Shown here: one piece after another, positions 1 to 64,000 of the stretch
Numbering within the stretch: position 1 is the stretch's first letter
How the letters are laid out: each line of letters opens with the position of its first letter
Source: Bacteroidota bacterium
GTDB lineage: Bacteria; Bacteroidota; JABWAT01
Length of the DNA stretch: 64,000 bases
NCBI GenBank assembly: GCA_013360915.1
Contig: JABWAT010000004.1
Location: 1 to 64,000 of the forward strand
Reading direction: 5' to 3'
The notes under the pieces: generated by a model
What the model was told of the DNA's origin: nothing
Seen by the model: only the letters and a program-made list of their open reading frames with translations
The model's database searches: none
Position numbers and translations under genes: made by a program

Positions 1-100
1 CAGGTCCGGTTGGGAAGGTAGGTTTATGCATCGGGGTTTTTTGATTGTGGTTTCTGGAAGGTGCGGTTTCAGGCAGCGCCGCTTAAACTTAGCGTTAGAT
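1..100 (+). repeat. Integron attC site, 3' part (cut by window edge)
   Basis: The stretch ends in the core box GTTAGAT (94-100), which fits the integron R' consensus GTTRRRY. Just before it lies a GC-rich arm, GGCAGCGCCGC, at about 72-82, which would pair with a left arm outside the window. The same box plus TTTATG follows at the next site (777-789), so both cassettes begin identically. The left half of the site is not visible, so length and pairing cannot be confirmed. Confidence 0.6.
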
Positions 101-103
101 TTT

Positions 104-664
104 ATGAAAAATATTTTATTACTAGTAATTACTTTAATTACTCTTAATTGCGGAAAACCCAATAAAAGTGATTCCAGTTCATCGAATATAATCCACCTCG
201 ATTCCTCAGATTCTATCATAAAATCTTTAAAAGATACAACCAAGATTGTTTACAAAATCTCTCCTCAATTGGAAGTTATTCCTCTTGAGTCAGAGGATAT
301 AGAAGACAATATATTTTATACATGGGTTACATTCTTATCAGAATCTAAAATTCTTTGGTCAGAAAATGATAGTACAAGAAGTGTTGCATTTAGAGTTTTA
401 ATAACAACATCAGAAATATACAACTATATTTATATTGAGAAAATCACATATGGTGAAGAAGGCTTTGGAAAAAGAATTGAATACAGGAGTCGTTTGAATA
501 CAATTATATTTAGCGATAAATTTAAAATTACCGGTGAATTTACGGGAGTAAAATTCTCAAATTGGATATCTTATAACTCATTTATTTTTACTATAGATAA
601 CAAACGTTTTGAATTAACAATACTAAACCAAAACGAAGCGCAAATATTATTATGTGATTCCTAA
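104..664 (+). CDS. Cassette-borne lipoprotein of unknown function
   Basis: This 186-residue protein starts with a lipoprotein-like signal, MKNILLLVITLITLNCGK, with the probable lipidated Cys at residue 16. The rest is an AT-rich, Ser/Thr- and Asn-rich soluble domain that I do not recognise. An in-frame ATG at 26 exists, but it lies inside the attC site, and the next ATG at 104 begins 3 bases after the core box and opens the signal peptide, so 104 is chosen. The stop codon overlaps the R'' box of the following attC, as is usual in compact gene cassettes. No Shine-Dalgarno sequence is seen. Function unknown; its mobility as a cassette is an inference from the flanking sites. Confidence 0.75.
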   Translation: MKNILLLVITLITLNCGKPNKSDSSSSNIIHLDSSDSIIKSLKDTTKIVYKISPQLEVIPLESEDIEDNIFYTWVTFLSESKILWSENDSTRSVAFRVLITTSEIYNYIYIEKITYGEEGFGKRIEYRSRLNTIIFSDKFKITGEFTGVKFSNWISYNSFIFTIDNKRFELTILNQNEAQILLCDS

Positions 665-783
665 TCTAACAATCAATTTCAGGCTGACCCCAGAATAGTT
701 GGCATGAAATTGAGTTTTCGGTTCGTTCAAATAAATTGTAAAAATGTGCTGTGTTCTGGGTCAGCCTAAATTGGTCGTTAGAT
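664..783 (+). repeat. Integron attC recombination site (complete)
   Basis: R'' box ATCTAAC at 664-670 fits RYYYAAC and R' box GTTAGAT at 777-783 fits GTTRRRY. Between them the inner arms AGGCTGACCCCAGAA (679-693) and TTCTGGGTCAGCCT (754-767) are inverted repeats that match except for one extra C in the left arm. That single unpaired base is the strand-selecting extrahelical base known from attC sites. Length is 120 bp, within the known attC range. It follows the gene at 104-664 and precedes the next one, in the order expected for + oriented cassettes. Confidence 0.9.
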
Positions 784-786
784 TTT

Positions 787-1332
787 ATGGCATCTGAACC
801 TAAATATGAAAATTATTCTTTGATTGAGTTATTGGATTCACTTAAGCATATAGATAAGGGAAGTTATCCGAATAGATATAATAAAATTCAAGAAGAGATA
901 ATTAAACGAAAATCCGAGAAGGAAAACATAGTTGAGAAGAAGTCATATTTATCAACAAAGAATAAATGGCTTATATCATTCTTAATTATTTCAACCTTAA
1001 TTGGATTTGTATTTATTTATAATATTTTTATTTTATTATTTAATATTCTATTAATACTTCCAAGTTATTTTTATTATAAGTATAAAAGAAACGACAGATT
1101 ATGGTTAATAATATTATTAGGGATAATATTTATTATTATTGGAGGTTTATTTTATTTTTACCCGGTTCATTTTGACGAAAACACAAGAATTTATGGTCTA
1201 CCATTTATGATAGGTGCTATTCAAAGTGGTGCTGATTTTCCAAATCCAGCATTTCCTGTTTCAGTTTTGTTTAACACTATTTCCTGGTATTTGTTTTCTA
1301 AAATTGTATTGTTAGTAAAAATCAGAATCTAA
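787..1332 (+). CDS. Cassette-borne membrane protein with charged N-terminal motif
   Basis: The protein has 181 residues. The N-terminal part (about 8-43) has the spacing YS..EL.D.L..ID....P.R...I..EI..R, a helical motif that I have seen at the start of hypothetical membrane proteins in other bacteria. A hydrophobic region with about three to four membrane segments follows (about 60-165). The start is the ATG 3 bases after the attC core box; the upstream in-frame ATG at 751 lies inside the attC and is rejected. The TAA stop overlaps the R'' box ATCTAAC of the next site. Very AT-rich coding sequence. Function unknown; an inner-membrane location is inferred. Confidence 0.72.
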   Translation: MASEPKYENYSLIELLDSLKHIDKGSYPNRYNKIQEEIIKRKSEKENIVEKKSYLSTKNKWLISFLIISTLIGFVFIYNIFILLFNILLILPSYFYYKYKRNDRLWLIILLGIIFIIIGGLFYFYPVHFDENTRIYGLPFMIGAIQSGADFPNPAFPVSVLFNTISWYLFSKIVLLVKIRI

Positions 1333-1390
1333 CAAACAATATTAGGCTTACCACAGAATGGTTATCATAAAATTAGTAGCTATATTCAGT
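1327..1390 (+). repeat. Truncated attC site (5' half only)
   Basis: ATCTAAC at 1327-1333 is a perfect R'' box, and the next 40 or so bases are clearly related to the left half of the attC at 664 (both read ATCTAACAA.CAAT..., then AGGCT.ACC.CAGAAT). No matching right arm or GTTRRRY box follows at the expected distance of about 120 bp. The site looks broken by a deletion or insertion somewhere near 1375-1395. The right boundary given here is approximate. Confidence 0.65.
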
Positions 1391-1720
1391 TTGCCTTGGC
1401 TTTTATTAGTTATCAAGTTCTTTGGAAATTTGCACGTTCCATTCGCTCCATGGTAACGATTAAAACCTGGAGTTCAACTTTGTTTCTTTCGGTTTTGCAA
1501 AATGAAAAAGTGGGCGTTTTTGCTTTTTATGTTTTTTATGTTTTGAGGTCTCGGGTTTCTTGTCAGTTTTTCTCAGTTACAAAAATTAAATATTTTCCCC
1601 AAACAGTCAGAACGCGCTTTTGCTGCCCTTTAGCTTTTGGTTTAAAAATCTCAATTCCCTACTTTGTCTTGGTTTCAAAGCGTTTCTGTTAGAAAACGCA
1701 TTATATCCAAGACCGTGCAA
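1391..1720. other. Non-coding stretch inside the cassette array
   Basis: I see no convincing gene here. Open frames crossing it are Phe/Cys-rich, lack start signals and look like chance translations of T-rich DNA. It lies between a half attC (1327-1390) and a complete attC (1721-1839), so it is either an ORF-less cassette or debris from a deletion that removed the right half of the preceding site. T-rich, low-complexity runs dominate 1480-1560. Confidence 0.5.
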
Positions 1721-1839
1721 ATCTAACTATCGCTTCCGGCCGATTTGCACACGGCTGGGTTTCCGGAAAGTTAAACAATTTTCTAAGGTTTTCGGCTTCG
1801 GTTGGTTCGCGTGCAAACGGCAGAAGCTAGGCGTTAAAT
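1721..1839 (+). repeat. Integron attC recombination site (complete)
   Basis: R'' box ATCTAAC lies at 1721-1727 and R' box GTTAAAT at 1833-1839; both fit the consensus. The inner arms GCTTCCGGCCGATTTGCAC (1732-1750) and GTGCAAACGGCAGAAGC (1811-1827) form an imperfect inverted repeat with unpaired bases in the left arm. Length is 119 bp, almost the same as the site at 664, but the arm sequence is unrelated to it, as is normal among cassettes. Confidence 0.85.
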
Positions 1840-1846
1840 CATTCAT

Positions 1847-2575
1847 ATGATAATATTTTTTGTCCCAATCATATTGATCATCGTTGTTTTTTCGAACAAG
1901 GACATCATTAATAGGGTACAAGCATCAGGAATGAGTTATATTGAAATTTGCCATGTTTCTTTTTGCCTTGAGTTAGAAACTCTGTACAATCCATATGTGA
2001 AAAATTTGGATTCCCTCGTATTCGATTACGGATTCTATTCTGGGACTGGTGAAATATTGACAATTGCTTCCGATAATGATTCAAGAGTATATAGTGTTTT
2101 AAACAATGTTTTTAATGTCACTGGTACTAATAAGCCTGTTCAAGAAGAAAAAGTATCATTAAAGGTTGAAAAAGACACATTAATAGTTAAAGAAAAATGT
2201 GTTGTCTTCTATTACAAATCCACGGAAGAATGGGAGCAAGTAAGTGAGACAGAAGAATTATATCTAATAGAAGAATACTCTGATTATTTTAATTATCTGG
2301 AAAGATTTGAAAGCTTATACGCTGACTCCCTGAGGTATTACGGTATCAAATTGGTCATATCGATCAATAGGTATATTTCGTTTTCAGGACTAAATAAGGA
2401 AACATTTTTTGATAGAGCAAGTTATAGTAATCTGGGGATAATTTGTTTTTCGCCAGATTCTGCTATACAAATTAACTCTGGTGTTAATATTGAATCTGGA
2501 TATCTTAGAATTATCAATGAGTATTTTGGTCTAAGTATCCAGGAGTCGAAATTATCAGATAATTTTCCAGAATAA
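1847..2575 (+). CDS. Cassette-borne protein of unknown function, N-terminal membrane anchor
   Basis: The protein has 242 residues. Residues 1-16 form a hydrophobic segment (FFVPIILIIVVF) that could be a signal anchor; the rest is an acidic, Tyr- and Ser-rich domain with alternating strand-like stretches and no motif I know. The ATG lies 8 bases after the attC core box at 1839, and the stop touches the next, degenerate attC, which supports a single-gene cassette. Codon use is AT-rich like its neighbours. Function unknown. Confidence 0.7.
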   Translation: MIIFFVPIILIIVVFSNKDIINRVQASGMSYIEICHVSFCLELETLYNPYVKNLDSLVFDYGFYSGTGEILTIASDNDSRVYSVLNNVFNVTGTNKPVQEEKVSLKVEKDTLIVKEKCVVFYYKSTEEWEQVSETEELYLIEEYSDYFNYLERFESLYADSLRYYGIKLVISINRYISFSGLNKETFFDRASYSNLGIICFSPDSAIQINSGVNIESGYLRIINEYFGLSIQESKLSDNFPE

Positions 2576-2646
2576 TTCTAGCTATCCTTTCGTGCGTACG
2601 CTGTCGACAGTGTTTCCGGCAGCGTCGCTCATAAAAGTTGTTAAAT
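2575..2646 (+). repeat. Integron attC site, short and slightly degenerate
   Basis: GTTAAAT at 2640-2646 is a consensus R' box. The inner arms GCGTACGCTG (2594-2603) and CAGCGTCGC (2620-2628) are inverted repeats apart from one extra T in the left arm, again the expected extrahelical base. The R'' box is imperfect (TTCTAGC for RYYYAAC). At about 72 bp it is shorter than the sites at 664 and 1721 but within the known range. It is the last attC I can recognise, so the array probably ends here or one gene later. Confidence 0.7.
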
Positions 2647-2665
2647 ACTAATAAAACGAGATAAT

Positions 2666-3088
2666 ATGAAGATTCTGCTTTTAATCCTTTTACCACTTTC
2701 CCTATTTTCCTGTGTAGCAATCACGAAAATGAAGGATTCCTCTGATACTAAATTGGAAAAGACATCTGTGGCCGTGGTTGATACAACCAAAGAATACGAA
2801 ATCGCGGATACGTTGCCTGAAATGAAGAAGGGCCTTTCAGAACTGGCGAGCAGACTAGTCATACCAACTGAATTTTTGAACTCAGGGTTAGAAAATGGAA
2901 CAGTTGTTGTTCGTGCATTGATTGGAATAAATGGGAAGGTCATTAAGACTTCAATTATAAAAAGTCTTGGTTATGGGTGTGATGAACAAGTTGTTTCTGC
3001 CTTGAATGAGACTCCGTTTTCACCGGGTGTCATAAAGGGTACAGCGGTGAAAGTGTGGATAACTATTCCGATTAGATTTAAGAAATAA
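2666..3088 (+). CDS. Lipoprotein with TonB C-terminal-like domain
   Basis: The protein has 140 residues, with a lipoprotein signal (MKILLLILLPLSLFSC, lipidated Cys at 16). The C-terminal half, about residues 65-139, fits the TonB C-terminal fold: a strand ending GTVVVRALIGINGKV, then SLGYGCDEQVV, then a FSPG motif and a final strand of alternating hydrophobics. Such domains bind TonB boxes or form small stand-alone modules. There is no TM-plus-proline linker of a true TonB, so this is not a complete energy transducer. It directly follows the last attC and has no attC after it; it could be the oldest cassette or the first fixed gene. Confidence 0.7.
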   Translation: MKILLLILLPLSLFSCVAITKMKDSSDTKLEKTSVAVVDTTKEYEIADTLPEMKKGLSELASRLVIPTEFLNSGLENGTVVVRALIGINGKVIKTSIIKSLGYGCDEQVVSALNETPFSPGVIKGTAVKVWITIPIRFKK

Positions 3089-3259
3089 ATGCTATAGAAT
3101 GGCAACGTAGAATCACATTGCTGCCGTTTTCGATAGCTGTCATCTGTGTCCTGATCCGATTCGGATGGTAAGGTAACTGAATTAGTATTTCATGAGTCCG
3201 CAAATTTAGAATTGTGATACATTTCCAATTGAACCTATTTTAAAAACGAGGATGAGAAA

Positions 3260-3652
3260 ATGAAAATAGCTGGGATACTATTGGTGACTTCGCTGCTTAT
3301 TTCATGTAGTAATCATACTGATAGTAATTTGATATACGGGAAGTGGGCCACAGTTAAAACGGAAATGATGGTTCATAATGCAGATGATGTCAACGAATTT
3401 GAATGGAACAATCCTATTGAAAAAGCTCCCGGGTACCTCATCATCAATAACGATGGAAGTTCAAAAAGTGGCATGTATGAAGAATCAATGGTACAATCTA
3501 CCTATAAATTCAAGGATTCCACAATGATTTTTTACTCCCATTATTTCGTTCCCATGTCAGAATATACGGTGCTTCGATTGGATTCAGCATACCTGATAAT
3601 TGAATCTAAGGATATGGACAGAATGAGACATTATCTGGTGAGAGTAAAATGA
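3260..3652 (+). CDS. Small lipoprotein, lipocalin-like
   Basis: The protein has 130 residues. A lipoprotein signal runs up to LLISC (Cys 16). The mature part begins with YGKWATVK, then strands such as GYLIINNDGSSKSGMY, TYKFKDSTMIFY and AYLIIE. This GxW start followed by short beta strands resembles the lipocalin-like lipoproteins common in Bacteroidota-type genomes, but the match is by pattern only. AT-rich like the neighbouring genes. No attC-like element flanks it. Ligand and role unknown. Confidence 0.65.
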   Translation: MKIAGILLVTSLLISCSNHTDSNLIYGKWATVKTEMMVHNADDVNEFEWNNPIEKAPGYLIINNDGSSKSGMYEESMVQSTYKFKDSTMIFYSHYFVPMSEYTVLRLDSAYLIIESKDMDRMRHYLVRVK

Positions 3653-3704
3653 TGCCTGCTATCGTGGTAGTGATTACAAAAAAAATAATATAAAAGGAAT
3701 AGTC

Positions 3705-4436
3705 ATGATTCGTGCTCTTTTAATTCTTTTCAGTATGACGTTTTCACACGTCGTTTCTTTTTCACAGATAAATCCTGTTGAACAATATCCACCTAAGAAT
3801 TGGGAGCTGGGCTTTGCAATTGGTCCAGATTTTACTTTGGGTTCCTTTCAAGGCTCTTTTATATCTATATCAAAGTATTTTACTGAGAATGAAAAGTTGA
3901 GATTTGGATTATCCTCAGAATTATCAGCAAGTGAAACAGAAATCAACCTGACCAGGCATCACATGGATACATTGTATGCATCGAACAAATTTCCAGATGA
4001 ATATAACCGCCGTTTTGTAAGATTTTCGATTCAATATTCAGAATACCTGCCAAAGTCCCGAACAATCAAACCATATTATGTTTTTGGCCCCTTTCTGAGT
4101 CTTACATCCAATAACGATACAGATAATTGGATTTCTGGTGATTTAAACACGTCCTATGTTCGTCGTAATAAAACTGAGATGATAATGGTTGGAGTAGGTG
4201 TATCGGGAGGAGTAGGCGCTGAATGGGAATTAACGGAGGCTATTTCAATTCATGCGGAATACCAATTTGGCTTTGGTTATTACTGGGGGAACACAGAGAC
4301 AACATTAACTTCTCACAGAACAAGGTATGGAATGATAGATTCAGAGTCGAAGGTCAGGGAAGTCATGAAGAATGATACTTCTGAATGGTTACTAAAAGGA
4401 TATGGGGTGCTTTTTGGACTCAGTTTGGCTCTGTAG
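3705..4436 (+). CDS. Outer-membrane beta-barrel protein
   Basis: The protein has 243 residues with a cleavable signal peptide (about 1-21, ending VSFSQ). The mature protein alternates polar and hydrophobic residues in strand-length blocks with aromatic girdle residues (for example RFVRFSIQYSEYLP, YYVFGPFLSLTS, AEYQFGFGYYWG), as in an 8- to 10-stranded barrel. The usual C-terminal aromatic is replaced by LSLAL, so insertion-signal quality is modest. I do not recognise a family beyond outer-membrane-beta-barrel. It sits in the AT-rich left region, 52 bases after the small lipoprotein. Confidence 0.65.
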   Translation: MIRALLILFSMTFSHVVSFSQINPVEQYPPKNWELGFAIGPDFTLGSFQGSFISISKYFTENEKLRFGLSSELSASETEINLTRHHMDTLYASNKFPDEYNRRFVRFSIQYSEYLPKSRTIKPYYVFGPFLSLTSNNDTDNWISGDLNTSYVRRNKTEMIMVGVGVSGGVGAEWELTEAISIHAEYQFGFGYYWGNTETTLTSHRTRYGMIDSESKVREVMKNDTSEWLLKGYGVLFGLSLAL

Positions 4437-4466
4437 ATTATTTCCTCACCGTCACATTTGCAAGAC

Positions 4467-4507
4467 CATCGGGCAGCCTTGGTTAGGTTCAAAGGTGCTT
4501 GCCGATG
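4467..4507. repeat. Imperfect hairpin, possible terminator or attC relic
   Basis: CATCGGGCAGCCTT (4467-4480) and AAGGTGCTTGCCGATG (4492-4507) are an imperfect inverted repeat around an 11-base loop. No T-run follows. A GTTAACG box at 4523-4529 resembles, but does not fit, the attC core. It could be a weak terminator of the barrel gene or a decayed attC. Confidence 0.35.
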
Positions 4508-4573
4508 AAAAGGTGTTTCGATGTTAACGAACAATAAACAATTCAATCATTCAACTGGAATGGAGCAAAAGGC

Positions 4574-5644
4574 ATGAAATGGGTTATATCATTTGTTTTT
4601 ATACCATTGTTGTGGAGTCCCTCACTCTTACATGGTCAGGAGATGGAAAGGTTTCTTTCGAACCAGCAAATTATTAAGATGATGGAGAAATCACCTACGT
4701 CTTATGAAGTAAAAAGTCTGCGAGATCTCGATGGAATACCTCCTGATAAATTACGAAAAGAAATTTTTCCTGACCTGAATCAACTGATTGAATATCCATT
4801 AATTGAGGAAGATGATTCTTCATTATCTGTAAGTTCATTTGAATTTGACAGTCTTGCTCTGAGTGTTCTCATGGAGGGTGAAGAGTATTATCAGAGTGGA
4901 AACTATCAGAAAGCCCTTTCCTATTATGAAAAGGCCATTCAAATCTCAGAAAAATTCTACATCGCCTATTTGAATGCAGGGGATTGTCACTTGATGCAAG
5001 GCAATCTGAGTCAGGCATTGCAATATTATGAAAAGGCTCACGAAATAAATCCATATGACTATCGTACCTCATTTTTCCAGGGTACTGTTTATTTGAGAAA
5101 CGGTGACTACTCAAATGCAAAAAAGTGTTATATAAAGGCGCTTTCTTTAAAGCCCCGACATCAGAATCTTATGTTTTTACTGAAGAGCAAAGAAAAGGAA
5201 TTGGGAATCAGGGTTAACAGCAGAAGGTTTGAACCGATAGCTGTTGTAAGAAAAGAGGGAGATGGAGTGGCTATTTACGTGGATGAAGACAGGGAACCCT
5301 TTTGGATCTCATATGCCTTTGCCAAGTCAATTTGGATTGGTGAGAAAGATTATCGGTCTAGAATCAGTGCATCAAATGATAGCGGATGGAATTCGAGGGC
5401 AGAGAAACAGGCGATCCTCTCAATGTTGGAAACCTATATGATCATGATAGAGGAGGATCCCAAAAACCGTAATGAGTATTGTGAATTAATTCTTAAAATA
5501 GCGAATGATGGTTATCTGGATGAGTTTATCCTGTATGAAATAGCATCTCAGATGAATCCGAATATTGTTCTTTCCGTTCCCGGCAAATACAAAGACAGAA
5601 TAAGAGAATATGTAGAAAGGTACGTCATAACCGATTTAAATTAA
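4574..5644 (+). CDS. Secreted TPR-repeat protein
   Basis: The protein has 356 residues with a signal peptide (1 to about 22, LLHGQE). Three consecutive tetratricopeptide repeats span about residues 96-200: GEEYYQSGNYQKALSYYEKA, then AGDCHLMQGNLSQALQYYEKA, then GTVYLRNGDYSNAKKCYIKA, each with the usual W/Y, G, Y and A spacing. The C-terminal 150 residues are helical and acidic and not recognised. TPRs mediate protein contacts, so a periplasmic scaffolding role is likely but unproven. AT-rich; the last gene before base composition rises to the genome norm. Confidence 0.7.
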   Translation: MKWVISFVFIPLLWSPSLLHGQEMERFLSNQQIIKMMEKSPTSYEVKSLRDLDGIPPDKLRKEIFPDLNQLIEYPLIEEDDSSLSVSSFEFDSLALSVLMEGEEYYQSGNYQKALSYYEKAIQISEKFYIAYLNAGDCHLMQGNLSQALQYYEKAHEINPYDYRTSFFQGTVYLRNGDYSNAKKCYIKALSLKPRHQNLMFLLKSKEKELGIRVNSRRFEPIAVVRKEGDGVAIYVDEDREPFWISYAFAKSIWIGEKDYRSRISASNDSGWNSRAEKQAILSMLETYMIMIEEDPKNRNEYCELILKIANDGYLDEFILYEIASQMNPNIVLSVPGKYKDRIREYVERYVITDLN

Positions 5645-5841
5645 ATGGTAATTTATTTACATTCACGCGGATGCATTCTGTCTGATATCCGGGATTCCTG
5701 TCTGTGAGAACAGGTTGATTCGTGCTGGCTGGGTACAGGTGGTATCAGATAACCGTGACAGACCTTTCTGAAAATGCTCCGTTCTCTAAGCCTGCTGCCA
5801 TGACCTGATAAGGTGTATTCTTTATTCCGGAGGGTGATGCA

Positions 5842-6531
5842 ATGGAACATACTCAGGAGCCGAAATCGAAGCTGTTAAAATTAATCGCGGGTCGGCTCAT
5901 GATTGGTATTCCCATCCTGATCGGACTTTTGTTTCTTCCGGCTGGGACCTGGGCATACCGGGAGGCCTGGTTCTATCTTCTCACGCTGCTGATTCCCATG
6001 TCGTTGATTCTGGTTTATTTTCTGAAAAAGGATCCGGCACTTCTGATCCGACGGATGAAAACCGGAGAGAAAGAACCCACCCAGAAATTGATTGTCAGGC
6101 TTGCTCTCATTCCCTTCCTGCTGGCTTTCATTTTGCCTGGTCTGGATCATCGGTTCGGCTGGTCCTCTGTTCCGGATCCGGTAGTGGTTGTGGCGACCGT
6201 CTGTATCCTTTTGGGGTATCTCCTGTTTTTTCTGGTTTTGAAAGAAAACCGGTTTGCTTCACGGGTAATCGAAGTCGTGAATGAACAGCGTGTTATTCAA
6301 AGCGGACCCTATCGCCTGATTCGTCATCCGATGTATCTGGGCGCCATACTGATTTATGTGGCCTCTCCGGTTGCCCTGGGGTCCAATTGGGCCCTTTTAC
6401 CAGCCGTCGGAATTATTCCTGTTCTGATGGCCCGGATTGTAAATGAGGAGCAGGTGCTTACCAGAGAACTGCGCGGATACCAGGAATACAAGGAAATAAC
6501 ACGCTACCGTCTGCTACCGGGTATCTGGTAG
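5842..6531 (+). CDS. Membrane methyltransferase, isoprenylcysteine carboxyl methyltransferase-like
   Basis: The protein has 229 residues with about five membrane segments. The C-terminal part carries the family signature of ICMT/phospholipid methyltransferases: SGPYRLIRHPMYLG at about 153-166, then a hydrophobic segment and the closing NEEQVLTRELRGYQEYKEIT with the conserved E and Y...Y pattern. The RHPMY and E residues form the S-adenosylmethionine and substrate site in this family. The natural substrate of the bacterial members is usually unknown. A strong Shine-Dalgarno GGAGGG precedes the ATG. From here on the base composition is that of the main genome. Confidence 0.8.
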   Translation: MEHTQEPKSKLLKLIAGRLMIGIPILIGLLFLPAGTWAYREAWFYLLTLLIPMSLILVYFLKKDPALLIRRMKTGEKEPTQKLIVRLALIPFLLAFILPGLDHRFGWSSVPDPVVVVATVCILLGYLLFFLVLKENRFASRVIEVVNEQRVIQSGPYRLIRHPMYLGAILIYVASPVALGSNWALLPAVGIIPVLMARIVNEEQVLTRELRGYQEYKEITRYRLLPGIW

Positions 6532-6582
6532 GTACCGTATGGCTTCTGATCTGCCGTTTCCAGTGAAAGGTGCTGAATTTTT

Positions 6583-7173
6583 ATGATACTTTGTTTCTTA
6601 ATTCAGGTTCTTGCTGGCATTCCTGCGGAAAGTGCAGAAAACGAGGGCTTTGCCATCCTTGATCTGGCCAAATCAACTTCATTTACTTTCTATCAGGACC
6701 GGGCATGCACAGATGAATTCACTACTCTTTTTGCGGAGGCTGATTCAACCGGAATCCCGGAATGGAGATCAGCTAGTCAACCAGACGTGAATTGGTTTGG
6801 TTGTTATGTAAATGAGTTGGCTTATTGGATTGTGTACCTGCGTGTTTTCACAGTTTCGGACCACGCCCTTGAAGTGGAAGTTAATGTGAAAACCGGACAA
6901 CGGCTCTGGATAAAGAAGAGTCCGGCGGTTGTATATAAAAAGTGGCTGGAATTCCTGGTGGACCATGTGGTTGTTGCAGAGATTCCGGATTCATCGATGG
7001 TCGCCTTCTATAAGGAACCGGATGAAAACAGTGAACGCCTGGCTTTTCCTGCGGTGAAATGCTACTCTATCCTTGAGGGGAAGGGAAATTATGTTAACTA
7101 TCTGGAAGTATTCTTTGCGATGAGACTGAAAGAGACCTGGGGTGGATCCGGTGGAACAAGGAAGGAAAACTGA
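6583..7173 (+). CDS. Secreted protein of unknown function
   Basis: The protein has 196 residues. A short hydrophobic start (MILCFLIQVLAGIPAESAE) may be a signal peptide. The mature part has two similar stretches of the form TFYQDRACTDE and AFYKEPDENSE, which resemble the RT-loop strands of periplasmic SH3-like domains, but no named family is evident. No strong ribosome site is visible. Downstream RidA follows 105 bases later. Function not assigned. Confidence 0.5.
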   Translation: MILCFLIQVLAGIPAESAENEGFAILDLAKSTSFTFYQDRACTDEFTTLFAEADSTGIPEWRSASQPDVNWFGCYVNELAYWIVYLRVFTVSDHALEVEVNVKTGQRLWIKKSPAVVYKKWLEFLVDHVVVAEIPDSSMVAFYKEPDENSERLAFPAVKCYSILEGKGNYVNYLEVFFAMRLKETWGGSGGTRKEN

Positions 7174-7278
7174 TGCTGAAACTTTTCTTTATTGAATAGG
7201 AGTCTGCTCCTTGCTCAGGAAGGCTGAATGCAGGAAGAATCTGAACACAGAATACAAGAAAGAAATCCAGAGGAACGA

Positions 7279-7674
7279 ATGATTCTGATGAAAAGAAAAT
7301 TAATTTCGAGCGGATCCGATTTTGAATCCAGAATCGGTTACTCACGTGCCGTGGTGGATGGGCCGTATGTTTTTGTGGCGGGTACAACCGGATTTGATTA
7401 TTCCACCATGACCATTCCAGAGGATGTCGTGGATCAGGCCGATCAATGTTTCAGGAATATTGAGAAGGCATTACAGGAGGCAGGAAGCAATCTGAATGAT
7501 GTGGTCCGTGTGCTGTACATTTTCCCCGAGCGATCTGATTTTGAGCGTTGCTGGCCGATCTTTCAAAAGTATTTTGGAGTCTGCCGTCCTGCAGCCACCA
7601 TGATCGTGGCGGGATTGTATGACGAGCGGATGAAGGTGGAAATTGAAGTGACGGCAAGAATCAGGGAATACTGA
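7279..7674 (+). CDS. RidA family enamine/imine deaminase
   Basis: The protein has 131 residues, standard for the family. RidA proteins hydrolyse reactive 2-aminoacrylate-type enamines from PLP enzymes in the cytoplasm; some members have other substrates. Family features are IGYSRAVVDGPYVFVAGTTG at the N-terminus, NIEKALQEAGSNLNDVVRV in the middle, and RPAATMIVAGLYDERMKVEIEVTAR at the end, including the substrate-binding Arg and terminal acidic residue. The track-long form begins at 7228, but GAGG at 7270-7273 sits just upstream of the ATG at 7279; 7288 is a second option. Divergent from canonical RidA (DYSTMTIPEDV at the G.I loop), so the exact subfamily is open. Confidence 0.8.
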   Translation: MILMKRKLISSGSDFESRIGYSRAVVDGPYVFVAGTTGFDYSTMTIPEDVVDQADQCFRNIEKALQEAGSNLNDVVRVLYIFPERSDFERCWPIFQKYFGVCRPAATMIVAGLYDERMKVEIEVTARIREY

Positions 7675-7981
7675 CCGATTTTTTTGTGATAGCGTTAAAG
7701 AGAAAGGCCGACGTACATAAAGATCTACCATTGTCTTGGATCCCGATACACCATATATTTAAAAAACTTGTTCCATACTATCATCATTCACTATATCAAG
7801 TTCGGGACAGATGCAAATATTCAGATACTGCTATAACATAAAGGACCCTTTTTCGTATGAGGGACTTTCTGAGACTTTGTGTACTCTAAAATATTCGAAT
7901 CGGTGAGGTTACCGATACTGAAACATGGGACAGAGACAATAATGAAGTCGACATATTAACTAAAAGAATGGAGAAATTGAC
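7675..7981. other. Intergenic stretch without a gene
   Basis: About 300 AT-rich bases with no supportable gene on either strand. The only structure noted is a small perfect inverted repeat, ATCGGT (7899-7904) and ACCGAT (7911-7916), about 65 bases upstream of the following lipoprotein, which could be an operator. The stretch probably holds the promoter of that lipoprotein. Confidence 0.4.
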
Positions 7982-8431
7982 ATGAAACCGTATTTCCACG
8001 TAATGATCCTGCTTATTTCAGCAAGTGTGCTTAGCGGATGCGCGACAGTTTTCAAAGGATACACGGGTGAGTTTGAGATAAGAAATGTGCCGGATAGTTT
8101 GCAGATCACAACAATTGATGGCGTCAAACTACCTCTGGCAAATAAGCCGAAAAAAATAAGTTCAAAAATGGTGAGAGATGAGAATGGAACCAGAGTGGTT
8201 TCCACCTTTGCGCCAACTGAGGGTGTAAAAATTGTAAAGTTACCAGCAAAAAAGGATTATGTGTTACTTCTGAACGCCAATGGTGAAGAGAAGCGACTTC
8301 AGTTGGTCCCCCGTCTTGGCTTGGGTTGGTTTGCTCTTGATTTGATTTGTTTTGGATTCCCCCTTATTCCGGATTTCATTACCGGTAACTGGTATTACTA
8401 TGAGGATGTGGATTATAAAGAGCTTCCATAA
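7982..8431 (+). CDS. Lipoprotein of unknown function
   Basis: The protein has 149 residues. The signal peptide ends in a clean lipobox LSGC (Cys 20), followed by ATVFKGYTGEF, a start shared with small lipoproteins found in many Gram-negative genomes. A hydrophobic hairpin (LGLGWFALDLICFGFPLIPDF) near the C-terminus ends in an aromatic patch NWYYYEDVDY; that arrangement is typical of short membrane-associated lipoproteins. The gene is somewhat more AT-rich than its flanks. Role unknown. Confidence 0.65.
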   Translation: MKPYFHVMILLISASVLSGCATVFKGYTGEFEIRNVPDSLQITTIDGVKLPLANKPKKISSKMVRDENGTRVVSTFAPTEGVKIVKLPAKKDYVLLLNANGEEKRLQLVPRLGLGWFALDLICFGFPLIPDFITGNWYYYEDVDYKELP

Positions 8432-8514
8432 GACATTGAAAAAGGCGGTGTCGGATTAGAGCTACCTGAAGTAATTTCTTACTGGAATGGTCTGATGGAT
8501 CAACAGATCTGTTA

Positions 8515-9060
8515 TTGAAAGCAACAAACAAGCATATCATACAAGCAAATATTACGAAAAGGATTATCGGTATTCTGAATTATTTATTTCCCTTGACTAT
8601 TCTGATTCCGCTTTGGTTTTTCCAGAGTGCTGCTCATGAACAATATCCATTTTCTTCAAAGCAGCAGGAAGCTGTTGACACTTTACTTGCTGACAGCCTC
8701 AACAGCCGGTTGGTTATGACCAGTGATTGCACCAATCAGTTTCTGGAAGATTACAGACAGGAAACACCAGGCTATCTCCCCTATTTCTGTGAGGGAGATT
8801 TCAATGAGGATGGGATCGGTGATTTTATAATTGCACTAAAGACCGGGGACCGATATGACATCTATTTGTTCATCGGGTATCACGATGGTTCTTTTCGACC
8901 ACATTGGTTTGCCAGCCTGAATTGGTTGCATGATGCCGGTTTCTTTAACAGGTCCGGAAGACCCAGTATTGGAATGTTCTACAGTGATGTTGTAATTCGT
9001 TTTTACTGGAATCGGGAAAAGGGGCAATTTGATGCGGTTGAGGAGAAGCTCGATGAATAG
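8515..9060 (+). CDS. Secreted protein with one FG-GAP/VCBS-like calcium loop
   Basis: The protein has 181 residues. Residues about 16-36 form a signal or anchor segment (YLFPLTILIPLWFF). The mature part contains CEGDFNEDGIGDFIIAL, an Asp-rich loop of the D.N.DG..D type found in FG-GAP/VCBS repeats, followed by a strand-rich stretch ending in FDAVEEKLDE. Only one copy of the loop is present. The start is uncertain: no ATG or GTG lies in the upstream open frame, so a TTG at 8515 is used. AT-rich, similar to the preceding lipoprotein. Function unknown. Confidence 0.5.
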   Translation: MKATNKHIIQANITKRIIGILNYLFPLTILIPLWFFQSAAHEQYPFSSKQQEAVDTLLADSLNSRLVMTSDCTNQFLEDYRQETPGYLPYFCEGDFNEDGIGDFIIALKTGDRYDIYLFIGYHDGSFRPHWFASLNWLHDAGFFNRSGRPSIGMFYSDVVIRFYWNREKGQFDAVEEKLDE

Positions 9061-9114
9061 TTTATCATTGAATGAATCTGGCCGGATTTCCAACTTTCCG
9101 GAGAGGGAGGAAAT

Positions 9115-9588
9115 ATGAGTCTGGCTCTTTTGCTGAGTCAGCATGAACAGTTACGATCTTTGATTGTTAAATACCGGTATTCACATGTGAAAAATACCCA
9201 GTCCCTGGAAAAACAATTTTTCTCCTATGAACTGGTGAGGCGGGTCATCGATGTTACGGTTGGGTTTTCATATCAGCAATCGGTTATGGCCGGGAATCCG
9301 ATGGTTGAAAGACTTAAAAATGAATCCAATTTTAAAATGATGCATCGGCTTGCAGCAGAGGTAAATACTTGTATTGGTGCTTCATCGGATTTAAGGGAGT
9401 GCATGTATCTGATTCAATTGCCCACCGCCGGAACACCTTTTGGTTGGTTAAACTCTGTTATCTCTCGGATTGCTGGAATTGTTTAATCTGAAAGATAACT
9501 CTGCTGCCTACCGCCGGGCCTATGACATGGTTCAGCGCAATATCATCTGTCTGAAGGAACGTTTGGAAGTGCCGGAAAGAAAACTATG
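9115..9588 (+). pseudogene. Probable frameshifted small helical protein
   Basis: An open frame from 9115, with an excellent Shine-Dalgarno (GGGAGG), runs to a stop at 9486 and gives a helical protein-like sequence up to about residue 100 (RECMYLI). After that, protein-like sequence continues in other frames: about 9411-9455 reads RRNTFWLVKLCYLSD, and about 9455-9588 reads LLELFNLKDNSAAYRRAYDMVQRNIICLKERLEV and then stops (quoted here in sense only; first 20 residues matter). Two compensating-type shifts would join them. Either a decayed gene or sequencing errors. The product would be a four-helix-like protein of about 157 residues; family not recognised. Confidence 0.5.
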
Positions 9589-9614
9589 AATTTCTCGATT
9601 TCTGTCCATTGGGT

Positions 9615-10337
9615 ATGATGGAGACGGTTGTTCCATCCATCGGACTTGATGGATGCAAAGCCGGGTGGTTTCTGGTGCTGATTAATCCGGATGGCACGTG
9701 GCGGTCGGAAATCCTGCAATCGCTGAACGGGCTCGGTTCTTTTTTGACCAGTGACACTCATTGTCTCATTGATATTCCCATCGGGTTGCCTGATTCGGGT
9801 CTGGCAGAACGGACCTGTGACCTCGCAGCCAGAAAAGTATTGGGACGACGGGCCCCGACGGTTTTCAGGGTGCCTGCCAGACCCACTCTTTCTGCTCAAT
9901 CCTACCGTGAGGCCTGTGACATCAACCAGAAATGGACCCACCGAAAACTTTCGAAACAATCCTACCATATTCTCGGTAAAATCGCCGAAGCCGACTGGTT
10001 CCGGCGATCATATCCACATGTCCGTTTAAGGGAATTCCATCCGGAAATCGGGTTCTGGTCGCTGAATGGGGGCCAGGTGGTTCCGGAAAAGAAGAAATCG
10101 GCGGAAGGCCAGAGAAAACGGCTGGCGATACTGCAAGAGGCCTGTGAAATGGCCGGGACCGTTTATCAGGAAAGTCTGTCGAGGTTTAAACGGGGGGTCG
10201 TTCAGCCTGATGATATTCTGGATGCCCTGTGCGGGGCCATTCTGGGAAGGTCTCCTGCCAGGTTGAAATCGATGCCGAATAGACGCGAGACGGACGGGCT
10301 TGGGTTACCCATGGAAATTGTGTACACCGGAAGGTGA
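9615..10337 (+). CDS. DUF429 family protein (RNase H-like fold)
   Basis: The protein has 240 residues. DUF429 proteins are predicted RNase H-fold nucleases of unproven role. Signatures are GLDGCKAGWFLVL near residue 10-22, CLIDIPIGLPDSG near 55-67, the R.CD..AR..LG.R..TVF run near 70-92, LSKQSY..L.KI.EAD near 114-130, and EFHPEIGFWSLNG near 141-153. The conserved Asp and Glu residues in these blocks would form the metal site. Start is ATG at 9615 or 9618; the longer TTG form adds only two residues. The next gene begins 3 bases later. Confidence 0.8.
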   Translation: MMETVVPSIGLDGCKAGWFLVLINPDGTWRSEILQSLNGLGSFLTSDTHCLIDIPIGLPDSGLAERTCDLAARKVLGRRAPTVFRVPARPTLSAQSYREACDINQKWTHRKLSKQSYHILGKIAEADWFRRSYPHVRLREFHPEIGFWSLNGGQVVPEKKKSAEGQRKRLAILQEACEMAGTVYQESLSRFKRGVVQPDDILDALCGAILGRSPARLKSMPNRRETDGLGLPMEIVYTGR

Positions 10338-10340
10338 TGG

Positions 10341-11084
10341 ATGAAAAGCGATCAACGAACAGAATTAACAAAGGCTACGAAGATGATCAGTGCAATTAAA
10401 AGTAACCGTCCCATCCGGTTAGTCGGATTAACCCTTCTTCTGTTTCTGACGGGCGGATGCACTCCGCCGGCCGATCTGGTTCTGAGCCGGGATTACCAGG
10501 ATGTTTATCTGGGAAATGAGGGAATTGGTGTGGTCGTTCAGCGTGTTCCGCTGGATGAAGACATTCATGCCCGTATTCTGGAAGATCTTCCGCCGAACGG
10601 ACGGACCGATCCGGCCGATCGTTTTTATTCCTGGCTGGAAGATACCATAGACGGAATCGCAAAGACGGTGGTGAAGGCAAACGTGCAGAGCGTGTCTGAG
10701 GGAAACTATACCGATTTGCCCATGCAGGAAGTGACGATTGGAGATGAGAGTCGGGTCATGACCATTCCGAAAGATGGATCCTCCTTTTTTGTACCTGCGG
10801 ATATCCGGTATCTGCTGGTGGTGACCGATTTCGGGTTAAGCAGCAAGCCAGCCTTTAACAAATATGGCAAGGACACTGATCTGCGGATAGCAGCCTCGCT
10901 CTGGTTGTGGGACGTTGAAAAGCAGAAAGTGATTCAGTACGGGCGAACACATGGAAAAGGGACCATCGGGACAATGTTCTCAACCTCTCAGGATCATTGG
11001 GTGGTAGCCATGCGGGGTGTCATCCGATCCTTCATCGAAAAATCGCCGGTCCGGTACCGCGATCCTGCAAAGAGGGTCATGTGA
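10341..11084 (+). CDS. Lipoprotein of unknown function
   Basis: The protein has 247 residues from 10341. A second ATG at 10383 would give a more normal signal peptide (MISAIKSNRPIRLVGLTLLL then TGGC). The lipobox is LFLTGGC. The mature part holds strand-like segments such as RYLLVVTDFGLSS and LRIAASLWLWDVEKQKVIQYG, a pattern reminiscent of lipoproteins in which an outer-membrane beta domain reports on a small molecule, but no family is recognised. It starts 3 bases after the DUF429 gene, so the two are probably co-transcribed. Confidence 0.6.
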   Translation: MKSDQRTELTKATKMISAIKSNRPIRLVGLTLLLFLTGGCTPPADLVLSRDYQDVYLGNEGIGVVVQRVPLDEDIHARILEDLPPNGRTDPADRFYSWLEDTIDGIAKTVVKANVQSVSEGNYTDLPMQEVTIGDESRVMTIPKDGSSFFVPADIRYLLVVTDFGLSSKPAFNKYGKDTDLRIAASLWLWDVEKQKVIQYGRTHGKGTIGTMFSTSQDHWVVAMRGVIRSFIEKSPVRYRDPAKRVM

Positions 11085-11168
11085 ATTTACTGTGACCGAA
11101 ACGGAAGCAGCCGAGGGGAACAGTCCGGCCATCCGGACTGCAATCACAACCATTCTATCCACCATTTT

Positions 11169-11816
11169 ATGATCCGTTCCTATCAACCATCCGACCTGCC
11201 CTGCTGCAAAGAAATTGTGGAAAAAGTCTGGCATTTTTCAGACAAATTCCGTCCTGAACCATTGGCTGATCTTTTCCGGTCGGTCTATACCGAAAGCAGT
11301 CTGGGTGAAAGCACCCATGGCTGGGTGGTGGAAGAAGAGGGGGTGGTGCGCGGATTCCTATTCGGAAAAGCCGTCGGATTTCCGCAGATCCGCGGTCGTT
11401 ACAGCGGTGTGGGTGGTTCTTTTCGGTTTCTGTGGACCCTGTTCGGATTAAAGGGGGTCGGACTTCCGGAAAAATGGATGTACCTGAAGGCTGTTCAAGT
11501 GCATGAAGTAAGCCGACGGAAGGTGGAGCCGGAACGATTGAATGAAGTGAATTTATTCGCAGTGGATCCGGCAGCACAGGGAAAGGGATATGGCCGGTTG
11601 CTCATGCAAGCGTACCTTTCCCTGTGTGAACAGTCTGGGGTTGGGCGGGTCACCCTCGATACGGACCGGGAATGCAACGTGGGGTTCTATGAGTCGATGG
11701 GATTTTCGGTCAAAGGCGTGTTCGATTCCCCCCTTCAGAAATTGTATTCGGGCACCTCTGGTGAAAGTTTCGTCTATGAAAAACGGTTAAAAACCAATTC
11801 CGCTCAGACGATTTGA
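11169..11816 (+). CDS. GNAT family N-acetyltransferase
   Basis: The protein has 215 residues. GNAT enzymes transfer an acetyl group from acetyl-CoA to an amine. The acetyl-CoA pyrophosphate loop is QGKGYG at about 138-143, preceded by the strand NEVNLFAVDP and followed by helix RLLMQAYLSLC. Later come VTLDTDRECNVGFYESMGF (motif B) near 161-179. The N-terminal half holds a longer insert than average. The acceptor substrate cannot be read from sequence. No clear partner genes; chorismate synthase follows 150 bases later. Confidence 0.85.
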   Translation: MIRSYQPSDLPCCKEIVEKVWHFSDKFRPEPLADLFRSVYTESSLGESTHGWVVEEEGVVRGFLFGKAVGFPQIRGRYSGVGGSFRFLWTLFGLKGVGLPEKWMYLKAVQVHEVSRRKVEPERLNEVNLFAVDPAAQGKGYGRLLMQAYLSLCEQSGVGRVTLDTDRECNVGFYESMGFSVKGVFDSPLQKLYSGTSGESFVYEKRLKTNSAQTI

Positions 11817-11966
11817 ATTGATTCCCGGCGGTGGGTCGGGACCTTCCCTGCAACCATTTCTTTTCTGACCGGCCCTTTCGGGCGTATTTTTACAGTTTCC
11901 GGGTGATTACCCCGATCGTAACCAACCATAACCCTGGTTTCAGGATTGAAAAGGAACCCTGCATCT

Positions 11967-13130
11967 ATGATCCGATTTTTTACCGCCGGCGAATCCCATG
12001 GCCCCCAACTGACGGGGATCATTGAAGGTGTTCCCTCGAATCTGCCGCTGACTGCTGACGATATCAATATCCATCTGGCCCGACGAATGAAAGGGTACGG
12101 ACGCGGGGGCCGGATGAAAATCGAGAAGGACCAGGTTCTGATCAGGTCGGGCGTGCGGTTTTCGAAAACATTCGGGGCTCCCATTACTCTGGTGATTGAG
12201 AACAAGGACTGGGAGAACTGGCTCGAGCGGATGAAGATTGAAGGTGATGGTTCATCCATCACCAAAATCACGGTTCCCCGACCCGGTCACGCCGATCTGG
12301 TGGGTTACAAAAAATATCAGTTCGATGACATCCGGCCGGTGATCGAGCGGTCGAGTGCGCGGGAAACCGCCATGCGTGTGGCCATGGGGTCGGTGTCGCG
12401 TCAGTTGCTGAAAGAAGTGGGTATCGAAATCGGCTCACACATAGTGGCGCTGGAAACCATTGGCTATCCCGGATTGGAGGCCCCTGCCGGTTTGCTGGAA
12501 CCGCTGGTGGCACAGGGAGGTGAACATCTCTGGAAAACAGCCGATCTCTCCGAGGTGCGGTGTCTGGATAAAACCCTGGAAGCGGCCATGATTACCCGCA
12601 TAGATGAGGCGAAGGAGGCGGGTGATACACTGGGAGGAATTTTTGAAATCATCGTCACCGGTGTTCCTGAAGGATTGGGGACCTATGTGCAATATGACCG
12701 GAAGCTGGATGCCCAACTGGCCGCGGCCATTGTTTCGATTCCGGCGGTGAAAGGGGTGGAGATCGGATATGGATTTGCCAATGCGCAGCGACCGGGCAGC
12801 CGTGTCCACGATCCGATTGTCTGGACTGGTTCGGCTTATTCCCGGACTTCGAACCGGGCCGGAGGAACAGAAGGGTCGATGACGACCGGCATGCCGCTGA
12901 TTATCCGCGGGGCCATGAAACCCATTCCAACGCTGATTGATGCCCTTCCCTCGGTGGATATTCGAACCAATGAACCGATCAAAGCCCGTGTGGAACGGTC
13001 GGATGTCTGTGCATTGCCTGCTGCCTCGGTGGTGGGTGAATCGGTGGTGGCGACCGTGATTGCCAATGCCCTGCTTGAAAAATTCGGTGGCGATTCGCTG
13101 GGAGAGTTAAAAAGCCGGATGGGCCGGTAA
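11967..13130 (+). CDS. aroC: Chorismate synthase
   Basis: The protein has 387 residues. Chorismate synthase converts 5-enolpyruvylshikimate 3-phosphate to chorismate with reduced FMN, the last step of the shikimate pathway. The N-terminal signature MIRFFTAGESHGPQLTGIIEG is complete when the start is placed at 11967, so the upstream in-frame ATG at 11946 is rejected. Other hallmarks are GRGGRMKIEKDQV, RPGHADLVGYKKY, RSSARETAMRVA and the C-terminal RSDVCALPAASVVGESVVA. Full length for the family. It converges on the diguanylate cyclase with a single base between the stop codons. Confidence 0.97.
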   Translation: MIRFFTAGESHGPQLTGIIEGVPSNLPLTADDINIHLARRMKGYGRGGRMKIEKDQVLIRSGVRFSKTFGAPITLVIENKDWENWLERMKIEGDGSSITKITVPRPGHADLVGYKKYQFDDIRPVIERSSARETAMRVAMGSVSRQLLKEVGIEIGSHIVALETIGYPGLEAPAGLLEPLVAQGGEHLWKTADLSEVRCLDKTLEAAMITRIDEAKEAGDTLGGIFEIIVTGVPEGLGTYVQYDRKLDAQLAAAIVSIPAVKGVEIGYGFANAQRPGSRVHDPIVWTGSAYSRTSNRAGGTEGSMTTGMPLIIRGAMKPIPTLIDALPSVDIRTNEPIKARVERSDVCALPAASVVGESVVATVIANALLEKFGGDSLGELKSRMGR

Positions 13131-13131
13131 G

Positions 13132-14067
13132 TTACTGCTGAGGAGATTCAGTCCCGTTCACTTCCATGCCTTCGCGGTAGACAGCCACCTGATTCCGTCC
13201 ATGCCGTTTGGCCTGATACAATGCCGTATCGGCCAGGGAGACCAGAGAGTTCGGGTTGCTCTGATCGGGTTCCGGATGAACAGTGGCCACCCCGAGAGAG
13301 ATGGTGATGTGATCGGCCACCTGTGAATACTCATGAGGAATCCGCAGGTTGGTTACTTCTTTCCGGATCCGTTCAGCAATCAGAATACTCGCCGATTCGG
13401 TGGTTCCAGCCAGGATAACGGCAAATTCCTCGCCTCCGTAACGGGCCACCAGGTCGCCGGCCCGGTTTCCTTCCCGATCCAGAACCGTTGAAACGGTTTT
13501 AAGAACTTCATCACCGGCCAGGTGCCCGTAGTGATCGTTATAATTTTTAAAAAAGTCGATGTCGATCATGATGAGGGAAATGGGTCCGCCTGCGCGACGC
13601 TGGCGGCGCCAATCCTCATTCAGAATCAGATCGAACCGCCGGCGGTTGGAAAGTCCCGTTAATCCATCGAGCTGGCTCATTTCCTCGAGCTGGACCTGCA
13701 GCCGGATGATTCGTTCGGCCACCCGGATCCGGGCGGCCAGTTCATCCTTATCGACCGGTTTGGGCACGAAATCATCGGCACCGGCATCCATCACCTGCAA
13801 ATAATTGTTCTTTCCTGTCATGGAGCTGATGAGGATGATGTAGGTGTAATGCAGCTGCTGAGAGGTCCGGACCTTGCGTGTGAATTCGGTTCCCGACATA
13901 ATAGGCATGACCCAATCGCAGATAACGAGCGGAAATTTCTGGGTCTGGTGAAGATCCCAGGCTTCGGCGCCATTGTCGGCGGTCATGACCTCATGACCGA
14001 GCGAGCGGACCATGGCTGCAAGTAAATCCTGCATGCCGATGTCATCTTCAACGATTAGTATTTTCAC
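13132..14067 (-). CDS. Response regulator with GGDEF output (PleD-like diguanylate cyclase)
   Basis: The protein has 311 residues. A receiver domain at about 1-120 contains the phospho-acceptor Asp51 (VICDWVMP), acidic pocket ED D7-9 and the conserved Lys in VPKPV. The GGDEF domain at about 140-300 holds the catalytic motif GGEEF with the product-inhibition I-site RAGD five residues upstream, so it is probably an active, feedback-controlled enzyme making cyclic di-GMP. No partner kinase is adjacent. The gene is divergent from the microcompartment genes, with 179 bases between them. Confidence 0.92.
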   Translation of the reverse strand: MKILIVEDDIGMQDLLAAMVRSLGHEVMTADNGAEAWDLHQTQKFPLVICDWVMPIMSGTEFTRKVRTSQQLHYTYIILISSMTGKNNYLQVMDAGADDFVPKPVDKDELAARIRVAERIIRLQVQLEEMSQLDGLTGLSNRRRFDLILNEDWRRQRRAGGPISLIMIDIDFFKNYNDHYGHLAGDEVLKTVSTVLDREGNRAGDLVARYGGEEFAVILAGTTESASILIAERIRKEVTNLRIPHEYSQVADHITISLGVATVHPEPDQSNPNSLVSLADTALYQAKRHGRNQVAVYREGMEVNGTESPQQ

Positions 14068-14179
14068 AACATTCCGGGACTAAAGATTAAACGAAAATAC
14101 AGGGCCATGCAGATGGATTGCAAAGGCAGGGCGACCGGGATGTGACGTGGCACAGACGAAAGCGGGAAACCGGGGTCGA

Positions 14180-14208
14180 TTGACATTGAACCGGGTCGCC
14201 GTTATCTT
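14180..14208 (+). promoter_or_regulatory. Sigma70-type promoter for the microcompartment genes
   Basis: A perfect -35 box TTGACA (14180-14185) and a -10 box TATCTT (14203-14208) are spaced by 17 bases. Transcription would start about 30 bases before the ATG at 14247. An AAGGA ribosome site lies at about 14234. No other gene on + strand lies between, so this promoter serves the shell-protein pair. Confidence 0.65.
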
Positions 14209-14246
14209 CATCGGACCACTTTTCAACTGTAAAAAGGATTAAAAAA

Positions 14247-14525
14247 ATGGCTTTGGATGCACTTGGCATGATTGAAACCAAGGGACTGGTCGGCGCAATT
14301 GAAGCGGCTGATGCCATGGTAAAAGCAGCAAAAGTTGAACTCATCGGCAAGGAAACCATTGGCGGCGGATTTGTGACCGTGATGGTTCGCGGAGACGTGG
14401 GTGCTGTGAAGGCTGCCACCGATGCCGGTGCTGCCGCTGCTGAGCGGGTTGGTGAACTGGTATCGGTTCACGTGATTCCCCGGCCGCATGCCGATGTGGA
14501 ACTGATCCTTCCGAAACGGTCCTGA
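14247..14525 (+). CDS. Bacterial microcompartment shell protein, BMC-H (EutM/PduA-like)
   Basis: The protein has 92 residues: a single BMC domain that forms hexameric tiles of a proteinaceous organelle shell. It is close to EutM in sequence: [19 protein letters not shown] at the start, the pore loop IGGG, then [20 protein letters not shown] and VHVIPRPH at the end. The pore Gly residues match EutM rather than the Ser of PduA, so a small polar metabolite could pass. No enzyme or pentamer (BMC-P) gene is near, so this is a satellite shell locus or a shell that does not enclose a co-encoded pathway. Confidence 0.95.
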
Positions 14526-14534
14526 TTTTTATCC

Positions 14535-15023
14535 ATGCCGGGACCTGCTGTCGGGTTAATTGAAACCCGCGGACTGATTGCGGCCATTGAGGCAGCTGAT
14601 GCCGGACTGAAGGCCGCCAACGTGCAGTTGCTTGCGCGTTACAAAGCCGATGCAGCATTGGTTACCATTGAATTTGCCGGTGAAGTGGCAGCCGTCCGGT
14701 CGGCTGTCGATGCGGCTTCTGCTGCTGCTTCCCGGGTTGGAACCGTGGTGAGCACACACGTGATTGCCCGCCCGGCCGATCAGACACTGGCCGAACTCAC
14801 CCATCCTGATAAACGAAATCTGGTTCCCGATTCACGTGAAGAGGACCCTGTTCCCGCCAACTTTTCAGGAAATCCGGCCGATCTGGAAACCTTGTCTGTC
14901 AAGGAACTCAGGGGACTGGCACGTCAATATCCTGATCTGGTTCTCAAAGGCCGTGAAATCAGCCGGGCCAACCGGGATCAACTGATCGATGCTCTGCGTC
15001 CGGTTCTGTCTAAAAAGGGTTGA
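14535..15023 (+). CDS. BMC shell protein with C-terminal Rho_N/SAP-like extension
   Basis: The protein has 162 residues. Residues 5-82 are a BMC domain aligned without gaps to the upstream shell protein, but the pore loop GGG is replaced by DAA, placing an Asp at the pore. A polar linker (about 83-123) leads to a C-terminal segment with LETLSVKELRGLARQYPD and NRDQLIDALRPVL, the helix-loop-helix pattern of SAP/HeH/Rho_N domains that often bind nucleic acids. EutK is a known precedent for a BMC domain fused to a nucleic-acid-binding type domain. The domain call is by pattern only. It starts 9 bases after its neighbour, so the two form an operon. Confidence 0.85.
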   Translation: MPGPAVGLIETRGLIAAIEAADAGLKAANVQLLARYKADAALVTIEFAGEVAAVRSAVDAASAAASRVGTVVSTHVIARPADQTLAELTHPDKRNLVPDSREEDPVPANFSGNPADLETLSVKELRGLARQYPDLVLKGREISRANRDQLIDALRPVLSKKG

Positions 15024-15111
15024 TGATCCCCTTTCTTCCTGTTTTTTTACCTGCCGGATTAACCGACTGTTTCCTTCCTTTCCACCCATTTATTTTTGAA
15101 CGGAGTGCTCA

Positions 15112-17814
15112 ATGAAATCACTTATGGCTGTTTGCCTGTCTGTGTTTATTGCCGGAGTGGTAAATGCACAGAGTTTCACCGCCACCGAACGGGCCCAGGG
15201 ATATGCACTGAGAGGTGATACCACCTGGTTTGTTTTCGATCCGGTTTTATACAAAGCCGCCGATGTGCAGAAGGTGGTGGTAACCGGTGCTTTTGCCGGC
15301 TGGAGCCATGCACTGGATGATCCTTCCCGGCATCTTAAAAAACAGGGAGACGTTTGGGCCACCTGGTTTCCGAATCCGGAATTCAGAAACATCGGGGTGG
15401 CCTCCCCGTTTAAGTTTCGCCTCAATGACGGTGAGTGGTTAAATCCGCACGATAAGAGTCCGAACAATGACGGCGGAAACCTGATTTTCATGCGTGGACT
15501 GCGTCCCGCCCGTCTGATAGCCGAATTGAACGGTCCGCGGGCCATTTGGGTGAAGCTGACCGGTGATGGGGTGATCCGTCCGGCCGATCCTTCATCCTGG
15601 GAACTGACCATGGCCGATGGGAAGCGAATCCCTGTCGCCGCCATTAAGCCGAACACCGCCAGTGAAGCCCTTCTGGTTCCCGGTCAGGACATCGATATCC
15701 GTCGTGTGTACCACCTGGCCGTGCCTTCCCTGAATCTGAAAACCCAGGTTTCCTTCGATGGCTGGTTCCGCACACTGTACTCCGATAAAGAACTCGGTGC
15801 CACGGTTTCCTCTGATAAAAAAACCACCACATTCCGGATTTTCTCACCCAGGGCTGACCGGGTAAAGCTGTATCTGTACAAGGGCAAGGATGACAAAAAG
15901 GCCTTTAAGACCATCGATATGAAAAAGGATGCTCAGGGTGTCTGGGAATACACTGCCAAGGGGAATCTTCACAAAACCTGGTATGATTTCACGATTCACG
16001 GACCGAAGGATCCCGGCAATCATTTTTACGAGAGTAAACCGGTTCACATCACCGACCCTTATGCCCGGGTGAGCGATGACAGTTTCGGTAAGGCCCGGGT
16101 CTGGGAACGCACCCGTCCGGCCACCCCGCTGAAGAATGGAATACCTGCAATGCAGGATGTGGTGGCGTATGAAGTTCACGTTCAGGATTTTACAGAGTTG
16201 CTGCCGGTCGATGACAAGCTGAAGCGGACGATTCCGGCCATGACTGTACCCGGTCTGAAAAATTCCAAAGGTCAGAAAATCGGATTTGACCATCTGGTCG
16301 ATCTGGGAATCAATGTGGTTCACCTGATGCCCATGCAGGAGTATCTGCATTACCCGAATGATGAATGGCAGGCTGCTTTCGGAAAGGATCCCTGGTTTAA
16401 GGAACAGGGAATTGACAAGGAAAATTATGATTGGGGATACCGGACCACCCACGCCTTTGCGGTGGAAAGCCGGTACCGTCAGCGCGGAACCGAGCCTGGG
16501 TCCGAGCGCGATCAGTTCAGAAATCTTGTGCAGGCGTTCCATGACCGGGGTATTGCGGTGATTGTGGACTATGTGTTCAATCATACCGGTGAGCATATGG
16601 ATGGACGAACCATGCCCTTCAATTTCTCGGTGCTGGATCAGTACTATTACTACCGGACCAAAGACGGCAAGCTGATCGGAGAATACGGCAATGAAACCAA
16701 ATCGGAAAACCGTCCGATGATGCAACGCTGGTTTATCGATCAGGCCAAACACTGGATTGAAGAGTTTGGGGTGGATGGATTCCGGATTGATCTGGCCGGA
16801 CAGACCGATGAGCAAACCCTGAAGGCCTTTGTTGATGCCATCGGCCGGGATAAAATTGTTTACGGTGAACCCTGGATTGCCTCGGCCGATCCTGATTATG
16901 AATCCAATCCCGATTGGGACTGGTATAAGGTGGATGCCCCGATCACCTTCTTTCAGGATGATGCAAGAAATGCCTTTAAAGGTCCTGCCTTTTTCGATCC
17001 GGCCAAGGACAAGAATCCGACCGGATTTTCGGGTGGTGATACGCTCATGAGACCGGCGGTAATGCTTGGACTTGCCAACGGATTTCCTGAGGAACGGCAT
17101 CCCAACCGCGGAATTAACTATCTGGATATTCATGATAACTGGGCGCTGGCTGACCAGCTTGCTCTGAAAAATTACGATGGCCGGTATGGTGTGGATGAGG
17201 GAGCTTTCAAAGTGGCTTCCACCCTGCTTTTCACTTCGCTGGGACCGATCGTGATTCATGGCGGGACCGAGTTTGCCCGTACCAAAGGGGTGGCCCCCAC
17301 CACACAGAAAATCGGAGAGACTAAAACCGGAAAAATCTGGTTCAATGGTCGCCGTGATACAAATACCCTTCGCAAGGCCAACTGGTTTGTCTGGGAAGAT
17401 CTCGGGAAAACCACCGCAGATGAATCGAGTTATTTTCCCGGGGAAAAGGCCGCGACTGACTTTGTAAATATGAATGCCTGGTGGAAGGGGCTGATTGCCT
17501 GGCGGTTGAGTGATAAGGGAAAAGTGTTCCGGACGGCTTCCATGCCACCCGAGGGCTACTACCAGTTTATCGCGCCGGCCAATCCATACCTGCTTGGCTA
17601 CTCGGTAAATGGTGAAGTAATGGTTCTGGTCAATACAGAAAAAAAGGCAAACACCTTCACTGGTGTGACCTTTCCGGCCGGAAACTGGAAACTCATCGCC
17701 GATGACAAGCGGGTTGATCATGTGAACGGACTGGGGCAGGCGCTGCAGGCAGGCGGAACCGCGGTGGATATCACCCTTCCGGCACGGAGTGTAAAAATCT
17801 GGCTGAAGCAGTAA
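15112..17814 (+). CDS. Secreted GH13 alpha-glucan hydrolase, type I pullulanase-like
   Basis: The protein has 900 residues with a signal peptide (1-20, VVNAQ). Order of domains: an N-terminal glycogen-binding-like domain (about 40-130, VVVTGAFAGWSH), a second CBM48-type domain (about 225-300, TTTFRIFSPRADRVKLYLY), then the GH13 barrel. YDWGY at about 440 resembles the pullulanase YNWGY signature. The four catalytic blocks are DYVFNHT (about 485), GFRIDLAG with the nucleophile Asp (about 556), YGEPW with the acid/base Glu (about 584) and YLDIHDN (about 671). It likely debranches or cleaves alpha-1,6/1,4-glucans outside the cytoplasm. Confidence 0.88.
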   Translation: MKSLMAVCLSVFIAGVVNAQSFTATERAQGYALRGDTTWFVFDPVLYKAADVQKVVVTGAFAGWSHALDDPSRHLKKQGDVWATWFPNPEFRNIGVASPFKFRLNDGEWLNPHDKSPNNDGGNLIFMRGLRPARLIAELNGPRAIWVKLTGDGVIRPADPSSWELTMADGKRIPVAAIKPNTASEALLVPGQDIDIRRVYHLAVPSLNLKTQVSFDGWFRTLYSDKELGATVSSDKKTTTFRIFSPRADRVKLYLYKGKDDKKAFKTIDMKKDAQGVWEYTAKGNLHKTWYDFTIHGPKDPGNHFYESKPVHITDPYARVSDDSFGKARVWERTRPATPLKNGIPAMQDVVAYEVHVQDFTELLPVDDKLKRTIPAMTVPGLKNSKGQKIGFDHLVDLGINVVHLMPMQEYLHYPNDEWQAAFGKDPWFKEQGIDKENYDWGYRTTHAFAVESRYRQRGTEPGSERDQFRNLVQAFHDRGIAVIVDYVFNHTGEHMDGRTMPFNFSVLDQYYYYRTKDGKLIGEYGNETKSENRPMMQRWFIDQAKHWIEEFGVDGFRIDLAGQTDEQTLKAFVDAIGRDKIVYGEPWIASADPDYESNPDWDWYKVDAPITFFQDDARNAFKGPAFFDPAKDKNPTGFSGGDTLMRPAVMLGLANGFPEERHPNRGINYLDIHDNWALADQLALKNYDGRYGVDEGAFKVASTLLFTSLGPIVIHGGTEFARTKGVAPTTQKIGETKTGKIWFNGRRDTNTLRKANWFVWEDLGKTTADESSYFPGEKAATDFVNMNAWWKGLIAWRLSDKGKVFRTASMPPEGYYQFIAPANPYLLGYSVNGEVMVLVNTEKKANTFTGVTFPAGNWKLIADDKRVDHVNGLGQALQAGGTAVDITLPARSVKIWLKQ

Positions 17815-17898
17815 AAGACGCCTTCCGGTCGGGTTTTTGACCTTCATGAGCCGGAGGGTTACTTTTGCAGGCTTTACTTTAATCAGGATCGGGATTGT

Positions 17899-18471
17899 AT
17901 GATTTTAAACGCAAGCCAGTTAAAAGTCGGCTACATTATCAAATTTGATGGAAATCTCTGCCGGGTCACCTCGGTGATTCATCACACACCGGGCAACCTG
18001 CGTGCCATGGTTCAGACCAAGATGAAAAACATTCAGACCGGAGCGAATGTGGAATACCGCTGGCGGTCCGATGAAAAGGCAGAGAAAATCAGCATGGATC
18101 AGGTGGAGATGGAGTATCTCTATTCCGATGATCAGTTTCATTATTTCATGAACACCGAGAATTATGAGCAGCAATCCATTTCGGAAGATGATCTGGGTGA
18201 ACTGAAGTATTTTCTGCTGCCGAACACCAAATTCATGGTCGAAATGTACAATGAAAAGCCAATGGGGATTGTACCTCCTCAGACCATGGTTCTGCAGATT
18301 GTGGAGACCGACCCGAATATGAAGGGTGCCACCGTCACCTCCTCAATGAAACCTGCCAAGTTGGAAACCGGACTGACGGTAATGGTTCCGCAATTTGTTG
18401 AGACCGGGGAGTTTATCCGGGTCAATACCGATGATCTTTCCTATCAGGAACGTGTTCAGCAGCCGAAATAA
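17899..18471 (+). CDS. efp: Elongation factor P
   Basis: The protein has 190 residues with the three-domain EF-P layout: N-terminal KOW-like domain to about 65, OB domain 67-125, OB domain 130-185 ending in the signature MVPQFVETGEFIRVNTDDLSY. EF-P relieves ribosome stalling at polyproline. At the tip of domain I, where E. coli has PGKGQA with modified Lys34, this protein has PGNLRA, so the residue is Asn33. It lacks the Lys or Arg that is modified by EpmA or EarP. No modification enzyme gene is nearby. The next gene overlaps its 3' end. Confidence 0.95.
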   Translation: MILNASQLKVGYIIKFDGNLCRVTSVIHHTPGNLRAMVQTKMKNIQTGANVEYRWRSDEKAEKISMDQVEMEYLYSDDQFHYFMNTENYEQQSISEDDLGELKYFLLPNTKFMVEMYNEKPMGIVPPQTMVLQIVETDPNMKGATVTSSMKPAKLETGLTVMVPQFVETGEFIRVNTDDLSYQERVQQPK

Positions 18472-18916
18472 ACGGTTACTGATCACCACCCTTCTTCTGG
18501 CGGGGATGACCGGATGTGCATCCGATTCACCCCGTCAGACTGAAGGAGTCACGCCGGATTCAACCGGAAACGCCATGATTCTGGTGCTGGGCAGTGGCGG
18601 CGGATTTGCCGGCACCTGGACCGGTCAGGCTGTTAACCGGCAGGGTGATGTTTTTAGCTGGACGGGCCCCTACCCCGATTCGGTGGTCTATTCACTGGCT
18701 TACCGTCTGGCACCCGAAACATTCCGTCATGTGGATTCCCTTCTCAATCTGCCGGTTCCCCCTGTTCATCAGCCGGGAAATTTTTCCTTTTACCTGCAAA
18801 TCCGTCAGCAGCCAGCCATGATCTGGAATCCGGCCACCCCCGGAGACACCCTCTGGACCAGCTGGTATGAATCGTACACCACCCTGATCGACAACAATCA
18901 GCAGGGACTCCGGTAG
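18431..18916 (+). CDS. Lipoprotein of unknown function, overlapping efp
   Basis: The protein has 161 residues from the ATG at 18431. A GTG at 18452 is an alternative that trims the overlap with efp from 41 to 20 bases and gives a cleaner signal peptide. The lipobox is GMTGC. The mature part opens with a Ser/Asp-rich linker and then GNAMILVLGSGGGFAGTWTGQ, followed by aromatic-rich strands. It resembles no family I know. Location: periplasmic face of a membrane, by the signal. The overlap suggests translational coupling to efp. Confidence 0.6.
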   Translation: MIFPIRNVFSSRNKRLLITTLLLAGMTGCASDSPRQTEGVTPDSTGNAMILVLGSGGGFAGTWTGQAVNRQGDVFSWTGPYPDSVVYSLAYRLAPETFRHVDSLLNLPVPPVHQPGNFSFYLQIRQQPAMIWNPATPGDTLWTSWYESYTTLIDNNQQGLR

Positions 18917-18975
18917 TTCTCCCTTCAGGAACTATTTGCCGCTTCTGATGGTATAGACGATTCAGGAATGCACAT

Positions 18976-19383
18976 ATGATTACTTCTCCCGATCAGACCG
19001 ATCAGCAGGTTTTGCAGGCCAACCGGCGTTTTTATCAGGCCATTGAGGACTGGGATGAACCGGCCATGGCTTCCCTCTGGCTGGATTCACCCGATGTGAC
19101 GTGTTTCCATCCGGGGTGGGATCCGCTTTATGGTTATGATGCCATTCTCGATTCATGGAATTCCATTTTTAATTCCCGTCAGCCATTCAATTTCCGTCTG
19201 ATCGGAATTCGGACGGTGATCTCTGGTGATCTGGCTGTGGTGACCTTACTCGAAAACCTGATTATCGAACAGGATGGGCGTGTGGCCGAGGTTTTTTTGC
19301 CGGCCACCAACATTTTCCGGTTTCACGAGGGCCGCTGGTTTCTGATTCACCATCAGGCATCGGCGGCGGTTGAAAAAGGCTAA
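18976..19383 (+). CDS. SnoaL-like / NTF2-fold protein
   Basis: The protein has 135 residues, one NTF2-like domain. The N-terminal helix pattern QANRRFYQAIEDWDEPAMASLWLDSPDVTCFHPGW, the GYDAILDSWNSIF helix and the terminal strands NIFRFHEGRWFLIHHQAS match the SnoaL-like (SnoaL_3/YybH-like) group. Quoted helices are consecutive family blocks; members bind small hydrophobic ligands or act as enzymes such as ketosteroid-like isomerases, but the substrate here is unknown. Lies between a lipoprotein gene and an amidohydrolase gene, 33 bases apart, probably one transcript. Confidence 0.8.
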   Translation: MITSPDQTDQQVLQANRRFYQAIEDWDEPAMASLWLDSPDVTCFHPGWDPLYGYDAILDSWNSIFNSRQPFNFRLIGIRTVISGDLAVVTLLENLIIEQDGRVAEVFLPATNIFRFHEGRWFLIHHQASAAVEKG

Positions 19384-19416
19384 CACCTTTTCCTCATTTC
19401 CGCTTACCTTTGATTC

Positions 19417-20760
19417 ATGAAGACTGCCATCCGGTGTGCGGCGGTGGTGACCAACACCCCGTTGGGAATCATCCGGGATCCGTTGGTCCTTTTCGGTGAG
19501 GGCCGGATTCTGCATGTGGGTCCGTTTGATGCGGCCTTACTGGCCGGTCATCAACCCGTCCATCTGATTCATCGTCCCGGATCGGTTCTGATTCCCGGAC
19601 TGATACAACCCCATATTCACCTGTGCCAGACCCTTTTCAGGGGATTGGCGGAAAACCGGCCCCTACTTGCCTGGTTGCGTGACCGGATATTCCCGCTGGA
19701 AGCGGCACATGATCCTGATTCCATGTACCTGAGTGCCGTTCTGGGGCTGAGGGAACTGATTGCCGGCGGAACCACCACGATAATGGATATGGGATCGGTT
19801 TTTCACTATGAATCGGTGTTGCATGCCATTCTGGAATCGGGAATCAGGGCGCTGGCAGGAAAAGCCCTGATGGACCGGAATGACCTGTTCCCGGGTCTGC
19901 AGGAGCCAACCGCAAAAGCCTTGCAATCTGCTGCCGATCAGATGGCAGCCTGGCACGGCCGGGATCACGGTCGGATCCGTTATGCAATGACTCCCCGGTA
20001 TATCCTTTCCTGTTCGGATGCGTTGCTGAAGGAATCCTTTGGGTTGTGTGAACGGGTGCCGGATTCCTTCTGGCATACCCATGCAGCCGAGCAGCAGGAA
20101 GAATCGGCAGCGGTCAAGTCGGCGGTAGGTGAGGATGCCATTCCTCACTTCGCGAAACTGGGTGTGCTGTCTCCGAAATCGGGGCTTGCACATGGAATCT
20201 GGCTATCGGATACGGATCTGAGGCTTCTGCGTGAGACCGGGACCCGTTTGATTCACTGTCCATCGAGCAATCTGAAACTCGGCAGTGGTATTGCATCCCT
20301 TGCCCGTCTGAAATCTGAACAACTGGTAACCGGGCTCGCGGCCGATGGCGCTCCCTGTAACAACCGGCTGGATGGATTCAGGGAAATGAATCTGGCAGGG
20401 CTGCTTCAGAACCTGAAAGAGGGACCGGGAGTCATACCAGCCCGAGCCATTTTTGAAATGGCCACCCTCGGAGGGGCAAAAGTCCTTCATCTGGACGATC
20501 AGACCGGATCGGTTGAAACAGGAAAGGCCGCCGATCTGGCCTTGCTCACTTTCATGCATCCAGGTCGTCTGTCGGCTCCTGGGACCGATGAGGACTGGTA
20601 TGCCTTTCTGGTTCATGAGGCCAGTTCCGATCTGGTTACCGATGTATGGGCAGGTGGCAGACCGCTGAAGACGGATGGGGTTCTGGCCGGTCCCGATCCG
20701 CTGGCCGCAGGTTCACCGGACCAGATTCTTACCACTCTTCTCAGCCGGTCCGGACTGTAA
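19417..20760 (+). CDS. Amidohydrolase, MTA/SAH deaminase-like (TrzA/AtzB group)
   Basis: The protein has 447 residues. The group deaminates 5'-methylthioadenosine, S-adenosylhomocysteine or related purines; some members hydrolyse triazines or guanine. Metal and catalytic residues are in place: HIHL (His66, His68), HTHAAE (His222, Glu225), LAHG (His259) and AADGAP (Asp310), matching the pattern of Thermotoga Tm0936. The N- and C-terminal beta sandwich surrounds the barrel. Full length. Substrate cannot be fixed from sequence. It precedes the nrf operon by about 115 bases and may be the end of the efp-side transcript. Confidence 0.85.
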   Translation: MKTAIRCAAVVTNTPLGIIRDPLVLFGEGRILHVGPFDAALLAGHQPVHLIHRPGSVLIPGLIQPHIHLCQTLFRGLAENRPLLAWLRDRIFPLEAAHDPDSMYLSAVLGLRELIAGGTTTIMDMGSVFHYESVLHAILESGIRALAGKALMDRNDLFPGLQEPTAKALQSAADQMAAWHGRDHGRIRYAMTPRYILSCSDALLKESFGLCERVPDSFWHTHAAEQQEESAAVKSAVGEDAIPHFAKLGVLSPKSGLAHGIWLSDTDLRLLRETGTRLIHCPSSNLKLGSGIASLARLKSEQLVTGLAADGAPCNNRLDGFREMNLAGLLQNLKEGPGVIPARAIFEMATLGGAKVLHLDDQTGSVETGKAADLALLTFMHPGRLSAPGTDEDWYAFLVHEASSDLVTDVWAGGRPLKTDGVLAGPDPLAAGSPDQILTTLLSRSGL

Positions 20761-20875
20761 AAGCGACCCCCCCCTATTCCCCTGCTAATCATTTTCTAAT
20801 CTTTCGCCGTTTCCAAATTCCACCCGTATTTTCTAAATTTATACCTATTAGTCCATAAATGGAATGAGGTGTCGT

Positions 20876-21460
20876 ATGACCTGGTTGAAATGGTTGTATC
20901 CGCCACCCGCCTGGCGGCCACTCGTCCTGATTCTTTTGGGAGGGTTGACGGGGCTGGCGGTCTATACGGCGTACATTTCCAATGCGGTTTCCTACCTGTC
21001 CGATGATCCTGAGGCTTGCCTGAACTGTCATGTAATGTCGGGGGCCTACACAACCTGGCAACATGGCTCGCATGCCCGGACGGCAGTCTGCAATGATTGT
21101 CATGTGCCGCATGATAACGTCTTTAAAAAGTATTATTTCAAAGCGCAGGATGGATTGCGCCATGCCTCTGTATTCACCATGCGTGCCGAGCCGCAGGTTT
21201 TTACACTGAATGAAGGTGCGGTTCCGGTCATTCAGGATAATTGCATCCGCTGTCACACAAAGGTGACCGAACCGGTTCACCCTGGTATTGAAGGAAAGAC
21301 CTGCTGGTCCTGTCACCGGGAAACCCCGCACGGACGGGTCAACAGCCTTTCTTCTTCCCCGTACGCACGCATTCCATCCCTTTCTCCCGTTCTTTCAGAG
21401 ACGGTCACCAGACTTATTGAACAAAAACCAAACGAAACCAGTAACAGGAATCAGCCATGA
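20876..21460 (+). CDS. nrfH: Cytochrome c nitrite reductase small subunit, NrfH-like
   Basis: The protein has 194 residues. NrfH is a membrane-anchored NapC/NirT-type tetraheme cytochrome that takes electrons from the quinol pool and gives them to NrfA. One N-terminal membrane helix (about 13-33) is followed by four heme sites: CLNCH, CNDCH, CIRCH and CWSCH. The ATG at 20876 is preceded by GAGGTG at the right distance, so it is preferred over the ATG at 20864. The stop overlaps the start of nrfA by 4 bases (ATGA), a coupled operon. Confidence 0.93.
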   Translation: MTWLKWLYPPPAWRPLVLILLGGLTGLAVYTAYISNAVSYLSDDPEACLNCHVMSGAYTTWQHGSHARTAVCNDCHVPHDNVFKKYYFKAQDGLRHASVFTMRAEPQVFTLNEGAVPVIQDNCIRCHTKVTEPVHPGIEGKTCWSCHRETPHGRVNSLSSSPYARIPSLSPVLSETVTRLIEQKPNETSNRNQP

Positions 21461-22935
21461 AATCACTAGTGGAAATCATTCAAAAACGTCCTTGGGTCGG
21501 ATGGGTTCTATTTCTGGGCACCATTGTGATCGTCTTTCTGGTGGCCATCCTGGCTTCCTCCGTTGTAGAACGCCGGACCGAATCGCGTCTGGCCAGAGAG
21601 GCCTTTGCTCCGCTGCCCGAGTTTGAACCGCGAAATGCAGTCTGGGGAGAGCAATTCCCGAGGGAGTATGAATCCTACATCCGCACTGCAGATACCACGT
21701 TCCGCAGTCCGTTCGGAGGTGCTGCCACCCGTGATCTGCTGGAAGAATCGCCGGCCATGGTGGTGATGTGGGCGGGCTATCCGTTTTCGAAGGATTACAA
21801 GCAGGCCAGGGGACACTATTATGCTGTGAAGGATATCAGGGAGACTCTGCGCACCGGCGGACCGATGCCGGCGACCTGCTGGACCTGTAAAAGTACCGAT
21901 GTGCCCCGGGTGATGGATATGAAAGGAATCACCGAGTTTTACAAGGGCAAACTGACCGACTATGGCAGTGAGGTGGTGAATTCGATCGGGTGCCAGGATT
22001 GTCACGATCCGGCCACCATGAATCTGCGGATCACCCGTCCGGCGCTGGCCGAGGCCTTTGAGCGCGCCGGGAAAAATATTTCGGATGCCACCCACAATGA
22101 AATGCGGTCCCTGGTCTGTGCCCAATGCCATGTGGAATATTACTTCAAGGGTGATGGGAAGTATCTCACCTTCCCATGGGATGGCGGAATGGGAGTTGAG
22201 GCCATGGAAGCCTACTATGATCAGATCCAGTTTACCGACTGGACCCACAAGGTCAGCAAGGCCCCCATGCTGAAAGCACAGCATCCCGATTATGAATTGT
22301 TCCAGGAAGGAATTCATGCTCAGCGGGGCGTGTCGTGTGCCGATTGCCACATGCCCTACAAAACCGAAGGCGGTGTGAAATTCACCGATCACCATGTACA
22401 GAGTCCGCTCAATAATGTGGCGAATTCCTGTCAGACCTGTCACCGTGAGAGTGAAGCCACCCTGTTTGAAAATGTCCGTGACCGTCAGGAAAAAGTTATG
22501 AGTCTGCGGGTCATCGCCGAACGAACCATTGCCACGGCCCATATTGAGGCAAAGGCAGCCTGGGATGCCGGGGCCACTGAAGCTGAAATGAAGAATGCGC
22601 TTACGGCCATCCGGCATGCACAATGGCGGTGGGATTATGTGGCCGCTGCCAATGGAGTGGGATTCCATGCACCGCAGGAAGCAGCCCGGATACTGGGAAC
22701 CGCCATCGATAAGGCACAGGAAGCCCGTCTGGAAATCTACCGGGTTCTGGCCAGAAAGGGAATGACCGATCTGGTGAAACTGCCCGATCTGACCACCAAG
22801 GATAAGGCACAGGCTTATATCGGATTTGACAGGAAGAAAGCAGAGGAGGAGAAGGCGGAGTTTCTGAAGACCGTGGTGCCACAATGGGATGCTGCTGCGG
22901 CTGAACGTGAAAAAACCTATCAACAATCCAGGTGA
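21457..22935 (+). CDS. nrfA: Pentaheme ammonia-forming nitrite reductase NrfA
   Basis: The protein has 492 residues. NrfA reduces nitrite to ammonia with six electrons in the periplasm. The catalytic heme site is CWTCK (Lys as the proximal ligand), followed by CQDCH, CAQCH, CADCH and CQTCH, five hemes in all. The active-site block AQRGVSCADCHMPYKTEGG and a Lys/Gln-rich helix region after it match the family. An N-terminal hydrophobic helix (about 13-33) serves as a signal or anchor. Coupled to nrfH; supports dissimilatory nitrate/nitrite ammonification or nitrite detoxification under anoxia. Confidence 0.96.
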   Translation: MKSLVEIIQKRPWVGWVLFLGTIVIVFLVAILASSVVERRTESRLAREAFAPLPEFEPRNAVWGEQFPREYESYIRTADTTFRSPFGGAATRDLLEESPAMVVMWAGYPFSKDYKQARGHYYAVKDIRETLRTGGPMPATCWTCKSTDVPRVMDMKGITEFYKGKLTDYGSEVVNSIGCQDCHDPATMNLRITRPALAEAFERAGKNISDATHNEMRSLVCAQCHVEYYFKGDGKYLTFPWDGGMGVEAMEAYYDQIQFTDWTHKVSKAPMLKAQHPDYELFQEGIHAQRGVSCADCHMPYKTEGGVKFTDHHVQSPLNNVANSCQTCHRESEATLFENVRDRQEKVMSLRVIAERTIATAHIEAKAAWDAGATEAEMKNALTAIRHAQWRWDYVAAANGVGFHAPQEAARILGTAIDKAQEARLEIYRVLARKGMTDLVKLPDLTTKDKAQAYIGFDRKKAEEEKAEFLKTVVPQWDAAAAEREKTYQQSR

Positions 22936-22943
22936 GAAAAAAT

Positions 22944-24137
22944 ATGAAAGTCCTCTTTTCAGCCAGTCTGTTGCTTCTGGCATCAGGCATGACCGCGCAA
23001 ACTCCGGAACCCATTGCCTTTACAGGATCGGTTCAGCTTCGAAGCGAAGCCGATGGCCGGGATTTTAATCATAAAACACCGCCCAATCTGTTTTCGACCA
23101 TGCGGACCCGTCTGGCTGCTACTGCGACGTTTGAAAATCTCGGTAAAGCAGTGATTGAAATGCAGGATACCCGGACCCTGGGCGGAGAACCATCCACCTT
23201 AAGTAATTCGCCCTCCTTCGGAGCCCATCAGGCCTATGTTCTGGTTCCAATGACGGAAGGATATGCGCTTCAGGCGGGCCGGTTTGAAGTGGCTTACGGA
23301 TCGGAACGCATTCTCGGATCGGTCGGGTGGTCGATGACCAGCCGGTCCTTTGATGGGTTCCGGTTAAAAACACCGCTGCTCGGTTCACTCGATTTCTTTG
23401 CACTGACTGTCAGGGAAAATCAGGCAGCCACCTCGGTTCCTGCGTGGTCAGCCATTAAAAACCAGGGATCCGATTTGTACGGAGCCTGGTTGACTCATGC
23501 TCATGAGTCTGTCACTCTTGAAGGATTTCTGCTGTATGAATCCGATAACAGCCCCACCGTTCCGATTGACCGGTACACGGCCGGGGGCACCATGGTCTGG
23601 AAACTGCAGGGAACCACGCTGACCACCGAAGGAGCCTGGCAAACCGGCACCTTTAAAAACATGGATATTCAGGCATGGATGGCTGCTGTGAATGTGGCCT
23701 TTTCTGGTTTGACCGGCGAGGGAAGTCTGCTTACTGCAGGGGCTGACCTTCTGAGCGGCACAGAGGCGGGTTCATCGGAATACAACACGTTTTTCGTGGG
23801 GTACGGCACCAACCACAAGTTTTACGGATACATGGATTATTTTCTGGCCAATCCGGCAGGTGGGTTGCAGGATCTGTATCTGAAGGTAAAACAGGATGGA
23901 TTGCCCTGGTCGCTGACTGGCATGGCCGATTTTCACCTGATGAACAGTTTTGAGGAGATGAACGGAGAGACTGGTCTGGGATATGAAGCCGATTTTACAC
24001 TTTCCCGTCCGATCGTCAAAGGAATGAAACTGACTGCAGGTGCATCGGCCTTTATTCCAGGTCCGTATATGAAGGCTCTGTATGCCAGCAAGGACCCTGC
24101 CTGGTGGGGATATCTGCAACTTAACGTCTCCTTCTGA
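22944..24137 (+). CDS. Outer-membrane porin of the alginate-export type
   Basis: The protein has 397 residues with a signal peptide (1-19, SGMTAQ). The mature protein is beta-rich, begins FTGSVQLRSEADG and contains AYVLVPMTEGYALQAGRFEVAYGSERILG-type strands seen in the alginate_exp family of anion-selective porins, and ends in VSF. The upstream in-frame GTG at 22932 overlaps nrfA, but the ATG at 22944 opens the signal peptide and is preferred. It closes the nrf operon, so it plausibly lets nitrite or nitrate through the outer membrane; that role is an inference from position. Confidence 0.7.
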   Translation: MKVLFSASLLLLASGMTAQTPEPIAFTGSVQLRSEADGRDFNHKTPPNLFSTMRTRLAATATFENLGKAVIEMQDTRTLGGEPSTLSNSPSFGAHQAYVLVPMTEGYALQAGRFEVAYGSERILGSVGWSMTSRSFDGFRLKTPLLGSLDFFALTVRENQAATSVPAWSAIKNQGSDLYGAWLTHAHESVTLEGFLLYESDNSPTVPIDRYTAGGTMVWKLQGTTLTTEGAWQTGTFKNMDIQAWMAAVNVAFSGLTGEGSLLTAGADLLSGTEAGSSEYNTFFVGYGTNHKFYGYMDYFLANPAGGLQDLYLKVKQDGLPWSLTGMADFHLMNSFEEMNGETGLGYEADFTLSRPIVKGMKLTAGASAFIPGPYMKALYASKDPAWWGYLQLNVSF

Positions 24138-24146
24138 TCATTGAGG

Positions 24147-24175
24147 CAATCCGGGACCGGAAAGGTCCCGGATTG
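24147..24175. terminator. Terminator hairpin after the nrf operon
   Basis: CAATCCGGGACC (24147-24158) and GGTCCCGGATTG (24164-24175) are a perfect 12-bp inverted repeat with a 5-base loop. It lies 10 bases after the porin stop. The T-run after it is short (CCTTTAT), so termination strength is uncertain. Confidence 0.75.
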
Positions 24176-24184
24176 AATCCTTTA

Positions 24185-24209
24185 TAAGTGATTAAAAAAT
24201 AATCACTTA
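24185..24209. repeat. Perfect AT-rich inverted repeat, possible operator
   Basis: TAAGTGATT (24185-24193) and AATCACTTA (24201-24209) are a perfect 9-bp inverted repeat around AAAAAAT. It lies directly after the nrf terminator and about 80 bases before the membrane-protein gene at 24289. The dyad shape and spacing fit a dimeric regulator site better than a terminator. It is not a canonical FNR or CRP box. Regulator unknown. Confidence 0.45.
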
Positions 24210-24288
24210 CCTGCTTATCCGGTGGTTCATTTGAAAATCCTGTTCAATTGTTTAACTTTAAAAACCCGTTAAATAGCAACAGGTTCTG

Positions 24289-24867
24289 ATGATCCGACGA
24301 CAACATCTGTTTCTCCTGGTGGTCCTGGTGGCCGCCGTGATTCCCTTCTGGATTCCCACCTGGCATTTTTCTCTTGGGTTGGTGGATGAATCGGATCCGC
24401 CCATGGTATTTGAACTGACAGCGGTTTCACTGGTACTCGATACCAGTTCGGGGACAGGCTTGTTTTCGTTTGAGGCACTGAAGCCCAAGTATTGGTTTAT
24501 CAATACACTGGGACATGCGTTGCTGGTGATTGTTTCTCTGGTGGGTCTGTTTCATCTGAACGTGAAGGGAACCCTGGCCGAACTGACAGTCCAGATACGA
24601 TGGTGCTGGCTGGCCATGCTGGGGATCGGGGCCGTAGCCGGATTTACCGCTCTTCAGGTGTACCAGATCAACCGACATTTTGAGCCCCTTCTGGGGTCGG
24701 TGGCCAATCCCATGGGAGTGGCAGCCAATAACGGACTTTTCCTTCTTTCATCTCCCACCCCTGCCTTTTTTATTGTGACCGGAGTGGCATTTCTGGCTGT
24801 GGCAGGAGCCATTATTTCTGTTCAGTTAGACATCCGACGCATACAGGCCAGTTCCCGGATCCGGTAA
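24289..24867 (+). CDS. Four-helix membrane protein, DUF4293-like
   Basis: The protein has 192 residues with membrane helices at about 6-24, 73-91, 103-122 and 158-177. The MIRRQHLFLLVVLVAAVIPF start and the placement of a periplasmic loop between helices 1 and 2 resemble DUF4293 proteins of Bacteroidota and relatives, a family without known function. The stop TAA is directly followed by the ATG of the alanine dehydrogenase gene, so the two are translated from one message. The match to DUF4293 is by pattern and could be wrong. Confidence 0.5.
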   Translation: MIRRQHLFLLVVLVAAVIPFWIPTWHFSLGLVDESDPPMVFELTAVSLVLDTSSGTGLFSFEALKPKYWFINTLGHALLVIVSLVGLFHLNVKGTLAELTVQIRWCWLAMLGIGAVAGFTALQVYQINRHFEPLLGSVANPMGVAANNGLFLLSSPTPAFFIVTGVAFLAVAGAIISVQLDIRRIQASSRIR

Positions 24868-26082
24868 ATGCTATACAAAGACCTGCTCAACATTCAGGAA
24901 GAGGTGGTCCTGAGCCCACAGGAGCAGATACGGATTTTTGATCCTGCCCGTAATGAACTTGCAATTGGTGTTCCGAAAGAGCGGACCAGCGAAGAGCGCC
25001 GGGTCAGCCTCACTCCACCCGCCATCCGCACGCTCGTTCAGCGCGGACACAAAGTGTTTGTTGAGCGGGGTGCAGGTGCCGACAGTCATTATTCTGATGA
25101 TGAGTATGCTTCGGCAGGAGCCTTCATCGTGTACAGCCCTGATGAGCTGTTTAATAAATCGACGCTGATTGTCAAAGTTCTGCCCCTGACCGAAGAGGAA
25201 TGCAGCCTTATCAAGCCCAACCAGGTGGTGATTTCGGCTCTTAATCTAGGGACACTGAGAAAGAACTACTTCAGGACACTCATTGACAAGCAGGTCACCG
25301 GTATCGCATTCGAATACATTGAAGATCAGGCCAGGGAGTTACCGGTGGTCAGGGTGCTGAGTGAGATTGCCGGCATGATGAGTATTCAGATTGCGGCCCG
25401 CTATCTGGAATCGGATAAAAAAGGACGTGGCATCCTGCTGGGGGCGATTGCCGGCATTCCGCCGGCCACCGTGGTTATCCTCGGTGCGGGAACTGTGGGA
25501 GAGTCGGCAGCCCGCAGCGCCTTGGGTGCCGGTGCCCAGGTGATGATTCTTGACCGGGATCTGGGACGGTTGCGCGAAGTGGATCAGCGGCTGGACCGGC
25601 GTGTGGTGACTGCCATTTCCAATATGCACTTTCTGAACAAGGTGGTCCGGTTTGCAGATGTTCTGATCGGGGCCATTGCCGTCCGCGGTCAGAAAAACCC
25701 CTACATCATTACCGAGGACATGGTCAAGGCCATGAAACCCGGGTCGGTGATTCTGGATATTTCCATCGATCAGGGTGGGTGCATTGAGACCAGCAGGCCG
25801 ACCTCCATGTCCAATCCGGTGTTTGTTAAACACGGAATCACCCATTTCTGCGTACCGAATATCAATTCATTCGTGGCCCGAACCAGCAGCACCGCCCTGA
25901 CCAACGCCTTGCTTCCTTTTCTTCTGGATATTGGTGACCAACCCGATATGAATACTGCACTTTGGAAAAACCTTCCGTTGAGAAACGGAACCTATGTATA
26001 CCGGGGTTATTGCACCAAGACCAGTCTGACCGATTTGTTTTCGGTTCCTTTCCGTGACATTGAATTGCTGCTCAGTGAGTAG
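24868..26082 (+). CDS. ald: Alanine dehydrogenase
   Basis: The protein has 404 residues. It catalyses reversible oxidative deamination of L-alanine to pyruvate and ammonia with NAD. Family features: IGVPKERTSEERRVSLTP with the substrate-binding Arg, a KVLPL block with the conserved Lys, the NAD fold VVILGAGTVGESAARSALG at about 209-227, and SISIDQGGC-like DISIDQGGCIETS followed by FCVPNINSFVARTSS. About 30 residues precede the usual start of the family, a feature of the longer Bacteroidota-type enzyme. The gene follows nrf-derived ammonia genes and could assimilate that ammonia; inference only. Confidence 0.88.
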   Translation: MLYKDLLNIQEEVVLSPQEQIRIFDPARNELAIGVPKERTSEERRVSLTPPAIRTLVQRGHKVFVERGAGADSHYSDDEYASAGAFIVYSPDELFNKSTLIVKVLPLTEEECSLIKPNQVVISALNLGTLRKNYFRTLIDKQVTGIAFEYIEDQARELPVVRVLSEIAGMMSIQIAARYLESDKKGRGILLGAIAGIPPATVVILGAGTVGESAARSALGAGAQVMILDRDLGRLREVDQRLDRRVVTAISNMHFLNKVVRFADVLIGAIAVRGQKNPYIITEDMVKAMKPGSVILDISIDQGGCIETSRPTSMSNPVFVKHGITHFCVPNINSFVARTSSTALTNALLPFLLDIGDQPDMNTALWKNLPLRNGTYVYRGYCTKTSLTDLFSVPFRDIELLLSE

Positions 26083-26085
26083 CGG

Positions 26086-27822
26086 TTACCACTCCAGAAC
26101 CAGCATCGTCCAGTAATCAAGTGTGGGAAGGGTGACCGTCACACGGCCACTTTCCATTTGTGCATCCAGCAGGAACGGGTCACCAAACCGGTGATCGGGA
26201 GAAGCGGCCCACACTTTCTTAACCGGATCTCCCGTTTGAATAACCACCTTCAGATTGACCAATTTCATCGGTGGATACCGGTTCGCATTGGTATCGCGCC
26301 AGTCGAGAGAGGCGTTGTTACTGAAATTGAGCAGGTGGATCACCTGACGGTTGGAAAACCGGCGACCGATGGCGGAAATCTTTCCTGCGACCGGTGGCCA
26401 TTGATTAATGGTGACAGCCTGGTCTGGTGCTGTGACCGTCACGGCGTTCAGGGATCCGCCATCCCGGAGAATATTCTGGTAACCAGTCAGAAAATCGTAG
26501 AAGGTGGTGAGCCGGTACGTCAGTCCGGCAGGCATTTTCAGGTTGTTATTCGGAAAGTATTCCTTGCCAAGCATGTGTTCGCCGAGTTCGATGTGAGATC
26601 CGCCAAAGGCAAAAATGACGGCATTGGCCATGAGAACTCCCGGTGTATTGAATTCGCCCGGTGAACTGGCCTTGTCATAATTCAGGTAAGCAGCCAGTAC
26701 CGTCCGCTTTTTACCGCCGGAATACTGTTCATTGGTGGTGATCATCCGTGCAAGGTCGGCATAGCCGTTGTTGGGGGACCAGACCTCGGTGTAGAGGAAT
26801 CCGACATCGGTGGAGGCAATCTGCGACTGGCCGTACTGATTAACGGCGTTAAAGACCAGATCCTTTTCGGAGTGGGCCGATTTCATGGCTGCGATGAAGC
26901 CGGGAAACAATCCGGTCAGTGCAACGGTTTTTCCATCATAATCATACAGGGTTCCCCGGTCTCCCAGCTGATCAATATGAAATCCGTCAAAGGGATAGAC
27001 TGCATACACATCGTCATTCCGCTGAGCCAGCCAGGTGGTCCATTCCGTCAGGCCGGGATGAACCACATAAATGTCTGAGAGAAAGGGAGGTTTCGGAAGG
27101 ACGTGAAGATCGGGTTGTGCATGAGATTTGTCCTTATAAAGGAACCAGGTGGCCGGAACCCCCTCAGATTGGGCTGTTGAGGTGGCTCCATATGCCAGAT
27201 TGTAGGAAAGGGCCTTCATATTCCGGTTGTGAGCCTCGGTTATATACCGGCTGACGGTGGATCGGTGGTTGGTCCGGTTGATGATATCCTTCCAGGAGGC
27301 AGCGGGTTCGGACCGGGTTCCGGCCAGAGGAAGGTGATGTCTGAAATGCCAGTCATAAAACTGCAGGCCATTGATCCGGTAGCGGGTAAGTGACCGGATC
27401 ACTTCAGTGACCGGTGCCGATTCGCCGAAGTGGGAAATAAACCCGTATCGGGGGAACCGGGTCCAGTCGGATGAAACATCAATGGCAATCGAAGTCTGTA
27501 CGGTTGAAGCGGGTCCTTCGGGACCAGACAGGGTGATCAGGTAACCTTTGAAATCCTCTGTTGGTGGCATCCAGGTCCACGATGAGCCCGATAGCGGATG
27601 TGAGTGAATCAGACTGTCGAGATGAAAATAGCGGATGGTGTAGCCGCTCCCGGGAAATTCGTTCAGGGTAAAACGGACACTCTCACCGGGAAGGTAAGTG
27701 GCTTTGTCGGTTTCGAGCGTCAGCTGATCGGGATATCCATCAAACCCGGGTTCCTTTTCGCAGCCTGACGAAAGCAATTGGATGACCATGAACCCCAGGA
27801 TCATCGGTCTGATCTTATTCAT
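26086..27822 (-). CDS. GH66 family glycoside hydrolase lipoprotein (dextranase/cycloisomaltooligosaccharide synthase-like)
   Basis: The protein has 578 residues with a lipobox LLSSGC (Cys21). A beta domain (about 30-118) precedes the barrel. GH66 signatures are PRYGFISHFGE (124-134), INGLQFYDWHFRHHLPL (150-166), AVYPFDGFHIDQLGDRG (274-290) with the probable nucleophile Asp284, and LYTEVWSPN with the probable acid/base Glu346. GH66 enzymes cut alpha-1,6-glucan (dextran) internally or cyclise it. Lipidation puts it at the cell surface or periplasm. It is divergent from the porin gene at 27864 with only 41 bases between. Confidence 0.85.
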   Translation of the reverse strand: MNKIRPMILGFMVIQLLSSGCEKEPGFDGYPDQLTLETDKATYLPGESVRFTLNEFPGSGYTIRYFHLDSLIHSHPLSGSSWTWMPPTEDFKGYLITLSGPEGPASTVQTSIAIDVSSDWTRFPRYGFISHFGESAPVTEVIRSLTRYRINGLQFYDWHFRHHLPLAGTRSEPAASWKDIINRTNHRSTVSRYITEAHNRNMKALSYNLAYGATSTAQSEGVPATWFLYKDKSHAQPDLHVLPKPPFLSDIYVVHPGLTEWTTWLAQRNDDVYAVYPFDGFHIDQLGDRGTLYDYDGKTVALTGLFPGFIAAMKSAHSEKDLVFNAVNQYGQSQIASTDVGFLYTEVWSPNNGYADLARMITTNEQYSGGKKRTVLAAYLNYDKASSPGEFNTPGVLMANAVIFAFGGSHIELGEHMLGKEYFPNNNLKMPAGLTYRLTTFYDFLTGYQNILRDGGSLNAVTVTAPDQAVTINQWPPVAGKISAIGRRFSNRQVIHLLNFSNNASLDWRDTNANRYPPMKLVNLKVVIQTGDPVKKVWAASPDHRFGDPFLLDAQMESGRVTVTLPTLDYWTMLVLEW

Positions 27823-27863
27823 GAATTGAGTACCTTTATTTTCTTTCCGTTTCTGGATTTTTC

Positions 27864-28913
27864 ATGATCAACCTATCCCACTTTCTGCTTGTATTTCTGC
27901 TTCTGACCTTCCGGCCGGTGCTTAGTCAGCCTTCTGATCCCACTGCCAGGGAAAAGGACAGCACGCCGGTTATTCCTTCCCTTAAAATCGGGGCCCTGTT
28001 TCAGACCATGGGTGAGTGGTCATCTCAGTCCGGAACCACGTCAAACGGCTTGTATGTGTCAAATATGCGCCTGAAACTGACCGGTGAACCCATTGGAGGA
28101 GTTGGTTATTTCCTGCTGACCAACTTTGTAAAATCCTATTCGCTGCTCGATGCCTATGTCTGGTATCAGAGTCCGGCCGGTTTCAGAGTGGATGCCGGAC
28201 AATTCAGGGCTCCTTACAGTGCCGAATATACCATTATTGCTGGTGAAATCGAGTTTACCGAACGGTCCTTTGTTTCTGACCGTCTGTCGCCGGGCCGGCA
28301 AACCGGACTCATGTTCACCTGGCGGACTGCAGGAAGGGAAGCCCGGGTGAGGGGGGGTGTTTTCAACGGGAATGGCATTGGTTCCGGATTGAAAAATGAT
28401 AACCGGGATTTTCTGTATGTCGCACGGCTGGAATGGTATCCGGTTCCACGGCAGGCCGGCTGGTCACTGACCGAACCCATCACTGAATTCGGATTGAATG
28501 CCGCCCGGTCTTCCGATCAATCGGTTCGTCTGGCCGGGGCACCTGATCAGCAGGAACTGGCTGCCTTTTCCGGAATCCGCACGTTGCTGGGAGGGGACTT
28601 CCGGCATCAGAAGGGAGATTGGCTTCTGAGTGGCGAATACACGCGACTTATTGCGGACCGTCGTGAATTGAGCACCATCCGGGTGGATGGTTTTCACCTG
28701 ACCGGAGGCTATTTACTTCATCCCGACCTGCAGTTTCTGTTACGGGTTCAGTCGATCAGTCATGATGGGTACGGGAACCGGTTGTCTGAATGGGTGACGG
28801 GCCTGAACTGGTTTCCCTCGCCGATTACCAAATGCCAGTTAAATGTGGCGTGGCGGGAAGAGGAAACAGGTGCGGCGGCTCGTGTGACAGCGAAATGGCA
28901 GGTGATGTTCTAG
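27864..28913 (+). CDS. Phosphate-selective-type porin (OprO/OprP-like)
   Basis: The protein has 349 residues with a signal peptide (about 1-21, PVLSQ). Beta-barrel strands and the blocks GGVGYFLLTNFVKSYSLLDAYVWY, FRVDAGQFRAPYSAEY and a SDRLSPGRQTGLMF motif match the OprO/OprP family, in which a FrapF-like segment contacts the barrel wall. Family members import phosphate or other small solutes; substrate is not set by these blocks. Shares a 41-base divergent promoter region with the GH66 gene, which suggests a role in oligosaccharide or phosphate uptake linked to glucan use. Confidence 0.75.
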   Translation: MINLSHFLLVFLLLTFRPVLSQPSDPTAREKDSTPVIPSLKIGALFQTMGEWSSQSGTTSNGLYVSNMRLKLTGEPIGGVGYFLLTNFVKSYSLLDAYVWYQSPAGFRVDAGQFRAPYSAEYTIIAGEIEFTERSFVSDRLSPGRQTGLMFTWRTAGREARVRGGVFNGNGIGSGLKNDNRDFLYVARLEWYPVPRQAGWSLTEPITEFGLNAARSSDQSVRLAGAPDQQELAAFSGIRTLLGGDFRHQKGDWLLSGEYTRLIADRRELSTIRVDGFHLTGGYLLHPDLQFLLRVQSISHDGYGNRLSEWVTGLNWFPSPITKCQLNVAWREEETGAAARVTAKWQVMF

Positions 28914-28914
28914 A

Positions 28915-28950
28915 AAAAAAAAGGCTGTCCGTTTGATGGACAGCCTTTAA
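28915..28950. terminator. Bidirectional Rho-independent terminator
   Basis: AAGGCTGTCC (28921-28930) and GGACAGCCTT (28938-28947) are a perfect 10-bp stem with a 7-base loop, with A-run on the left and TTTAA on the right. It lies between the converging porin and subtilase genes and can stop both. Confidence 0.9.
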
Positions 28951-28970
28951 AGTTGGTAATTCCGGAAGGA

Positions 28971-30368
28971 TCAGAATCCGCTGACGTTCAGTCGTCCGCC
29001 GGTAGAAACTTTTCCGTTAAGAGAGGCAGTCGGAACCACACTGCTCAGGATCGCGCTTTTGATCTGAGCGGCAGTAGCGCCGGGATGAGTGGAGGCATAG
29101 AGTGCTGCTGCACCGCTCACGTGCGGAGTAGCCATGGATGTGCCATTGTAGCTGGCATATCCTGAAACGACTTTGCCTTTGGAGCTTTTAGGCACAGATG
29201 ACCAGATTCCCGACCCTGGTGCACCAATATCCACGCTGGTTGCACCATATTGTGAAAAGCTGGAAAGTCCGCCCGTGCTGGTAATGGAAGCCACTGCAAT
29301 AACGTTAGCACTGGTATATCCGGATGGATAGCTGGGTGTTGCATCATTGTTGGTTCCGCTGTTTCCGGCGGCTGCGATAAACAGGATGCCGGCTGCATTG
29401 GCACGTTCAACGGCATCGGCCAGAGCCTGGGAATAGCCGCCACCGCCCCATGAATTGTTTGTGGCAACCAGGTTGATGCCATGACGGGTTTTCAGGTCGG
29501 TGAAGTAATCAACGGCTTTAATGGCATTTGCAGTGGTACCGCCACGGCTGCCGAGGAATTTGGCGCTCAGTAATTTTACGCTCCATACCACACCGGCCAC
29601 TCCTTTACCGTTTCCGCCAACGCCACCGATGGTGCCGGCCACGTGTGTTCCGTGGTCATCTCCCACTCCATCAAAAACGGTGTTGTTATTTCCGTCGAAA
29701 TCCCATCCGTACACATCGTCAACCAGACCATTGCCGTCATCATCGCGGCCGTTTCCGGCTATTTCACCAGGGTTGGTACCCGCATTGGCGACCAGATCCT
29801 CGTGTGTATACATGTATCCTTCATCAATGATGCCGATCCAAACGGTGTTGGATCCGGTTTTGCCGGCGGCCCAGGCTTCAGCGGCCTGACTTCCATACTG
29901 ATTGGCAGGTGAGGAGCCATCCCCATACATGCCCCACAGGGAGCCATTGGTGTAATAGGTGTCATTTGAGGTGGCCTGATGCTGATAAATGTAGTTGGGC
30001 TCGGCATAGTCAACCACACCGGAAGCAATCAGTTTCTGAATAGCTGTCTGAACACCCAGACCTGTTTTAAGAACGGTGATGCCTTCAGAAATACCGGCCG
30101 ATTTCATGCTGGCAGTATGGATGGTTTCCTTCACTTCGGAATTAACGGCCCGAAGGACCGAACTTCGCTGGGAAGCCAGAGTTCCGGCTTTAAATTTTAC
30201 CAGCACTTCACCGGTTACAAATTCGTTATCCAGGGCTGCATATTTGACTTTGCCCATGGAGGCTGTTTCGCCCGCTGATTCGGTCTGAGACATCGAAGCG
30301 GGATCACTGCAACCGACTGCCATCAGAGAGAGAGCAAGTCCGGTTGAAAAAAGAAGCGATTTATTCAT
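28971..30368 (-). CDS. Lipoprotein subtilisin-like serine protease (S8)
   Basis: The protein has 465 residues. The lipobox LMAVGC places lipidated Cys at 20. A prodomain (about 45-130, ending VVDYAEPNYIYQHQ) of the fervidolysin-like type is followed by the protease domain with the triad Asp182 (GIIDEG), His239 (GDDHGTHVAG), Ser411 (NGTSMATPHVSG) and the oxyanion Asn336 (AAGNSG). So the active site is intact. The protease would be matured by removing the prodomain and stay tethered at the membrane surface. It runs convergent with the porin; its promoter lies in the 300-base gap upstream. Confidence 0.93.
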   Translation of the reverse strand: MNKSLLFSTGLALSLMAVGCSDPASMSQTESAGETASMGKVKYAALDNEFVTGEVLVKFKAGTLASQRSSVLRAVNSEVKETIHTASMKSAGISEGITVLKTGLGVQTAIQKLIASGVVDYAEPNYIYQHQATSNDTYYTNGSLWGMYGDGSSPANQYGSQAAEAWAAGKTGSNTVWIGIIDEGYMYTHEDLVANAGTNPGEIAGNGRDDDGNGLVDDVYGWDFDGNNNTVFDGVGDDHGTHVAGTIGGVGGNGKGVAGVVWSVKLLSAKFLGSRGGTTANAIKAVDYFTDLKTRHGINLVATNNSWGGGGYSQALADAVERANAAGILFIAAAGNSGTNNDATPSYPSGYTSANVIAVASITSTGGLSSFSQYGATSVDIGAPGSGIWSSVPKSSKGKVVSGYASYNGTSMATPHVSGAAALYASTHPGATAAQIKSAILSSVVPTASLNGKVSTGGRLNVSGF

Positions 30369-30666
30369 GAGTTTCCTTTCAGAGCGTGTTACAATGGTTT
30401 GTTTCGGCTGATCCTGGTTCCACTCCGGAAGCGGATCTGGTCATGAGGTGTTTCCAAACTTTTGAAACCACCCCGGTATTCAGGTCTTTTTTAAGGTAAA
30501 CAAAGGTTTAATCTTAATATATAAAGACCACGTGCATTTACAGATGGAACCAAAGGTAGGGCTGGTTCCATTACTTGTCAAGAAGTTGTAAAAATTTATT
30601 TCTGCAAACAAACAGACATGATGATCTTTTTATAAACAAGAAGAGAGGATGTGGGGCGGAGGCCGA
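30369..30666. other. Intergenic stretch with no gene, subtilase promoter region
   Basis: I see no gene on either strand. It lies upstream of the subtilase and downstream of the radical SAM gene, both on minus strand. The DNA next to the subtilase is of normal composition, then AT-rich at 30480-30640, which could hold the promoter of the subtilase. No clear terminator hairpin or operator stands out. Confidence 0.4.
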
Positions 30667-31896
30667 TCAGATCAGAAAGAAACGGGTGGGATACTTTCTG
30701 GCATTCAATTCCGGATTGATCCGTGCGATGTCCTGTTTCCACAACAGGAAATCAGCTTCCAGTTCGTCGGGGGACAGGAAATCCGTTCCGAACGGGTAAT
30801 GCGACGGAGCAAGGGATTGATTAAAAATGGAAAGCTGAATCCGGTCTTCAGGTCCGAGGTCGAGGTGGCTGATCAGTTTCATGGAGGCTTCCCGGTGGCG
30901 GTCACGCCAGGAGTGACCCCCAAGACCGATGAGGAAAATCAGCTGCAGGGTAAAACCAGCCGATTTGATCCGGTTGATGGTGGAAGCAATGAGGTCGGCA
31001 GGATAGGGTTTGCCCACTGCATTGAGCAGATCGGTATGACCCGACTCGATTCCGATGGCAATATCGGTCAGTCCAGAGGAGCGAAGAGCTCTCCAGTCTG
31101 AATTGCTTCGCTGATCGGCGGTGAATCCATCCATAAAGCTTCCGATACGGCTGACCCGGAACCGGGGATAGACCAACTGAATCCGGTTTATCCAATCCTG
31201 CAGTTCATCCATCAGAAAAAGGAACCGGCGGTTCGGAATGGCGAGTGCATTGGCCTCACCGATGAAGATATCCCGGCGGGCGGTGATTCCTTCACCGAGG
31301 AAATCTGAAATGGTATTCAGGTGTTCATTCACTTCCGGCACGTTTTTAATCCGGAATCGTCTGTCCTTATAAAAGCTGCAGAAGGAACAGTCATCGTAGC
31401 TGCAACCGGTGGAAAAGTTCACAATGACCGATTGATAGAACTCGGGAGGAACAATGGGAATATGACCCCAGATGGACCGGAACTGTTCCAGGTTATAGCC
31501 GATGTTTCGGGCAAAGAGAACGGGCCTCAGCATGAATTCCCTGATGGGAATGGGATCGCAATCGATGAACCGGACATCCATATTGGTATCAGGAGCAGCC
31601 AGCCAGGATTGCCACTCAACACTCCAGTCCTTCAGTTTCTGGTCCCGGTTTTCATCGGTGAGAAAGTGATCATACCGGTCCGGATTGGAGGATCGGAAGA
31701 GCAGATTGCCATCAAGGCCCATCCGGTAATGGTCGCCGTGGTCCGAGAAGCCGATCAGACGACCGTTGTAATCAAAATGAAACTGTCTGACCGGGTCGGT
31801 TAAGACACTGATCGAGGTTGGTTTCACATTGATCTGAAGTCCGGCCTGACCGTTTGACTGATCTTTACTTTCTATCATGAAAAGAGGATATTCCAA
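30667..31896 (-). CDS. Radical SAM protein with an extra N-terminal domain
   Basis: The protein has 409 residues. Residues about 150-340 form a radical SAM barrel. The cluster motif is GCSYDDCSFC, i.e. CX4CX2C rather than the usual CX3CX2C; the same spacing occurs in a GCSHNKCTFC-type subgroup of the COG1032-like enzymes. A later block reads DIAIGIESGHTDLLNAVGKP with the GxE..h pattern of the family. The first 90 residues (FDYNGRLIGFSDHGDHYRMG) are outside the barrel and unfamiliar. Reaction and substrate unknown. No binding-partner gene is adjacent. Confidence 0.8.
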   Translation of the reverse strand: MEYPLFMIESKDQSNGQAGLQINVKPTSISVLTDPVRQFHFDYNGRLIGFSDHGDHYRMGLDGNLLFRSSNPDRYDHFLTDENRDQKLKDWSVEWQSWLAAPDTNMDVRFIDCDPIPIREFMLRPVLFARNIGYNLEQFRSIWGHIPIVPPEFYQSVIVNFSTGCSYDDCSFCSFYKDRRFRIKNVPEVNEHLNTISDFLGEGITARRDIFIGEANALAIPNRRFLFLMDELQDWINRIQLVYPRFRVSRIGSFMDGFTADQRSNSDWRALRSSGLTDIAIGIESGHTDLLNAVGKPYPADLIASTINRIKSAGFTLQLIFLIGLGGHSWRDRHREASMKLISHLDLGPEDRIQLSIFNQSLAPSHYPFGTDFLSPDELEADFLLWKQDIARINPELNARKYPTRFFLI

Positions 31897-32012
31897 TGTA
31901 GCTTTAATGCAGATTTCGGGTTTTCCAACGGAATTTTAATTTAAACCCCGAAATCGGCCTGTTTTCATCTAACTTGCTAAACATTTAATCGCGATACAAT
32001 CGCCTGCCGACT

Positions 32013-32816
32013 ATGACTTCCGAGATTAATCAACATTTAATTGAGCCGGTGCAGCTGACGCCCATTGGAGTGATCCGGTCTCCCTATCAGGAAAAGTACT
32101 CGGCTCCGCGTCAGCCGGGGGTGGAAGTCAGTGAACAAACCGGGGTGATTGAGCTGATTCCCGGCGTTCAACCGGGGACCTCGCTTCGGGATCTGGCCGG
32201 ATTCAGTCACCTGTGGGTCATTTCATGGTTTCATCAGGCAGAAGGCTGGAATCCGATGGTCAAGCCGCCGCGCGGATCGTCGGTCAAGCGGGGTGTGTTT
32301 GCCACCCGGAGTCCGCACCGGCCGAATCCCATCGGGTTATCTCTGGTCAAAATTATCAGCATCCGTAAAAACCGGATTACGGTTTCGGGAATCGATTTGC
32401 TCGATGGCACCCCGGTGCTGGATATCAAACCCTACCTTCCAGCCGTTGAAGCGAAGCCCGATGCAACCTCGGGCTGGATCTCTCCGCAGAGCAATGATGA
32501 TACTTCCCGGGTTTTTACGGTTGCATGGTCTCTGATGGCTTTGCGTCAGCTTTCCTGGCTGGAGCAGCATGGCATCACCGGGTTCCGGGCAAGGGCTCTT
32601 CTGGTGCTCTCCACCGATCCGTTCCCTCACCCCTACAAGCGAATCCGGCAGCAGGCCGATGGGTCGCTGGTCATGGCCTGGAAAGACTGGAGGCTCTCTT
32701 TTCTGAGGCAGGAGCAAACGATTCAGGTTCAAAAAGTGTTCTCAGGATATGCTCAGACACCGAAGCCGGATCTCCACCGGCAGTTTGAGATGGAATTTAT
32801 AGGAATGGATGACTGA
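32013..32816 (+). CDS. trmO: tRNA (N6-threonylcarbamoyladenosine37-N6)-methyltransferase TrmO
   Basis: The protein has 267 residues. TrmO (formerly TsaA/YaeB) methylates t6A37 of tRNA-Thr using S-adenosylmethionine. Family blocks are PIGVIRSPYQEKYSAPRQPG at the N-terminus, LAGFSHLWVISWFHQA, RGVFATRSPHRPNPIGLSLVKI (quoted in part) near 90-112 and DLLDGTPVLDIKPYLP near 130-146, with the conserved Arg/Ser/His of the fold. The C-terminal domain of about 90 residues is also as in the E. coli type. Followed by the OxyR-like gene 9 bases later, so they may share a transcript. Confidence 0.93.
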   Translation: MTSEINQHLIEPVQLTPIGVIRSPYQEKYSAPRQPGVEVSEQTGVIELIPGVQPGTSLRDLAGFSHLWVISWFHQAEGWNPMVKPPRGSSVKRGVFATRSPHRPNPIGLSLVKIISIRKNRITVSGIDLLDGTPVLDIKPYLPAVEAKPDATSGWISPQSNDDTSRVFTVAWSLMALRQLSWLEQHGITGFRARALLVLSTDPFPHPYKRIRQQADGSLVMAWKDWRLSFLRQEQTIQVQKVFSGYAQTPKPDLHRQFEMEFIGMDD

Positions 32817-32825
32817 AGCCTGGCC

Positions 32826-33779
32826 ATGATTAATGTATCACTGACTCAACTGGAATATCTGACGGCGGTCGACACGTACCGGAATTTTAATCAGGCTGCC
32901 CGGCATTGCCTGGTCACTCAGCCCACACTGAGCATGCAGATACAGAAGGCGGAGGAATCGCTGGGAGTGATCATCTTTGACCGCAGTAAGTCGCCGGTTG
33001 TGCCGACTCCGCTTGGTGAAAAGATCATTGAACAGGCCCGGCTGATTCTCCGTGAAAGTTCACTGCTGGGAGAAATTGCTTCGGCGGGAAATCAGCAGAT
33101 TGCCGGTGACCTCCGGATCGGAATTATTCCCACTGTCGGTCCGTATCTGATTCCCCGGTTCCTGAAATCCTTTGTAATCAGCCATCCGTCTGTGACCCTG
33201 CAGGTCAATGAATTGCAAACCGATGCGATCCTCGAACTGATTCAGAAAGATCAGCTCGATGCCGGCGTGCTGGCCACACCGGTTGAACGGCCGGGTGTTT
33301 TCGAATTGCCGCTTTATTATGAGCCTTTCAATGCGTTTCTGCCCGATGACCATCCCCTTATCGGACGACCGTTTCTGGCACCTGATGACCTGAATCTATC
33401 CGATCTGCTGCTGCTGGAAGAAGGCCATTGTTTCCGTAATCAGGCCTTGCAGATCTGTGCACATGATGTGGTACATGAGAAGCCACAAGCCACCTTTATC
33501 AGCGGAAGTCTCGATATGCTGCGCCGTCTGGCCGAACAGGGATTCGGTGTCACCCTGCTTCCCCAGCTGATGGTGCTTTCCTGGGATCAGAAGCCAGTGA
33601 ATCTGAAGCAGTTTGGTGAACCGGCTCCCACCCGCGAAATCAGTCTGGTTTACAGTCGGACTTACCTGAAACGGGCCATCATGGATGCCCTTGCGGATGC
33701 CATACGGGCATCGGTTCCGCGTGAGATGCTTAAAAAATCGGGCAGTGTGCTCAAACCTCTGATGGGGGCCGGTTCATGA
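32826..33779 (+). CDS. oxyR: LysR-type regulator OxyR with both redox cysteines
   Basis: The protein has 317 residues. The N-terminal winged helix-turn-helix (1-60, QLEYLTAVDTYRNFNQAARHC...TQPTLSMQIQKAEESLGV) and the periplasmic-binding-like effector domain define the LysR family. The block LLEEGHCFRNQALQIC carries Cys202 and Cys211, nine residues apart, as Cys199/Cys208 of E. coli OxyR, which form a disulfide upon exposure to peroxide. It is therefore likely a peroxide sensor. No catalase or alkyl hydroperoxide reductase lies next to it, so its targets are elsewhere. Confidence 0.9.
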   Translation: MINVSLTQLEYLTAVDTYRNFNQAARHCLVTQPTLSMQIQKAEESLGVIIFDRSKSPVVPTPLGEKIIEQARLILRESSLLGEIASAGNQQIAGDLRIGIIPTVGPYLIPRFLKSFVISHPSVTLQVNELQTDAILELIQKDQLDAGVLATPVERPGVFELPLYYEPFNAFLPDDHPLIGRPFLAPDDLNLSDLLLLEEGHCFRNQALQICAHDVVHEKPQATFISGSLDMLRRLAEQGFGVTLLPQLMVLSWDQKPVNLKQFGEPAPTREISLVYSRTYLKRAIMDALADAIRASVPREMLKKSGSVLKPLMGAGS

Positions 33780-33807
33780 CTGAGTGTCCCGGTTTCCGGC
33801 CGATGGT

Positions 33808-34242
33808 ATGACGCATCAGGTAGTTAAGGTCGTTTTTTTTATTCTCGGAGCGTTGTCTACCGGGCTGGCTGTTTTGGGAGTGGTGCTGCCCTTCATTCCG
33901 GCCACCCCATTTCTGCTGCTGGCCACCTGGTTTTTTTACCGGTCTTCCGACAAGGCCCACCACTGGCTCACCAAACACCGGATCTTTGGTCCGCTGATCA
34001 CCGATTTCAGAGATTACCGTGCCATCAGACGCCGGTCCAAATGGATGATCGTGATTTTTATCTGGATTTCTTTTGTGCTTTCCTGGATCGGCTTTTATCA
34101 CAGCATTTGGCTGGTGGCCGGGCATGCCACCGGTGCCCTGATCGGGTCACTGGTCATCTGGAAGTTCCCGACGCTGGAAGACGTCAGGCGCAGTGAAACG
34201 GCTACGATTGACCCTGAATCAGATGAGAATCGGGGAAGGTAA
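33808..34242 (+). CDS. DUF454/YbaN family inner-membrane protein
   Basis: The protein has 144 residues from the ATG at 33808; a further 8 residues upstream from 33784 (GTG) lack membrane character. Two membrane helix pairs are visible: residues about 4-42 (ALSTGLAVLGVVLPFIPATPFLLLATW) and about 86-122. The cytosolic helix WFFYRSSDKAHHWLTKHRIFGPLI and the DYRAIRRRSKWMI block are typical of DUF454. Function unknown. It converges with the histidine kinase gene and overlaps its 3' end by 41 bases. Confidence 0.8.
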   Translation: MTHQVVKVVFFILGALSTGLAVLGVVLPFIPATPFLLLATWFFYRSSDKAHHWLTKHRIFGPLITDFRDYRAIRRRSKWMIVIFIWISFVLSWIGFYHSIWLVAGHATGALIGSLVIWKFPTLEDVRRSETATIDPESDENRGR

Positions 34243-35668
34243 CGGTAAAAATGGTTCCCTTCGGGCGGTTGGACCGGATATCGACTGTGAGACCGAGCAG
34301 TTGAATAATCTTGCTTACCAGTGATAATCCAAGACCCGATCCGCCGGTATCCTTCGACCGGCTTTTTTCGATGCGGTAAAACCGCCGGAAGATGTTATTC
34401 CGTTCGATAACCGGAATCCCGGGTCCCTCATCGGCAATCTCAATCGACAGTCCGCCGAAGGCGGGTTTGTAGACGTTTCTGATGCAAACCGTTGAACCAG
34501 CCGGACTGTATTTCACCGCATTATCGAGCAGGTTAATAAAAAGGGTGTGTATAAGGTTCTCGTTGGTGAGCACCAGCGGCAGCGGGTCAGAGAGTTGATT
34601 GCTGATCTGAATGGATTTTTGAGCAGCCAGATAATTCAACTGTCCGACCAGAACCGAAAAGATGATCTTAAGGTCAACGGCTTCCTTTTCGACCTGTTCC
34701 TCACTGATTTCATCCCGTGAAATTTTCAGAAGAGTCTGAGTCACGTGAATCAGCTGATTGGTCTGAGTGAGTGCATTGGTCAGAGACGTTTTATAGTACA
34801 CCGAGTCCCGGTCACGGCTGAGCGCCAGTTCCAGTTCCCCTTTGATAATGGTGAGCGGGGTGAGAAGTTCATGGGAGGCATCGGCAGTGAATTGCCTGAT
34901 CTGGTCGAAACTGCCCTGCAGTCGCTCAAGCAGATGGTTCAGGGTCTGGGCCAGCATCCTGACTTCCTCATCGTCCCGGTAATCGGGAATACGGGTATCA
35001 AGATGGCTGATGGTAATACTCTGGGCCGTACGGATAATGTCGGTAAGCGGGCGCAGAGACAGGTCGGCAATGATAATAGAGAAGGCCAGGGCGATGATCA
35101 CCCCGATTATGATCATGCCAATGAGAACCCGGGTAAGGTTATTAATAAACTCGGTCACATCCCGGTTATCGGCTATTGTTACAATCCAGCCGGTCAGACG
35201 GTGAGATTCCTGGTCAAGAGCCGGGAAGGTGAACGGGTAGTAAAGACTTTTAAAATTCCGGTTCATGCCGGGTACCGGAACGAACATGGGTAAGTCACCC
35301 GACTGTGGTTTCCTGATTCTGGAACCAAGGCCAGAGAGTCTGGCCGGTTCCGATTCGAACAGAATGGACGTATCAGGTGCCAGGACCCAGACCAGAAATT
35401 TACTTTCGATTGTTTCGGCTTCGAGGGAGGTCAGGACCGACGGGTATAAGGTTGAAGTGGGCGTTAACGTGGTCTGATTCTGAAGCCGGGTAATCATATG
35501 AGTACTCAGCTGAATCATGTCGGTGTCGCGAGCCTGAATCATCCATAACCGGACCGAAAACAGGATCATGCCCGAAAAAATGATCATGAGTGCTGCAATG
35601 GAAACCACAAACCAGAGGGTGATTTTCCCTTTCAGCGAGGATAAAAAACCGGCTAACCGGCCACTCAT
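34202..35668 (-). CDS. Sensor histidine kinase
   Basis: The protein has 488 residues. Two membrane helices (about 15-42 and 184-204) bracket a periplasmic sensor region. A HAMP linker (SLRPLTDIIRTAQSITISHLDTRI) leads to the dimerisation helix with the phospho-acceptor His in ASHELLTPL at about 265, then an HATPase domain with N box LLDNAVKYSP, G1 IADEGPGIP and G2 GGSGLGLSL. It starts 4 bases inside its response regulator gene (overlap), so a two-component pair. Stimulus unknown; the sensor loop has no recognised fold. Confidence 0.93.
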   Translation of the reverse strand: MSGRLAGFLSSLKGKITLWFVVSIAALMIIFSGMILFSVRLWMIQARDTDMIQLSTHMITRLQNQTTLTPTSTLYPSVLTSLEAETIESKFLVWVLAPDTSILFESEPARLSGLGSRIRKPQSGDLPMFVPVPGMNRNFKSLYYPFTFPALDQESHRLTGWIVTIADNRDVTEFINNLTRVLIGMIIIGVIIALAFSIIIADLSLRPLTDIIRTAQSITISHLDTRIPDYRDDEEVRMLAQTLNHLLERLQGSFDQIRQFTADASHELLTPLTIIKGELELALSRDRDSVYYKTSLTNALTQTNQLIHVTQTLLKISRDEISEEQVEKEAVDLKIIFSVLVGQLNYLAAQKSIQISNQLSDPLPLVLTNENLIHTLFINLLDNAVKYSPAGSTVCIRNVYKPAFGGLSIEIADEGPGIPVIERNNIFRRFYRIEKSRSKDTGGSGLGLSLVSKIIQLLGLTVDIRSNRPKGTIFTVTFPDSHLIQGQS

Positions 35669-36336
35669 AATTCTTCTATCTGATACCCGACTCCACGAAC
35701 AGTCTGGATGAGTTTAAGGGGAAACCCATCGTCAATCTTTTTCCTGAGGGAATTGATGAAGACTTCCACAATGTTGCTTTGCGGGTCAAAATCGATATCC
35801 CAGACGGCTTTGAGAATATCTGCTTTGGAAACCACCTTCCCCTTATTGGTGACAAGGATTTCGAGCAGGGAAAACTCCTTGTTGCTCAGATAGATGGATT
35901 TTTCGCCACGAAGAACCTTTTTGCTCACCAGATCCAGTTCCAGATCGGCAGCGGAGATTTTGAATGTCTTGGTGGCATTTTTCAGTTTTCCGAGCGCTGC
36001 AATTCTGGCGACCAGTTCCTTGAGACTGAAGGGTTTCCTGATGTAATCATTAGCTCCGGCCTCGAATCCGCGGACCGCATAACTGTCCTGAGTATGAACG
36101 GTCAGCATGATAATGAGCAGTTCGGGTTGTTCCGACCGCAACTTCTGGCAAATCTCAATTCCTTCAAGACCGGGCATCATCCAGTCCAGAATTACGAGAT
36201 CAAATCGTTCTTCCGATGCTCTGGCATAGCCTTCCACGCCATCATGGGCGACATCAACGGAATGACCTTCCTCAATCAGGCCTTTCCGTAAAAAATCGGC
36301 GAGTGGTTTTTCGTCGTCTACAACTAGTATTCTCAT
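35665..36336 (-). CDS. OmpR/PhoB-type response regulator
   Basis: The protein has 223 residues. The receiver domain has the acidic pair DDE (7-9), phospho-acceptor Asp51 (LVILDWMMP) and Lys101-type RKPFSLKELVARI. The C-terminal winged helix carries VLRGEKSIYLSNKEFSLLEILVTNKGKVVSKADI and a final RGVGYQIEEL hallmark. Partner of the overlapping kinase gene. Likely an operon promoter upstream near 36337-36360. Confidence 0.95.
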   Translation of the reverse strand: MRILVVDDEKPLADFLRKGLIEEGHSVDVAHDGVEGYARASEERFDLVILDWMMPGLEGIEICQKLRSEQPELLIIMLTVHTQDSYAVRGFEAGANDYIRKPFSLKELVARIAALGKLKNATKTFKISAADLELDLVSKKVLRGEKSIYLSNKEFSLLEILVTNKGKVVSKADILKAVWDIDFDPQSNIVEVFINSLRKKIDDGFPLKLIQTVRGVGYQIEEL

Positions 36337-36462
36337 GGTTTTATCCGAAAAAATAGTAAGATACTAACAGATCGGTTTTGTTTCTATATGGTAAGCGTGT
36401 TTTAATCGTTCTTGAAAGCGGGCATTAACTGATGCATTTTCGCAGATTTCCGGAAGACCACC

Positions 36463-36972
36463 ATGACAACCTGCCAGTTTATCCATCAAACCACCCCCAC
36501 CATCCCGGTCGATGCCATTTTGCTGCCGGTGACCGGTTCAGGCCATCCGGTCGGGTCCTGGACTGACCTTCATGGCCACGGCATCCTGAAAGGGGCTGTC
36601 GCTGAGCGGGCTACCCAGGGTGACATTCCCGTGGGAATGGCAGTTATTGAGCTGACAAGGCTGGAAAGTGTCTCTGCGGTCATCCGTGCAGCCGTCGGGC
36701 TGGAGGGAAAGCCAGTGACAGAGGCCGCCTTGCGAAAGGCCTTTTATTATGGGCTGATGGTGGCAGAAGCCAATCAGTTGAAAACCGTCTGGATGCCGCT
36801 GGAAGATTGGTTGCCGGATGGATTGCAGAAGGAAACGGCTCTGCAGGCTCTGGCCGAAAGCTTCCGGCGTTTCCGGTCCGAGTCGGGATTGCTGGAAACC
36901 CTCACCATCGCAACCGGAGACCAGACGGTCCGTGAACTGGCTTCGGCCCGTTTTGCATCTGTTCTCGCCTGA
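36463..36972 (+). CDS. Macro-domain-like protein, divergent
   Basis: The protein has 169 residues. The layout fits a macro domain: strand PVDAILLPVTGSG at about 15-27, a loop with GILKGAVAERA that resembles the G.aGAI block, GDIPVGMAVIEL, then PVTEAALRKAFYYGLMVAEANQLKTVWMPL, which parallels the second-half helix-strand of the family, and a final LETLTIATGDQTVRELA. The glycine-rich ADP-ribose loops are altered, so ligand binding may differ. This is a fold-level guess. It lies between the response regulator (divergent, 126 bases) and the ion-channel gene (59 bases). Confidence 0.4.
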   Translation: MTTCQFIHQTTPTIPVDAILLPVTGSGHPVGSWTDLHGHGILKGAVAERATQGDIPVGMAVIELTRLESVSAVIRAAVGLEGKPVTEAALRKAFYYGLMVAEANQLKTVWMPLEDWLPDGLQKETALQALAESFRRFRSESGLLETLTIATGDQTVRELASARFASVLA

Positions 36973-37031
36973 GGGAATTAACGGGACGGGGACATTGTTT
37001 TCAAAGCACCCGCAATGAAAGCAACCTTTAT

Positions 37032-37823
37032 ATGTCTGTAAAAGAGTCCATCCGGGCGGTGGTTGAATCGCCCCGGTTTAAAACCTTCATCACCGTTGTC
37101 ATTATTCTGAACGCCATCACGCTGGGAATGGAAACCTCTGCTTCCCTGATGGCTTCAGCCGGCACCTGGCTTCATCTGGCCGATCAGGTGGCGCTTGGCA
37201 TTTTCACGGCTGAAATCCTTCTGAAACTGGCTGTTTACAGATGGAAATACTTCACCGATGGCTGGAATTGGTTCGATTTTCTGATCGTGGCCATCTCGCT
37301 GGTTCCGTTCAGCAGCAATGTGTCGGTTTTGCGGGCGCTGCGTATTCTCAGGACCCTCCGGCTTTTTTCGGTGATTCCTCAGTTCAGGCGTGTGGTGAAT
37401 GCCTTTGTGACATCCATTCCCGGCATGTCATCAATCATTGCCGTGCTGATGCTGGTTTTTTATATCACGGCTGTTCTGGCTACCAAACTATACGGTGAGG
37501 CCTTCCCCGAATATTTCGGCGATCTCGGGGCCTCCATGTTCACCATGTTTCAGATCATGACGCTGGAAAACTGGGCAGATGGTGTGGTTCGTCCGGCCAT
37601 GGAGGTGTTTCCCTGGGCCTGGTTGTTTTTTGTTCCCTTTATTGTAATCACCAGTTTTGCAGTGCTCAATCTGTTCATTGGTATTCTGGTGGGTGCCATT
37701 GAAGAGGAAGCATCGGCGGCGCGTCAGGAAAAGCAGGATTCTGACCGGGAAGCATTGCTGAATGAGATCAGACAACTGAGAAGCCAGATACACGACCTGG
37801 CAGAACGGATCGGGCCGAAATAA
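37032..37823 (+). CDS. Bacterial voltage-gated cation channel (NaChBac/NavAb family)
   Basis: The protein has 263 residues, a single six-helix subunit that forms tetramers. S4 has four Arg in every third position (LRALRILRTLRLF, residues 100-112). The pore helix and filter read TMFQIMTLENWAD (171-183); S6 follows as PFIVITSFAVLNLFIGILV. The C-terminal tail (about 225-260) is a coiled coil as in NavAb. The filter TLENWAD differs from the TLESWSM of NavAb: Asn at 180 and Asp at 183, the latter a position that favours Ca2+ in engineered CavAb and in CavMr. Ion selectivity is therefore open. Confidence 0.93.
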   Translation: MSVKESIRAVVESPRFKTFITVVIILNAITLGMETSASLMASAGTWLHLADQVALGIFTAEILLKLAVYRWKYFTDGWNWFDFLIVAISLVPFSSNVSVLRALRILRTLRLFSVIPQFRRVVNAFVTSIPGMSSIIAVLMLVFYITAVLATKLYGEAFPEYFGDLGASMFTMFQIMTLENWADGVVRPAMEVFPWAWLFFVPFIVITSFAVLNLFIGILVGAIEEEASAARQEKQDSDREALLNEIRQLRSQIHDLAERIGPK

Positions 37824-37860
37824 AAAAGCCTTCCTGCCGGGGAGCAGGAAGGCTTACTAC
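37822..37860. terminator. Bidirectional Rho-independent terminator
   Basis: AAGCCTTCCTGC (37826-37837) and GCAGGAAGGCTT (37844-37855) are a perfect 12-bp inverted repeat with a 6-base loop, next to A-rich sequence on the left. It lies between the converging channel gene and bS21 gene and can stop both transcripts. Confidence 0.9.
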
Positions 37861-37880
37861 AAAACCGGTATCAGTGGGGA

Positions 37881-38075
37881 TTACTGATTTTCCAGATTGG
37901 CTTTCTGAGCCCGGCGGACTGCTTTCAGCATCTCGGCCCGGCGCTCAACGGAAGGCTTGGTGAAGAAGGTTCTCTTCTTGAATTCCTTTAAAACCCCGCT
38001 CCGCTCATATTTTTTCTTAAACCGGCGGAGGGCGCGGTCAATGCTTTCACCTTCCTGAACAACGATTCCAACCAT
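37881..38075 (-). CDS. rpsU: Ribosomal protein bS21
   Basis: The protein has 64 residues, standard for bS21 of the 30S subunit, which contacts the 16S 3' end and aids initiation. The N-terminal VVQEGESIDRALRRFKKKYERSG and the basic C-terminal RRAEMLKAVRRAQ blocks are the family hallmarks. A single-gene transcript from an unidentified promoter near 38080-38130. Confidence 0.95.
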   Translation of the reverse strand: MVGIVVQEGESIDRALRRFKKKYERSGVLKEFKKRTFFTKPSVERRAEMLKAVRRAQKANLENQ

Positions 38076-38232
38076 GCAGCTTATTCACCCACTTTCTGTA
38101 AATTTTTAGAACAGCAAATTTATTAACCAATCTTCTGCGGGTCAAGTGTGTTACAATGATTTTTTCCAAAGGGGATAAATCCTCCCCGGGCGTGCTTGAT
38201 AACAGGTTCCGATTCAATCATTTTTATACTCT

Positions 38233-38646
38233 ATGATACCGGAATTTATCCACATCATCTCCCTCCCGGCCGGAATTCTGGTGAATCTGGTCCTGACCCT
38301 GTTGTTTTACCGTTACCGTACCTATATCATCAAGACGGATGACCTGCCGGAGCATTTGGTAAACTGGTCACTGCCGGTTCTTTCAGACTTCCTGAAGGCG
38401 GGCATTATCTGGGTTTTCCTCATTGCACTGCTTCCATCCCTTGAACTTGGAATGACCGGATTGATGATGATCGGCTTTCTGGGCGGGGTGCTGAATACAC
38501 TTTTTATGCTGCAGCTGAACGGGATGATCAATCCGGCATTTGGTCGGATGGCCGTATGGGTGATCATTCTTTCCATGGTTCAATGCACATTGAGCACGGT
38601 GGTGATGGGCGTTATGATTCAGAATTTTTTCATGCCGGAGTTGTAA
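38233..38646 (+). CDS. Four-helix membrane protein of unknown function
   Basis: The protein has 137 residues with membrane helices at about 8-26, 47-67, 72-95 and 107-128. A short positively charged loop (YRYRTYIIKTDD) follows helix 1. No catalytic motif is visible and I do not recognise the family. The next gene begins one base after its stop codon, so the two are co-transcribed. Confidence 0.65.
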   Translation: MIPEFIHIISLPAGILVNLVLTLLFYRYRTYIIKTDDLPEHLVNWSLPVLSDFLKAGIIWVFLIALLPSLELGMTGLMMIGFLGGVLNTLFMLQLNGMINPAFGRMAVWVIILSMVQCTLSTVVMGVMIQNFFMPEL

Positions 38647-38647
38647 A

Positions 38648-39439
38648 ATGTCCTTTTCGCTTAAAAACCACATTGCCCTGATCACAGGAGCCAGTTCGGG
38701 AATCGGAGAGCAGACGGCCTACCGGTTTGCAGAAGCAGGTGCCCGTCTGATTCTGACCGGCCGGAATTCCGACCGGCTTCAGGCGGTTGCCCGCAAGTCC
38801 CTGGAGAAAGGGGCTCCCGATGTCCTTCCCCTGATTCTGGATGTCTCGGACCGCAAAGCGGTGGCCGATCGGCTGGGAACTCTGCCTGACAACTGGAAGG
38901 CCGTTGATATTCTGGTAAACAATGCCGGTGTGGCGCTTGGCAAGGATCCGGTTTACCGGTATGATGCCGATGAAATAGAACGGATGGTGGATACCAACAT
39001 CAAGGGCTTGCTGTATGTCACCCTTGCCATCCTACCGGGAATGGTGGAACGAAACCGGGGGCATGTGGTCAACATGGGGTCCACGGCCGGACATGATGTG
39101 TATCCCGGGGGAAGCATCTACAATGCCACCAAGTTTGCAGTGAATGCGCTTAATCAGGGGATGAAAATGGATCTGACCGGTACTGCCATCCGGGTGAGCA
39201 GCATCGATCCCGGCATGGTAAATACCCATTTCAGCACCACACGTTTCAGAGGGGACAAGAAAAAAGCTGATGACGTGTATGCCGACATGACTCCGCTGGT
39301 GGCCGAAGACATTGCCGATGCCATTCTGTGGGTGGTTACCCGTCCCTCCCATGTCAACATCAACCAGATCATCATGATGCCCACCGATCAGTCTTCCAAC
39401 TCACTGGTGAGCCGGGGCGGAAAGCGGCTTTTCAGTTAA
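38648..39439 (+). CDS. Short-chain dehydrogenase/reductase, YdfG-like
   Basis: The protein has 263 residues. The NAD(P)-binding site is ITGASSGIG (13-21) and the active-site block is MGSTAG...YNATKFAV with catalytic Ser, Tyr and Lys. NNAG lies near residue 90. The RFRGDKKKADDVYADMTPLVAEDIA region fits 3-hydroxy acid/serine dehydrogenases such as YdfG that act on 3-hydroxy acids. The product is probably cytosolic. Stop codon overlaps that of the converging sterol-desaturase gene by 4 bases. Confidence 0.88.
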   Translation: MSFSLKNHIALITGASSGIGEQTAYRFAEAGARLILTGRNSDRLQAVARKSLEKGAPDVLPLILDVSDRKAVADRLGTLPDNWKAVDILVNNAGVALGKDPVYRYDADEIERMVDTNIKGLLYVTLAILPGMVERNRGHVVNMGSTAGHDVYPGGSIYNATKFAVNALNQGMKMDLTGTAIRVSSIDPGMVNTHFSTTRFRGDKKKADDVYADMTPLVAEDIADAILWVVTRPSHVNINQIIMMPTDQSSNSLVSRGGKRLFS

Positions 39440-40212
39440 GCCAGCTTGTCAAAAGGTCTGAACAGGTACAGGTGCTGGCCGGTCCAGGTATCGGGAAATG
39501 CCTCATCGGTCAGACCATAACCAGATGGCTTTTTCCCTTCCGGTAACCAGGCGGTTCCGAACATCCAATCCCACACTGCCAGTTTGGTAGCATAGTTAAG
39601 TCCGCCTTGCGTGATTTCAATGGCATGGTGCCACCGGTGCATTTCGGGGCCGTTGATCACGTACTGAAGCCATCCCGTTTTCACATCGATGTTTGAGTGG
39701 ATCCATGTTCCCCAGATTCCATCAATGGTTCCTTTGATCAGGGCCACTTCAGGGGCAGCCCCCATGAGAATAACCGGGGCAAACTCAATGGTCTGATTAA
39801 TGAAGATTTCGAACGAGTGGCTGCGCATGCCCGCGATCCAGTCGACCTGACGGGTGGAGTGATGGGCTTCATGAACCCGCCAGAGAAGGGCCGACCGGTG
39901 CTGCCACCGGTGGAACCAGTAAATGTAGAGATCGTGGGTGATGAGGAAGAACGCGACCTGAACCCAGACCGGCCAGTCGGAAATCAACCCCGTTTGTGAC
40001 CATCCGGAAACCGAATCGATCCAGTGAATCAGACCAAAAATAATCCAGCCAAGAGCGACACTCTGTAAGATGCCATAAAAGGCGAGATCGAGAACGAGCC
40101 CCTTTCTGAAAAACGGCTGCCCCGGTGTGTACGGAAACAGTCGTTCCAGCAGGATGACCAGTCCCATGAAGGCCACCAGACCGGCTGTAAGGTAGATCTG
40201 CAGCGGTGACAT
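39436..40212 (-). CDS. Sterol desaturase/fatty-acid hydroxylase family protein
   Basis: The protein has 258 residues, an integral-membrane diiron protein. The His clusters are HDLYIYWFHRWQH (about 95-107), HEAHH and HRWHH (about 189-193), as in the family. Enzymes of the group hydroxylate or desaturate lipids with oxygen. Membrane segments flank the clusters. The gene lies 8 bases after neuB on the same strand, so it is the last gene of the sugar-acid operon or independent of it; a link with lipid A or sugar decoration cannot be shown. Confidence 0.85.
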   Translation of the reverse strand: MSPLQIYLTAGLVAFMGLVILLERLFPYTPGQPFFRKGLVLDLAFYGILQSVALGWIIFGLIHWIDSVSGWSQTGLISDWPVWVQVAFFLITHDLYIYWFHRWQHRSALLWRVHEAHHSTRQVDWIAGMRSHSFEIFINQTIEFAPVILMGAAPEVALIKGTIDGIWGTWIHSNIDVKTGWLQYVINGPEMHRWHHAIEITQGGLNYATKLAVWDWMFGTAWLPEGKKPSGYGLTDEAFPDTWTGQHLYLFRPFDKLA

Positions 40213-40219
40213 GTCCGGT

Positions 40220-41113
40220 TTACACGTTCAGGTCTGCTTTAACCCGGCGGAGTTTTTTCCGGGGACCCAGTTCACTTTCATACACCCGTTTGATTCCATC
40301 ACCGAGTGACTGTTCAATGTCCCGTATATTCCGGACGAGTTGCATGAGTCCGGTTATTTCCACCGAAGCAGCCTGATCGCTGCCCCACATGGCACGGTCC
40401 AGAGTAATATGGCGTTCGATAAATGTGGCACCCAGGGCCACTGCAGCCCAGGTGGGAGCCAGTCCGGTTTCGTGGCCCGAATAACCGATGTGGCACATGG
40501 GATACATGGTTTTGAGGGTATTGATCATGCGCAGGTTCAGTTCGGTGACCGGACATGGATAGGTTGAGGTGGCATGAGCAATCAGCAGATTCTCGGTGCC
40601 GAGAGAATCGACCGCATCGATGATTTCCTGCATGGTCGACATGCCGGTGGAAATGATCAGCGGACGCCCGGTGTTTTTCTTTTTCGTCAGCAGATCCAGA
40701 TCGGTCAGGGAAGCCGAGGCGGCTTTGTAGGCTGGCGGATCGAACTGTTCCATGAAATCGACGGCTTCTTCATCCCAGCAGGAAGCGAACCAGTCGATGT
40801 GTTTTTCGCGGCAGTACCGGTCGATTTCAGCATAGTCTTCCAGGCTGAATTCCACCTTGTACCGATAGTCAATGTAGGTCATCCGACCCCAGGGGGTATC
40901 CCGTTCGATATGCCACTGATCGCGGGGCACACAGAGTTCGGGGGTGCGTTTCTGAAATTTAACGGCATCGCATCCGGCCAGTTTGGCCCCATCGATGAGT
41001 TTCTTGGCAATTTCGAGTGAACCGTTGTGATTGATCCCGATTTCGGCGATGATGTACACCGGCTGCCGGTCTCCAACCTGACGGTTTCCGATTTTTATTG
41101 AGGCTTGTCGCAT
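40220..41113 (-). CDS. NeuB family 2-keto-3-deoxy sugar acid synthase lacking the SAF domain
   Basis: The protein has 297 residues. NeuB-family enzymes condense phosphoenolpyruvate with an aldose to make sialic-acid-type or related sugar acids. The barrel is intact: IIAEIGINHNGSLEIAKKLI near 16-35, CDAVKFQKR, FASCWDEEAVDF, KAASASLTDL, LIISTGMST, HATSTYPCP, IGYSGHETG and FIERHITLDRAMWGSD. The usual C-terminal SAF/antifreeze-like domain (about 60 residues), which contributes to the active site of the neighbouring subunit in NeuB, is missing. The start at 41113 is used because upstream codons to 41161 overlap the phosphatase gene and lack homology. Confidence 0.88.
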   Translation of the reverse strand: MRQASIKIGNRQVGDRQPVYIIAEIGINHNGSLEIAKKLIDGAKLAGCDAVKFQKRTPELCVPRDQWHIERDTPWGRMTYIDYRYKVEFSLEDYAEIDRYCREKHIDWFASCWDEEAVDFMEQFDPPAYKAASASLTDLDLLTKKKNTGRPLIISTGMSTMQEIIDAVDSLGTENLLIAHATSTYPCPVTELNLRMINTLKTMYPMCHIGYSGHETGLAPTWAAVALGATFIERHITLDRAMWGSDQAASVEITGLMQLVRNIRDIEQSLGDGIKRVYESELGPRKKLRRVKADLNV

Positions 41114-41130
41114 GAAGTCTACCTTTTTTT

Positions 41131-41652
41131 TTAAATTTCTTGCCGCAGCCCGATGAGCCACTCGGCGAAATCCCTGAAAGCCCCGTTTCCTGCCGGAGCT
41201 GTTGTGTGAAAATGGACCAGCGGTTTAATCACCGGCATGGCATCGGCCGGGCAGGCGGTGATACCAACAGGGGAAATCCGGTTGATGATGTCAATGTCGT
41301 TCACGTCATCGCCGATATAGGCAATTTCATGAATCCTGCAACCGGTTTCGGTCAGGATGGAATCGAGTAACGTGGCCTTGTCTTTCACCCCGAGGTAGAG
41401 AAATTTCATTTTCAGTTTCTGGGCGCGGGCTTTCACACTGCCCGAGGTTTCACCGGTGATGATGGCGGTTTCGATTCCGATGTTTCTTAACCGTTCGACC
41501 CCCATCCCATCCCGGATTGAAAACCGTTTCATCACTTCGCCGGCATCAGAGTAATAAACTCCGGTATCGGTCATGACACCATCGTTATCCGACAGGACCA
41601 GCCGGATGGCACGGGCCCGTTGTTTCAGTTCTTGTTCAGTCAGTTGTATCAT
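41131..41652 (-). CDS. KdsC-like HAD phosphatase
   Basis: The protein has 173 residues, typical for KdsC-type phosphatases that remove the phosphate from Kdo 8-phosphate or from NeuNAc 9-phosphate. The HAD motif I is VLSDNDGVMTDTG (Asp-Asn-Asp), motif II TGETS, and motif IV IAYIGDDVNDI. The tetrameric loop typical of this small subfamily is retained. Start at 41652 follows TGAGGAAAAA, a ribosome site that overlaps the stop of the SDR gene upstream. Probably acts on the product of the adjacent NeuB-like synthase. Confidence 0.88.
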   Translation of the reverse strand: MIQLTEQELKQRARAIRLVLSDNDGVMTDTGVYYSDAGEVMKRFSIRDGMGVERLRNIGIETAIITGETSGSVKARAQKLKMKFLYLGVKDKATLLDSILTETGCRIHEIAYIGDDVNDIDIINRISPVGITACPADAMPVIKPLVHFHTTAPAGNGAFRDFAEWLIGLRQEI

Positions 41653-41659
41653 TTTTTCC

Positions 41660-42466
41660 TCACCAGGCCGTCCATCCGCCGTCCACAACAAGGTTGGCAC
41701 CCGTCATGTAGGCCGACGCATCGCTTGCCAGAAAAACCACAGCGCCGTGATAGTCGGTTGGCGCTGCCATCCGGCCCAGCATGGTTTTGCGGCTGTAATT
41801 GTTGATAAAAAAATCGTCCTGATTGTTTTCCACTCCGCCGGGTGACAACGTGTTGACACGAACTCCACGATTTCCCCAGTACGCAGCCAGAAATTTCGTG
41901 AAAGCGATAATGCCCCCTTTTGTCGTCGAATAGGCAGGCGGTTTAAAAAAGGGTTGTGATCCATCCGGACGGATGTAAATGGACTGATCGGGTCCGTTCA
42001 TTCCATAGGTTGAGGCAATGTTGATGATGCTGCCTTTCCCGGCTTCGGCCATAACGGTTCCAAGAACCTGACAGCACAGGAAAGTGCCGAGAATGTTTAC
42101 CTGAAGCGATTTTTCAAACAACTCCACCGGGTAATTTTCGAACCGGGACAGGTCGGCGGTTGCTTTCGGATTTTCGAATTGATCATTGATGGCTGCGTTA
42201 TTCACAAGAATATCGATCCGGCCGGTTTCCTTCAGAATGGTATCGCGCAGATTGGTAACCGATTGCTTGCTGGTGATATCGGCGGCAAGTCCAAGGGCAT
42301 TTCCGGGAAGCTGTGAAGCGAATGACCGGCAACCGTCGGCATTCAGATCGGTGACGACCACCCGTGCACCGGCCGAGGCCAGTGCAAGCGCATGTTGTTT
42401 TCCCAGAAGACCCAAAGAACCGGTGACAACGGCAACCCGGCCGGTCAGATCAAACAGTGGTTCCAT
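41660..42466 (-). CDS. SDR family oxidoreductase in the sugar-acid operon
   Basis: The protein has 268 residues. NAD(P) site VVTGSLGLLGK near 14-24; active site block with IINIASTYG and YSTTKGGIIAFTKFLA, giving catalytic Ser, Tyr and Lys; C-terminus TGANLVVDGGWTAW. Likely oxidises or reduces a sugar hydroxyl or keto group of the pathway intermediate. Shares one base with the aminotransferase gene stop (TGATG overlap), a coupled operon. Confidence 0.88.
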   Translation of the reverse strand: MEPLFDLTGRVAVVTGSLGLLGKQHALALASAGARVVVTDLNADGCRSFASQLPGNALGLAADITSKQSVTNLRDTILKETGRIDILVNNAAINDQFENPKATADLSRFENYPVELFEKSLQVNILGTFLCCQVLGTVMAEAGKGSIINIASTYGMNGPDQSIYIRPDGSQPFFKPPAYSTTKGGIIAFTKFLAAYWGNRGVRVNTLSPGGVENNQDDFFINNYSRKTMLGRMAAPTDYHGAVVFLASDASAYMTGANLVVDGGWTAW

Positions 42467-43797
42467 CAGGATTTTGGCTTCATGTTAAAGTTGCTGGTTT
42501 TTCTGAACACGGGACCGACCGGTTTTCCTTTCAGATAACCGGCCACGTTTTTCTCATCAACGGCTTTCTTCAAGATGGCAAGCACCTCGGTAAAGGCAGA
42601 CAGGGTATAGTCCACATCGGCATCGGTGTGACTGAAGCTCATGTTGTGGAATCCGCCCCAGAGTATGCCTCGTTTAATCAGTTCCTGCTGAACCAGCGAT
42701 TTCATTTCGAGCGGATTTCCTGCCGTTGCATCGAAGGAGACGATGGTTCGCACATCGAAACCCGAGCACCGGGTATAAGGCATGTTCAAATCGGCTGCAA
42801 GCTGGTTGTATCCTTCCCGGATCCGTTTGCCACGGGAGGCAAGCACCTGAGGGACCTGATGGTCCCGGATAAACTGAATGGTGGCCTTTGCCGCAGCCAG
42901 TGACAAAGCTTCACCTCCGAACGTGGTGAAGAAGAAAATATCTTCATGAAGCAAGTCCATCAGATCGGCACGGCCGGTCAGCATCGAAATGGGCATTCCG
43001 TTGGCGACGGCCTTGGAAAAACACGCCAGATCGGCCCGTACTCCAAAGTACTCCTGGGCCCCGCCGGGTGCCAGACGGAAACCGGTCCACATTTCATCGA
43101 AAATGAGTACAATGCCATGTTCGTTACACAAATCGCGCAGCTGATGCAGGAAGTTGTTCTTTGGTGCTTCAAAAACCACAGGTTCCAGAATGATGGCTGC
43201 AATGTCTCCATCGAGTGAATCGATTACCGACTGGATGTCGTTGTAATTGAAAGTGAAGCTCATGTCACGGGTTGATTCCGGTATGCCCTTGTTCCGGTCG
43301 GTGACGGCAATGTACCAGTCATGCCAGCCATGATATCCGCAGCACAGCACCTTGTTTTTCCCGGTGAAGGCTCTGGCCACCCGGATGGCAGCCGTGGTGA
43401 CATCACAGCCCGTTTTGCTGAACCGGATGCGCTCGGCACCAGGAACGGTATCGCGGATCAGTTCAGCCACTTCCACCTCGAGCGGGTGCATCTGACTGAA
43501 GGTGATCCCATCGGCCAGTTGCGCTTTAATTGCTTCATCAATCGGATCGAATGCATATCCCAGTGACAGCGGACCAATTCCCATCTGGTAGTCGAGATAT
43601 TCATTCCCGTCGGCATCCCAGACACGGGCCCCTTTGCCCCGTTTCAGGTATTTGGGAGCCACCCCCTCAACATATTGCTGAGGTCCCTTGGCCAGGGTTT
43701 GCGTGTAGGCCGGAATCAGGCCTTTGGCACGGTCGAACCAACGGTTCGATTCGGTAATGACCGGGTAAGCCGGATTGAATTTAACGGAGTTTGACAT
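42466..43797 (-). CDS. Class III PLP aminotransferase (glutamate-1-semialdehyde aminomutase-like)
   Basis: The protein has 443 residues. The PLP Lys is Lys262 in CFSKAVANG, preceded by FDEMWTGFRLAPGGAQEYF with the conserved Asp. The N-terminal block DADGNEYLDYQMGIGPLSLGY is as in glutamate-1-semialdehyde 2,1-aminomutase-like enzymes of sugar operons, which likely aminate a keto sugar. Not the heme-pathway enzyme, judged by context. Operon neighbours are the split transketolase upstream and the SDR downstream. Confidence 0.9.
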   Translation of the reverse strand: MSNSVKFNPAYPVITESNRWFDRAKGLIPAYTQTLAKGPQQYVEGVAPKYLKRGKGARVWDADGNEYLDYQMGIGPLSLGYAFDPIDEAIKAQLADGITFSQMHPLEVEVAELIRDTVPGAERIRFSKTGCDVTTAAIRVARAFTGKNKVLCCGYHGWHDWYIAVTDRNKGIPESTRDMSFTFNYNDIQSVIDSLDGDIAAIILEPVVFEAPKNNFLHQLRDLCNEHGIVLIFDEMWTGFRLAPGGAQEYFGVRADLACFSKAVANGMPISMLTGRADLMDLLHEDIFFFTTFGGEALSLAAAKATIQFIRDHQVPQVLASRGKRIREGYNQLAADLNMPYTRCSGFDVRTIVSFDATAGNPLEMKSLVQQELIKRGILWGGFHNMSFSHTDADVDYTLSAFTEVLAILKKAVDEKNVAGYLKGKPVGPVFRKTSNFNMKPKS

Positions 43798-43799
43798 GG

Positions 43800-44807
43800 T
43801 CAGTTTTTGGATGGAAGAATGGATTTCTGTTTCAGTTCGGTCTGGATGCGGTGAGCCAGTTTTTCGCCGGTAAACCCTTCATGATCGAGCACCCTGTCTA
43901 GCAGGGCAGGCTTAAACCAGCGGTTTTCCAGAGCGATGGGATAAACCTTTGCCAGCCGGTAATCTTCATGGTAAGTGAAATAGGGCATGTTCGTTTCACG
44001 CATCATCAGCGTTTCAGAGGATCCCCAGTTGTGATCATACAGGTATTTCATGTAGACTTCAGATACAATGCTGTACAATCCGCCCTTCAGGAAATGATCC
44101 TCAATGGTGACAACCAACTGGTGTGAACGGCCTGCCCGTAAAATGGTTTCCTCATCAACCGGACTGAGCATCCGCATGTTGATGACACTGACTGAATAAC
44201 CGGCTGCCTCGAGTTTTTTCCGGGCACTCATGACTTCGCGGATCAGAAATCCGTAACTCAGCAGCGCCACATCGGTTCCGGTGGCCAGCCACTCGGCTTT
44301 TCCGTATTCGAAAGGCTGATGGTCAACCACGGCTGGTCCGCCGTAATAGCGGATATAGCAGGGTTTACCCGAGTCGATGATGGAGGGAATTCCTGCTGCC
44401 AGTTCGACCGCGTCGGCCGGACAGAACACCTGCATATTGGGGATGCCGCGGAGAATGGAGATGTCTTCAATGGCCTGATGTGTGGGTCCGTTGCCATCCG
44501 ACAAGAAGCCTGGAACACCGCCGACCAGCGTGACGGGAAGACCGGGAATGCCGATATCGGTGCGGATGAATTCAAAAGCCCGAAGCGTGAGAAAGGTGGC
44601 CAGGGCATGAATGACTGGCTTGCGACCCCGGAGAGCCAGTCCTGCTGCCATGCCAACCATGGTTTGTTCGCAGATTCCCACATCGATGAACCGGTTTCCG
44701 AGATGGGGAGGCAGGTTCCGGATGGCGGCCCGGTTTTCGGCGGTCATGACCACCAGAGAATCGTTTTGCTGTGCGTACTCGCGTAAAAAATCTTCGTAGG
44801 TTTTCAT
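43800..44807 (-). CDS. Transketolase C-terminal subunit (Pyr and C domains)
   Basis: The protein has 335 residues. It holds the pyrimidine-binding and C-terminal domains of a transketolase split in two. MGVCEQTMVGMAAGLALRG contains the conserved Glu that activates thiamine diphosphate (GICEQ), followed by LATFLTLRAFEFIRTDI; the C-terminal block ends in the KKLEAAGYSVSVINMRMLSPVD signature. It must pair with the N-terminal subunit, whose gene is 4 bases upstream. Transfers a two-carbon unit between sugars; in this operon probably builds the sugar precursor. Confidence 0.9.
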   Translation of the reverse strand: MKTYEDFLREYAQQNDSLVVMTAENRAAIRNLPPHLGNRFIDVGICEQTMVGMAAGLALRGRKPVIHALATFLTLRAFEFIRTDIGIPGLPVTLVGGVPGFLSDGNGPTHQAIEDISILRGIPNMQVFCPADAVELAAGIPSIIDSGKPCYIRYYGGPAVVDHQPFEYGKAEWLATGTDVALLSYGFLIREVMSARKKLEAAGYSVSVINMRMLSPVDEETILRAGRSHQLVVTIEDHFLKGGLYSIVSEVYMKYLYDHNWGSSETLMMRETNMPYFTYHEDYRLAKVYPIALENRWFKPALLDRVLDHEGFTGEKLAHRIQTELKQKSILPSKN

Positions 44808-44811
44808 GGGA

Positions 44812-45669
44812 TTATCTGACCATCAGGGTTTCGCTGGTTAACTGCGTCTGTGCCTGGCCGTGCAATTCCTTCAGCAGGTTTTCCACTTCTTCCTGAGAAA
44901 AGTTCACGAACCAGCGATCGGCTCGCTTTTCGATGGATGGAAGTCCTTTGCCACGGACGGTATTGGCTATCAGCACAGATGGTTTCCCGGTGTTCCGGGG
45001 CAGAAAGTTAAATCCGGTTTCGAGCGCCTGGAAATCATGTCCGTTCACCCGGGCAGTCTGCCAGCCAAAGGCTTCGAACTTGGTTGGCAGGGGCTCCAGC
45101 GGCATCAGGTCTTCGGTGCGGACATTCGCCTGAAACTCATTCCGATCTACAATAGCAACCAGGTTATCCAGTTTCAGGTTGGCGGCAACGAGGCAGGCTT
45201 CCCAAATGGAACCCTCGTTCAACTCGCCATCGCCGAGAATTACGAACACGCGGTTTTTCTTTCCGCGCATTTTCATATCCATGGCGATTCCGGCTCCCAC
45301 CGACAGCAGGTGACCCAGCGATCCGCTGTGAAATTCAATGCCGGGAACTGCACGGTTCGGATGCCAGTAAATGGAATCGGTTGTGTGAAGGTGGTTAGCC
45401 AGTCGTTCCTTTTCGAAAAAGCCGAGTTCGGCCAGCGTACCATACAAGGCCGGAACGTCGTGACCTTTCGAGAGCAGCAGATAGTCGCGGTCAGGATCGT
45501 TCACCTGGTCGGGCTGAACCGAGAGCACTTCCTTGTAGAGGTAAACAATGAGGTCGGCACAGGACAGCGAGGCGCCGATAAAGCAGCCGCCGTTGGTGGA
45601 AAGCCGGATGATATGTTCCCTGACTTTCAGGGCCAGTGATTCCAGTTCGTGAAGTTTGTCGGGGGTCAT
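44812..45669 (-). CDS. Transketolase N-terminal subunit (thiamine diphosphate binding)
   Basis: The protein has 285 residues. The thiamine diphosphate motif is GDGELNEGSIWEAC followed by NLVAIVDRNEFQ about 27 residues later; DYLLLSKGHDVPALYGTLAELG carries the conserved His. Both halves of the transketolase are separate and adjacent, a form found in many operons for unusual sugars. The stimulus for its use here is the need for a ketose donor; inference. Confidence 0.92.
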   Translation of the reverse strand: MTPDKLHELESLALKVREHIIRLSTNGGCFIGASLSCADLIVYLYKEVLSVQPDQVNDPDRDYLLLSKGHDVPALYGTLAELGFFEKERLANHLHTTDSIYWHPNRAVPGIEFHSGSLGHLLSVGAGIAMDMKMRGKKNRVFVILGDGELNEGSIWEACLVAANLKLDNLVAIVDRNEFQANVRTEDLMPLEPLPTKFEAFGWQTARVNGHDFQALETGFNFLPRNTGKPSVLIANTVRGKGLPSIEKRADRWFVNFSQEEVENLLKELHGQAQTQLTSETLMVR

Positions 45670-45687
45670 GGGTGTCGTTTTTTCTGG

Positions 45688-46497
45688 TTAATTTGATTCC
45701 GGATGTCGGGTGTCGGCGGCGGTGACCGACTTCAGGTCGTCAAGATGATGACGATACCAGTTCACTCCGGCAAACCGGGCATTGAGTTTAAGAAGGTCTG
45801 GTTTCGCTTCCAGCAAGTCCAGAATGGCCTTTACCCCGAATGGAGGTTCTCCTTCACGGTGCAGGTCATCATATACCGACCGGATGAATTCATAATCGTC
45901 GGGGTAATCGATGGTGAACCGGTGCGACATGGAAAGATCCAGTCCGGAAGGCCAGATCACGTTTCCAATCCGGAACCGGTCGGGCTGGTCCCAGATAAAG
46001 GGCGTGGTGTGTTCACGCTCGTGGGGTTTCTTTGCTTCCTTCCAGGCGGTTTCGAGAGCCGCAAAACTCATGACTTCCACATCGTTTCCGTCTGGCCAGG
46101 TGGCCGGATGCAGATTGCTGACAAAATCATAATCCCGATACGCATAGCGATAGAAATCAAGAACCAGTGATATCACTTCCGGATCGATGAGCGGACAATC
46201 ACTGGGAATTTTCACGACTGCATCGGGTCGGGTGGCAGAAACAGCCCGGTAATGCCGGTCAAGCAGATCGGTCGGGTGCCCCGAGTAGCACCGGATCCCC
46301 AGTTCCCTGCATAAATCACGGACCGCGTCATCGGCCGGTGAGTCGGTGGTCGCAACGATCAGATCAGCCCCAGTGTCAGCAGCCTGAATCCGTTCCAGTT
46401 GCCGCTGAAGCAAGGGTTTCCCTGCCAGAGGCATGAGAATCTTGTTCGGTAATCGTGAAGAACCGGTCCGTGCCTGGACCACAATGGTGAGTCGCAT
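45688..46497 (-). CDS. SpsF-type cytidylyltransferase
   Basis: The protein has 269 residues. It resembles SpsF/NeuA-like enzymes: the nucleotide loop IVVQARTGSSRLPNKILMPLAGKPLL near 5-30 (part quoted), then VVKIPSDCPLIDPEVIS with the metal Asp, and the closing HRFTIDYPDDYEFI. It would activate a sugar acid with CMP. The TGSSRLP core is typical of the COG1861 group and distinct from canonical NeuA. Confidence 0.85.
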   Translation of the reverse strand: MRLTIVVQARTGSSRLPNKILMPLAGKPLLQRQLERIQAADTGADLIVATTDSPADDAVRDLCRELGIRCYSGHPTDLLDRHYRAVSATRPDAVVKIPSDCPLIDPEVISLVLDFYRYAYRDYDFVSNLHPATWPDGNDVEVMSFAALETAWKEAKKPHEREHTTPFIWDQPDRFRIGNVIWPSGLDLSMSHRFTIDYPDDYEFIRSVYDDLHREGEPPFGVKAILDLLEAKPDLLKLNARFAGVNWYRHHLDDLKSVTAADTRHPESN

Positions 46498-46499
46498 GG

Positions 46500-47582
46500 T
46501 CAGGATGAAAAAAGACGTCCGGCAATGACCGTCGCCAGTTGTTTAACCGGATTGGGAAGTAAACTTTTTCGGGGTTCGTTACGGGCAGTGGCCGGTGCGC
46601 CCAATACCTCCCGGCAAACCGCAGCGATGTTTTGTGCTGCCCGTCCATGCTGATCGGGGCATTGGGATCTGAGTTCATCCAGATCAAACCAGGAATACAC
46701 TTCCTTGCCAAGCGCAATGCCCACATAAACAGTCGATGAATACTTGGTAATCAGGACCGAACAATTGGCAATCATGTGTTCGGCGCTTCCCGACGTGTAA
46801 ACCAGCGCCCCGGGAGCCCACCGGTTGATTTCGCGGGTGGCCCGTGAAAAATTTTCGTTGGGATGCAGCTTAAAGATCAGTTGCCGGCCGTTGGCAATGC
46901 GGACTGCATCCAGAATGAATGCCTTCCGGTTCTCAAATTTGAAAGTCTCCCGTGAATCACTGGTGCAGACCAGAACGAAATGACGGTGGGGGAAATCGTT
47001 ATCCAGAAACCGTCTCATGTTGTCAAAATTCGGGATTCCGGTAACGGCGATTTTGGCCGGAGTCACGCCTTTCCGGATGAAGAGCTGTCTGTATCCTTCG
47101 CTGGCCACGCAAAACCGGTCGTAAGAATGGCTCAGTCCGGTGGTTGAGGTGCTGGCCAGCCATCGTGGCAGAAACCGGAAGGTTTTCACAACATGATACC
47201 AAAACTCTTCTGGATCGGTCATGCCCTCCTGAACGAGGACCACGCGTTTATCGAGGAGATTGGTTGGAATTACCAGATCGGAACAGGTGACGACGAGGTC
47301 GTAGTCGTTTCGTTTTCCTCCGTCATCAATGGCCAGATCATGCAGTTTCAGGTAACCCAGGCACCGGTTCCGGTGCTTGTCGCCCAGGACCGACATTTCG
47401 GCCAATCCGGCCCTTCGCAGCCAGTCGGTAAATCCATCGGCATAGTACGGTGAAAACCAATGGGTGGCCTCGGGTAACTGTTGGGCAATCTGGTGCATCT
47501 GCGTGGTTTGATTAATCGAGCCGCAGATAAAAAGAATGTTGGGTCGTTTGGTCATACCGTTTGACTGAGGAGTCTGGTTCAT
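46500..47582 (-). CDS. GT-B-like protein, CDP-glycerol/glycosyl transferase type
   Basis: The protein has 360 residues. FTDWLRRAGLAEMS, the FCVASEGYRQLFIRKGV helix, TGIPNFDN and the C-terminal IFKLHPNENF...ITKYSSTVYVGIALGKEVYSW pattern resemble GT-B fold transferases and their nonhydrolysing epimerase relatives (KLHP..., SS.....A). First gene of the operon; the ATG at 47555 is an alternative start. It could transfer the CMP-activated sugar or process a precursor. The acceptor is unknown. Confidence in the fold is moderate. Confidence 0.65.
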   Translation of the reverse strand: MNQTPQSNGMTKRPNILFICGSINQTTQMHQIAQQLPEATHWFSPYYADGFTDWLRRAGLAEMSVLGDKHRNRCLGYLKLHDLAIDDGGKRNDYDLVVTCSDLVIPTNLLDKRVVLVQEGMTDPEEFWYHVVKTFRFLPRWLASTSTTGLSHSYDRFCVASEGYRQLFIRKGVTPAKIAVTGIPNFDNMRRFLDNDFPHRHFVLVCTSDSRETFKFENRKAFILDAVRIANGRQLIFKLHPNENFSRATREINRWAPGALVYTSGSAEHMIANCSVLITKYSSTVYVGIALGKEVYSWFDLDELRSQCPDQHGRAAQNIAAVCREVLGAPATARNEPRKSLLPNPVKQLATVIAGRLFSS

Positions 47583-47758
47583 CCTGCAAAAGTGCGAATG
47601 GAAGATTAACCGATTCCCAACCGAATGTTACCCAAAAATTAAATCGGATTCCAATGCTGGTCGGTAAATCTGCCTGATCAGATGAAACCAGAGGGGGCTG
47701 AAGGCGGATCAGCGGGTTGGAAAAGGGGAAGAAAACCGTTCTGCCCTATCCGGTTGAT

Positions 47759-48511
47759 TCAGATTCCCAGATTGTCTTTCATGCCGGCGCTCACCACCAG
47801 TTCGGTTCGGGCTTTGTCCTTCATCCGGACCTTGTATTTCCCCCCGAACCACTTAAACACCTCGAGCACATAGTCCATGTTGATCAGGGTGGACCGGTGG
47901 ATCCTGACAAAATTGGACTGCCTGAGCTGGGATTCAAGCTGGTACAGTGTGTCATCAATCAGGTGAACTTCATCGACGGTGTGGACACCCACATACTTAT
48001 CGGTCGCCTGGAAAAACACAATGTCGTTCAGGTTGATGAACCGGATTTTATCGCCGAGTCTGATCCGGATCCGGTTGGTGGCCTGTGGAGTCTGAATCGA
48101 TTGGATCAAACCTTTCAGCCGGTCTTCGAGCACCGTTTGGTCAGAAAGCGTTAACCGGTTCAGTTTCTCCATGGCCAGAGCCAGCCGTTCCTTATCGATG
48201 GGTTTAAGCAGGTAGTCGATGGAGTTGGTTTCGAAGGCTTTCAGCGCATATTCATCAAAAGCGGTGGTGAAAACAATCCAGGGCTGATGCCTGATTTCCT
48301 GAAGGACCTCGAACCCGTTTCGTTCGGGCATCTGAACATCGAGAAATACCAGGTCGGGTTTCAGGTTATCGATCCGGTCGATGGCTTCCCGTCCATCCGA
48401 TGCAGTACCAATCAGAGAAATCTGATCGGGATAGGGTTTCAGTAAACGGGTGAGCCGATCGAGAGCCAGGTTCTCGTCATCCACCAGCAGCGTTTTAAAG
48501 GGAGGCTTCAT
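47759..48511 (-). CDS. LytTR-family response regulator
   Basis: The protein has 250 residues. A receiver domain with acidic DDE (11-13), Asp58 (LVFLDVQMP) and Lys in LLKPID, followed by a LytTR DNA-binding domain (about 145-245) with RIRLGDKIRFINLNDIVFFQAT and VRIHRSTLINMDYV. Such regulators bind direct-repeat sites. The gene overlaps the kinase gene upstream by 17 bases. Together they form a two-component pair. The sugar-acid operon begins 177 bases downstream, on the same strand, so control of it is possible but unproven. Confidence 0.93.
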   Translation of the reverse strand: MKPPFKTLLVDDENLALDRLTRLLKPYPDQISLIGTASDGREAIDRIDNLKPDLVFLDVQMPERNGFEVLQEIRHQPWIVFTTAFDEYALKAFETNSIDYLLKPIDKERLALAMEKLNRLTLSDQTVLEDRLKGLIQSIQTPQATNRIRIRLGDKIRFINLNDIVFFQATDKYVGVHTVDEVHLIDDTLYQLESQLRQSNFVRIHRSTLINMDYVLEVFKWFGGKYKVRMKDKARTELVVSAGMKDNLGI

Positions 48512-49580
48512 GGACTGGTTTTGGTTGAGTGGGAAGGGTTAATTGTACAGTGGCGCCGTGACCCGGAATCACCTCGAGCCGGGCTGAAGGTCCGTAGTGC
48601 AGCAGCAGGCGGTCACGGACTCCCCTTAATCCGAAACGGTCTTCCGGAATGGTGCCGTTAAAGCCAACACCGTTGTCGCTGACAGTAATGGTCCAGAAAC
48701 CCGTGTTTCGTGCGGCACTTACCACCAGGGTTCCACCGCCCGACTTTTTGGTGAGACCATGCTTAATGGCATTCTCGACCAGCGGCTGAATAAGGAAAGG
48801 GGGTATTTTCATGGTCTCCAGTTCAGGATCTACTTCGATGGAATAAATGAGGCGGTCATTTAAACGCACTTTTTCAATGTCGAGGTAATTTCTCACAATC
48901 TGCAATTCCCGTTTCAGATCGACCAGATCATCCCCTTCGTGATCGAGGGAAAAACGGAAAAGATTGGCCAGCTTCTGAATCATATCCTCGGCCAGTTCCG
49001 GATTGGTGTATACCAGACTGGAAATGGAGTTGAGGGTGTTGAACAGAAAATGCGGATTCACACGTGCCCTCAGACTTTCCATTCTCGCCTTGGCCTGAAG
49101 GTTCAGAATGCGCTGTTCGTTCACCTGTTTTTCTGCCAGTTCGTGGGCCAGATTTTCGAGCCGGATGGCGTAGTAACTGTAAATATTGACCACCGTTCCG
49201 GCAATAAGTGTGACCATCCAGTTACTCAGAAACATCAGCGGAATGGGGTGGGGAGGATTAACGCCGGGAGCAAAGACAGCAATTCCGGCAATCGCAATAA
49301 AGGAACCAACCGCGGCGGCAAGAGTCAGAGACAAATAGCTGTAGACCACCCGTTTCCAGAAGGTTTCCCGCTCAACCGCCCTGAAAAACATCACCATAAA
49401 AAAGGATGTGACCGTCAATACCGAGGTGAACCACAGATTCAGCGCCAGATGTCCGGGTGTCCATTTCTGTTCGGGGAACACAAATTGAAGGGTGGTCGAA
49501 ATGGTAACGATGGCAATGACAATGACCCATAAGGAGGTCGGGCGGCGAAGGTAGTCGATGGTTTCTCTGAAGGTGCGCAT
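48495..49580 (-). CDS. LytS/YehU-type sensor histidine kinase
   Basis: The protein has 361 residues. Four membrane helices in the first 140 residues are followed by a coiled linker and a His_kinase block RVNPHFLFNTLNSISSLV with the phospho-acceptor His at about residue 183, then an HATPase domain with IPPFLIQPLVENAIKHGL and NGVGF, GLRGVRDRL. The ATG at 49580 is preferred because 14 upstream codons extend into the region shared with the divergent gene. Partner of the LytTR regulator. Confidence 0.9.
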   Translation of the reverse strand: MRTFRETIDYLRRPTSLWVIVIAIVTISTTLQFVFPEQKWTPGHLALNLWFTSVLTVTSFFMVMFFRAVERETFWKRVVYSYLSLTLAAAVGSFIAIAGIAVFAPGVNPPHPIPLMFLSNWMVTLIAGTVVNIYSYYAIRLENLAHELAEKQVNEQRILNLQAKARMESLRARVNPHFLFNTLNSISSLVYTNPELAEDMIQKLANLFRFSLDHEGDDLVDLKRELQIVRNYLDIEKVRLNDRLIYSIEVDPELETMKIPPFLIQPLVENAIKHGLTKKSGGGTLVVSAARNTGFWTITVSDNGVGFNGTIPEDRFGLRGVRDRLLLHYGPSARLEVIPGHGATVQLTLPTQPKPVHEASL

Positions 49581-49663
49581 GTCGATTGTTTTTTCCTGGT
49601 TGCCGATACGAAATTGCACCATTTTTCACCGATTCGCTTTCCCTTTCCGACAAAACCCCGAAA

Positions 49664-50239
49664 ATGGCCGATAAAATGACAGACGATTCCCGCAAATCTC
49701 CGATTCCTTCTTTCCTTTCCGGTCTGGAAGTCCGGTATGGACTGATCCTCGGATTGGTGCTCCTCCTCACGATTGTGACCGATTTTCAGGTGGTCCGGTC
49801 CCCCGCCGACCTGCTTTCCATCCGGTTCTGGCCCCTGATTCTGCTCGCCATTCCCATGGGGGTTCTCATTCTGTACTACATGGGACTGGTCCGGACCGGA
49901 TTTCCCCCGTTCAGGGAGGCGTTGCTTTCGGGTGTGATGATTTCTCTGATCGGGTCAGTGGTTTATTCGGTGGCTCAGACGGTGTACCTTTTTTACATCT
50001 TTCCCGAACGGACCGAATGGTTTCTGATGAATGAAGCAGCCGCTCTGTCGGCCCAGGGGCTGGCCGATTCAACCATTGTCAGATTGAAGGAAACTTACCT
50101 TTCCAACCGGACTCCCTTTCTCGTGTTGTTTAAAACAACATTTGAAAACCTGTCGGTTGGAGCCGTCAGCGCCCTGATCCTGATTCCCGTCTTCCAATAC
50201 ATCAACTGGAAACGCCAGAAAGGATCGTCTGACCGTTGA
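49664..50239 (+). CDS. DUF4199-like membrane protein
   Basis: The protein has 191 residues with four membrane helices (about 26-44, 57-77, 93-114 and 160-180). The GLEVRYGLILGLVLLLTIV start, a central SGVMISLIGSVVYSVAQTVYLFYIFPE helix and the FENLSVGAVSALILIPVF end match DUF4199, a Bacteroidota-type family of unknown role. The ATG at 49664 is used; the longer frame from 49586 runs through the divergent promoter region. Its TGA overlaps the TTG start of the EamA gene by 4 bases. Confidence 0.7.
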   Translation: MADKMTDDSRKSPIPSFLSGLEVRYGLILGLVLLLTIVTDFQVVRSPADLLSIRFWPLILLAIPMGVLILYYMGLVRTGFPPFREALLSGVMISLIGSVVYSVAQTVYLFYIFPERTEWFLMNEAAALSAQGLADSTIVRLKETYLSNRTPFLVLFKTTFENLSVGAVSALILIPVFQYINWKRQKGSSDR

Positions 50240-51135
50240 AACCAGCCCCCAACCGCCTGGCGATTATCCTGTCGTTTCTGGCCATTTACCTCATCTGGGG
50301 ATCCACCTATCTGGCCATCAAGGTAGGAGTCGATACCATTCCGCCCTTTCTTATGGCCGGATCGCGGCATCTGGTGGCCGGAGTGATCATGCTGGCTGCG
50401 GCCCTTTTTCTGGGGGCCACCCGGCCGTCCCTCGCCGAGCTAAAAGGAGCAGGTCTGGTAGGGGTTCTGCTTTTGCTGGGCGGGAACGGATTGGTTTCCT
50501 GGGCCGAACAGACGGTTGATTCGGGATTTGCTTCCCTGATTATTTCAACCACTCCGTTTTTTATGCTGTTATTCGACCGGTTGGGTCCGGCCAGACAAAC
50601 ACCCAGCCTGGGGTCGGTTGCCGGCCTTATCGTTGGTTTTGCCGGGGTGATTCTGCTGATAGGTCCATCAAATCTGCTGACTCCCGGATCGGTGGATTGG
50701 GTAGGGGTGGGCATGCTGCTGATTGCCACCGCCTCGTGGGCGTTGGGCTCGATGGTGGCCCGGTATCATGCCATGCCAACCAATCCTGTCATGTCGACGG
50801 CCATGCAGATGCTGGCGGGAAGTGCGGCGGTTCTGATTGTGTCCCTTCTGATGAATGAACCAGCCGACTTTCGGTTGTCACAGGTTTCTGCGGCCTCCTT
50901 CTGGTCCTGGATCTACCTCATTGTGGCGGGATCCATTGTGGGCTTTTCGGCTTTTGTCTACCTGATGCGGCATGTGTCGCCCGCCCGTGTTTCAACATAT
51001 GCGTATGTGAATCCGGTGGTGGCGGTCCTGCTGGGCTGGTGGCTGGGAAATGAGCCGCTCACAGCTGGTATGATAGCTGGCGGTGTGCTGATTCTCGGAT
51101 CAGTTGCAGTTATTTCGGTTTTAAAAGGAAGGTAG
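50236..51135 (+). CDS. EamA/DMT-family transporter
   Basis: The protein has 299 residues with ten membrane helices in two EamA repeats (about 5-138 and 148-290). IYLIWGSTYLAIKVGVDTIPP at the start and VNPVVAVLLGWWLGNEPLT in repeat 2 match the drug/metabolite transporter type. The substrate is unknown. The start is a TTG that overlaps the DUF4199 gene by 4 bases; a clear AAGGA lies about 14 bases upstream. Confidence 0.85.
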   Translation: MKPAPNRLAIILSFLAIYLIWGSTYLAIKVGVDTIPPFLMAGSRHLVAGVIMLAAALFLGATRPSLAELKGAGLVGVLLLLGGNGLVSWAEQTVDSGFASLIISTTPFFMLLFDRLGPARQTPSLGSVAGLIVGFAGVILLIGPSNLLTPGSVDWVGVGMLLIATASWALGSMVARYHAMPTNPVMSTAMQMLAGSAAVLIVSLLMNEPADFRLSQVSAASFWSWIYLIVAGSIVGFSAFVYLMRHVSPARVSTYAYVNPVVAVLLGWWLGNEPLTAGMIAGGVLILGSVAVISVLKGR

Positions 51136-51144
51136 CAGATAGAT

Positions 51145-51927
51145 ATGAAAGCATCCATCCAGCCGAAAAAACAGTTGGGGCAGCATTTTCTTCACGATGA
51201 CCATTATTGCCAGAAGATCACCGGTGCCCTCGACCGGACCGGATCGCTGCCTGTTCTTGAAATCGGACCCGGAACGGGTGCCCTTACCCGGTTTCTGTTT
51301 CCCGAACTCGGGGACCGGTATACAGGTCTTGAGATTGATCCGCGTGCCGTCTCGGAACTCCGCAGCCGGTTTGGATCGGGAATCCGGCTCATCGAAGGTG
51401 ATTTCATGAGCATTCCCTTTGACGCCTGGCTGCCTGAGACTGAAAAAATTCAGGTGGTGGGAAATCTTCCGTATTACATCACCACCCCGATTCTGTTCCG
51501 TCTGATGGAAGTGGCCGATCGTCTTGGACGAACGGTGATTATGATTCAGCGCGAAGTGGCCGAGAGGATGGTTTCCAGACCCGGATCGAAGGAATATGGG
51601 ATTTTAAGTGTCCGGTTTCAGCAGGCGGCCGATCTGAAACTGATTACCCGGGTTCCGCCGGGGGCTTTTCATCCGCCCCCCACCGTGGATTCTGCAGTTC
51701 TGGCCATTGACTGGTTCACAGATCCGCCGTTGAAGCCGGTTTCAATCCGGGATTTTGAAATTACCGTCCGCACGGCTTTTCATGCGCGCCGTAAAACGTT
51801 GCGGAACAATCTGCAGGGACTCTTCGGTAATCCGCTTCCCGATCTGATCGATTGGTCGCGCCGGGCCGAGACGCTAACCGTCAAAGAATTCGTAACTTTG
51901 TCCGATTATCTGACCACTCACCGATAA
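51145..51927 (+). CDS. rsmA: 16S rRNA dimethyladenosine transferase RsmA (KsgA)
   Basis: The protein has 260 residues. It dimethylates two adjacent adenosines near the 3' end of 16S rRNA. Signatures: KKQLGQHFL at the N-terminus, LEIGPGTGALT (SAM site), NLPYYITTPILF (catalytic NLPY) and PPPTVDSAVLAI with the C-terminal domain FHARRKTLRNNL. Complete. It starts 9 bases after the transporter gene and is followed 21 bases later by mgtE. Confidence 0.95.
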   Translation: MKASIQPKKQLGQHFLHDDHYCQKITGALDRTGSLPVLEIGPGTGALTRFLFPELGDRYTGLEIDPRAVSELRSRFGSGIRLIEGDFMSIPFDAWLPETEKIQVVGNLPYYITTPILFRLMEVADRLGRTVIMIQREVAERMVSRPGSKEYGILSVRFQQAADLKLITRVPPGAFHPPPTVDSAVLAIDWFTDPPLKPVSIRDFEITVRTAFHARRKTLRNNLQGLFGNPLPDLIDWSRRAETLTVKEFVTLSDYLTTHR

Positions 51928-51948
51928 ACCCAGTCAGGGAGACAGCCG

Positions 51949-53346
51949 ATGGCCAATCCGGAAACCGATCCTGAGCTCAAAACCGGTCCCGATCCCGAAG
52001 ATGATTCGCTGATCATTGATCAGGGACTGACCGATGATATTCTTGAACTGATTGCCGACCGTGATCAGGGCAGTCTGATGAATCTGCTGGTTGATCTGCA
52101 TGATTCCGATATCGCCGTTATTCTCGATCACCTGCCCCCCGATGATGCAATCTATCTTTTCCGCCTGTTGCAGGATGAACAGGCCGCCGCCGTTCTGCTC
52201 GATGTGAATGACCACACCCGCGGTGTCATTCTCGACTCGCTGGGAAATGTGGAAATCACCAACATCATCGATGAACTCGATTCGGATGATGCGGCCGACG
52301 TTATTCAGGAACTGCCCGAGGAAGTTGCCGAGGTGGTTCTCGAATCCATCAGCGAGGAAGACCGGTCCGAAGTCCGGGAACTGCTCAGTTACGAGGAAGA
52401 TACCGCCGGTGGTCTGATGGCCACCGAGTTGATCCGGATCCATGAGTCAAGCAGTATTTACGATGCCATCATGGAAATTAAAAAACAGGCCGAGGAAGTC
52501 GAGGACCTGTATGATCTGTATGTGGTCGATGCCGGTGAACGGCTGGTAGGCACCATCGATCTGAAAACCCTGATCATAACCCCGAGCTATAAAAAGGTTT
52601 CCGAAGTGATGGATACCGGATTTCTGACGGTTCGGGTGGATATGGATCAGGAAGAAGTGGCACACGTCATGCAGAAACATGACCTGGTTTCCATCGGGGT
52701 GGTGAATGATCAGGATCAGATTGTGGGTCAGATCACCATCGATGATATCGTGGACGTTATCCGCGATGAAGCACAGGAAGATATTCAGCGGCTCACCGGG
52801 GTGGTCGAAGAAAGTTTCTCCTCCCGCATTCTCAAAATTGTGGGATCCCGGCTTCCCTGGCTGCTGATTGGTCTGTTTGGCGAAATGATTTCCGGAATGG
52901 TTATCCGGAGTTTTGAAAGCACGCTTTCCCAGATGATTGTGCTTTATGCTTTTATTCCACTGATCATGGCCATGGGCGGATCAACCGGTGTGCAATCCAG
53001 TTCCATCGTCATTCAGGCCATTGCCCGCGGTGAACTCTGGATGTCTGACATCTGGAAAAGGCTCGGAAAGGAATTGGGTGCCGCCCTGCTGATTTCCTTT
53101 ACGTGCGGACTGATCGTGGTGGTGGTGAGTATGCTGACCGGCGGATCGCTCGATATGGGACTGACCATTGGCGGGGCACTGATGGTCGTGATGGTCAACG
53201 CAGCCATGATGGGAACCGTTCTGCCTCTCATGTTCGAAAAACTGAACGTCGATCCGGCCATGGCCACCGGACCGTTCATCACCACCCTGAATGATATTCT
53301 GGGGCTGACGATCTACTTTTCTATCGCCTACGTGGTCTTTTTCTGA
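51949..53346 (+). CDS. mgtE: Magnesium transporter MgtE
   Basis: The protein has 465 residues. Domains in order: MgtE N-terminal acidic helices (about 20-150, DLHDSDIAVILDHLPPDDAIYLFRLL), two CBS domains (about 155-280) that sense Mg2+, and five membrane helices (about 295-465) with the MAMGGSTGVQSSSIVIQAIARGE pore signature. Forms a dimeric Mg2+ channel closed at high Mg2+. Follows rsmA by 21 bases; the gene ends at a hairpin. Confidence 0.95.
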   Translation: MANPETDPELKTGPDPEDDSLIIDQGLTDDILELIADRDQGSLMNLLVDLHDSDIAVILDHLPPDDAIYLFRLLQDEQAAAVLLDVNDHTRGVILDSLGNVEITNIIDELDSDDAADVIQELPEEVAEVVLESISEEDRSEVRELLSYEEDTAGGLMATELIRIHESSSIYDAIMEIKKQAEEVEDLYDLYVVDAGERLVGTIDLKTLIITPSYKKVSEVMDTGFLTVRVDMDQEEVAHVMQKHDLVSIGVVNDQDQIVGQITIDDIVDVIRDEAQEDIQRLTGVVEESFSSRILKIVGSRLPWLLIGLFGEMISGMVIRSFESTLSQMIVLYAFIPLIMAMGGSTGVQSSSIVIQAIARGELWMSDIWKRLGKELGAALLISFTCGLIVVVVSMLTGGSLDMGLTIGGALMVVMVNAAMMGTVLPLMFEKLNVDPAMATGPFITTLNDILGLTIYFSIAYVVFF

Positions 53347-53379
53347 TTTCTGCCGGGAAGGTGTCTTCCCGGTCAGAAA
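53347..53379. terminator. Hairpin between converging mgtE and TonB receptor genes
   Basis: TTTCTGCCGGGAAG (53347-53360) and CTTCCCGGTCAGAAA (53365-53379) form a long stem with a GTGT loop and one mismatch. It overlaps the stop codon of the receptor gene. The flanking U-runs are only TTT, so it is a plausible but not strong bidirectional terminator. Confidence 0.7.
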
Positions 53380-55553
53380 TAATAACGGACCATGGCTTTC
53401 ACATTCCGGCCGGGTTCAGGCATGATGGATTTAACCCGTGACAGATGATTCCGGTATGTGGTGTCAAACAGATTTTCCACAGCCAGATCGAGGGTCAGCA
53501 GGGCCTCCTCGAATTGCCAGTGAAACTGGCTGAACCAGTCCGTTACCCAATACCCGTTGGTCGGTTCCTCAAATTCCCCGGTTCTCCATTGTCTGGCTGC
53601 CCAACGGCCGGTCAGTCCGTATTCCTGCTGACCAGGACGGTAACGGAGCTGAACTTTTCCAGAAACAGGCGGAATCTGCGGCAAAGGGTGGTTGCTTTCC
53701 GTCAGGGTTCCTGTAACGGAACTCACCGAGGCAAACAGCTGCCAGGGTCCCCATTGCTGGTCCACCTGTCCTTCAGCACCTGCCAACCTGGCATCGGCTC
53801 CTGAAAACTGATAGTCGAGAAGCGGCGGAAGTTTTGAATTGACGCGTCCGGTGTTGGCCGGGTACAGATACCCGCCGATGAAACTGTGAAAAACCGCCAG
53901 CCGCCAGGTGCGATCGGGCGTTACCGATTTCAGCCACAACTCCTGACCCAGGCCGTTTTCCTGGTTCAGTTTCGGGTTCCCGATTTCGAAGGAATAGGCA
54001 GCAAGATGGGGTCCGTCTGAATACAATTCTTCAATTCCGGGAGCCCGGAACGTTCGCATCAGATTTCCACCTGCCGACAGGGTTTGGGTAATGGGAAAGT
54101 CCACACTCAGACCGCCAGACCAGTCGCTAAAAGTGCGGGGAGCCAGATATCCGATCCGGTTCGAAGTATCCGGGCGGTTGGGAGCGACCGATTTATAATC
54201 CAATCGTAAGGCTGCCTTGATCCGCAAGGTGTTCCATGTCCACTCTTCGATCAGAAATCCGGCCACCGATTGCTCGGTGGAGGCGGGTGTGAATGTCAGT
54301 TTCCCCGAGGCATAATTGCGGTTTTCGAACCAGAAACCCCAGCGGCCCCTTTCCAACGTTCCCTGATGTCCATGAGTAAGATGTAAAAAGGCATTGGTGG
54401 TCAGCAGTCCGAATTCGGCGCCGGTGATTCCTTCCTTTTCCTCTTCCATATGGTGATAAAACACGTGATTCACCCCGGTTTCCACACGATTGGCAAACCA
54501 GTAGGGGGTCGCAAATCCGGTGCGAAACTCAAGCGATCGCCGGTTGATCGAAATATCCACTCCGTTCCGGTGACCACCCACAAATCCGCCCGGGATTCCG
54601 TAACCCGTCTGATACAATCCGGCAGAAACTCCGCCGTATCCATCCGACCAGATGTGCGACAGTCCGGTTGAGACAGTTTTTGTCTGGATCCAGGTGTTTT
54701 TTAAAGTGCCTTCCGGTGTGGATATATCACCAGCCTGACGGAAACTTCCATCGGTCCGCATCATCAGAGGTCCTGCCGGACCCGAAACAGCCAATCCGGC
54801 GGTGCCGCCTGCATTCACCGATTCGGCTTGTCCCGACACGGCGCCATGATAGTGTGGGGAGGGATCGGTCATGATCTGGTTTTTCACCACATTGATCACG
54901 CCGCCCAGGACCGAGGATCCGAAAAGGAACGCTTCCGGACCCTGAAAAACCTCAATCCGCTCGGCTGTCATCGGGTCAATGGTCAGGGCGTGATCAGGGG
55001 AAGTGGCAGACAGATCACCGGTCCGGCTCCCATCATCCAAAATGAGCAACCGGTCACCGCTGAGTCCACGGATAACCGGACGGGAAGGGGCGGGACCCAT
55101 GGACCGCTGAGCCAGGCCAGGTTGGGTGGCCATGGTTTCTGCGATGGTTTTTCCAAGCTGATTCCGCAGATCCTTTCCGGCCAGAACGGTTTCAGGCTCA
55201 TTGCCCGTCCGCAGGGTGGCTTCCGATTCGACGATAACCGTTCCGGTGGCCGTTTCAGACTTTTGCAGAAGGATGGTCAGGCGGACGGGTTCATGCTGGG
55301 TGACACGCACCCGCTGAGTGAACGGATGGTAGCCAACCCGGTAAAACCGCAGGGTGTAACTTCCGTAAGGAATGTCCTGAATGTCGAATGATCCATCCTG
55401 GCTGGCAGCCACCACCCGGTTGAGTTCAACCAGATGAATAGTGGCCAGCTCGACCGGGTCGCGGGTATCGGAGTCACGGACCGACCCGGTAACCGATCCA
55501 AGGTCAAGTTCTTCATTCCCGCCGAGGAGCAACCAGATAAAAAGTATTATCAC
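53373..55553 (-). CDS. TonB-dependent outer-membrane receptor, probable metal uptake
   Basis: The protein has 726 residues. A carboxypeptidase-regulatory-like domain (about 17-95, GSVTGSVRDSDTRDPVELATI) precedes the plug (about 130-240, GLSGDRLLILDDGSRTGDLSATSPDHA) and the beta-barrel, which ends in MVRYYF. Extracellular loops carry His runs (HVFYHHMEEE and HLTHGHQG), suggesting a metal or metal-chelate ligand such as zinc, as in ZnuD-like receptors. Two His-rich proteins are encoded just upstream on the same strand (55611 and 56195). Substrate not proved. Confidence 0.85.
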   Translation of the reverse strand: MIILFIWLLLGGNEELDLGSVTGSVRDSDTRDPVELATIHLVELNRVVAASQDGSFDIQDIPYGSYTLRFYRVGYHPFTQRVRVTQHEPVRLTILLQKSETATGTVIVESEATLRTGNEPETVLAGKDLRNQLGKTIAETMATQPGLAQRSMGPAPSRPVIRGLSGDRLLILDDGSRTGDLSATSPDHALTIDPMTAERIEVFQGPEAFLFGSSVLGGVINVVKNQIMTDPSPHYHGAVSGQAESVNAGGTAGLAVSGPAGPLMMRTDGSFRQAGDISTPEGTLKNTWIQTKTVSTGLSHIWSDGYGGVSAGLYQTGYGIPGGFVGGHRNGVDISINRRSLEFRTGFATPYWFANRVETGVNHVFYHHMEEEKEGITGAEFGLLTTNAFLHLTHGHQGTLERGRWGFWFENRNYASGKLTFTPASTEQSVAGFLIEEWTWNTLRIKAALRLDYKSVAPNRPDTSNRIGYLAPRTFSDWSGGLSVDFPITQTLSAGGNLMRTFRAPGIEELYSDGPHLAAYSFEIGNPKLNQENGLGQELWLKSVTPDRTWRLAVFHSFIGGYLYPANTGRVNSKLPPLLDYQFSGADARLAGAEGQVDQQWGPWQLFASVSSVTGTLTESNHPLPQIPPVSGKVQLRYRPGQQEYGLTGRWAARQWRTGEFEEPTNGYWVTDWFSQFHWQFEEALLTLDLAVENLFDTTYRNHLSRVKSIMPEPGRNVKAMVRYYF

Positions 55554-55610
55554 GATGGTACCCTCTTCCGGATGGCTTCACAGAGAAACCATCCGGTCAG
55601 AGAAAAAGAA

Positions 55611-56120
55611 TTACTTACCTGGAGCGGTAACGTTGATTCCGATGGCCGTCGGACTGGTGACTTCCGGGGTCCGGAAATCGGCATGACCACCGTGATTCAG
55701 CGAGAACTGAACTTTAGTGGAACCAGCTTTTTTGCCAACGAGAACAAACTCCCACTTTTCGGCTGATACTTTTGACAGGTGATCGTGCTGTTCGACTTCA
55801 GCAACCGAGGTGTCAGCAACCGTCCAGGTCAGGGTATATTCACTTCCTTCGGGTTGAAAGGGTTTCTGGTTTTCATCAAGAAAAAATATCTCGATATGAT
55901 CGGTTTCAGTTCCGGCAACCACATTCAGAGAGCCACTCTGAACAGCGCCATTCCAGACACGAACCAGCTCGGTTTTCGACCCGGTGGACTCTTTCAGAAT
56001 CAGACCCTCGGCTTCGGCATGATCTTCATCATCATGGGCCGGATTGTCACAACCGGTAAAAGCAACGGATACGGATAAAATAAAAATGGAAGGAATAAAA
56101 AAACGGGAAAAGGATTTCAT
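55611..56120 (-). CDS. His-rich lipoprotein linked to the TonB receptor
   Basis: The protein has 169 residues. Lipobox VAFTGC, then DNPAHDDEDHAEAEG, and later VEQHDHLSK and LNHGGHADF: three His/Asp clusters suited to bind metal. Between them lie beta-sandwich-like strands (EIFFLDENQKPFQPEGSEY). The start at 56120 is used since AGGAAAACCC is a good ribosome site; a frame beginning 13 codons upstream lacks one. It precedes the receptor by 57 bases and is probably co-transcribed; a surface metal-capture role is inferred. Confidence 0.72.
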   Translation of the reverse strand: MKSFSRFFIPSIFILSVSVAFTGCDNPAHDDEDHAEAEGLILKESTGSKTELVRVWNGAVQSGSLNVVAGTETDHIEIFFLDENQKPFQPEGSEYTLTWTVADTSVAEVEQHDHLSKVSAEKWEFVLVGKKAGSTKVQFSLNHGGHADFRTPEVTSPTAIGINVTAPGK

Positions 56121-56194
56121 GGGTTTTCCTGAAAAAATTAAATTGGTTGCCCGTGCCACCGGGCGTTAATCTGGCAAATCAGTGTGTCTTTGTT

Positions 56195-56524
56195 TCAGGA
56201 AAGGACGGGCGGACCGCGATGCAGGGGGAGGACATGACCTCCCGGAACGGGAATGTGAGAGGGCGACTGAAAAACAGCAATCCCGGAATCTGCGGGAAGG
56301 GTAAACTGAACCGATTCGGTCAATCCGCTGCCAAAGGTATGATGCAGAAGACAGAAGGACCCAAAATCGGAGTGATGTGCACCCGTTCGTTCGGTCCCAG
56401 GGGTCAGCGAAATGTGATCATGAAGGGCAACCGCGTGGAAGTGCCACAAGGTATGCGTGCTGGTCAGCAGGGTAAAAACCAGCAGCAGAAGTCGGGCGGT
56501 TGTCTTCAGACGATTGTTGCGCAT
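56195..56524 (-). CDS. His-rich secreted small protein (DUF2946-like)
   Basis: The protein has 109 residues: a hydrophobic signal (about 7-25), then HTLWHFHAVALHDH and GAHHSDFGSFCLLHH, with several His and one Cys. The layout resembles the short His-rich proteins (DUF2946-type) often found beside TonB metal receptors, but the family match is by pattern. First gene of the receptor operon on the minus strand (75 bases upstream of the lipoprotein). Probably a periplasmic metal-handling or sensing peptide. Confidence 0.55.
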   Translation of the reverse strand: MRNNRLKTTARLLLLVFTLLTSTHTLWHFHAVALHDHISLTPGTERTGAHHSDFGSFCLLHHTFGSGLTESVQFTLPADSGIAVFQSPSHIPVPGGHVLPLHRGPPVLS

Positions 56525-56556
56525 GGAGCGAAAGTAGCGATTATGCCCGAAAAAAG

Positions 56557-57018
56557 CTAAAACTGGTAGTGTATCCCAACCCCGGCATCGAAGCCGATGG
56601 TCGTGGCAGGAACCAGATAAAAGACGGGAGCCAGTTCAATATATACCAGCATGGGAAGGTCTGGAACCTGCATCTGAAGTCCGGCAGAACCCCTGATTCC
56701 CAAAGAAACACCCGACCCCGAAATCAGTTTGGCACCAACCCCGTAAAAGGCGGTCAACGGATCATTCCGGAGGTCAATCCATTTGTCATTGTGTTGTTCA
56801 ATACCAAAGAACATCTGAGTCTGGGCATTTTTTCCCGATGTCAGTGCCAGTCCGGTATGAAACCCCAGATCGGATTTATCGGCAAATTTGGCAGACAGTC
56901 CAGTGGGTGAACCGAGCAGCGCCCCTGCCGACCAGCCGGGTTTCTGGGCATGGGCATTGCTGCAGATTGCAAAAAGAAAGGTAAACAGAAAGAGGGATTT
57001 CCCTGAGAAAATGGTCAT
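56557..57018 (-). CDS. Small outer-membrane beta-barrel protein
   Basis: The protein has 153 residues with a signal peptide (about 1-24, SNAHAQ). Eight to ten beta strands with glycine turns (GWSAGALLGSPTGLSAKFADK) end in VGIHYQF, an aromatic C-terminal insertion signal. Its start overlaps the end of the thymidine phosphorylase gene by 4 bases. Function unknown. Confidence 0.7.
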   Translation of the reverse strand: MTIFSGKSLFLFTFLFAICSNAHAQKPGWSAGALLGSPTGLSAKFADKSDLGFHTGLALTSGKNAQTQMFFGIEQHNDKWIDLRNDPLTAFYGVGAKLISGSGVSLGIRGSAGLQMQVPDLPMLVYIELAPVFYLVPATTIGFDAGVGIHYQF

Positions 57019-58340
57019 GAGGGTCTCAATGTTGTTGAATCAATCCGATCGATCACCAACGGTCGTTTTTCCGGTTGGTGATGGCCAATGCTTACTGTGT
57101 TTCTTAACCGCGATATGATGGAATCGAGCCCGTCATCACTGGCGGCGTGAATGGTGAATAACGCATCGCCTTTTTTAACGGATTCACCTGTTTTCCTGTG
57201 AAGGGTCATTCCGGTCAACGGGTCAATCGGGTCTTCCTTCCTCATCCGGCCTGCTTTCAGCATGATGCCGGTCATTCCCACTTCTCCTGCATCGATTCCG
57301 GTGATGTAGCCTTCCTGGTCGGCGGTTACCTGAACCTGTACCGGGGCCTGACCCCGTTTTGCCGGATTTTTCAGATAGGATGAATCGCCGTGTTGCGCCT
57401 CGGTAACCCGAATCAGGACGTCCATGGCTTTCCCTGACCGGATGGCTTCCCGGCATAACGATTCACCTTCCTGCTGAGTTCCGGCTTTCCCGCCGAGGAC
57501 CAGCATTGTTCCGCCCAGCAGGTAAGTGAGTTCCATGAGGTCCCCTCCATCGGCTCCATTGAGACAGTCGATGCATTCCCTGATTTCCAGCCAGTTTCCG
57601 ACCTGCCAGCCGAGGGGTTCATCCATCCGGGTCAGCCAGGCAACGGTGGTTTTTCCAAAGCCCTGACCGATGGAAACCAGCCGTTCGGCCAGTTGCCGGG
57701 CATCGGCTTCGGTTTTCATGAAGGCACCTTTGCCGGATTTCACATCAAGAACCAGCGCATCAATGCCTTCGGCCAATTTTTTCGACATGATTGAACCGGC
57801 AATCAGGGGGATCGATTCCACCGTTCCGGTCACGTCGCGCAATCCGTACAATTCCTTATCAACCGGGGCCAGATCGCGGGTCTGTCCGATCAGCACGGTT
57901 CCCAGGCGTTTCAGCTGGGCCCGGTATTCATCCAGTCCCATCTGAGTTGAAAAACCGGGGATGGATTCCAGTTTGTCGAGTGTGCCGCCGGTATGCCCCA
58001 ATCCGCGACCCGAAATCATGGGAACAGGGACCCCGCAGGCGGCCACCATCGGTGCAAGTATGATGGAGACTTTATCTCCCACGCCACCGGTACTGTGTTT
58101 ATCAACCTTGATGCCCGGGGAATCGGACAGGTCGAGAACCACTCCCGATTCCATCATGCATCGGGTGAGATGTACCGTTTCCCGATCGGTCATTCCGCGG
58201 AAAAAGACAGCCATCAGAAAGGCCGACATCTGGTACTCAGGAATGTGGCCGGCCGAATAGCTTAAAATCAGCCATCCGATTTCATCGGGGGTCAGTTCGG
58301 CACCCGATCGTTTTTTTAAGATCAGTTCTACAGGATTCAC
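57015..58340 (-). CDS. deoA: Thymidine/pyrimidine-nucleoside phosphorylase
   Basis: The protein has 441 residues, the family length. It cleaves thymidine or other pyrimidine nucleosides with phosphate to base and (deoxy)ribose 1-phosphate. The signature DKHSTGGVGDK (79-89), then MISGRGLGHTGGTLDKLES, the phosphate loop VLDVKSGKGAFMK and a C-terminal barrel domain (ITGIDAGEVGMTGIM). deoA or pdp cannot be separated by eye; deoA is used as the usual name. Coupled to the barrel gene on each side. Confidence 0.92.
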   Translation of the reverse strand: MNPVELILKKRSGAELTPDEIGWLILSYSAGHIPEYQMSAFLMAVFFRGMTDRETVHLTRCMMESGVVLDLSDSPGIKVDKHSTGGVGDKVSIILAPMVAACGVPVPMISGRGLGHTGGTLDKLESIPGFSTQMGLDEYRAQLKRLGTVLIGQTRDLAPVDKELYGLRDVTGTVESIPLIAGSIMSKKLAEGIDALVLDVKSGKGAFMKTEADARQLAERLVSIGQGFGKTTVAWLTRMDEPLGWQVGNWLEIRECIDCLNGADGGDLMELTYLLGGTMLVLGGKAGTQQEGESLCREAIRSGKAMDVLIRVTEAQHGDSSYLKNPAKRGQAPVQVQVTADQEGYITGIDAGEVGMTGIMLKAGRMRKEDPIDPLTGMTLHRKTGESVKKGDALFTIHAASDDGLDSIISRLRNTVSIGHHQPEKRPLVIDRIDSTTLRPS

Positions 58341-59023
58341 AGGGTTCTGTCCGTTTTTTCGTCAGGCATGGTATAAATAAATGTGAAAGAAAACATGACC
58401 ATATCGGCATGAACCGATCTGTTGATCTGCTCGGCGGTTCCCTGCCGGATCCTCTGATCGAACCGGGAAAACCGGTACTGAACCGAGAATCCCATGGTAA
58501 ATTCACGGGTCAGAAACCGCTCGGTTCCGGTGGTCAGTGAAAATCCCGAGCCACTGAATCCATCCGACTGCTGATCGACCAGTTCAAAGATTCCGACCCC
58601 AAGTTCAGTATAGTACTGATTGCGTCCATACGGATTGAATTTGATCCGGAACGCACCGTGAAATCCATCAAAACCCGCTTGTTCGCTGTTGATGGTGGCC
58701 ACCGGTTCGTTTGAATGACTCAGTGAAATGAATCCGGCATAGGCCGACAGGTAATCGGTAAACCCATAACCAACGCCGAGGTTAAAGCCAAAACCAGGCA
58801 TGATCTTCGCCTCGGGAATGCGGATATCCCGGCTGATGGGAAACTGAAGAGCCGCATCGAACCGCAGCTTCAGCCCCGTGTGCTGCAAATCGGGTTTCAG
58901 ACGCTCAAAGAGCAGGGCATAGGTTTGCCGCAGGCTATCCGCACCCGATTGCTGGGCCCGCAACTCGCCAACCAACGGTCCCGTGATCAGCAGAAACAAG
59001 GCCGGAAGCAGCAGGTGTTTCAT
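58337..59023 (-). CDS. Outer-membrane beta-barrel protein
   Basis: The protein has 228 residues with a signal peptide (about 1-23, GELRAQ). Beta strands with the pattern FGFNLGVGYGFTDYLSAYAGFISLS and YYTELGVGIFELVDQQ, then SFTFIY near the C-terminus, mark a small barrel. A calcium- or lipid-linked role is not visible. Its stop overlaps the start of deoA by 4 bases and it begins 9 bases after pyrE. Confidence 0.7.
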   Translation of the reverse strand: MKHLLLPALFLLITGPLVGELRAQQSGADSLRQTYALLFERLKPDLQHTGLKLRFDAALQFPISRDIRIPEAKIMPGFGFNLGVGYGFTDYLSAYAGFISLSHSNEPVATINSEQAGFDGFHGAFRIKFNPYGRNQYYTELGVGIFELVDQQSDGFSGSGFSLTTGTERFLTREFTMGFSVQYRFSRFDQRIRQGTAEQINRSVHADMVMFSFTFIYTMPDEKTDRTL

Positions 59024-59032
59024 CTGCGGATA

Positions 59033-59611
59033 TTATTTAAACACCCGGGATCCGGGTTTGACCAACGGCAGATTGGTTTTGCACAGCGGACAGTCATCGG
59101 GTTGCCAGGCAATGGCATCGAGAGTCATGACCGAGAAGTACGGAATGCCAAAATCGGCCTTTCCGTTGCTTCGGTCCACGATAGAGCCGATACCCACCAG
59201 CGTTCCTCCCATCGGCTGAATCAGTTCCATCACTTCTTTCACCGAACCGCCGGTGGTGATGACATCCTCACAGATCAGAATCCGGTCCTCCGGAAAAATC
59301 TCGAATCCCCGCCGCATGGACATGACGCCGTTCTCGCGTTCGGCAAAGATGGTTCTCACACCCAGCTGACGGCCGGTTTCCTGCCCGACCACGATGCCGC
59401 CGATGGCAGGGGCAATCACCAGACTGATGTTGGATGGCCGGTAGTGGTCGGCAATGGCGTGACAAAGGGTGCTGGCATGAGATGGGTATTGAAGGACCCT
59501 TGCACATTGAAAGTATTGGCCCGAGTGTTTTCCGCTGGTGAGCCTGAAATGTCCGTCGAGCAAGGCGCCCGAGGAACGGAACATGTCTAAAATGTCGGTT
59601 TGTGTTGTCAT
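59033..59611 (-). CDS. pyrE: Orotate phosphoribosyltransferase
   Basis: The protein has 192 residues. It joins orotate to PRPP to form OMP in pyrimidine synthesis. The PRPP loop is RILICEDVITTGGSVKEVMELI at about 112-133 (first 20 residues quoted only in part), and an N-terminal LTSGKHSGQYFQCARVLQYP block binds orotate. The C-terminal DDCPLCKTNLPLVKPGSR ending is the form known in many non-proteobacterial enzymes. Overlaps sfsA by 4 bases. Confidence 0.93.
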   Translation of the reverse strand: MTTQTDILDMFRSSGALLDGHFRLTSGKHSGQYFQCARVLQYPSHASTLCHAIADHYRPSNISLVIAPAIGGIVVGQETGRQLGVRTIFAERENGVMSMRRGFEIFPEDRILICEDVITTGGSVKEVMELIQPMGGTLVGIGSIVDRSNGKADFGIPYFSVMTLDAIAWQPDDCPLCKTNLPLVKPGSRVFK

Positions 59612-60318
59612 AAATCCACAGGAATGGTGGTTTCAAAAGTATAGCCGGCTGGTGAAAAGGCCACACGGGCAGCGACCGGCTGAACGCCGGCCCTGACTGC
59701 CTGCCGCAGGGCAGATCCGTAAGCCGGATCAACGGAGTCTGCCGGGGAAAATACCCGGGCATCCGGACGGTTCACAAGATAGAACATGAGGGCTTTATTT
59801 CCCATCTGAACCAGGCTCATCAGAACCTCCAGATGCTGGCGTCCCCGTTCGGTCACCGCATCGGGAAAGGAACACCGTCCATCGGAATCACCCAATGTGG
59901 CATTCTTCACTTCAATCCACAGATCGGGGTGGTTTGCGGCGGTGGCCAGCCAATCCATCCGGTGATGGGAACCGGCCTTGACTTCGGGTCGGAACGTGGT
60001 GTACCCGCTTGTTTCACTGATCGGTCCCGATTGAATCAAGGTGCCGGCAAGTGCATTGGTCCGGTGAGTGTTGACGCCGACCCAGACCGAGCCGGTGTGG
60101 ATGGCCTCCAGCGTCCATTTCAGTTTCCGGTCCGGATTGGGGGCAGGAACCACCGCGGCCAGTCTTCCGGGCTCATAGACCGAGGCCATGCTGCCGGTAT
60201 TGACACAGTGGGCGGTAATGACCTCTCCATCGGTCAGCCGGATATCAATAAAAAACCGCTGATAGCGGCGGATGATTTCACCGGTTACCAGCGGTTCAGA
60301 AAAAGTGTGTAGCTTCAA
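59608..60318 (-). CDS. sfsA: SfsA family DNA/RNA nuclease
   Basis: The protein has 236 residues. SfsA is a sugar-fermentation stimulation protein with an OB fold and a restriction-endonuclease-like core, reported to cut nucleic acid. Signatures are FFIDIRLTDGEVITAHCVNTGSM, LKWTLEAI, VGVNTHRTNAL and the catalytic WIEVKNATLGDSDGRCSFPD block with the D...E.K set. The gene lies between the unknown gene at 60315 and pyrE, with 4-base overlaps on both sides. Confidence 0.92.
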   Translation of the reverse strand: MKLHTFSEPLVTGEIIRRYQRFFIDIRLTDGEVITAHCVNTGSMASVYEPGRLAAVVPAPNPDRKLKWTLEAIHTGSVWVGVNTHRTNALAGTLIQSGPISETSGYTTFRPEVKAGSHHRMDWLATAANHPDLWIEVKNATLGDSDGRCSFPDAVTERGRQHLEVLMSLVQMGNKALMFYLVNRPDARVFSPADSVDPAYGSALRQAVRAGVQPVAARVAFSPAGYTFETTIPVDL

Positions 60319-60779
60319 TTCAGACGAATGCAGATATCCTGAAGCAGCTTGATCTGATTTTCCTTGTCGATTTTCAGCTTTTCATAGTGGGTGTTCAGTG
60401 CAATGGTTTCGGCGTATGACAAATGCAGATAAATCGCGGCCAGGGATTTGTTGTTCTCAAGAAGAATATTCAGGATAAAAATGCGCTTGTGATAGTCGGT
60501 TGGAAGCGAGCTCAGGTCAACGGCAGGCAGCCGGACCGGACGATCAATCTGGTTGCTGGCCAGTTCAATCTCGATCTGACGGCTATTGGTGGCCTGCGCC
60601 GACTGCAGATCGGTGGTTTTTTCCACCAGAAACGGATACCGGATCATGGGAACGAGCAGGGGATACAGGTCCAGATTCTGATGTTCCATCTGCCAGGCAG
60701 ACTGGAAATAGTCTCTGATGCGGCTGTCGTCGGAAACCGGCGGTAACCATTGTCTGATTTTTTCCAGGAATCCGGCCAT
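60315..60779 (-). CDS. Protein of unknown function, helical
   Basis: The protein has 154 residues, mostly helical, without signal or membrane segment. Repeated hydrophobic heptads (YHKRIFILNILLENNKSLAAIYLHL) suggest a coiled-coil or four-helix fold. I do not recognise a family. Its stop overlaps the start of sfsA by 4 bases, so it is translated with sfsA and pyrE. The ATG at 60779 has GGAGAAGTTATGG as its ribosome site. Confidence 0.6.
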   Translation of the reverse strand: MAGFLEKIRQWLPPVSDDSRIRDYFQSAWQMEHQNLDLYPLLVPMIRYPFLVEKTTDLQSAQATNSRQIEIELASNQIDRPVRLPAVDLSSLPTDYHKRIFILNILLENNKSLAAIYLHLSYAETIALNTHYEKLKIDKENQIKLLQDICIRLN

Positions 60780-60856
60780 AACTTCTCCTTACAAACAAAT
60801 ACGATTCAGGCTGGCAAAGGTAGCAAATCCGGTTGGATAAATAAACCCGGTCCGGT

Positions 60857-63250
60857 TCATGCCGGATCCACATCCACGATCAGCCGGGAAGCCGATGGCC
60901 AGTCTGAACGGGCGGTCTCCAGAATGGACCGGATCACCGGGGCCACCTGTTTGTTGACCGATACCTGCCGGGGAAGAAACAGAAGAATCTGCTGACGGTA
61001 CCAATCGGATATGCGTCCCACCACCGGTTCGGCTGGTCCTCTCAGATCCGTGGCTGGAAAGGACCTGCTCAGGGTCTCCCGTAGCTGAGTGGCCAGTGTA
61101 AGGGCCAGACCGGCATCACGGGCTTTTACTTCGAACAGAATCAGCCGGCGGAAGGGGGGATATCCCAATTCCTTCCTCGTTTCTATTTCCGACCTGAAAA
61201 ACGCATCAAAGTCATGACGGATCACGTCGCCGAATAACGGCTGGTCCCGGTCTCTGGTCTGAATCAGAACATCCCCCGGGATCCGGCCGCGACCGGAACG
61301 ACCGGCAACCTGAGTCAGTAACTGAAAGGTCCGCTCAGTGGCCCTGAAATCGGGTGCATGCAATCCGCGATCCGCATCGAGAACTCCAACGAGGGTGACT
61401 TCGTGAAAATCGAGGCCCTTGGCAATCATCTGGGTACCCAGCAGAATGGCAGGAGCCGAGGCACGGAACTGATCGAGAAGAGCAGTGTGAGCTTTTTTAC
61501 TGCTGGTGGTATCCTGATCCATCCGGATCACCGTGGTTCCCGGAAAGGACGCCGATAATACATCCTCAACCTGCTGGGTCCCGGCTCCGACCGGTTTCAG
61601 GTCCACCGATTGACAGCGTTCACAAACCGACGGAATGGCCGACGAGTAGCCGCAATAATGGCACCGAAGGTGATGTCCCTGCCGGTGCCAGACCAGGGTG
61701 ATTGAACAATGCGGACAGCCGGGAACCCATCCGCAGTCACGACATTCAAGAAAATGGGAATATCCCCGGCGGTTCTGCAACATGATCACACTCTGACCGG
61801 CTGCCAGACGGGTCCCGACGGCTTCCTTCATGATTTCCCAGACAGGACCCCGGTCGGTCAGCTTCCGTTCCGGTAATTGAACGGTGGGTAAAGTGGCCGT
61901 ATCGGCCCGGTTCTTCAGCAACAGCAGATGGTACTTTCCTTCCTGCGCATGCTGATAGGATTCAAAAGAGGGAGTGGCGCTGCCCAGAACCACCGTGCAT
62001 GTATTCAGAAATCCACGGTAAACGGCTGTATCCCGTGCCTGATACCGGGGAGCAGGTTCATTCTGTTTATACGATCCGTCATGTTCTTCATCCACAATGA
62101 TGATTCCCAGATTGGGAAGTGGTGCAAACAAGGCCGATCGCGGACCGATGACGATCCGGTGCTGACCCGCCAGAATCATACGCCACTCCCGGTAGCGCTC
62201 GGCCGGACTTCTGCGTGAATGCAACACACCGATCCGGGTGCCGAACACCACTTCAAACCGCCGGACGGTCTGCGGGGTCAGGGCAATTTCTGGAACGAGA
62301 ATCAGTCCGGTCTTTCCCTGCCGCAAGGCCTCGCGCAACGCTTCGATGTACACCAGCGTTTTTCCCGATCCGGTAATGCCAAAAAGAAGAAAGGTTTTAT
62401 ACTCACCGGATTTCACCGATTCCCGGATGGCCTGAACGGCGGTGTGTTGTTCCTGAGTTAAGGTATAAGTGGGTGAAAGGGGTTCGGTTGGCTCCTCTTC
62501 TGCGGAAACCAGCCGCGATTCAAGGAAAACCAGTCCATCCTGTAGCCATGAGTCCAGCCGTGACCGCAGAAGTCCGAAGGATTTCAAAAGGGATTTCAGC
62601 GCAAATCCCTCCGGGAAGTCGGCTTGCCTTTCAATCAGATAATCCCGCAGCCGGCGCAGATTCCCCTGCCGCAGGGAGAGACCCGCCAGCCGTTCCGGCT
62701 CTTTAACTTTCAGAAAGTCGGTTTTTACACGCGTTCCGCGGGTCTGCAGTCTGGATTCTTCAGACAAGACTTTCTGTCTGATCAGCGTGGTCAGATGGGT
62801 GGCGGCGCCGGGAATTCCGGCCAGGGATTTCAGCAGGTCGGACCGGTTCCATTCTGGCTTTTCCCTGAAACGGGAAAGAACCACATCTCCCCAGCCCAAC
62901 TCATGGTCGGGTGGCTGGAGCAACCGTATTTTAACAATGGGTCTGATGGAACTGTCGGGAGGGTAAAATGCCTGAAGCACTTCCCCGACCGAGGCCTGAT
63001 AGTAGCCGGCCATCCAGCGGGCAAGGGCCAGTTGCTCGGCGGTCAGGATGGGTTCATCATCCAGCAGAGACTCCACGGATTTCAGTCCGCTTTCATCCCC
63101 CTCCGATACCGCCGTGACATACCCGGCAACTTTTCGCTTTCCGAAAGGAACCAACACCCGGTAACCGGCACGGATGAATGCACCAAAGGCACCTGGTGCA
63201 TAGTCAAAGTCGGATTTTACCGGAATGGGAAGGGAAACAGTCAGTCGCAT
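60857..63250 (-). CDS. priA: Primosomal protein N' (PriA helicase)
   Basis: The protein has 797 residues. PriA restarts stalled replication forks. The N-terminal 3'-binding domain and winged helix (about 1-240) precede the helicase core: Walker A GITGSGKTLVYIEAL at about 288-302, DEEH box IIVDEEHDGSYKQ, helicase motif GSATPSFES, then two zinc clusters CRDCGWVPGCPHC and CHYCGYSSAIPSVCERC, and C-terminal motif QVAGRSGRGRIPG. Complete and full length. It follows the DCC gene by 32 bases. Confidence 0.96.
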   Translation of the reverse strand: MRLTVSLPIPVKSDFDYAPGAFGAFIRAGYRVLVPFGKRKVAGYVTAVSEGDESGLKSVESLLDDEPILTAEQLALARWMAGYYQASVGEVLQAFYPPDSSIRPIVKIRLLQPPDHELGWGDVVLSRFREKPEWNRSDLLKSLAGIPGAATHLTTLIRQKVLSEESRLQTRGTRVKTDFLKVKEPERLAGLSLRQGNLRRLRDYLIERQADFPEGFALKSLLKSFGLLRSRLDSWLQDGLVFLESRLVSAEEEPTEPLSPTYTLTQEQHTAVQAIRESVKSGEYKTFLLFGITGSGKTLVYIEALREALRQGKTGLILVPEIALTPQTVRRFEVVFGTRIGVLHSRRSPAERYREWRMILAGQHRIVIGPRSALFAPLPNLGIIIVDEEHDGSYKQNEPAPRYQARDTAVYRGFLNTCTVVLGSATPSFESYQHAQEGKYHLLLLKNRADTATLPTVQLPERKLTDRGPVWEIMKEAVGTRLAAGQSVIMLQNRRGYSHFLECRDCGWVPGCPHCSITLVWHRQGHHLRCHYCGYSSAIPSVCERCQSVDLKPVGAGTQQVEDVLSASFPGTTVIRMDQDTTSSKKAHTALLDQFRASAPAILLGTQMIAKGLDFHEVTLVGVLDADRGLHAPDFRATERTFQLLTQVAGRSGRGRIPGDVLIQTRDRDQPLFGDVIRHDFDAFFRSEIETRKELGYPPFRRLILFEVKARDAGLALTLATQLRETLSRSFPATDLRGPAEPVVGRISDWYRQQILLFLPRQVSVNKQVAPVIRSILETARSDWPSASRLIVDVDPA

Positions 63251-63282
63251 GAATTAAAGGTAAGGGCCGTCAGGCTGTGAAG

Positions 63283-63702
63283 CTAAACCAACCGGCTTCT
63301 GATTGAAGCATCAGGCAAAGGACAGGAGGGGAGATTGTTAACCAACAGGTACCGGTTCCGGGCAATGATCCGGTAAAGCCACCCGTTAAACGAACCGGGA
63401 AGCCACCGGCCGGCCAGTAACAAACGCCACCAGCCTTTTAATGTCCCGGCCACGGTCAGCACGGCCCCGGGTCCGGTTTCGACGGTTTCCTGCTCAGAAC
63501 CCGGTGACCGGACCACCACCACCGAATCGGTTCCGGCCAATTGCGGATGGCGTGAAAAAACCGCTCTCATGGCCGGTCCGTCCAGCGGACTGATTCCGAT
63601 CCTTTCCTTCCGGTCAGACCGGATCACCCACCGGATGAACCGGTTGCACAGCGGGCAGGACCCATCATAGCCGATGATCAGTTCAAACCGGGACGGATTC
63701 AC
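63283..63702 (-). CDS. DCC-family (DUF393) thiol-disulfide oxidoreductase-like protein
   Basis: The protein has 139 residues. The DCC family shares a thioredoxin-like fold with the conserved GYDGSCPLCNRFIRW (residues 10-24), a CxxC. The later block GTLKGWWRLLLAGRWLPG is typical. Redox role unproved. Its start overlaps the rhomboid stop by 4 bases. Confidence 0.85.
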   Translation of the reverse strand: MNPSRFELIIGYDGSCPLCNRFIRWVIRSDRKERIGISPLDGPAMRAVFSRHPQLAGTDSVVVVRSPGSEQETVETGPGAVLTVAGTLKGWWRLLLAGRWLPGSFNGWLYRIIARNRYLLVNNLPSCPLPDASIRSRLV

Positions 63703-64000
63703 CGTTTTCGTGAATAGGTAAAGAGAAATTCCTTTTCCTCGGCTGTCAGGGCGGCATACCCACCCTCGGCAATCTTGTCGAGAATTTCATCGAGGCGCTG
63801 CGCATCGGACTTCGCCTCACCTGAGGAAGGTTTGGTGTCGGATTTTCCGGTGCCAGGCATGTTATAAATCGGGGTTGGTCCCTTTTTAGGCGCACCGGCC
63901 GGTTGATTGACCGAGGCGATGAACTGTTTCCACCACCGACTGAAATCGCCGCCCTTCTGCCAGTATTTTATCAGGAAGAACCCGAATAACATTCCTCCGA
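63699..64000 (-). CDS. Rhomboid-family protease, C-terminal fragment (gene runs off the right edge)
   Basis: The visible frame reads GGMLFGFFLIKYWQ, matching rhomboid helix 6 (H.GG...G), followed by a soluble linker and the tail EILDKIAEGGYAALTAEEKEFLF. That tail is the conserved C-terminal extension of rhomboid proteases in Bacteroidota-type bacteria. The first six residues continue upstream beyond the window; the ATG at 63992 inside the frame is not the true start. The N-terminal catalytic Ser is outside the window. Its stop overlaps the DCC gene start by 4 bases. Confidence 0.75.
   Translation of the reverse strand, partial: GGMLFGFFLIKYWQKGGDFSRWWKQFIASVNQPAGAPKKGPTPIYNMPGTGKSDTKPSSGEAKSDAQRLDEILDKIAEGGYAALTAEEKEFLFTYSRKR

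Follow-up and report, generated by a model that had tools for sequence, protein, structure and literature searches.

Positions 1-2646 of the window (by which we mean the whole 64,000-nucleotide stretch of DNA that was analysed, bases 1-64000 of contig C4 in a host genome of 3.65 Mb and 51 contigs) are a genuine integron gene-cassette array, and this array consists of four cassettes and not of three as an earlier note on this DNA had counted. Very probably the array forms the far end of a chromosomal integron that has its head, with the integrase gene intI and the attI site, on another contig, C23. The integron itself is of a known kind, and the parts worth following are a conserved gene-less cassette in the window and what appears to be a natural lone insertion of a cassette in a related genome. 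The FMO protein (PF02327) was found in six sampled genomes of the host's GTDB phylum, which therefore also holds green sulfur bacteria, and it is absent from the host; from this occurrence we infer that the phylum is the Chlorobi-Ignavibacteria-Rhodothermia assemblage.

attC sites and cassettes of the window

The features of the array are listed in Table 1. The coordinates given earlier for the two complete attC sites, 664-783 and 1721-1839, hold; their R boxes match or approach the consensus, all of their L-box pairs are Watson-Crick, and the single extra base that had been seen in the first is indeed extrahelical and has a counterpart in the second. The shorter site said to end at 2646 was recovered too, though its R'' is off consensus, and the site suspected of being cut by the left edge is represented by its R' box.

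Table 1. Features of the cassette array in the window and copies of the conserved block in relatives
Feature	Position	Strand	Details
Cut attC, 3' part	1-100	+	R' GTTAGAT at 94-100; severed by contig end; 82-83% identical to last two C23 attC sites
Cassette w1	95-777	+	lipoprotein ORF 104-664 with lipobox; G^TT cores at ends; R'' complementary 7/7 to own 5' R'
attC H, complete	664-783	+	R'' ATCTAAC, R' GTTAGAT; 30.9 bits, E 5.8e-6 (model without window sites); L pairs 11/11
Cassette w2	778-1379	+	membrane-protein ORF 787-1332; 56% protein homologue with intact attC in G003
attC, H-type, internally deleted	1327-1385	+	R'' ATCTAAC retained; centre and L' arm gone; degenerate R' GCTATAT at 1379-1385
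Cassette w3, gene-less	1380-1833	+	1381-1839 matches whole array cassettes of G003 (84%) and G002 (80%)
30-nt non-coding block TTTGGTTTnAAAnTCTCAATTCCCTACTTT	1636-1665	+	inside w3; 28/30 positions invariant in five copies
Block copies	L104:1849-1878, 2307-2336, 4372-4401; L079:284-313 (-)		gene-less cassettes of sister genus
attC I, complete, sister-genus type	1721-1839	+	ATCTAAC / GTTAAAT; 51.4 bits, E 8e-12 (model without window sites); L pairs 11/11
Cassette w4	1834-2640	+	orphan ORF 1847-2575
attC J, short, partly degenerate, array end	2576-2646	+	R'' TTCTAGC off consensus; L pairs 10/11; 17.9 bits

A first covariance model, R1, contained the window sites and was circular for them, and therefore a second one, R2, was made that drew on six sites of C23 and eight of relatives and excluded those of the window. 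Since MAFFT misaligned the short sites when full-length attC sequences were used, the R''-L'' and L'-R' arms were aligned and the centre was trimmed. When the 64-kb window was scanned with R2, the sites at 664-783 and 1721-1839 were recovered together with one further match, the cut site at 11.9 bits, and there was no other credible attC. The score of the short site at 2576-2646 corresponds to an E-value of 0.0065 with filters off and 13 kb searched. A structural detector, which is blind to R'' boxes of the form ATATAAC, returned at a score of 22 or more just the three complete sites in 64 kb on both strands, and in shuffled sequence it returned two matches at this score in 120 kb of one strand. 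These two matches, the variability of attC, and the weak hairpins that AT-rich DNA yields are what would speak for reading the sites as chance or non-integron inverted repeats, but this reading has practically no probability left and was refuted by the E-values from the independent model, by covariation, and by the presence in this genome of an intI together with sites of this family. The covariation was measured in the L boxes of a 20-sequence attC I family, where 92.7% of the cells were paired and the score was 0.307, compared to 0.127 in shuffled sequence and at most 0.067 when the boxes were slid.

The fourth cassette had been overlooked, and so had a damaged site in front of it. The segment 1326-1374 is an 82% repeat of the first part of attC H, and the L pairs of the site at 1327-1385 are 7 of 11, which is the same level as in shuffled sequence. 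In G003, a genome of the sister genus in the same family, the homologue of ORF 787-1332 has a complete attC behind it, 95% identical to the window's attC H over 118 nt, and from this intact counterpart it follows that the window site has lost its centre and L' arm. That 1326-1839 is one fused cassette was ruled out because the matches in G003 and G002 reveal two. The earlier note was right that the stops of the first two ORFs (662-664 and 1330-1332) overlap R'' boxes, but the R'' under the second stop belongs to this separate, internally deleted attC, which brings the count to four cassettes, including the gene-less one. The ORFs begin 3, 3, and 7 nt past the R' boxes, within the 3 to 8 bases proposed. 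The attC-bounded cassettes stand in tandem and in one orientation, mostly with one ORF each. If a cassette was formerly a circle, its R'' should complement the R' at its own 5' end, and in nine cassettes this was so at 57 of 63 positions (permutation P 0.0098); in the case of attC 2576-2646 the match was 4 of 7.

The view of the cassette genes as orphans was largely borne out, the exceptions being two matches among 395 genomes of the phylum. In this set ORF 1847-2575 had no other match, ORF 787-1332 had a single one of 56% in the sister genus, and ORF 104-664 had a single one of 35%. The last lies at G115:C74:46817-47239 (L100), no attC was detected nearby (L105), and it is possibly a non-cassette relative. 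No confident function was obtained for the three window cassette proteins from PADLOC, PHROGs, NCBIfam, and Pfam, and no relevant family was found in Rfam, either in the whole window at the gathering score or in bases 1-3000 by E-value. The cassettes are AT-richer than the flank as had been stated, their GC content being 29-33% compared to 53% at 12-64 kb, but the low GC (38%) does not stop with the array and extends to about 5.7 kb. In the segment 2647-9500 AT-rich genes run on past the last attC, and no attC was detected there; they encode a lipoprotein with a TonB C-terminal domain (2666-3088), another lipoprotein, an outer-membrane barrel, and a TPR protein, and they are possibly older cassettes that are without their sites.

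Since degeneracy affects two of the four attC sites in the window, a portion of the array may no longer be mobile. Taken further, this would mean that the distal end is a fossil in which the cassettes from 778 on cannot be excised and slowly decay, as the absence of the L' arm from attC 1327-1385, the off-consensus R'' of attC 2576-2646 with its poor match to its own 5' end, and the AT-rich genes without attC beyond 2646 would suggest. We consider this somewhat unlikely, however, since neither the site at 664-783 nor that at 1721-1839 is damaged or poorly paired, and the ORFs are still open.

Integrase, attI core, and the array on contig C23

The window starts at base 1 of C4 and its left edge is therefore the end of the contig; intI and the attI core were found on C23. 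The intI gene is at C23:30051-30989 on the minus strand and scores 414 bits against TIGR02249, for which the cut-off is 265, and its product can be aligned over its full length to the Vibrio IntI of known structure, 2a3v (E 9.4e-78), and retains the catalytic motifs. An attI-like core, G^TTAGGC, lies at C23:31184, some 183 nt from the start of intI, which is divergent from it. The core is complementary at all positions to the R'' of the first C23 cassette; because attI has no fixed consensus, the assignment is based on position and core. Following this core there are six attC-bounded cassettes up to the contig end in an orientation that matches that of the window array. The last cassette of C23, truncated by the contig end, codes for an Mrr N-terminal domain (L010:1035-1253) like that of type IV restriction enzymes and may possibly be a defence cassette. 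Two neighbouring C23 cassettes, L009:19173-19949 and L010:102-878, have the same attC type and encode membrane proteins that are 39% identical, and the first of these copies is broken by an in-frame stop. Contig C31 also encodes a tyrosine recombinase of 363 aa (L012:1244-2335); it shares about 30% identity with IntI and was rejected as an integron integrase because it scores below the integron cut-off.

The earlier note had named the lack of attC matches, of an intI gene, and of arrays in related genomes as grounds against an integron, and since attC matches, an intI in the same genome, and arrays in relatives were all found, none of these grounds holds. Its interpretation of the segment as integron DNA thus stands, with the attI core and the further cassettes in the genome in addition. 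What was not borne out is the description as a mobile integron. The flanking genes, which are DegP- and RecO-like on C23 and a chorismate synthase gene on C4, indicate a chromosomal location, and positions 1-2646 had no match in the plasmids or phages searched. The integron is chromosomal; a mobile one would be carried by a plasmid or transposon. In the assembled sequence, which has a gap between C23 and C4, eleven attC sites were seen, including the cut one and the deleted one, and the figure used for a large array is more than about ten.

The arrays on C23 and C4 are most likely one integron that was split by the assembly. The last element of C23 is a cassette and the first of C4 is an attC that agrees with it in type and orientation, as would be expected if the assembly had broken in a repeat-rich array, and among the readable contigs of this genome attC sites were seen on C23 and C4 alone (all but one contig under 3.2 kb read as N). 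These two observations stand against the alternative that the window array is a separate CALIN, that is, an attC cluster without an integrase, located away from the C23 integron and seeded by the same IntI. For this alternative it can be said that there is no physical link between C23 and C4, that a lone cassette away from its integron occurs in G003, and that the DegP and chorismate synthase genes are not adjacent in relatives: in G001 they are separated by 104 kb and in G002 and G003 they lie on different contigs, and their synteny in these three genomes therefore gave no support for the join. On balance we regard a separate cluster as improbable.

A probable explanation for the array as the far end of the C23 integron is that IntI would cut between G and TT and so insert cassettes, in circular form, at attI, older ones being shifted away from intI until they end up in the window. 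Indirect signs of such excision and insertion by the integrase are the match between the two ends of single cassettes and, in a relative, a lone cassette for which an empty site is known. The resulting distal order would be the lipoprotein cassette, the membrane-protein cassette with its damaged attC, the gene-less cassette, and the orphan-protein cassette with its short attC. In this explanation the join of C23 and C4, the activity of IntI, and the role of the gene-less cassette as a promoter for the next cassette are the putative parts.

Cassettes shared with the sister genus and the gene-less cassette

A comparison of cassette content among related strains had been proposed; intI and attC arrays were found in relatives, and two of the four window cassettes, w2 and w3, have close relatives in the sister genus. 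In the search of relatives, 21 of the 60 genomes had an intI above the cut-off, and the four members of the family were all among these. The four family IntI proteins form one clade with 100/99 support, within which the host IntI pairs with that of G001 (64% identical; L009:15046-16002 and L078) against the genus split, G001 being assigned to the same genus as G002 and G003; a transfer of intI, or its divergence, within the family may be the reason. An incomplete intI interrupted by an in-frame stop was seen in another family of the phylum (G034:C8:49143-49853). In G003 there is an array of at least 12 attC sites at the start of a contig (L104, G003:C15:1-12763), which is probably the far part of the G003 integron that has its intI on C32.

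The relative of w2 in G003 is not in an array. It stands alone, a cassette of 668 bp at a G^TT junction (L103:9607-10282 on G003:C1), and it sits directly after the stop of an endonuclease/phosphatase-like gene. The orthologous site in G002 (L109 on G002:C87) is empty, with a gap of 11 nt in the alignment where G003 has 678 nt, and the endonuclease/phosphatase-like proteins of the two genomes are 98% identical. As judged from this alignment, the lone cassette would be a natural insertion of the attG type.

The attC sites of the host genome are of several types and not of one uniform type. What sets attC I apart is its identity of 75-89% with G002 and G003 sites, compared to 50-59% with sites A, C, D, and E of its own genome. 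It is of the sister-genus type, and w3 therefore carries the attC of another genus, as would be expected if that genus, or a common pool, was the source from which it was captured. The match of w3 to the G003 and G002 cassettes begins at the cassette boundary, and the gene-less family has five copies, namely w3, three in G003, and one in G002. There is no reading frame common to the five copies, which differ by indels of 1, 2, and 5 nt. Although the distant copies are only 61-69% identical overall, they share the 30-nt block of Table 1, the invariance of which was reached in none of 5000 column shuffles. Since the column shuffle ignores regional variation in rate, constraint on the block is likely rather than proven. 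The block was found nowhere outside this cassette family in the fetched loci and IMG/VR. It resembles the pattern TTTG-N20-TACTTTG, with the final G absent in two of the five copies, and we take this pattern to be similar, though not identical, to the Bacteroidetes -33/-7 promoter. A structured RNA was not supported as the consensus fold of w3 had almost no covariation gain, only -0.32 kcal/mol. A sigma-70 scan of w3 gave no clear excess, and in silico prediction has been reported to fail for such cassettes (PMC11014356).

By analogy, w3 is most likely a portable promoter for the cassette that follows it, because most of the tested gene-less cassettes of Vibrio show promoter activity on the sense strand (PMC11014356). 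Our tentative suggestion for the family as a whole, held with less than even confidence, is that it serves as a portable element of regulation, as a promoter or, with less likelihood, as a small RNA or a protein-binding site, which is traded between genera of this bacterial family and activates the cassette behind it. Alternatively, w3 could be the relic of a decayed gene, as some gene-less cassettes of Vibrio contain truncated genes (PMC11014356) and single copies of this family have unshared ORFs of up to 119 aa. Against a relic, no frame is common to the five copies, the indels break the frame, and drift alone would not give a block so invariant amid so much divergence; we therefore think a decayed gene rather unlikely.

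Relation to known integrons

Most reported integrons are gammaproteobacterial. Mobile integrons had been described as poorly documented in this type of bacterium, but integrons are in fact documented in the group: complete ones are on record for Chlorobi, Ignavibacteriae, and Salinibacter ruber (PMC9024848), and the Bacteroidetes/Chlorobi group is included in an older survey (PMC2426708). Given these reports and the intI in 21 of the 60 sampled relatives, the presence of an integron here is ordinary. What makes it important is its family, a natural collection from the green sulfur bacterial phylum that lets the sharing of cassettes between genera be read directly from sequence, along with a damaged attC and its intact counterpart and a lone cassette and an empty site. 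The gene-less cassette found across genera also makes it testable whether portable promoters keep promoter-distant cassettes expressed outside Vibrio.

Like sedentary chromosomal integrons, this one has intI divergent from the attI core, one-way tandem cassettes, proteins of mostly unknown function, and low GC; unlike them, it does not have one uniform attC type but sites of 155, 144, and about 120 nt and one that is borrowed from the sister genus. Cassette insertion at genomic attG sites has been described (Loot et al. 2024, as cited in PMC12901181), and the lone relative of w2 in G003 is similar in being at a G^TT junction outside arrays. Compared to that study, the G003 case would be a natural one, deduced by comparison with G002, and it concerns a related locus and not the window. 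Finally, gene-less promoter cassettes are known from Vibrionaceae and from an oral metagenome (PMC11014356, PMC6557892), and w3 is like them in being fully attC-bounded, without a gene, and upstream of an ORF cassette. What distinguishes w3 is that its promoter role is putative and that it is one of five homologous copies, present in three genomes of two genera, that have the 30-nt block in common.
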